From a virus: a stretch of DNA of 22,237 bases. Position 1 is the stretch's first letter, and every line of letters begins with the position of its first letter. Below, in pieces: positions 1-22,237 of the stretch. The translations under genes and the position numbers were made by a program. The DNA lies in the IMG/VR virus record IMGVR_UViG_3300027915_000003, positions 1 through 22,237 of that record. One strand, written 5' to 3'. The notes below the pieces were generated by a model. It saw only the letters and a program-made list of their open reading frames with translations. It did no database searches and was not told the DNA's origin.

Positions 1-993
1 GGCGCGAATTGCGCGCCTGATGATGATCCTGAAAACAATCCAGAGGAAGGCGACACGGACGAAACAGACATCGCGGCGGGCAAAGCCATCAAGGGGATTA
101 TGGATAATCCGCAATGGTACGCCAGTCACGAGTGTGGAGATATTATGCAAGCGTCAAGTGCGCTGCAAACAATCGCCATGCTCATTCAATCGGAACTCTC
201 GGAAGAGGACGAGGACGACGCGGATATTGCCATGCTCTGCGATGCCGCGCGCACGCTGCTGAAGTTCATCGGTGGCGAATTGGACGAATTGGAGGGCGCG
301 GCGGGCGATGCGGCGGATAATGCCAGCATGGGGCCGATGAATAAAGCCGTAAGCGATGACTGGCTCCATATCCAGGGCGGCGCAATCAAGGCCATGGCCG
401 ATAGCGACGATATTGGCGGCTATGCTGTGCTGTTTGGAGATGCAGCCAATCACGACATTGAGAAAGACTATTACACCAAGTCTACGAACTTTTGGATTGA
501 TGACTTTGGGTGGCCGCGTCCAATCACCTATCACCACGGCATGGACGCCGCGACACGCGACGATCCTGTAATCGGTCATTGGACAAAGGCGACGATTGAT
601 GATACCGGCGTGTGGCTCGACGGGCAGTTAAATCGGGCACACGCCTATTATAAGGCCATAAAACAACTTGCGGCGCGTGGCTATTTGAAGCTGAGTAGCG
701 ATAGCGCGCCGCAATGGGTACAACGTGAGAAGCAGCCGAATGGGGCAAACTTCGTCAAGCGATGGCCCATGATCACGGCGTCATGCACCGTCACGCCAAT
801 GGAGCCACGCATGATGCCCGTAGAAGTTAAGGCGTATCTAGCCGAACTCGGCTATGAAACGATAGATGACAGTCCAGAGGCGATCAATCCTGATGCTGCA
901 AGGCGCGACGGCGTAAAGGCGGCTGAGAGCGAGCGAGCGCGGCGGCTGTTGCTGGAACTCGAACTACTGCAACTCGAAATGGAGACAGCATGA
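1..993 (+). CDS. Prohead (head maturation) protease, HK97/U35-like, 5' partial
   Basis: Likely the protease that cleaves the capsid protein N-terminal domain and scaffold during head maturation. Residue numbers here count from the ATG at 100. The beta-rich protease core spans about 85-240, with the YHHG histidines at 145-146 and the serine region LSSDS at 198-202, which fit the His and Ser of the family's active site. The segment ending in MITASCTVTPMEPR is typical of the family's C-terminal core. The frame stays open without a stop back to base 1, and residues encoded before base 100 are acidic, like the following N-terminal stretch, so the true start probably lies upstream. ATG at 100 has an AAGGGG close by and is a possible alternative start. 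It overlaps the capsid gene by ATGA. The family call rests on motif recognition only. Confidence 0.82.
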   Translation, partial: GANCAPDDDPENNPEEGDTDETDIAAGKAIKGIMDNPQWYASHECGDIMQASSALQTIAMLIQSELSEEDEDDADIAMLCDAARTLLKFIGGELDELEGAAGDAADNASMGPMNKAVSDDWLHIQGGAIKAMADSDDIGGYAVLFGDAANHDIEKDYYTKSTNFWIDDFGWPRPITYHHGMDAATRDDPVIGHWTKATIDDTGVWLDGQLNRAHAYYKAIKQLAARGYLKLSSDSAPQWVQREKQPNGANFVKRWPMITASCTVTPMEPRMMPVEVKAYLAELGYETIDDSPEAINPDAARRDGVKAAESERARRLLLELELLQLEMETA

Positions 994-2423
994 CCGCAGG
1001 AGCATCCACGGTCAGCGACTTCGTCAAGCTCTCGCAAGCGGCAATCATCGCGGGCGACCTGGACGCAGCCGAGACCTATAAGAAGCAAGCCTTTGCCCTC
1101 AAAGGGCTGATGGATGAGTTTACCCCCAAGGTAGACGCATCGCAGCGGCTTGATATGGGCAATGGGCAGCCGGACGCGGGCGACGCGCAGCAGAGCGCGC
1201 AGAACGCGGCAATTAAGGCGTGGTACGCCGAGAGTGTCGGCGGCAAGGAGATCGATAAGGATATTGAAGTCGTGCTGGCGGATATGTACGGCGGCAACTA
1301 CCGCGCCGTGCGCTATCAGAAAGCGGCAGACTTCACCCGCTGGATCAGAAGTGGCAACTACAATCCGGCGCTGAAAAGCCTGGTCGTGTACACGCCTGAG
1401 CAGATTATGCTGGAGCTGGCCGGCGGCATGAGCGTTGCCGATCTCAAGGCGGCGCAAAAGGCCACGCAAGTGGAGAGCCAGGACACGAGTGGCGGATATC
1501 TTGTGCCGGAGGACTTTCGCGATAGCGTCGTGACCCGCTTGCAGGGCTTGACGCAAATGCGCAGCGTGGCAGAGACGATCACCACGGCCAGCGACCGCGT
1601 GACGATGCCGGTATCCGATGGCGGCGATGATCGCTATACCGGCTCGGTGCGCGTGTTCAAGGTCGATGAAAGTCCGACGAGTACACAAGCCGCAACGAAC
1701 GCGCTGTTCAGTCAAACGACTGTGCCGGTTTACACGATCATGGCAAGTGTCGCAGTGTCCAAGAACCTGATCGATGATAGCCGGGGATCGTCGGCTATTC
1801 TGCCGTATCTCAATTCGCAGTTCAGCGCGGCGTATTCCATCTTTGAAGATGAGCAGTTCATCGTCGGCAACGGCATTGCCGGGCCGCAAGGAATCTTGAA
1901 AGATGCGACCACAGGCGGGCCGTATGTGTTCAGCTATGGCTCGATTGCGACGGCGGTATCCGGCGCGGCAACGTCCATTCTGGGCGACGCCATTCGCAAC
2001 ACACCGTACGCGATTGCCAGCCAGTATCGGCAGGCCGGTTGCAAGTGGTTCATGAGCCGTGGTAGCGTCCGTGTCATGAAGACGTTGAAAGACGGCACAG
2101 GCGACTATCTGTGGAGCGACCGCAATCAGCAGTTGCAGAACGGGCAGCCGACGAAGCTCGAGGGTTACGACATTGCAGAAACGGAAGTGCTCGCTTCTCC
2201 GTCAACGAACACGAGCACAACATACACCGCGAACGTGTATCCGATCCTGTTTGTCGCGAAAGGCTCATACCTGATCGTCGATAAGGCCGGCGGTATGGAC
2301 GTTCAGCGCTACGATGACAGCACCACGGCCAAAGCGAATAGCATCGTGCTGGTTATGCGGCGTCGTGTCGGTGGGCAGGTTCTGTTGCCTTGGGGTATCG
2401 CCGCTATGAAAGTCTCAACGTAG
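990..2423 (+). CDS. Major capsid protein, HK97 fold
   Basis: Forms the icosahedral head shell. The 477-residue product has an N-terminal region of about 160 residues (helical at first, charged, Ala-rich) that probably acts as the internal scaffolding (delta) domain removed by the upstream protease. The HK97-type shell domain follows from about residue 160, beginning with SGGYLVPEDFRDSVV (167-181), a typical start for this fold. The segments VPVYTIMASVAVSKNLIDDS and FEDEQFIVGNGIAGPQGIL match the E-loop/P-domain helix and the conserved G-N-G...P-G-I-L pattern. The start overlaps the protease stop (ATGA). The protease-capsid order is standard. The exact cleavage site cannot be read from sequence; a point shortly before residue 165 is inferred. 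Confidence 0.93.
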   Translation: MTAGASTVSDFVKLSQAAIIAGDLDAAETYKKQAFALKGLMDEFTPKVDASQRLDMGNGQPDAGDAQQSAQNAAIKAWYAESVGGKEIDKDIEVVLADMYGGNYRAVRYQKAADFTRWIRSGNYNPALKSLVVYTPEQIMLELAGGMSVADLKAAQKATQVESQDTSGGYLVPEDFRDSVVTRLQGLTQMRSVAETITTASDRVTMPVSDGGDDRYTGSVRVFKVDESPTSTQAATNALFSQTTVPVYTIMASVAVSKNLIDDSRGSSAILPYLNSQFSAAYSIFEDEQFIVGNGIAGPQGILKDATTGGPYVFSYGSIATAVSGAATSILGDAIRNTPYAIASQYRQAGCKWFMSRGSVRVMKTLKDGTGDYLWSDRNQQLQNGQPTKLEGYDIAETEVLASPSTNTSTTYTANVYPILFVAKGSYLIVDKAGGMDVQRYDDSTTAKANSIVLVMRRRVGGQVLLPWGIAAMKVST

Positions 2424-2436
2424 AAAGGAGGGCACA

Positions 2437-2889
2437 ATGGGCGTTCACAATATTGGAGAGAACAGCCGATGGGTTGTCCTCAGTTCGGGCACGTTTGTCA
2501 ATCAGCTCACGATTGGCGGCACGGCGGCGGGCGTGATCTATGCCGGCGACTTCGAGTATCACATGGGCGTCTTTGTCGGCACAATCGCAAACAACGGCAC
2601 GCTGGCCGTGTGGGGCTGCACGAACAGTGGCGGGAGTAATCCTTCGCTGCTGCAATCCATGACCTTCGGATCAGGCAGCGGCGTGCCGGCTATCGAGTTC
2701 AAAGCCAGTGCGCTTTCCAGCCTTGCGGCTGGCACGGCATGGCCGTACTTCACGGTGAGCGGCACGGTGGAGAATGGCGGGACGTGGCGCGGGGCGCTTG
2801 CTGTCCTCTCGACATGGCCGCGCAACTACGGCGGCAGTGCTACCACGTTTGGGAGCTATCTTGCGTATGGCACGGCTGGGCTGCTGTAG
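2437..2889 (+). CDS. Small beta-rich virion protein, possible capsid decoration protein
   Basis: The 150-residue product follows the capsid gene by 13 bases, with a very strong ribosome site (AAAGGAGGG) before the ATG. It has few charged residues and is rich in Gly, Thr, Ser, Ala and aromatic residues (VVLSSGTF, YHMGVFVGTI, GTLAVWGCTN), which suggests a compact beta-sandwich. Position directly after the capsid gene and the expected high translation fit a head decoration or cement protein. No family was recognised, so the function is inferred from place and composition only. Confidence 0.62.
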   Translation: MGVHNIGENSRWVVLSSGTFVNQLTIGGTAAGVIYAGDFEYHMGVFVGTIANNGTLAVWGCTNSGGSNPSLLQSMTFGSGSGVPAIEFKASALSSLAAGTAWPYFTVSGTVENGGTWRGALAVLSTWPRNYGGSATTFGSYLAYGTAGLL

Positions 2890-2904
2890 AAAGGAGATGC
2901 CAGA

Positions 2905-3486
2905 ATGTCCTATAACACTCCTGTACGGCATCTTCAGATGGGGTCAACGCTTGAAGTCGGGCCGAGTGGATCGGTATCCGTGATCTCAGGCGGGTCGATC
3001 TTGGTCGCGGCTGGCGCGGTGCTATCGGTCGCAGGGTCGGTGGTCATTCAGGCTGGCGGCGCGTTTAACAACGCCGCCGGGACAAGCACGAGCGGCGGGC
3101 TTGCGATTATTTCCAGCGGTGGCACGCATCTCTATCAGGCGGGCGGTAGTTTACAAGTGGCGGCGGGCGGCGCGATCAACGTCGCCGGCACGTCAGGCTT
3201 CAGCGCGCCGGCTGGCATTACGCTGGGTGGCACAGTCGGCAAGTGGGCCTTTGGCACGCTCGGACTAGCGTCGGGTATCGGATCGGCGGCAACTGGCCTC
3301 ACAACCGTGATTAGTGCCGTTGCTGTACCGATCTCTGGCGTGCAAGGTGGTCTCGGATCGCTATCCAGTCTGGTTGTGGATAACGCCGGATTTAGTGCGG
3401 GATCAGTGATCTTTCGTGGACTGGCGGGTACACTTGCATTCAGCGGTGCGGGCGGCACGGTCGCATGGTTCGCAATGGGCGTGTAG
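2905..3486 (+). CDS. Gly/Ala/Ser-rich repetitive virion protein
   Basis: The 193-residue product is preceded by a strong site (AAAGGAG). Residues about 13-105 consist of short degenerate repeats of the type SGGSILVAAGAVLSVAG and QAGGSLQVAAGG, with alternating hydrophobic and small residues and regularly placed glycines. This is the pattern of a stacked beta-solenoid or beta-roll. The C-terminal half (about 105-193) is less repetitive but still Gly-rich and hydrophobic, with very few charges. It shares the RBS style and composition of its upstream neighbour and probably forms part of the head surface or fibres. No named family was recognised. Confidence 0.6.
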   Translation: MSYNTPVRHLQMGSTLEVGPSGSVSVISGGSILVAAGAVLSVAGSVVIQAGGAFNNAAGTSTSGGLAIISSGGTHLYQAGGSLQVAAGGAINVAGTSGFSAPAGITLGGTVGKWAFGTLGLASGIGSAATGLTTVISAVAVPISGVQGGLGSLSSLVVDNAGFSAGSVIFRGLAGTLAFSGAGGTVAWFAMGV

Positions 3487-3498
3487 GATCGGACAAAC

Positions 3499-3523
3499 GG
3501 CGCGCGGATCATCACCGCGCGCC
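3499..3523 (+). terminator. GC-rich hairpin between virion genes (terminator or processing site)
   Basis: A perfect 9-bp stem, GGCGCGCGG (3499-3507) with CCGCGCGCC (3515-3523), has a 7-base loop and is followed by only three T residues. It lies 13 bases after the stop of the Gly-rich gene and 15 bases before the next ATG. The short T tract makes it a weak terminator or an mRNA-stabilising hairpin that may lower expression downstream of the capsid genes. Confidence 0.6.
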
Positions 3524-3538
3524 TTTGGAGCATAGACA

Positions 3539-3910
3539 ATGGCAAACGATCAGGACTTTGCACCACGTCTCGGCACAGCCTTAGCGACCTTTGCACAGAA
3601 CGGCACAATCAGTAGTCGCGTGCTATTGCAAGGGAAGCTCGTGGGGTTGTACAGCGACAACTATCCCGTTGCGGCGGGGTCAATCGACTTCTATTCCTCA
3701 TTCAATCCGAGTGGCACTGGATATCCCGTGCAGACGCCTGACGGGACGGTGCTGAAGCTCTCGGCATTCGGCGCGGGCACGCTGTACTCTTTCGGCCAAA
3801 CGCCGCAGTTCACCAATCCGCTCGGCTTTGTCGGCTTGCGGGTCGGCACGGCTGGCACGGCTACGACGGCAGCGGGCGGCACGATTGTGCTGATTTGCGA
3901 GGAACGATAA
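3539..3910 (+). CDS. Hypothetical virion-region protein
   Basis: The 123-residue protein has GGAG about 9 bases before the ATG. The sequence is beta-rich, with many Gly, Thr and aromatic residues (VGLYSDNYPVAAGSIDFYSS, LGFVGLRVGTAGTATTAAGG) and ends in a likely beta strand, IVLICEER. It has the same compositional style as its neighbours and probably belongs to the virion surface set. Its stop TAA is followed immediately by the ATG of the hexapeptide-repeat gene, so the two are translationally coupled. I do not recognise a family. Confidence 0.6.
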   Translation: MANDQDFAPRLGTALATFAQNGTISSRVLLQGKLVGLYSDNYPVAAGSIDFYSSFNPSGTGYPVQTPDGTVLKLSAFGAGTLYSFGQTPQFTNPLGFVGLRVGTAGTATTAAGGTIVLICEER

Positions 3911-4750
3911 ATGGCAACAGGCACCGTCCAATTCCAGTTTGGCACACTTTCCACACCGCCGCCTGGACTGGCAGTTATGGCCGATGCGGTCAATGATAGC
4001 TCGTTTGGCGCGGGTAGCGTGCAATACATTAAGATCATGGACGGCGCGGCGGGCGGGACAGCCAAGGCCGGCGTCGGCGCAAAGGGGTTAGCCGTTGATA
4101 CTGGCACGGTGCAAGTACTCGGCAGCATTCAGAGCGTCGGCACAAATCAGGCGCTCGGCACATTCCAGACATTCGGCACAAGCCAGGTACTTGGCTCAGT
4201 GCAAGGTGTCGGTACATTCCAGGTGTTAGGGAGCGTTCAAACCGTAGGAACCTCACAAGTGCTGGGCAGCGTCCAGACAGTCGGTACGTCGCAAGTACTC
4301 GGCACGGTGCAACTTGTTTCGATTGGCACGCAACAGGTACTCGGATCGGTTCAGACTGTAGGAACAAGTCAAGTCTTAGGCAGCGTACAGCCGGTAGGAA
4401 CCGTACAGGCGTTAGGCACGGTGCGCGTAATCCCATCGTCGCTGATTGGTGAGAACTTCTTTGGTACGCTCTTTACGGCTGGGCAGGCAAATGGCACGCT
4501 GGTAGCAGCTCCCGCGCAAGGCACGTTTGTGCGTGTGTGGGATATGATGGTATCAGGCAGCGCGGCGGGTACGGCCATGATCGTGATCGGCAATGGTACA
4601 ATCTTTGCGCCGGGGGTGTTTGCGGCGAATGGCGGCTTTGTGTTTAACTCATCGCGCGGTGTTCGCACGCATGGCACGAGCCAGGACATCATGTTTAATT
4701 CCACAAGTGGCACATGGGGCGTGAGCGTCAATTACAGCTTGGAAACGTAA
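3911..4750 (+). CDS. Hexapeptide-repeat fibrous virion protein
   Basis: The 279-residue protein has three parts. An N-terminal part (1-64) is followed by 18 tandem hexapeptides at residues 65-174 of consensus [LV]-G-[ST]-x-Q-x, with one two-residue insertion (SI) after the twelfth. A beta-rich C-terminal domain (175-279) follows. The repeat resembles the left-handed beta-helix hexapeptide ([LIV]-[GAED]-x-x-[STAV]-x), with Gln where a small residue is usual. A beta-solenoid or beta-spiral shaft with a C-terminal knob is the natural reading, as in phage fibres or head spikes. The ATG directly follows the previous stop, and the gene is followed directly by the LamG gene. The fibre role is inferred. 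Confidence 0.65.
   Translation: MATGTVQFQFGTLSTPPPGLAVMADAVNDSSFGAGSVQYIKIMDGAAGGTAKAGVGAKGLAVDTGTVQVLGSIQSVGTNQALGTFQTFGTSQVLGSVQGVGTFQVLGSVQTVGTSQVLGSVQTVGTSQVLGTVQLVSIGTQQVLGSVQTVGTSQVLGSVQPVGTVQALGTVRVIPSSLIGENFFGTLFTAGQANGTLVAAPAQGTFVRVWDMMVSGSAAGTAMIVIGNGTIFAPGVFAANGGFVFNSSRGVRTHGTSQDIMFNSTSGTWGVSVNYSLET
4103..4432 (+). repeat. 18-nt coding repeats, hexapeptide [LV]-G-[ST]-x-Q-x
   Basis: Eighteen consecutive 18-base units encode peptides such as GTSQVL, GSVQTV and GTVQAL. The peptide GTSQVL occurs four times, each encoded differently (GGCACAAGCCAGGTACTT, GGAACCTCACAAGTGCTG, GGTACGTCGCAAGTACTC, GGAACAAGTCAAGTCTTA). The peptide is conserved while the DNA is not. Confidence 0.9.
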
Positions 4751-5452
4751 ATGCTCGGCAAGTATTTTCGTGGAAATACGCTACTCAACGGGCTAGTGGC
4801 GTATTGGAAACTCGAAGAGTCCAGCGGGACGCGCGTAGACGCCACTGGAAGAGGAAATGACCTTGCACCGCAAGCCACACCAGGTAATACAACGGGGCGT
4901 GTCGGCAATGCGGTGCAGCTCACGAGCGCATCATCGCAGTTTTTGAACAGTGCCAGTACCGCTGATCTGACGATGGGGGATTTCGATTTTACGTTTGCGT
5001 TCTGGGTTTGGGGCGATACCGTAACACCACAAAAATATGCCATGTCCAAATGGACATCGAGCGGCGTGGAAGAATATTCCGTGTTAATCGATACAGGAAA
5101 CCGTTTCAAGTTTTACATCGCAAACTTTGCAAAAGTAGTCAGTGCTGATAACTTCGGCGCACCGAGCATCAGCACTTGGTATTTTGTTGTGTGTCAGCAT
5201 GACGCGGCGAACGATCTTATAAAAATAAGCGTCAACGATGGCACAATGAATACCGCTGCCACGGCAGGCGCATTTCCTGCGGTCGGTGTAGAAGGATTCG
5301 CCATCGGCAGCGCTAAATCATCTGCGTTTAATGTGGGATGGAATGGGCGCATTGATGAGTTTGGGATATGGAAACGACTGCTCACAGCGGCAGAGATCAC
5401 ATCGATGTATAATGGAGGGAGCGGGATTACATACCCGTTTATAGGAACCTAG
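4751..5452 (+). CDS. LamG / concanavalin A-like lectin domain protein
   Basis: The 233-residue protein consists almost entirely of one LamG (laminin G-like, ConA-like) jelly-roll domain. Hallmarks are LVAYWKLEESSGTRVDATGRGNDL at the start (15-38), the middle strand DFTFAFWVWG (79-88), STWYFVVCQHD (141-151), and the closing GRIDEFGIWKRLLTAAEI (199-216). In phages, such domains bind glycans as fibre or decoration proteins. Here it sits in the head module, directly after the hexapeptide-repeat gene (TAA then ATG), and may be a companion binding module. Its ligand cannot be predicted. Confidence 0.82.
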   Translation: MLGKYFRGNTLLNGLVAYWKLEESSGTRVDATGRGNDLAPQATPGNTTGRVGNAVQLTSASSQFLNSASTADLTMGDFDFTFAFWVWGDTVTPQKYAMSKWTSSGVEEYSVLIDTGNRFKFYIANFAKVVSADNFGAPSISTWYFVVCQHDAANDLIKISVNDGTMNTAATAGAFPAVGVEGFAIGSAKSSAFNVGWNGRIDEFGIWKRLLTAAEITSMYNGGSGITYPFIGT

Positions 5453-6645
5453 TGTACAAATTATACAAACTCATCACCATACTGGCCGTCATCCTAACGA
5501 TTTTAATTCTCCCACCGCCGCAGCCCGCAGGGGCGTGCGTCTTTTCTGATGGCACGAACATTCCCGCTGATCTCACCACGGCGCAGGCTGGATCACACTG
5601 CCTGGAGATAAGCGCCGGCACGTTCACCATCGCGCCTACAGGCGGCGATTGGCTGAGTGTAATCATGCCGAACGTAGAGATCAGGGGCGCAGGCCAGGGG
5701 AAGACCATTATCCAGACGCAGGGTATCACGCTTACGAATAACCTGTATCTGATCGATGTACATGCGGCAAATACGTATGTGCATGATCTGACGATCCAGA
5801 TCGGCGCGGGCTATCGCACCGGCTACGAAGTTGGCGGTATCCTGGCAAATTTGGGCGCACTCCAAACGATGATCCAGCGTGTGGAGATCGTGGGCGGCTA
5901 CACCGGCAATGGCGGTAACGGTTTTGGCATCGGCATGTATCAGCCGTGGGATCAGAATGGCGGGCGGCAGGGCAATACCGTGCGCGATTGCTACGTGCAT
6001 GACTCGCCAAGCACAGGGATTGGTGTGGCGTCGAATGAAAATAAACTGCTGCATAACCATATTGCCAGAGTAGGGACAACCCCACTCCAACACGGTTTCT
6101 ACGCTCAGGGCGGCTACAACCTGTACGACGGCAACCTTGTGGAGAATGCGAGCGGGTACAGCTTCCATGCATGGAAGAAAATTCCTAATCTTGATGCAAG
6201 CGGGGATCGCTATGTCAATAATGTGAGTATTGATCCTGGATTCCAGCACATGATTGTCTCAGGGCTGAACAATACGAGTAATCCCGCATTTCCCAATGGG
6301 AAGCCATTGACCAGGAATGTGACCATAACGGGCAACCTGTTTCGCAATACGGGCGGGCGCTTCGCGGCAGGCGTCGTGTCTGATGTGCCGGCCCTGATCG
6401 ACGGCAACACGTTCGAGGATGTGCTGAAAACGGGCGCGCAAACGATTGGGATTAGCACAACGGCTTCCAGCTCGATTGTGTCCAATAATCGCCTAACCGG
6501 AAGCGTGGCGGCGAATGGCGGCGGCACGATTCAGATCAACGCGCCGTCCATCGTAACAGGAAACTACATCGACAACCCTGGCACCTACCAGCCGTTTTTT
6601 GGCGATACGCGGGGATCGGTTATCGCAAATAATTTGGTGCGCTAA
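5452..6645 (+). CDS. Secreted right-handed parallel beta-helix (pectate-lyase-like fold) protein
   Basis: The 397-residue protein starts at GTG 5452, which overlaps the previous TAG by one base. Residues about 4-20 form a hydrophobic segment (LYKLITILAVILTILIL) followed by PPPQPAGAC, so it has a signal peptide or membrane anchor. C29 and C50 could form a disulphide. From about residue 65 onward, short repeats of the PbH1 type appear (YLIDVHAANTYVHDLTIQ, NTVRDCYVHDSPSTGIGV, RNVTITGNLFRNTGG, IVSNNRLTGS, IVTGNYIDNP), which mark a right-handed beta-helix like polysaccharide lyases and tail spikes. It may be a depolymerase or a glycan-binding spike. Catalytic residues cannot be assigned. A signal peptide is unusual for a virion protein. 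Confidence 0.78.
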   Translation: MYKLYKLITILAVILTILILPPPQPAGACVFSDGTNIPADLTTAQAGSHCLEISAGTFTIAPTGGDWLSVIMPNVEIRGAGQGKTIIQTQGITLTNNLYLIDVHAANTYVHDLTIQIGAGYRTGYEVGGILANLGALQTMIQRVEIVGGYTGNGGNGFGIGMYQPWDQNGGRQGNTVRDCYVHDSPSTGIGVASNENKLLHNHIARVGTTPLQHGFYAQGGYNLYDGNLVENASGYSFHAWKKIPNLDASGDRYVNNVSIDPGFQHMIVSGLNNTSNPAFPNGKPLTRNVTITGNLFRNTGGRFAAGVVSDVPALIDGNTFEDVLKTGAQTIGISTTASSSIVSNNRLTGSVAANGGGTIQINAPSIVTGNYIDNPGTYQPFFGDTRGSVIANNLVR

Positions 6646-6788
6646 TGTTGCTTCTCTGGACAAGCGCGGGCATCTTTATCCCGCCAGCACCGCCAATCCG
6701 CGCCTATGCAACGATCTCGTTCGCGCTGAACAATGATGGCGCGCTTTCGCTCAGTCTGCCGAATGACGCAGAAGGATCGGTACAATAA
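6645..6788 (+). CDS. Small hypothetical protein (47 aa)
   Basis: This short frame fits exactly between its neighbours: the ATG overlaps the previous TAA (TAATG) and its own TAA overlaps the next ATG. The product starts MLLLWTSAGIFIPPAPP and then has FALNNDGALSLSLPNDAEGS. The hydrophobic, Pro-rich N-terminus could be a membrane or packing segment. The perfect coupling on both sides is the main support that it is real. The function is unknown. Confidence 0.55.
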   Translation: MLLLWTSAGIFIPPAPPIRAYATISFALNNDGALSLSLPNDAEGSVQ

Positions 6789-7081
6789 TGGCCTTTTCAT
6801 GCGACGTGGGCGATATTCCGTACATCGTCTGTACGTTTACAAACGCGGGCGGCACGCTGATCGATCCGACCACGATCACGCTCTATCTCGAAAAGCCGAG
6901 TGGTACAATCGGCACATACACCTATGCCAGCGGCAGTGTCGTTCGTCCAGCGGCAGGCACATACACGTTTAATGGCACGGCAACAGAAGCGGGATACTGG
7001 AATGTGCGATGGGTAGGCGACGGCGCGGCTATTGCCGCGCAGCAAGGCCGCTACTTTGTGCGACAGGTGAATACTACATGA
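6788..7081 (+). CDS. Beta-sandwich (Ig-like) hypothetical phage protein
   Basis: The 97-residue protein contains patterns typical of small Ig-like or BppU-N-like beta-sandwich domains found near phage head-tail or baseplate genes: VGDIPYIVCTFTNAGGTLIDP, then TITLYLEKPSGTI, and GYWNVRWVGDG near the end. The ATG overlaps the preceding TAA, and its TGA overlaps the connector ATG (ATGA). A role as a virion accessory or adaptor subunit is likely from context. I do not recognise a specific named family. Confidence 0.6.
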   Translation: MAFSCDVGDIPYIVCTFTNAGGTLIDPTTITLYLEKPSGTIGTYTYASGSVVRPAAGTYTFNGTATEAGYWNVRWVGDGAAIAAQQGRYFVRQVNTT

Positions 7082-7668
7082 GTAGATATGCAAGCCTACC
7101 AGCGCTCATCGATTATTTATCCCCATCGGGCGTGCTGGGCACATACAATGATGGACTGTTGCAAGATAGCCTTGACGAAGCCGAGAGCGCCATTAACGAC
7201 TACACGCGACGGCAGTTCGCAGGTACAGCCGGCACTATTTATGTGAACAGATTTAGTCAACGCTTTGTCAAAAATCAGGCGCTCTATCTCGAAAATGACA
7301 TACACACGCTCGTGAGCCTGACGAATGGGGATAGTCAGAACATACCCGTCGGATCGGTATGGCTAGAGCCGCGCAACGCCGGCCCGCCATATCGATTGCT
7401 CAGGTTGCATTCGGCCTATGTCTACGTTTGGAATACGGATAGTGATGTGATCGTGTCCGGCACATTCGGTTTTAGCACCGTCCCGCCAGCGGCCATAAGC
7501 CGCGCGGCGGTAGAACTGGCAGCGTACTACTTCAGGATTAAGGATGTCGGCCCTCTTGATACCGCTGGCGTGAATGCCGCTGGGGAGGTGATGTATCCCA
7601 AAAACATGCCTGATTATGTGCGGAGTAAGCTAGAGCTGTATCGGAGCCGGAGCGGTGGCATCGTTTGA
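7078..7668 (+). CDS. Head-tail connector (adaptor) protein, gp6-like
   Basis: The 196-residue protein is likely the adaptor ring below the portal. The N-terminal part, YASLPALIDYLSPSG...LLQDSLDEAESAINDYTRR, is the helical start typical of gp6/YqbG-like connectors. The middle has the beta insertion VWLEPRNAGPPYRLLRLHS, and helices AAISRAAVELAAYYFRIKD and YVRSKLELYRSR follow. It starts at ATG 7078 inside an ATGA overlap; an upstream in-frame start is disfavoured by this coupling. Its stop codon lies within the promoter-like motif TTTGACA. It is the last gene of the head block. The family match is by pattern and position. Confidence 0.75.
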   Translation: MSRYASLPALIDYLSPSGVLGTYNDGLLQDSLDEAESAINDYTRRQFAGTAGTIYVNRFSQRFVKNQALYLENDIHTLVSLTNGDSQNIPVGSVWLEPRNAGPPYRLLRLHSAYVYVWNTDSDVIVSGTFGFSTVPPAAISRAAVELAAYYFRIKDVGPLDTAGVNAAGEVMYPKNMPDYVRSKLELYRSRSGGIV

Positions 7669-7683
7669 CAAGCGTGCTATACT
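7665..7683 (+). promoter_or_regulatory. Promoter-like motif A (TTGACA, TGC-TATACT)
   Basis: TTGACA at 7665-7670 and an extended -10, TGC-TATACT, with the hexamer at 7678-7683. The boxes are separated by 7 bases, not the usual 17. Nearly the same motif recurs on both strands at about 8090-8120 and at 15801-15819, always in non-coding gaps. The extended -10 may suffice for transcription, with a start expected near 7690. Confidence 0.5.
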
Positions 7684-7689
7684 ATCGAT

Positions 7690-7750
7690 GAGGGACGCTT
7701 CGGCGTTGTGGGCAATAGGCGAGTGACGGGACGCACTCGCCTATTCTTTT
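7690..7750 (+). ncRNA. Candidate ~60-nt small RNA with cUUCGg hairpin and terminator
   Basis: Downstream of motif A lie a hairpin, ACGC-TTCG-GCGT (7695-7706), whose loop is the very stable cUUCGg tetraloop type, and then the 12-bp terminator stem. The space between motif A and the terminator holds no reading frame of note. A short RNA is one reading; the sequence may instead only be the tail of the head transcript. Confidence 0.3.
7714..7745. terminator. Bidirectional rho-independent terminator
   Basis: A perfect 12-bp stem, AATAGGCGAGTG (7714-7725) with CACTCGCCTATT (7734-7745), has an 8-base loop. It is followed by CTTTT on the + strand; on the minus strand, pairing also begins with the A/T-rich arm. 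It sits between the + strand head operon and the convergent minus-strand gene, whose stop codon (7741-7743) is inside the stem. Confidence 0.85.
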
Positions 7751-8067
7751 GCCTCTTTTCCGGCAGGCGTACAAACGGCGATAAACGCGCGGCAATGCTG
7801 CTCAGGCGTGGCGCAAAGCAATCCCCATGTTATATTTGATAGGTCGTTTCCCATATTAAACACTTCGTCTATGTAAGCATCTTGCAATCCACGCCGCTCG
7901 ATCTCTTTCAGCAGCAACGCCACTTGCCGCGCATCGTCCGAGTAGTACGGCAAGTCAAAGCCGTTTCGCCCAGCCGTGCCAATCTGACAGCCGCGCACGT
8001 TCGCAGCGTCTTTGACCACGCGAAAGCCGAGTGCGCGCGCAACGGCGATATCCAGCTCTTTACTCAT
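7741..8067 (-). CDS. Phage ABA sandwich-like protein
   Basis: This is the only clear minus-strand gene. The start is ATG at 8067 with the excellent site AGGGAGGGG; a longer in-frame start further upstream would run through the promoter region. The 108-residue product shows the layout of the small phage 'ABA sandwich' family: ELDIAVARALGFRVV at the N-terminus, LPYYSDDARQVALLLKEIE in the middle (compare P-x-YS-x-D...A), and a strand/helix pair WGLLCATPEQHCRAFIAVC at the end. Members are widespread in phages and have no established role. It is transcribed from the divergent promoter it shares with the CRISPR array and ends in the bidirectional terminator. Confidence 0.75.
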   Translation of the reverse strand: MSKELDIAVARALGFRVVKDAANVRGCQIGTAGRNGFDLPYYSDDARQVALLLKEIERRGLQDAYIDEVFNMGNDLSNITWGLLCATPEQHCRAFIAVCTPAGKEAKE

Positions 8068-8089
8068 ATCCCCTCCCTGTCTTACAATC

Positions 8090-8108
8090 AGTATAGCACG
8101 CTTGACAA
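8090..8108 (-). promoter_or_regulatory. Minus-strand promoter-like motif B- for the ABA gene
   Basis: Read on the minus strand: TTGTCA, then CGTGC, then TATACT (8095-8090), identical to motif A apart from one base in the first box. The expected start near 8083 gives a leader of about 16 bases that just holds the Shine-Dalgarno site of the gene starting at 8067. Confidence 0.55.
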
Positions 8109-8120
8109 GTATGGTACTAT
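8102..8120 (+). promoter_or_regulatory. Plus-strand promoter-like motif B+ before the CRISPR array
   Basis: TTGACA at 8102-8107 and TACTAT at 8115-8120, preceded by TG. It shares the palindrome CTTGACAAG (8101-8109) with the minus-strand motif, so the two promoters overlap back to back. Transcription starting near 8127 would enter the array directly. Confidence 0.5.
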
Positions 8121-8130
8121 GTAAGACAGG

Positions 8131-8154
8131 CGAATAGGGGTGCAACCATATTCG
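8131..8154. repeat. 24-bp imperfect palindrome at the array start
   Basis: CGAATAGGGGTGCAACCATATTCG pairs with its own complement at 10 of 12 positions and overlaps the first 15 bases of repeat 1. The last 16 bases of a near-identical palindrome (GTTGCAACCCTATTCG) recur at 8497-8512, after the last spacer-sized unit. Confidence 0.6.
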
Positions 8155-8460
8155 GCTCGTGGAGAGCACTGAAACATTGTGGCCTATCGGTCAACTCGGC
8201 GGGGATAGTGTCTTCCTAATCATTCGGCTCGTGGAGAGCACTGAAACAGCGCAACCGCATACGCTTTCGCGGGGGCTTGCGACTTCCTAATCATTCGGCT
8301 CGTGGAGAGCACTGAAACTCTTCATTCAGAGGCTGATTGCATTCAGGGCAGACTTCCTAATCATTCGGCTCGTGGAGAGCACTGAAACTGCCCCATAATG
8401 AGATCTGGAAAGACGACGTACAAGCTTCCTAATCATTCGGCTCGTGGAGAGCACTGAAAC
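8140..8460 (+). CRISPR. CRISPR array: five 36-bp repeats, four spacers plus a fifth spacer-sized segment, no cas genes
   Basis: Repeats lie at 8140-8175, 8212-8247, 8283-8318, 8353-8388 and 8425-8460. Copies 2-5 are identical over 36 bases, beginning CTTCCTAATCATTCGGCTCG and ending GAGCACTGAAAC. Copy 1 is identical only over the last 26. Spacers are 36, 35, 34 and 36 bases and unrelated to each other. A further 37 bases (8461-8497) lead to a partial match of the start of copy 1. Inside the repeat, GCTC/GAGC forms a 4-bp stem with a 5-base loop. The 3' end ACTGAAAC resembles the 8-nt crRNA handle of type I/III systems, which places the leader on the left, next to motif B+. No cas gene is in the window, so any function would depend on host Cas proteins. 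Confidence 0.93.
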
Positions 8461-8496
8461 GCGTGAATGGGGATAGCGACCGCACGCCGGTATTGA

Positions 8497-8512
8497 GTTG
8501 CAACCCTATTCG
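8497..8512. repeat. Half-palindrome after the array (partial repeat 6 or inverted flank)
   Basis: GTTGCAACCCTATTCG is the inverted complement of 8131-8146 with 15 of 16 matches, and its last 15 bases also match 8140-8154 directly with 2 differences. It is flanked by TATTGA and TCAATA, themselves an inverted pair. It lies one spacer length after repeat 5. Confidence 0.55.
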
Positions 8513-8542
8513 TCAATACATACTCACCCCTCGGGGCTTCTC

Positions 8543-8588
8543 GGCGGGCAGCGAACAGAGCGTTACGGCGCTTTTCTTGTTGCCCGCC
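8543..8588 (+). terminator. Probable terminator of the CRISPR transcript
   Basis: GGCGGGCA (8543-8550) pairs perfectly with TGCCCGCC (8581-8588), enclosing an inner AGCG/CGCT hairpin (8559-8572). A short T run (CTTTCC) follows. It lies between the array and the next gene. The large loop and short T tract lower confidence. Confidence 0.5.
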
Positions 8589-8610
8589 TTTCCTATTGCC
8601 AGGACGGATT

Positions 8611-8772
8611 ATGCCAGGAACGATCACAACAAGCCTGCTCAACTTTCGCGCCACGCCTGATCAGCGTGGCACAATCCAGCGTGCGGCAGCCGAGTGTCAT
8701 CAGACGATGAGCGACCTGATGCGCGCGGCGGTGCTGGAATATGCCGCGCGGCGATTGGAGGAAAAGCGATGA
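8611..8772 (+). CDS. Ribbon-helix-helix-like small DNA-binding protein
   Basis: The 53-residue product has a short strand, TSLLNFRATPDQR, then helices GTIQRAAAECHQ and TMSDLMRAAVLEYAARRLEEK. This is the layout of MetJ/Arc-type ribbon-helix-helix proteins and of DUF1778-like antitoxins (N-F-R-A-T-P...A-A...T-M-S-D-L-...A-V-L-E). Such proteins act as dimers that insert the beta ribbon into the DNA major groove. ATG at 8611 has AGGA about 7 bases upstream, and its TGA overlaps the next ATG. No toxin partner is evident in the next gene. It could regulate the nearby symmetric promoter; that is inference. Confidence 0.6.
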   Translation: MPGTITTSLLNFRATPDQRGTIQRAAAECHQTMSDLMRAAVLEYAARRLEEKR

Positions 8773-9020
8773 CACAGCCGCTACCCTGGATGCTAGAGCC
8801 GTGCGACCCCGAAGGCGCAACTGACCCGCAAGGCAACGTTTGGCCGCACGCCGTACGCGGGCGCAAGCCCGCAGGACGGCTCGTGATAGGCTATGGCTAT
8901 AGTGAGCCGCAAGCGTGGCACGAAGCCGAGCAGAAGGCCGCACAGCACGACGCACGCGAGATGATCGGCGAGCGGGGCGAAACGATTAATCCTGCTATGA
9001 TGGGGTATCCATTCATATGA
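8769..9020 (+). CDS. Hypothetical protein (83 aa)
   Basis: It starts at ATG 8769 within the ATGA overlap with the RHH gene; a longer in-frame start at 8694 would overlap that gene by 79 bases. The product begins MTQPLPWMLEPCDPEG, has GNVWPHAVRGRKPAGRLVIGYGYSE, and a charged helix PQAWHEAEQKAAQHDAREM. It ends with an ATGA overlap into the GT4-like glycosyltransferase, so it is expressed with it. I do not recognise a family. Confidence 0.55.
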   Translation: MTQPLPWMLEPCDPEGATDPQGNVWPHAVRGRKPAGRLVIGYGYSEPQAWHEAEQKAAQHDAREMIGERGETINPAMMGYPFI

Positions 9021-10246
9021 CAAAGCTCAGGGTACTTTGGGCGTCAGACGCGCCATGGGCTACCTCAGGCTACGCAGTTGAAACGGCGCTTACGTGCGTG
9101 CGATTGAAAGAGCATTGCGACCTGGCGCTGATCGCCACATTCGGGCTACACGGCGGTATGCAAGAATGGAATGGCATACCCGTGTTCCCTGGCGGCGCTG
9201 ATGCCTTTAGCAACGACGTGATCGGCAAGGCGGCGAAAGCGTGGCAGGCTGATTGCATTATCACGTTGAAAGATGCGCTCGTGTTTCAGCCGCAAACATT
9301 TAACGGCTTTCGCTGGATTCCGATGACACCATGCGATCACGATCCGAGCACGCCGCAAGTGATTGAGCGCGTGCGCCAGAGCTACCGACCTATCGCCTAC
9401 GCGCCGCACGGCTTTCGCGCGCTGCGCAAGGCCGGCCTCGATCCACTTTACGCTCCCCACGCCTACGATCCCGCTATCTACTACCCAATGGAGAAGGCCG
9501 ACGCGCACAAGACGCTGGGATTGCCTGACGATCTGTTCATCATTGGCACGGTTGCGGTGAATAGGGGCGGCTTGCCAAGCCGCAAAGCCTGGATCGAAAA
9601 CCTAGAGGCATTCGCCCAATTCGCACACGACAAACCGAATGTGCGCTACTTCGTGCATACTGATCTTGCAGATGACAACTACGAGGCAGGCGTGACATTG
9701 CGTGTGATTATCGCGCAACTCGGCATAGCGGATAAGGTACTCTTCTGCGACCAAGAACGCTATCGCTATGGCGGCTTTCCGCCTGAGTATATGCGCGCCT
9801 ACTACAATAGCATCGATGTGCTGAATGCTGTCTCGAATGGTGAAGGATTCGGCATTCCGGTACTCGAAGCGCAAGCGTGCGGCGTGCCGGTGATCGTCGG
9901 TGATTGGTGCGCGCACGAGGACTTATGCTTTGCGGGCTGGAAAGTGGCAAAGCATGAGGCGCACCATTTCTACGATCAGCAGCAGGGCTATGTGTTCATT
10001 CCCAATCCAGCGGCAATAGCGGATAGAATGGGGCGCGCGTATACTGCGCTCTATCCGCCATGCGGCGTTGACTGGCGCGACGTTATGCGCGATCAGGCCA
10101 TAGCAGGCGCAACGCCATACCAGATCGATACGGTCATTCGCGACCATTGGATACCGCTCTTGGCAGAGCTAGAGCGCGACATTCACAATCCACGATCACG
10201 CGGCGTGCTGCGGATCATTCGCAGGGAAGAGGTGTTTTCGATATGA
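9017..10246 (+). CDS. GT4-like (GT-B fold) glycosyltransferase
   Basis: The 409-residue protein is a retaining-type glycosyltransferase that would transfer sugar from a nucleotide donor. The N-terminal Rossmann-like half begins KLRVLWASDAPWATSGYAVE, with the glycine-containing acceptor loop TSGYA (16-20). The C-terminal donor half begins near residue 165 (LPDDLFIIGTVAVNRGGLPSRK) and contains EGFGIPVLEAQACGVPVI (276-293) with the E-x7-E pair E276/E284, which contacts the donor sugar. No signal peptide or membrane segment is seen, so it should act in the cytoplasm. It overlaps both neighbours by ATGA. Acceptor and donor cannot be told from sequence. It is one of three glycosyltransferase domains in this cassette. 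Confidence 0.87.
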   Translation: MTKLRVLWASDAPWATSGYAVETALTCVRLKEHCDLALIATFGLHGGMQEWNGIPVFPGGADAFSNDVIGKAAKAWQADCIITLKDALVFQPQTFNGFRWIPMTPCDHDPSTPQVIERVRQSYRPIAYAPHGFRALRKAGLDPLYAPHAYDPAIYYPMEKADAHKTLGLPDDLFIIGTVAVNRGGLPSRKAWIENLEAFAQFAHDKPNVRYFVHTDLADDNYEAGVTLRVIIAQLGIADKVLFCDQERYRYGGFPPEYMRAYYNSIDVLNAVSNGEGFGIPVLEAQACGVPVIVGDWCAHEDLCFAGWKVAKHEAHHFYDQQQGYVFIPNPAAIADRMGRAYTALYPPCGVDWRDVMRDQAIAGATPYQIDTVIRDHWIPLLAELERDIHNPRSRGVLRIIRREEVFSI

Positions 10247-10479
10247 GTGAAGTCAAACGCGGGCGTGGCCGGCCTCCGAACGATGGGCCGCAAAGCCGCA
10301 CGCAAATTGAACGCTCCATAGCGCAATCCCGCCGCCGCTGGGAATACACCACGCTCTCATCTGAGCAGCCAATCCGCGCATCGCTGTATGATGACTACGG
10401 CGCTGATGGCTGGGAACTCGTCAGCGTGTATGTCCGAATGGACGCGGTACACGCGGTATTCAAGCGGGAGGTGCTATGA
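10243..10479 (+). CDS. AT-hook plus DUF4177-like small protein
   Basis: The 78-residue product starts at ATG 10243 (ATGA overlap). Residues 5-14 (KRGRGRPPND) match the AT-hook pattern, a minor-groove DNA-binding peptide. The C-terminal part reads WEYTTL...YGADGWELVSVY...AVFKREVL, the pattern of DUF4177 (W-E-Y...G-x-x-G-W-E-L-V-S-V...F-K-R). The combination of a DNA-binding tail and this small domain is unusual. The role is unknown. It is coupled to the next gene by another ATGA. Confidence 0.6.
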   Translation: MSEVKRGRGRPPNDGPQSRTQIERSIAQSRRRWEYTTLSSEQPIRASLYDDYGADGWELVSVYVRMDAVHAVFKREVL

Positions 10480-10652
10480 AGTCTCCGACGAATGCCGATC
10501 TTCATGAGATGCGCGAGAAGTTCATGCTTCCCGATTGGGATACTAGTGATTTTCTTGATTGGTTTGCTGAGTTCGGACGCGCAACTATTGAAGAGGTATT
10601 ACAAGCGCGTGGCGAAACACTACCAGAAGCATATGATGAGGTACGATCATGA
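10476..10652 (+). CDS. Small acidic hypothetical protein (58 aa)
   Basis: ATG at 10476 lies in an ATGA overlap with the preceding gene, and its TGA at 10650-10652 overlaps the next ATG (10649). The product begins MKSPTNADLHEMREKFM and continues WDTSDFLDWFAEFGRATIEEVLQ; it is acidic and mostly helical. Coupling on both sides and plausible composition support it. The function is unknown. Confidence 0.55.
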   Translation: MKSPTNADLHEMREKFMLPDWDTSDFLDWFAEFGRATIEEVLQARGETLPEAYDEVRS

Positions 10653-11011
10653 CACAAGGCACTGTAGGATGGCTCTGCCCGAAGTGCAGCGCGGTGATTT
10701 CGCCATACGAAAAGGCGTGCGCGAAATGCGCGCCAGTCACGTCCATAAGCGGAGCAGGCACATACACGTTCACTCTTGGCAGCATATCGCTTGGAGGCAT
10801 TTCAACATCAGGCACCGTGTCTCTGAGACCGCCCAATACTGACGCGCAGAAGCTTGAAGAGGCTCAGAAAGCCCGCGCAAAGGCTGAACGCAAAGCCGAG
10901 AAGTACAACGAATGGGCGGCTAAGATCATTGCGTTCTACGGACAAATGAGCGATCTCACGGAAGAGCTTGACGAATTGACCAATGAGCCTGCTGATATCG
11001 AGAATGACTAG
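10649..11011 (+). CDS. Zinc-ribbon and coiled-coil protein
   Basis: The 120-residue product has an N-terminal zinc knuckle with paired cysteines, CPKC (10-13) and CAKC (24-27), that could bind one Zn ion. A Gly/Ser/Thr-rich linker (about 32-60) follows, then a charged heptad-like helix (about 65-113: AQKLEEAQKARAKAERKAEK...MSDLTEELDELTNE) likely to form a coiled coil. The 51 bases before the next gene contain no clear promoter. A scaffold or adaptor role is possible; no named family was recognised. A second zinc-ribbon protein is encoded just past the next glycosyltransferase. Confidence 0.6.
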   Translation: MTQGTVGWLCPKCSAVISPYEKACAKCAPVTSISGAGTYTFTLGSISLGGISTSGTVSLRPPNTDAQKLEEAQKARAKAERKAEKYNEWAAKIIAFYGQMSDLTEELDELTNEPADIEND

Positions 11012-11062
11012 AGGCGCACTGTAGTAGCGAATTTATGCACATATGCGATTGGGGGATTTATA

Positions 11063-11734
11063 GTGCCGCCGAAGATATCAATCGTGTCGCCGTTTCACAA
11101 CGGCTTTGAACTTCTCCCTGATTACGAACACGCCACGCAAGGCGCTGAACTGATCATCGTCGATAACGGATCAGACGCGCCTACGGCAGATGCGTTAGCC
11201 ACATTGCCGCCTGATCGCGGCAAGGTCATACGCAACGAGACGAATACCGGCTTTGCGGCGGCGAATAATCAAGGCTATGCGGCTTCGTCAGGCGATATTG
11301 TCATCTTCCTGAATAGCGACATTGCGGGCGATCCGGCGTGGCTCAAGCTCGTGGCAGACGATGTGAAGGACGGCGCGCTGTATGGCCCATCAGTCAATCA
11401 GCAGCTTGTCTACGGCCTATGGCTCCCGTATGTGGAGGGCTGGTGTATTGCGGCAACACGCAAGACGTGGGATAGGCTATTTCTTGACGAAATGGCGGGA
11501 CTGGCCTATGGCCCATGGGACGAAGTTGACTATCCAGGGCCATATTGGGAGGATAACGATCTGTGCTTTCGCGCAATGTGCCTTGACATTGCGATCATTC
11601 ACACGACATGGCCTATTCAGCACAAAGGCGGGCGCACGGCGGGGGCAATCGTCAAACACGGCGCAACGTTTGAAGCCAATCGCGCAACGTTTGTGAGCCG
11701 TGTCAAGCCGGTATGGGAGAAGATGCAAAAATGA
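11063..11734 (+). CDS. GT2-like glycosyltransferase
   Basis: The 223-residue protein starts at GTG 11063 with GGGGGA upstream. The GT-A fold signature is clear: PKISIVSPFHNG at the start, ELIIVDNGSDAP (29-40), NTGFAAANNQGYAAS (61-75) and IFLNSDI (81-87), whose N-S-D takes the place of the D-x-D metal/nucleotide site. EDNDLCFRA (163-171) is the usual acidic motif before the catalytic aspartate helix (as in rhamnosyltransferase-like GT2). It lacks a membrane segment. It ends in an ATGA overlap with the zinc-ribbon gene. Donor and acceptor are unknown. Confidence 0.87.
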   Translation: MPPKISIVSPFHNGFELLPDYEHATQGAELIIVDNGSDAPTADALATLPPDRGKVIRNETNTGFAAANNQGYAASSGDIVIFLNSDIAGDPAWLKLVADDVKDGALYGPSVNQQLVYGLWLPYVEGWCIAATRKTWDRLFLDEMAGLAYGPWDEVDYPGPYWEDNDLCFRAMCLDIAIIHTTWPIQHKGGRTAGAIVKHGATFEANRATFVSRVKPVWEKMQK

Positions 11735-11979
11735 CAGATCGATGTCCAGCGTGCGGCGGCATTTTTGTGCCGTTTGGCGAAGTATATGTAGGCGATGGGA
11801 TTGTGTGCCATTGTACAGTTGCGCGCTATAACGGGACGACGCGCATTGATCCATATCAAAAAAGCGCTATCGGCTGGGTGTGCGCGAAATGTGGCGCATC
11901 ATACGCACCGTGGATTTACCGTTGTGAGCCGTGTTCACAGCCAAAAACGTATACGTCAACTTCAACACGAGGATTATAA
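11731..11979 (+). CDS. Double zinc-ribbon protein
   Basis: The 82-residue product starts at ATG 11731 in an ATGA overlap; a slightly longer in-frame start at 11713 is less likely. Two cysteine clusters are visible: CPAC...CHC (5-8 and about 31-33) and CAKC...CEPC (about 53-56 and 67-70), as in tandem zinc ribbons. The tail is Thr/Ser-rich (TYTSTSTRGL). Its TAA overlaps the ATG of the methyltransferase. A binding or regulatory role for the enzyme cassette is possible but unproven. Confidence 0.6.
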   Translation: MTDRCPACGGIFVPFGEVYVGDGIVCHCTVARYNGTTRIDPYQKSAIGWVCAKCGASYAPWIYRCEPCSQPKTYTSTSTRGL

Positions 11980-12509
11980 TGTTCGCACGCTATCAGCAGC
12001 ACTATCATACACAATCGGACATTCAGCACCATCTCGGACTGCTGTTCTCACTGTCGCACGGCAACGTACTAGAGCTTGGCACGCGATCAGGCGTCAGCAC
12101 AGCGGCGCTTCTGGCGGGCGTAGAACGTGCTGGCGGGCATCTTTGGAGCGTGGATATTGAGGACTGTAGCCAGGTCGCAGCCGGTCACGCGCAATGGACG
12201 TTCACGCAGGGCAGCAGCACCGACGAACTGCTTTTCAAGCGCATTTGCATGCAAGCCAATTCCAAAGGTCCGGCTGGCTTTGAATTTCAACTTATCCTGA
12301 TTGACACATTCCATAGCTATGAGCAGGCAACAGCCGAGCTTGAATTGTGGCATCGTTCGGTAGCCATTGGCGGGCATATCGCCATGCACGATCCTGAAAC
12401 GTTTCCCGGCGTCAGGCGTGCGGCGCAAGAGTTCGCAGACGCACGCGGCTGGCCGATCACGTTCGTGTTGCCGTGCAATGGTATGGCGATCATTTGGAGG
12501 CCGGAGTAG
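11979..12509 (+). CDS. Class I SAM-dependent methyltransferase (Methyltransf_24-like)
   Basis: The 176-residue protein starts at ATG 11979 (TAATG). It has the Rossmann methyltransferase signature: motif I VLELGTRSGVST (30-41), the acidic motif II WSVDIED (56-62) that binds the SAM ribose, and LILIDTFHSYEQATAEL (105-121), then GGHIAMHD (131-138). The DTFHSYEQ and GGHIAMHD pattern is typical of the methyltransferase-24 / cephalosporin-hydroxylase-like group, often found next to glycan enzymes. It likely methylates a sugar or small substrate. A related domain is fused to the GT17-like protein downstream. Confidence 0.82.
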   Translation: MFARYQQHYHTQSDIQHHLGLLFSLSHGNVLELGTRSGVSTAALLAGVERAGGHLWSVDIEDCSQVAAGHAQWTFTQGSSTDELLFKRICMQANSKGPAGFEFQLILIDTFHSYEQATAELELWHRSVAIGGHIAMHDPETFPGVRRAAQEFADARGWPITFVLPCNGMAIIWRPE

Positions 12510-12514
12510 TGAAC

Positions 12515-12721
12515 ATGTATAAATATCCCTGGATACGAAATACGACCTACGATGAGCTTGACGAGTTCGTAAAGCGCCTACTTGGCTCGCTGATTATCTA
12601 TTTGCCACCATATAAACTTGCTGGCGTTTACAATGAAATGGCGCATGAACTCGTCAAGATCGAAGGCGTCAGCACCGAGGGCGCAAGCTGGGCAATGGAG
12701 GGCGCGAATGAACGAACGTAG
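12515..12721 (+). CDS. Hypothetical small protein (68 aa)
   Basis: ATG at 12515 has GGAG 8 bases upstream; a GTG at 12509 overlapping the previous stop is the alternative start but is too close to the ribosome site. The product (YPWIRNTTYDELDEFVKRLL, IIYLPPYKLAGVYNEMAHELV) is mostly helical and mixed in charge. It overlaps the following gene by 14 bases. No family was recognised. Confidence 0.5.
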   Translation: MYKYPWIRNTTYDELDEFVKRLLGSLIIYLPPYKLAGVYNEMAHELVKIEGVSTEGASWAMEGANERT

Positions 12722-13073
12722 GCGCAGGTTGATACCCGTCAGTAGTATCTTTTTGATGCAACAAACATGGGCGCATACGGGCGAAGTAACGCATGTCAAG
12801 TGTACTGCGGGATTACCGCCTGATGCTACATTCGTCGGCTTGACGTATGACCACATGCGCGACGTGTACTACTTCTGCTATCAATCAGCCGAATGGGACG
12901 AAGTACCAGATTATCAGATGTTGCCGACATTCAGTCCGATGTTCGTGAATTTCAATGTCGCGCCATTTTTAGAGCGGGCAGAGAAGATACTTGAAACGTC
13001 CTATAGCGACGGCGCAAATGAGTGGCTTGCCGAATACCGCGCGTTCAAAAGGCAGACGGGATGGCCGGAATGA
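12708..13073 (+). CDS. Hypothetical protein (121 aa)
   Basis: It starts at ATG 12708, with GGAGGG about 8 bases upstream inside the preceding gene. The product opens with a basic stretch (NERRRRLIPVSSIF) and contains HMRDVYYFCYQSAEWDEVPDYQMLP, followed by a helical C-terminus (FLERAEKILETSYSDGANEW). The aromatic-rich middle suggests a small mixed alpha/beta domain. It ends with an ATGA overlap with the next gene. No family was recognised. Confidence 0.52.
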   Translation: MNERRRRLIPVSSIFLMQQTWAHTGEVTHVKCTAGLPPDATFVGLTYDHMRDVYYFCYQSAEWDEVPDYQMLPTFSPMFVNFNVAPFLERAEKILETSYSDGANEWLAEYRAFKRQTGWPE

Positions 13074-13231
13074 GCGAAGAAACGAACTGCAAAGTTCATG
13101 CCGCATCGCGCAATTTATTGCGCTTCTATCACGAGCGCCCGATCTGGCAACAGCAAATCATAAAATGGCTACTCGGCTACAAGGCGTGCCATTATCTTGA
13201 AATGCTTGATAGTTTGTTTGAGGATATGTAA
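13070..13231 (+). CDS. Hypothetical small protein (53 aa)
   Basis: ATG 13070 overlaps the previous TGA, and its TAA overlaps the next ATG (TAATG at 13229-13233). The product is helical and rich in aromatic residues (RNLLRFYHERPIWQQQIIKW, LEMLDSLFEDM). It lies directly before the GT17-methyltransferase fusion and is co-translated with it. The function is unknown. Confidence 0.5.
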   Translation: MSEETNCKVHAASRNLLRFYHERPIWQQQIIKWLLGYKACHYLEMLDSLFEDM

Positions 13232-14586
13232 TGATAGTCGATGCGGTAACGTTTTTCAACGAGCTTGATCTGCTCGAATTGCGCCTATCCGAGCTTGATC
13301 CTGTTGTGGATAGATTTGTCATTGTCGAAGCGAATAGGACGCATAAAGGCACGCTCAAGCCGCTCCATTATGCCGAGAACGCAGCGCGATTTGCACAGTG
13401 GCATGACAAGATCGTGCATATCGTTTGCCCGCTTATGGACGACGGCGACGGTCTGCCAGCCATTCGGCGGCGCGAAATGACACAGCGCAATGCTATCTTG
13501 CAAGGCGTACGCGATTGTGCCGACGACGATATTATCCTGATAAGCGACTGTGACGAAATACCGCGCTCACATCTTGTGCCGACACACCTCGACGATGGCA
13601 TTGTTGCGACCTATCTCCAGACGCTGTATTATTACAATCTCAACACGAACGCGCCGGATCGGATATGGCCTGGGACGCGCGTCTGCCGTGTTGCCGATGC
13701 GCGGGCATTAAGCCCGCATGTCATTCGCAATGGGCTAGGACAGCCGGATAGCATCTATCCGCTGTATCGACATATCAGCGGCGGCGGCTGGCATTACTCC
13801 TACTTTGGCGGCACGGTGGCAATCCACAATAAGATGACTGAATTTCTGCATCAAGAGCTTGTCACTGACGATAACGTGACAGCGCGGGCGATAGCCGAGA
13901 AAGTGGCAGCCGGAAAAGATATCTGGGGCCGGCCACACGAGCAAGAGTTTGTCATTGGGGCTGCTGTTGACTTGCCGTATACGATCCTACGTGACTTGCC
14001 TAAATGGACACGGCATTTCGCACACGGCTGGCAGCCTGAATTCCACGAGGACTGGTACAGCGGGCCGCAAGCACTCTACGTCGGCCAGCTCGCACGCACA
14101 GCGCCCGAAGGCGGAATTGTGGAGATCGGCTGCTGGGAAGGTCGCTCGGCTATCGTGCTCGCGCAAATGATTGCGCCGCGTGAATTGTACTGCGTTGATC
14201 ACTGGCAGGGCAATACGGACGAAAATCCCGATCACGAGAGCGGCAAGATTGCGGCTGAACGCGATGTGTTCGATACATTTGCACTCAATATGCACTATTG
14301 CACAGCGAGTAACTACACAACGATATATCGTTCTTGGCAGGAATGGATTGTCGAATGGCCGCGCTGTACTGATGACAGCCGGATTGCCTTTCTGCATCTT
14401 GACGCCTCGCATGATCGTGCCAGCGTGCGCGATTGTCTACTCGCAATCACGCCGTTTCTCGTTGACGGCGCAATCTTGTGCGGTGATGATGCCTTCGATG
14501 AGCGGGTGCGTGACGGCGTGCGTGACGTGTTTCCTGATGCGGAGGTGATTGGGGAGCGTCTATGGAAAGTGGAGTATCATGCCTAA
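13231..14586 (+). CDS. GT17-like glycosyltransferase fused to SAM-methyltransferase
   Basis: The 451-residue two-domain enzyme. Residues 1 to about 265 match the GT17 family pattern: FFNELDLLELRLSEL (8-22), VVDRFVIVEANRTHKGTLKPL (25-45) and ILISDCDEIPR (102-112) with a D-x-D. Residues about 285-451 form a class I methyltransferase: GGIVEIGCWEGRSAIVL (294-310) is motif I, LYCVDHWQGN (319-328) motif II, and IAFLHLDASHDRASVRDCL (385-403) the acidic/His region, much as in the stand-alone enzyme at 11979. Eukaryotic GT17 enzymes add N-acetylglucosamine to mannose; the bacterial and phage forms have mostly unknown acceptors. The fusion suggests consecutive glycosylation and methylation of one product. 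No membrane segment is seen. Confidence 0.85.
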   Translation: MIVDAVTFFNELDLLELRLSELDPVVDRFVIVEANRTHKGTLKPLHYAENAARFAQWHDKIVHIVCPLMDDGDGLPAIRRREMTQRNAILQGVRDCADDDIILISDCDEIPRSHLVPTHLDDGIVATYLQTLYYYNLNTNAPDRIWPGTRVCRVADARALSPHVIRNGLGQPDSIYPLYRHISGGGWHYSYFGGTVAIHNKMTEFLHQELVTDDNVTARAIAEKVAAGKDIWGRPHEQEFVIGAAVDLPYTILRDLPKWTRHFAHGWQPEFHEDWYSGPQALYVGQLARTAPEGGIVEIGCWEGRSAIVLAQMIAPRELYCVDHWQGNTDENPDHESGKIAAERDVFDTFALNMHYCTASNYTTIYRSWQEWIVEWPRCTDDSRIAFLHLDASHDRASVRDCLLAITPFLVDGAILCGDDAFDERVRDGVRDVFPDAEVIGERLWKVEYHA

Positions 14587-14866
14587 CGATATTGAGCGCC
14601 TATCGGCGCAACGTGATCGCTTCCGTACGGCATTGGCCGCGCTTGTAGGCGCAGAAAGTGTTGAGGAGTTGCGGCAAATGAAAGCAGTTCTTCTTGTCAT
14701 GGCAGTTCCGAATGAAGACAAAACTGCCATGCTTAATGCCATAAATGCACTCATGGAACAAGATGTGATTGCGGAGATGCCAAAGCCGGTATGTATCTGC
14801 GGTGGAGAGCCGCATGTCTCCGCTTGCCCTGCGAATACCGATCCGTTCTTGAAAGGCTTTCTATGA
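14579..14866 (+). CDS. Hypothetical protein (95 aa)
   Basis: ATG 14579 overlaps the end of the fusion enzyme and has GGAG 5 bases upstream. The product is helical at first (NDIERLSAQRDRFRTALAALV), with a hydrophobic helix KAVLLVMAVPNED, and ends with a cysteine-containing segment, CICGGEPHVSACPANTD. Its stop overlaps the next start (ATGA). The role is unknown; it could belong to either the accessory cassette or the tail-completion group. Confidence 0.5.
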   Translation: MPNDIERLSAQRDRFRTALAALVGAESVEELRQMKAVLLVMAVPNEDKTAMLNAINALMEQDVIAEMPKPVCICGGEPHVSACPANTDPFLKGFL

Positions 14867-15348
14867 CGATCACTGTCGATACCGTAATACTTGACATCAT
14901 GGGAGCGCTTCAAACTTTGGCATCGGGCGTGTCAGGCGTAGTTGCGCCACAGCCTGCCGTCTATCCTACCGCACTCGACACAATGAGCGGACAAACATTT
15001 GTCATGACTGTGCTGCGTTCTGGCGAGGGGTGGCAGAAAGGGGCCGGATACAGCCAGGGCATTTATATCTTCGATGTCCTCGTGTTTCTCGATCCGGTCG
15101 CGCAAAGCGACATTCCCAGCCACGTTGTTGACGGCGCGCTGCTGTACCACCAGCTCATGAACGTGTTTGTCAAGAGTACGAACACGCCGCTGTTCAATCC
15201 AGGGCCATATCAGGCGACAATCCAGAGTGGTATGGACGGGTCGCATATCAGCGGGCCGGGGCCAAATCCATCACTCCGCTTTCGCGGCGTGGATTACTAC
15301 GGCTTCGATATGAGTGTGCCGGTTCGCTGGCAGGCAGTACAGGTATGA
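14863..15348 (+). CDS. Tail terminator / tail-completion-like protein
   Basis: The 161-residue protein starts at ATG 14863 (ATGA). Its pattern is that of phage tail terminator proteins: a starting helix TVILDIMGALQTLASG, then a strand region QTFVMTVLRSGEGWQKGAGYSQGIYIFDVLVFLD, helix LYHQLMNVFVKS and a closing strand WQAVQV. Such proteins cap the tail tube at the head-proximal end and stop its growth. Position before the tail tube gene agrees. No specific family was confirmed. Confidence 0.55.
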   Translation: MTITVDTVILDIMGALQTLASGVSGVVAPQPAVYPTALDTMSGQTFVMTVLRSGEGWQKGAGYSQGIYIFDVLVFLDPVAQSDIPSHVVDGALLYHQLMNVFVKSTNTPLFNPGPYQATIQSGMDGSHISGPGPNPSLRFRGVDYYGFDMSVPVRWQAVQV

Positions 15349-15794
15349 TCGATATGCACAACGGCTATTACACAATGCCCGAACCGCTCACGTATTCCGA
15401 TGCGATCTATTGGGACTATCCCGCCGTACAGCAGGAATACGCTATTTCGTGGTCAGTGCTGAAATATGCGAACGTCGATATTCGTGCGGAGATCAATGCA
15501 CGCATTCGTGCAACGTCACGTGATGAGGTGCGCGCTCTTGCGCCCGATTGGGCGCGATGGATTACGATTGTCAGCGAATATGAGCGCGACTATTGCACGA
15601 TCATTCGCCATACCTATTATGAGCAGCCTGGATACAAAGAAATCAAGCTCTACCGCGCACCGTCAAGTACGCAATCGTTTCGCATTATGCCGCAAGGCGG
15701 TGCAATGATTGAACTGCCATTGCGTCAGCTATCCTACTATGGTGGTACTGCGCGGGGTGCGCTCCATGACAATATACTCTACCTCGTGATCTAG
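15345..15794 (+). CDS. Hypothetical protein, neck/tail region (149 aa)
   Basis: It starts at ATG 15345 (ATGA). The product is rich in Tyr and charged residues (YSDAIYWDYPAVQQEYAISW, WARWITIVSEYERDYCTIIRHTYYEQ) and ends in a beta-like segment with a short hydrophobic tail (NILYLVI). It does not resemble a standard tail protein I know. It is the last gene before the long non-coding gap, whose promoter-like motif starts 7 bases after its stop. Confidence 0.52.
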   Translation: MIDMHNGYYTMPEPLTYSDAIYWDYPAVQQEYAISWSVLKYANVDIRAEINARIRATSRDEVRALAPDWARWITIVSEYERDYCTIIRHTYYEQPGYKEIKLYRAPSSTQSFRIMPQGGAMIELPLRQLSYYGGTARGALHDNILYLVI

Positions 15795-15800
15795 CGCGGC

Positions 15801-15819
15801 TTGACCGCTATGCTATACT
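15801..15819 (+). promoter_or_regulatory. Promoter-like motif C (TTGACC, TGC-TATACT)
   Basis: TTGACC at 15801-15806, TGC-TATACT with the hexamer at 15814-15819. It has the same spacing and near-identical sequence to motif A (7665-7683). A start near 15826 would transcribe the long gap that ends in the strong terminator at 16294-16320. Confidence 0.55.
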
Positions 15820-16171
15820 ATCTGTAGGCCGGTGATGCCGTGTTCCATGCATGACGTTTTGGCATACTTTGTCGCTACCTCTGCGACGCTCACGCAAGCG
15901 GGCGAAAAATCACAAGGCTGTGTAAGCCAGCCTGGTATGCCGAGATCATTTATCGCGCCAAAGTCGAGCAATGAGACGGTAGCATTTATGGAATAAGTGT
16001 CTACAGGAGCGGTGTAACTCCGCAAGGCGCGTCCAACACTCAATTTAGGGATCAGTGGGGATCGCATTGGGCTGAGTAATTGTGTGTGATTGTGTCATGG
16101 CCGTCCAGCCGTGGCATGATGGGCGAAAAGCCGCACACCCCAGCAGGACGGGTTAGAACGCGGATACGAAG

Positions 16172-16201
16172 TTGAAATATACGGCTGTTACCCGCTATAC
16201 C
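16172..16201 (+). promoter_or_regulatory. Possible sigma70-type promoter before the tail tube gene
   Basis: TTGAAA (16172-16177), then 18 bases, then TATACC (16196-16201), a near-consensus layout. It would give a leader of about 145 bases that includes the terminator hairpin before the tail tube gene, which makes an attenuation arrangement conceivable. Weak by itself. Confidence 0.28.
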
Positions 16202-16293
16202 AGAGCAGCGCCGGATAGCTCAATTATCCAAACAATGCAATCCTATTCCAAACACTGATCCCGCTCACAATCTATTCCCATCGGTGCAAACAT

Positions 16294-16331
16294 CGGCGGG
16301 CCGCGTTATGCGGCTCGCCGTTTTGTTGTTT
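16294..16331 (+). terminator. Strong rho-independent terminator
   Basis: An 11-bp stem, CGGCGGGCCGC (16294-16304) with GCGGCTCGCCG (16310-16320), has one G-T pair and a 5-base loop. It is followed by TTTTGTTGTTT. It lies 24 bases before the tail tube ATG, leaving little room for another promoter, so the tail tube gene depends on read-through or on control at this site. Confidence 0.88.
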
Positions 16332-16354
16332 CGCTTTAGGAAAGGTAACGAAAA

Positions 16355-17452
16355 ATGCCTGGGCCAGGCCGTAAAGAGCTTCGCAGCCTTAGACTAAAGG
16401 CTGAAACGACAAACGGCGTTGTGGTAAGTCCCCGTTTCCTTTGGCGCGGGCCGGTCGAGGGGATTGACGACAAGCGCGAAGTCAAGCACGTCGATATGCA
16501 AGTCGGCATCTTCGGCGGTACGGACGATATCTATATCCCCAAGCTGCTCGCAGAGCTGCAAATACCGACCACAGAAGCGACATTCGAGCAAATCCCCGAT
16601 CTGTTCCTCATGGCCGGCTTTGGCACATCGGGCGGCAACCGCGCCGGCAGTGCGCAAGGCGCAAGCGGCAGTAGTACCATCTTCACCCTGATCGCGCCTA
16701 CCACGACAGTACCGATCACCTACTCGTGTACTGCCGAGGTGGGGGATAGCGAAGTCGGTGGCAATACCGGCTATGCGGAAGTGATGGAATACTGTCTGGC
16801 CGATGAGTTGAAATTCGAGTTCAAGTATGGCGAGGCTGTTAAGGTATCCGCTACCTTAATGGGAAGGCAGGGCACGCCGACAAACGCGCTGGGCACGTTC
16901 AGCAACGCTGGTACGCTGGTATCGAACATCGAAGAGATACTTTCTGGACTTGGCTCATTTTGGCTATCGCCGGTCGGATCGGGCTATGGCACGGGCGCGG
17001 TAACAGCGGGAAACATTCTATCGGGGCAGCTCACATTCAAGCCGAAGTGGGCGCGTAAATATCCCGTTGATGCGGGCGTGCTCTACTTCTCCACCGCCGT
17101 GTATGCAGGTATGGATATCACTGGCGAAGTGACGCTGGAAAATCAGATCAGCGGCACATATGGCGCGGCGGGATCAGCCGGTCAAGTCGAGAAGTGGCGC
17201 AATCAGCAGCCGGAGCTGATGCGTATGTCGTGGCCGGGCGGCGCTATCCCAGCTGGCACGACGCAGCTCAACAAGCTGTTCCAGATCGATATCCCAATCA
17301 CCTGGGATAGCTTCGACAAGCTGGGAGATATCGACGGCAACGATATTCGCGTGGGCAAGTTCACCAGCAAGTACAACGCGCTCACGAACGCGGGCGGGCG
17401 TGGGACTGTGACGATTGTACGGCAAGGCACGTCGGAGTTTTCTGGCGCTTAA
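16355..17452 (+). CDS. Major tail (tube) protein
   Basis: The 365-residue protein builds the inner tail tube as stacked rings. It has the repeated-strand pattern of phage tail tube proteins: LRSLRLKAETTNGVVVSPRFLWRGP (early strand and loop), DDIYIPKLLAELQIPTTEATFEQIPDL (about 56-82), ELKFEFKYGEAVKVSATLMGRQ (about 150-171), ILSGQLTFKPKW, and ITGEVTLENQISGTY, with repeated small beta-strand pairs. Length is somewhat large for the family, so an extra Ig-like or loop domain may be present (about 190-280). The start has AGGAAAGG 9 bases upstream. It follows the strong terminator. Confidence 0.85.
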   Translation: MPGPGRKELRSLRLKAETTNGVVVSPRFLWRGPVEGIDDKREVKHVDMQVGIFGGTDDIYIPKLLAELQIPTTEATFEQIPDLFLMAGFGTSGGNRAGSAQGASGSSTIFTLIAPTTTVPITYSCTAEVGDSEVGGNTGYAEVMEYCLADELKFEFKYGEAVKVSATLMGRQGTPTNALGTFSNAGTLVSNIEEILSGLGSFWLSPVGSGYGTGAVTAGNILSGQLTFKPKWARKYPVDAGVLYFSTAVYAGMDITGEVTLENQISGTYGAAGSAGQVEKWRNQQPELMRMSWPGGAIPAGTTQLNKLFQIDIPITWDSFDKLGDIDGNDIRVGKFTSKYNALTNAGGRGTVTIVRQGTSEFSGA

Positions 17453-17495
17453 TTTTAACTGAAGAAACGCTTAATCCATCAGAGAGGATCAATCG

Positions 17496-17684
17496 ATGGA
17501 AACCAAACCACTCTGGTATACCGCCTTATCCCCACGCGAGCAGGCCACAATCGACCACGCACGCGCCTATGCCGCGCTGTACGCGGCGGCAGGCGTGCCA
17601 GGCCACAGCGCACACCTCCTCATTGCCAAGTTAGCCGATCTCTTGGACGGCGCTCCATCGCGTCCGCAAGTGGAGGCGCGCTAA
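17496..17684 (+). CDS. Small hypothetical protein (62 aa) before the tail chaperones
   Basis: ATG 17496 has GAGAGGA about 7 bases upstream. The product is helical: LSPREQATIDHARAYAALYAA and HSAHLLIAKLADLLDG. Its TAA overlaps the ATG of the tail chaperone (TAATG). Small genes at this place, between tail tube and chaperone, are common and of unknown use. I do not recognise a family. Confidence 0.55.
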   Translation: METKPLWYTALSPREQATIDHARAYAALYAAAGVPGHSAHLLIAKLADLLDGAPSRPQVEAR

Positions 17685-17980
17685 TGGCAACGATCTTCAA
17701 GCTCACAATCCAGATCGGCAAGGGCGAGGACGCACACGAGCGCGAGATCAGTATCGATCCTGAGCAAATCCCCATGGGCGTTTTGGAGGACTTAGAAGAC
17801 CTCGGCAGCGCACACGATTGGAAAAGCATCAGGCCGATCATTTCTGAATTGTTCGGACTGACGAAAGACGAGTTTCGATCCATGACTGCCGGCCAGTTCA
17901 TGCAGATTGCACAGGCTCTCCCATCGGCCATAGCTGAAGCTACGTCAATCCCAAACGTGAACGTACCGCTATCCGGCTGA
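17684..17980 (+). CDS. Tail assembly chaperone (gpG-like), frameshift donor
   Basis: The 98-residue product is the short tail chaperone. It starts MATIFKLTIQIGKGEDAH (beta hairpin), then has helices MGVLEDLEDLGSAHDWKSIRPIISELFGLTKDEFRSMTAGQFMQIAQALPSAI (about 29-82). The size, helical character and place between tail tube and tape measure fit the gpG role, which keeps the tape measure soluble during tail assembly. The slippery heptamer C CCA AAC (17950-17956) near its end allows a -1 shift into the next frame, giving a longer gpGT-like product of about 159 residues. The frame ends in TGA, which overlaps the next ATG. Confidence 0.82.
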   Translation: MATIFKLTIQIGKGEDAHEREISIDPEQIPMGVLEDLEDLGSAHDWKSIRPIISELFGLTKDEFRSMTAGQFMQIAQALPSAIAEATSIPNVNVPLSG

Positions 17981-17993
17981 TGCTGCATAGCGG
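17950..17993 (+). promoter_or_regulatory. Programmed -1 frameshift signal (slippery site and stem-loop)
   Basis: CCCAAAC at 17950-17956 is read as C CCA AAC in the gpG frame, fitting X XXY YYZ. Nine bases later a perfect 7-bp stem, CCGCTAT (17966-17972) with ATAGCGG (17987-17993), has a 14-base loop that contains the TGA stop and the ATG of the second frame. After a -1 shift the frame continues without a stop into the gpT-like frame. Confidence 0.78.
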
Positions 17994-18162
17994 GGTAGAT
18001 CGTGGCGTGCCGTTCTGGATGGGCGTGATCCAAATGGCCGAAGAGTGGTCAACATATCCCGGCGATCTCGTAAAGAAGCCAGGGTCGCTCCGCTGGGCCG
18101 CACGCTGGGCAGCCTATCGCAAAGAAGTGGCGTGGGTGCAGGAAGAACGATCTAAGAAGTAG
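17980..18162 (+). CDS. Tail assembly chaperone C-terminal part (gpT-like), -1 frame
   Basis: This frame is in the -1 register of the gpG-like gene and stays open upstream to the slippery site at 17950-17956. Ribosomes that slip would make a fusion of 91 residues from the first frame plus 68 from this one, entering as RERTAIRLMLHSG. The visible product (WMGVIQMAEEWSTYPGDLVKK, WAARWAAYRKEVAWVQEE) is helical and aromatic-rich, as in many T segments. The ATG at 17980 could also be used directly by re-initiation in the TGATG overlap. The gpT role is by analogy with lambda. Confidence 0.78.
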   Translation: MLHSGVDRGVPFWMGVIQMAEEWSTYPGDLVKKPGSLRWAARWAAYRKEVAWVQEERSKK

Positions 18163-18168
18163 GCAGCA

Positions 18169-20547
18169 TTGGCCGCGACGATCCGTATTGAAGTAACGAC
18201 CTCTGGCGGATTAGATTCCGTCAAGAAGGACGTAGCCGATTTAGGCCGTGCCGCTCAGAAAGACGGCGGCGGCGGCTTCAGTGCGCTTGGCGAAATAGCG
18301 ACCGGTGCGCTCCGAAAGATCGGAGAGATGGTCGTTAACGTCGGTGTGGCGGCGTTCCAGAAATTCGGCCAAGTCATCGGTGACAGTATCTCCATTGCGC
18401 GCGAAAGCAATCAGATCAATGCGCAAACGGCGCAAGTCATCAAATCGACAGGCGAAGCAGCAGGGGTCACGACACAGCACGTTCAGGACTATGCCGCATC
18501 ACTTGACGCTGCTTCCGGGAAAAGCCTCTTCAGCCAAGAACAAATCCAGCAATCGAGTAACCTGCTGCTCACGTTCACCAATCTGAAAGGCGGCATACTC
18601 GACGCCGCTACTGCTATCTCTACGGATATGGCGCAAGCCCTCGGCGGCGCTCCAAAGGACGCGGCTATTCAGCTTGGCAAGGCACTGAATGATCCAGTCA
18701 AAGGAATCACGGCGCTTACGCGCGTCGGCGTCACGTTCAGCGGTGAACAAAAGGCCATGATCAAGGCCATGACCGAAGCGGGCGATACCGCTGGCGCGCA
18801 GAAGGTCATTCTCAACGAACTCAACAAAGAGTTTGGGGGAAGCGCGGCAGCAGCGGCAGCGGCAGATGGAGGATTTGCGCAGTTTCAAGGCCAGCTTCAA
18901 GAGATGGAGAAGACCATCGGGCAGGCGATACTACCGATCCTGGGTCAACTCATGGGCGCGCTGAATACCACACTCATGCCGATCATTGCCAGTGTTGCCG
19001 ATGGATTTAAGACCCTCGTCGGCGATATGAGCGATGCGTTTGGCGATGGCGGGATAGGTGCGGCGATCAATGTGTTTCTGAATGAACTATTCGGGCTAGA
19101 TACAAATGTCGGCTTTGTCATCAACGATATTATCACGACATTTACGACGCTGATCAGCGATGTGAGTAGTGCATTCCAGGACGGTGGCATCGGTGCGGCG
19201 ATCAATGTCGTATTAAATGAACTCCTCGGACTAGACACGAATATCGGTTTTCTCGTTGATGATTCGATTGCTGGTTTGCAGAACGCGCTTCAAAACAATA
19301 TCATACCGGCATTTCAAGCTGTCTGGACGGTGATACAAACACAAGTAATGCCGATCCTCTCCGATCTTGCGACCGCTGTGGTTCCATTACTCGGCGCGGC
19401 GATACAAGTGCTTGCTGGCTTCTGGACGAATGTCCTTGTGCCAGCGGTCATGGTGTTTTGGAATGTGCTCACAACTGTGGTACTGCCAGTGATCGCGGCG
19501 CTGGCCGGCTGGCTTCGTGATAACTTGCCTGGCGCTATTCAATCCGTTGCGGATTGGTTGACAGGAACGCTCTTTCCAGCATTCCACCAGGTCTACGACT
19601 TCATCAGCGTGAACGTGATCCCGATCCTGGCCGATGTTGCAAAATGGCTGATTGATAATGTACCGGTGGCTATCCAAAAAACAACTGACTTTTGGAATAA
19701 CACGCTTTGGCCTGCACTCAACAAAGTATGGGTATTCATTCAGGACAATGTGATCCCGATCATTGTCAAAATCTCTACCGAGGTATTTGACGCGCTCAAC
19801 AAGGCCGTCCAAGATGTTTCGACATTTTGGACAAATACGCTTTGGCCGGCCTTACAAAAAGTATGGGCATTCATTCAAGATAGTGTCATTCCCTTGCTGA
19901 CCGCGCTGGCGAATGTGGCGATTGCGCTCGTCAAGAAGGAAGTCGAGCTATTAGCGGCGCTATGGAATAACGTCCTATGGCCGGCACTCAACAAGGTATG
20001 GGCGTTCATCAGCGATAACATTATTCCGATCATGAAGCAACTGGTTGAGAAGTACTTTGCAGACTTGAAAGTCACCACGGACGCCATCGCAAAGCTATGG
20101 AATGATGTGCTCTATCCCGCATTGATGAAAGTCTACCAGGCTGTGTACGATCATCTTGCGCCGACTTTGGCGACATTTAACGATAACGTGCTACAGCCAA
20201 TGCAGGGATTTTTCTCGGATATCGGCACATCGGTACAGGATTTAATTCAATGGATCAATGAACTGGTGAAAAAAATCAATGCGGTCAAAATACCTGACTG
20301 GCTTCAGGGCCATAGCCCGCCGCCGATGGCAGAATGGTTCAGCTATATCGGAGAAAGCGTGAAGGGCGTCAATCAGCAACTGCCCACACTGGCGATGAAC
20401 CTTGCGGCGCAACTTGGGCCGACTGGCAGTTCAATTAGCAACACGGCGTCAACGCGCAGCTTTACGTATGCGCCGACTGTCTATCAATCCGGCGGCGGCG
20501 ATATGCCGATGGACTTGGCATTAGCATCTAGCCTAGCGAGCGTATGA
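18169..20547 (+). CDS. Tape measure protein
   Basis: The 792-residue protein sets tail length and is threaded inside the tube. It starts at TTG 18169, 7 bases after the chaperone stop; the ribosome site is weak. Residues 1-95 begin IRIEVTTSGGLDSVKKDV and contain the hydrophobic helix IGEMVVNVGVAAFQKFGQVI; about 100-260 follow the usual tape-measure N-terminal pattern (LTFTNLKGGILDAATAIS, AQALGGAPKDAAIQLGKALNDP, AAAAAADGGFAQFQGQL). Residues about 283-687 are nine successive 45-residue units, the later ones with the core FWxNxLWPALxKVWxFIxDNxIPI. The C-terminal part (about 690-792) is linker-like with PPPMAEWFSYIGES. Helix length of about 1.5 angstrom per residue would give a tail near 120 nm (estimate). 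Confidence 0.9.
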   Translation: MAATIRIEVTTSGGLDSVKKDVADLGRAAQKDGGGGFSALGEIATGALRKIGEMVVNVGVAAFQKFGQVIGDSISIARESNQINAQTAQVIKSTGEAAGVTTQHVQDYAASLDAASGKSLFSQEQIQQSSNLLLTFTNLKGGILDAATAISTDMAQALGGAPKDAAIQLGKALNDPVKGITALTRVGVTFSGEQKAMIKAMTEAGDTAGAQKVILNELNKEFGGSAAAAAAADGGFAQFQGQLQEMEKTIGQAILPILGQLMGALNTTLMPIIASVADGFKTLVGDMSDAFGDGGIGAAINVFLNELFGLDTNVGFVINDIITTFTTLISDVSSAFQDGGIGAAINVVLNELLGLDTNIGFLVDDSIAGLQNALQNNIIPAFQAVWTVIQTQVMPILSDLATAVVPLLGAAIQVLAGFWTNVLVPAVMVFWNVLTTVVLPVIAALAGWLRDNLPGAIQSVADWLTGTLFPAFHQVYDFISVNVIPILADVAKWLIDNVPVAIQKTTDFWNNTLWPALNKVWVFIQDNVIPIIVKISTEVFDALNKAVQDVSTFWTNTLWPALQKVWAFIQDSVIPLLTALANVAIALVKKEVELLAALWNNVLWPALNKVWAFISDNIIPIMKQLVEKYFADLKVTTDAIAKLWNDVLYPALMKVYQAVYDHLAPTLATFNDNVLQPMQGFFSDIGTSVQDLIQWINELVKKINAVKIPDWLQGHSPPPMAEWFSYIGESVKGVNQQLPTLAMNLAAQLGPTGSSISNTASTRSFTYAPTVYQSGGGDMPMDLALASSLASV
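19015..20229 (+). repeat. 45-residue (135-nt) tandem repeats in the tape measure protein
   Basis: Units start at residues 283, 328, 373, 418, 463, 508, 553, 598 and 643. The first two share AFxDGGIGAAIN and GLDTN; the last seven share a PA-[LFV] at positions 8-10 and an I/V/L-x-P near position 22. Spacing is exactly 45 throughout. Sequence divergence between units is high except in the W-rich trio at 508-642. Confidence 0.85.
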
Positions 20548-20548
20548 T

Positions 20549-22237
20549 ATGCCTCTCGGAATAGGTTCCGGCCTCTGGGCAATTTGTCAGCCGATTGACG
20601 AAACGAATATTTCGCTGAATCCATCGTACGAGTTCGGCACTTCGGGCGTGGTCGCTCTTCAAAGCGCCACGCTCGGCACATCGTCTGCATTCCAGCGTTA
20701 CGGCGCGTGGTCGCTCCAAGTCACGCCGAATGGTAATGGCACGTCGGGCGCGTATCTCGGCACATGGACAACGGGCAACGGGACAGCCTACAGCGTGGGC
20801 GCATGGATACTTGCCGCCAATGGCGTACCAATGCGTATGGCAATCGGGAGTAACAACGGACTAGGGCTTACCAGCGGCTCTGTGACGTTCACGGGCGGCG
20901 GCACATGGCAATACTATAGCTGTAGCTTGGTAGAAGCCGCGCAAGGCACGCGGAGCGTTGTTGTACAGAAGACGAGCGGGAATAGCGTTGCGCCGTTCTA
21001 TGTTGACGGTTTGCGCGTTAGTCCGTGGGATGACGGCGTTGATCGCGCCACGACCTACTTTGATGGGGATACGGGCGGCGGCACATGGCAAGGCGCGCAA
21101 CAAGCGAGTGTCAGCACGCGCACAGGCCAATATCGCGGCGGCGGGTCAATCGTAGCGCTGGCCGACTTAGGGCTACAAGTCGATCAAATGCTGGGCGTGG
21201 GCATGCCGCCGATAGAGGACAGTAATCAGAGCTATGCGATTACGGACGGTGCGGAGTTCCAACGCCAGCGTGCGGCAAGCCGGCATTTCACACTCACGGC
21301 AAAGCCGATTGTGGGCACCACGCTGGCAGACTTTCACAACACGCGCCGCACGCTGATTGATCTCTTCAAGCCTGACCTCGTGACGCCACAGCAGCCGATT
21401 AGTATGCTGTACTATGGCGGGCAAGGCACGATTGGCGTGCAAGCCTATTATGAGAAGGGCTTGGAGCTGGGCAACATGGATGGGCCGATAGCCGAGAATG
21501 CTGCCGTCTCATTCGCCGCATATGATCCGTATTGGTACGCGCCGACGCATCAAGGTACGACGTTAGGGCCAAGATCGGCTATCGGCTCATCGAATTGGAT
21601 TATGCAACGCAATGCGCTCGGCAAATGGGGAAGCGTCGGGCAAGGCGCGGGGCCGAATAACTACGTTTACGATTTGCTGAATAATGGCAACGGAACGATT
21701 TTTCTCGCAGGAAGCTTCTCGGCTGTTGACGGGACTGTGGGCGCGAAATACCTTGCGCAGTATATCCCGCAAACAAACACCTTTGGCACATTGATCGGCG
21801 GTACAGCGAGTAGTGAGACGTACAGCCTTGCCTATTCGCCTTCTGGTACGCTCTTTTTCAGCGGCAATTTCACCACGGTCGCTGGCACAGTCGGAGCGCG
21901 ATATATCGCGCGCTGGGCGAATAACCTTTTTGGCACACTCCAAGGCGGCACAGTCGCGACCCAAACGACAGTCTACCCTACACTCATCTATACGCCGACT
22001 GGCACGCTGTTTGCGGGCGGGGATTTCACGACGGCGGCGGGAACAAACTCCGGGCCTGTTGCTCTGTGGAATGGCGCGAATTGGGGCACGCTCGCGGGCG
22101 GATCGATCTCACAAACGACCTACGTACTCGTCTATGATCTGCTTTATGCGAAAGACAATTCCATCTATGCGGCGGGATCATTCACACGGGCGGGCGGGAC
22201 GCTTGCAAATAATATCGCACGCTATGCCAATGGCGGG
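20549..22237 (+). CDS. Distal-tail-like protein with CBM-like insert and propeller-like repeats (3' partial)
   Basis: The frame starts at ATG 20549, 1 base after the tape measure stop, and is open to the window end (at least 563 residues). N-terminal residues about 15-155 resemble a carbohydrate-binding jelly-roll (NPSYEFGTSG, YGAWSLQVTP, YSVGAWILAANG, VAPFYVDGLRVSP). Residues about 195-335 resemble a distal tail (Dit)-like region (LTAKPIVGTTLADFHNTRRTLIDLF, AAVSFAAYDPYWY). From about 365 onward are four repeats of 51-52 residues, each with the pattern IFLAGSFSAVDGT...YLAQY (about 380-405, 432-456, 484-507, 536-559), like beta-propeller blades. It is likely a baseplate/receptor-binding protein. 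The domain order is inferred from pattern only. Confidence 0.68.
   Translation, partial: MPLGIGSGLWAICQPIDETNISLNPSYEFGTSGVVALQSATLGTSSAFQRYGAWSLQVTPNGNGTSGAYLGTWTTGNGTAYSVGAWILAANGVPMRMAIGSNNGLGLTSGSVTFTGGGTWQYYSCSLVEAAQGTRSVVVQKTSGNSVAPFYVDGLRVSPWDDGVDRATTYFDGDTGGGTWQGAQQASVSTRTGQYRGGGSIVALADLGLQVDQMLGVGMPPIEDSNQSYAITDGAEFQRQRAASRHFTLTAKPIVGTTLADFHNTRRTLIDLFKPDLVTPQQPISMLYYGGQGTIGVQAYYEKGLELGNMDGPIAENAAVSFAAYDPYWYAPTHQGTTLGPRSAIGSSNWIMQRNALGKWGSVGQGAGPNNYVYDLLNNGNGTIFLAGSFSAVDGTVGAKYLAQYIPQTNTFGTLIGGTASSETYSLAYSPSGTLFFSGNFTTVAGTVGARYIARWANNLFGTLQGGTVATQTTVYPTLIYTPTGTLFAGGDFTTAAGTNSGPVALWNGANWGTLAGGSISQTTYVLVYDLLYAKDNSIYAAGSFTRAGGTLANNIARYANGG
21689..22225 (+). repeat. 51-52-residue beta-propeller-like repeats in the distal tail protein
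   Basis: Four blades with G-T/S-[IL]-[FY]-x-[AS]-G-[SDN]-F-[ST], then a G-G or A-G-T, then [IVL]-A-[RLQ]-[YW]. Example: SGTLFFSGNFTTVAGTVGAR. The last unit runs close to the window end, so the full number is unknown. Confidence 0.7.

Follow-up and report, generated by a model that had tools for sequence, protein, structure and literature searches.

Published phage mini-arrays usually have one or two spacers, a customary size and not a mechanistic requirement, and repeats identical to those of the host. The published mini-arrays of phages and archaeal viruses target related viruses (PMC6858448, PMC11656645, PMC7099407). Phage CRISPR mini-arrays with leaders other than those of the host were described by Faure et al. 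2019, as related in PMC6858448 and PMC7099407. The window, i.e. the whole stretch of DNA that was analysed (22,237 nucleotides, IMG/VR virus record IMGVR_UViG_3300027915_000003), carries an array with five spacers among its virion genes. We think, with moderate confidence, that a Chloroflexota phage carries here an array without cas genes and uses it with the type I system of the host in trans, probably against competitors.

The array and its genomic setting

The array on the plus strand at 8140-8496 is a genuine CRISPR array with five repeats of 36 bp and five spacers of 34-36 nt, and the repeat coordinates confirm what an earlier note on this DNA had claimed, five 36-bp repeats with unrelated spacers of this length. 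Repeats 2 to 5 (8212-8247, 8283-8318, 8353-8388 and 8425-8460) are identical and read CTTCCTAATCATTCGGCTCGTGGAGAGCACTGAAAC. Repeat 1 (8140-8175) diverges in its first ten 5' bases and is the same as the others in its 3' 26 nt. The spacers are, in order, 36, 35, 34, 36 and 36 nt long (8176-8211, 8248-8282, 8319-8352, 8389-8424 and 8461-8496), and the fifth is followed by GTTGCAACCCTATTCG (8497-8512) without a full repeat behind it. A GCTC/GAGC stem and a ACTGAAAC handle are kept in every repeat, and in repeat 1 both lie intact within the 26 nt. All five repeats match the Rfam family CRISPR-DR19 at 28.2 bits, or 23.1 bits for repeat 1, with a gathering score of 40, so the matches lie below it. 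Phage mini-arrays are recognised by at least two repeats with unique spacers in a viral genome, and this is what the window contains.

The virus record codes for an HK97-type major capsid protein, a head-tail adaptor, glycosyltransferases, a minor tail protein and a tape measure protein. The array lies mid-contig with phage sequence on either side, and the position that the earlier note gave it, between a head-tail connector and glycosyltransferases, is right: a phrog_442 head-tail adaptor is found upstream and glycosyltransferases downstream. One gene of this phage glycosylation cassette (13231-14586) codes for a family 17 glycosyltransferase fused to a methyltransferase domain. No cas gene was found among the scanned ORFs of the window, as had also been claimed, but the 22-kb record may be incomplete and the phage could have cas genes in its other parts.

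Directly before the array, at 8102-8120 on the plus strand, there is a promoter-like motif of the type TTGACA-N7-TGGTACTAT, followed by TGTAAGACA. It reads TTGACA-N7-TACTAT, has the look of an extended -10 promoter, and would be expected to drive transcription of the array. A promoter-like motif of the array's own had been proposed, and the motif does recur at other gene starts of the phage, but its spacing differs from the standard 16-18-spaced sigma-70 site and it is not such a site. The form TTGACA-N7/8-TGnTATACT is seen at gene starts at 7665, 8102 and 15801 in the window, at 6769 and 7858 in the relative L009, and at 7025 in L003. Divergent from the array promoter, on the minus strand at 7741-8067, lies a gene for a small protein of no known family, which differs by about 8% in the otherwise near-identical phage fragment L002. 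From its position only, it is a possible anti-CRISPR candidate.

The likely terminator that had been noted 3' of the array is a very stable hairpin at 8543-8588 (plus strand) in the leader of the gene that follows. The segment 8525-8597 folds at -37.9 kcal/mol with a z of -5.3, and the hairpin could be either a terminator or an mRNA structure. This GC-rich leader precedes a gene (8611-8772, plus strand) for a small ribbon-helix-helix-like protein, NikA-like or TacA1-like, and the corresponding leaders of the relatives L008 and L009 look alike, with a different sequence.

Host group, repeat family and a second phage

The genome G105 contains homologues of ORF1, the capsid protein and the adaptor, in the same order and with 44, 37 and 34% identity, and the best capsid matches in the phage collection reach about 32% or less, below the 37% of G105. 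Because these homologues keep the gene order and exceed the matches in the phage collection, the comparison of the genes points to a phage that infects Chloroflexota. A cyanobacterial host was also considered, as the Microcystis phage Mae-JY09 has a glycosyltransferase in common with the window at 38%, which is insufficient.

The exact 26-mer of the phage repeat could not be found in the GTDB contig collection (genome_contigs), nor the 26-mer at up to three mismatches in the 158 genomes of the class of G105 and G312, nor the 36-mer at up to three mismatches in 400 genomes of the phylum. A relaxed repeat pattern gave, among the matches listed for genome_contigs, no stored locus within an array, which says little. 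A looser pattern led to a chromosomal array in G312 with the repeat CTTCCCAACCCATCGGCTCACGATTGAGCACTGAAAT. The core CGGCTC-N(3-8)-GAGCACTGAAA is present in 27 of the 158 genomes of this Chloroflexota class, which is probably Chloroflexia, with up to 408 copies per genome and often in large arrays, even if some of the 27 genomes have only one or a few copies. The reversed pattern, used as a control, gave no match in the same class, and none of the 119 genomes of a second class had the core.

Next to the array of G312 are genes for WYL, Cas3, Cas8a, Cas7, Cas6 and Cas1, and judged by its genes the system is I-A-like. The array of G121 adjoins Cas8b, Cas7/Cst2, Cas5b, Cas3 and Cas1. A Cas8b like that of G121 is also present in G137, and on the same grounds both systems are classified as type I-B. 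The repeat of the phage is similar to those of the I-A-like and of the I-B arrays. Of a host with cas genes and the same repeat, what has been found is the repeat family on cas-bearing chromosomes (G121, G137 and G312), and the exact repeat in none of the searched genomes.

In viral contigs the core was found in 11 stretches and, apart from L002, almost all of these were isolated single matches. One of the 11 belongs to a second phage, L200 (IMGVR_UViG_3300043543_000422), which has two complete repeats around one 37-nt spacer at 188-298. An endolysin gene follows directly downstream, and the same contig codes for the terminase large subunit (TerL) and the portal. Its repeat, CTTTCAACAATTTCGGCTCACGGTAGAGCACTGAAAC, is identical to the chromosomal repeat of G121, G137 and G209. 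The similarity between L200 and the window is weak, 35% for ORF1 and 25% for the capsid.

Origin, variation and possible function

The leaders of the three host arrays are alike, and neither of the two phage leaders, that of the window or that of L200, resembles them. A leader unlike that of the host is the bacteriophage form of a mini-array, and the window array has it, as judged on the leaders of three genomes and not of the true host. At the left edge of the array the near-palindrome CGAATAGGGGTGCAACCATATTCG (8131-8154) overlaps the 5' part of repeat 1, and its left part is the inverted-repeat partner of 8497-8512, which marks where the insert stops on the right. The first bases of repeat 1 (8140-8154) are nearly duplicated in 8497-8512, over about 15-16 bp, and when the outer flanks are joined they form an almost perfect inverted repeat of 25 nt. 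Because of the near-duplicate at both edges, we infer from this one pair of junctions that a fragment of a host array may have been captured into a leader hairpin of the phage, joined at ATTCG. A simple off-target insertion by Cas1-Cas2 seems less likely, as the flanking near-duplicate of 15-16 bp is shorter than the repeat.

The near-identical fragment L002 has at the same site repeat 1 with spacer 1 and a single full repeat with spacer 5. It thus has two spacers in all and lacks three repeat-spacer units, with spacers 2, 3 and 4 absent. From the promoter to 9016 it is identical to the window save the three missing units, and further out 33 of 393 and 37 of 341 positions differ. The simple reading is that the units were lost by deletion between repeats, with a gain in the lineage of the window or a collapse by the assembler as possible alternatives. 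In L008 and L009 the region in front of the ribbon-helix-helix gene that compares with it has no array, and the gene content differs there too. In L009 an inserted ORF region (7971-8692) separates the leader from this gene, near the site of the array in the window, and by eye it is like a homing-type endonuclease.

The array could be used as follows. During infection it would be transcribed from the phage-type promoter motif, and Cas6 of the host would cut within the 3' part of each repeat, which holds the stem and the handle. This would give at most five crRNAs, the last of them from a spacer with no full repeat behind it. Such processing in trans is plausible because the GCTC/GAGC stem and the handle are kept in each repeat, and a type I Cas6 and Cascade would be the partners, as suggested by the cas genes that adjoin the arrays of the repeat family. 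The crRNAs would load into the Cascade of the host, and Cas3 would destroy DNA with the protospacers, most likely that of competing phages or other mobile elements. New spacers would come by recombination with host arrays and old ones go by deletion between repeats, and not by Cas1-Cas2 addition at the leader.

None of the spacers had a target above chance among virus, plasmid and host genomes, and direct nucleotide matches to phage and plasmid records gave nothing meaningful. Because few relatives have been sequenced, the missing targets are weak evidence. In the opposite direction, 1207 host spacers matched the window and its relatives no better than reversed spacers did. The 14 bases that spacer 3 has in common with 9246-9259, seen in the earlier note, are there, but over its full length this spacer has no match above chance. 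Spacer 5 was compared with the adaptor gene (VNGDSDRTPVL with NGDSQNIPV, 19 of 36 nt), a likeness that shuffled controls reached as well, and no other virus came up in a degenerate scan for sequences like spacer 5. The best match of spacer 1 to a cyclophilin gene of some class members was 27 of 36, of which about one is expected by chance in 158 genomes according to a rough binomial estimate. The reverse complement of spacer 1 (8176-8211) reads TIPAELTDRPQ, which is like a cyclophilin motif. The proposal that the spacers are aimed at rival phages was not borne out by any match to a rival above chance, and that part of the reading is based on precedent (PMC6858448, PMC11656645).

The absence of detectable targets would also agree with an RNA decoy, in which the main effect would be that non-matching crRNAs flood Cas6 and Cascade of the host and blunt its CRISPR immunity, like an RNA anti-CRISPR (Racr) with several repeats. 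Non-targeting crRNA is also reported to weaken type I-F interference (PMC10651486), and the array sits behind a promoter-like motif and adjoins the small divergent gene of no known family. Racrs are however solitary repeat units, and here there are five ordered repeats with five distinct spacers of normal length, and repeats 2 to 5 are identical and without changes of the decoy type, with repeat 1 alone differing, and only in its 5' part. We regard the decoy as unlikely. It is also improbable, in our view, that the array is an inert passenger without function in the phage, a decaying piece of some host array that was caught by chance. The lack of a host-like leader, the incomplete terminal repeats, the three units missing from L002 and the absence of the array from L008 and L009 are what one would expect of it, but four identical repeats and a first repeat with stem and handle intact in its 26 nt are not, and neither is the array in so dissimilar a phage as L200.

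An assembly artefact, by which a phage contig was fused with a host array or the assembler altered the length of the array, has to be kept in mind for metagenome contigs, where short identical repeats are prone to mis-joining and where the three units missing from L002 could be a collapse. Both junctions recur in L002, in other respects a recombinant strain of its own, the leader and the cas genes of the host are absent, and the array lies mid-contig between phage sequences, so we consider such an artefact very improbable. An array that borrows the effectors of the host, as the earlier note proposed, is the explanation that we prefer. It agrees with a cas-less array in a phage, with cas-bearing chromosomes of the same repeat family, with the host-identical repeat of L200 and with the phage-type promoter motif; what did not come forward is a host with the exact repeat or a matched rival. 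More tentatively, one could picture that an internal fragment of a host array was captured into the leader of a phage gene via the short common stretch ATTCG, that the phage promoter times multi-spacer crRNAs with the phage genes, that phage and host arrays exchange spacers by way of the conserved 3' portion of the repeat, and that Chloroflexota phages such as that of the window and L200 have used arrays repeatedly.

Comparison with known systems

We could not find any earlier report of cas-less phage arrays in Chloroflexota phages in the literature. The present arrays extend them to Chloroflexota viruses. There are two dissimilar cases, and for the phage of the window both a form with five spacers and one with two. 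A concrete hypothesis comes from the junctions, that a phage may acquire an array without Cas1-Cas2 and bring it under the control of a phage promoter. The repeat family ties viral contigs that otherwise lack a host to a host group.

The chromosomal type I-B and I-A-like arrays of G121, G137 and G312 have the same CGGCTC-loop-GAGCACTGAAA core and a similar spacer length. Unlike the array of the window, they are built of about a hundred to several hundred units and adjoin cas genes, and in the three genomes compared they have a common leader. Racrs and solitary repeat units (PMC10651486) are likewise host-type repeats borne by phages behind a promoter-like motif, but a Racr is a solitary repeat unit and the window has five repeats and several spacers. 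The mini-CRISPR arrays of the archaeal viruses SPV1 and SPV2 (PMC6858448) are also intergenic and cas-less, with use of host effectors inferred. They have however host-like leaders and mutual protospacers, whereas the window array has a phage-type leader and no target was found for it.

Closest are the phage mini-arrays with non-host leaders, which, in what PMC6858448 and PMC7099407 tell of them, are likewise cas-less, with repeats of the host family and a leader unlike that of the host, and with spacer change by recombination suggested. In the same accounts they have one or two spacers, against five in the window, two in L002 and one in L200, and a repeat identical to that of the host. The repeat of L200 is exactly that of chromosomal arrays, and for the phage of the window the repeat family was found in the searched genomes. 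The array is most likely a new example of this known kind of phage mini-array, larger than usual.
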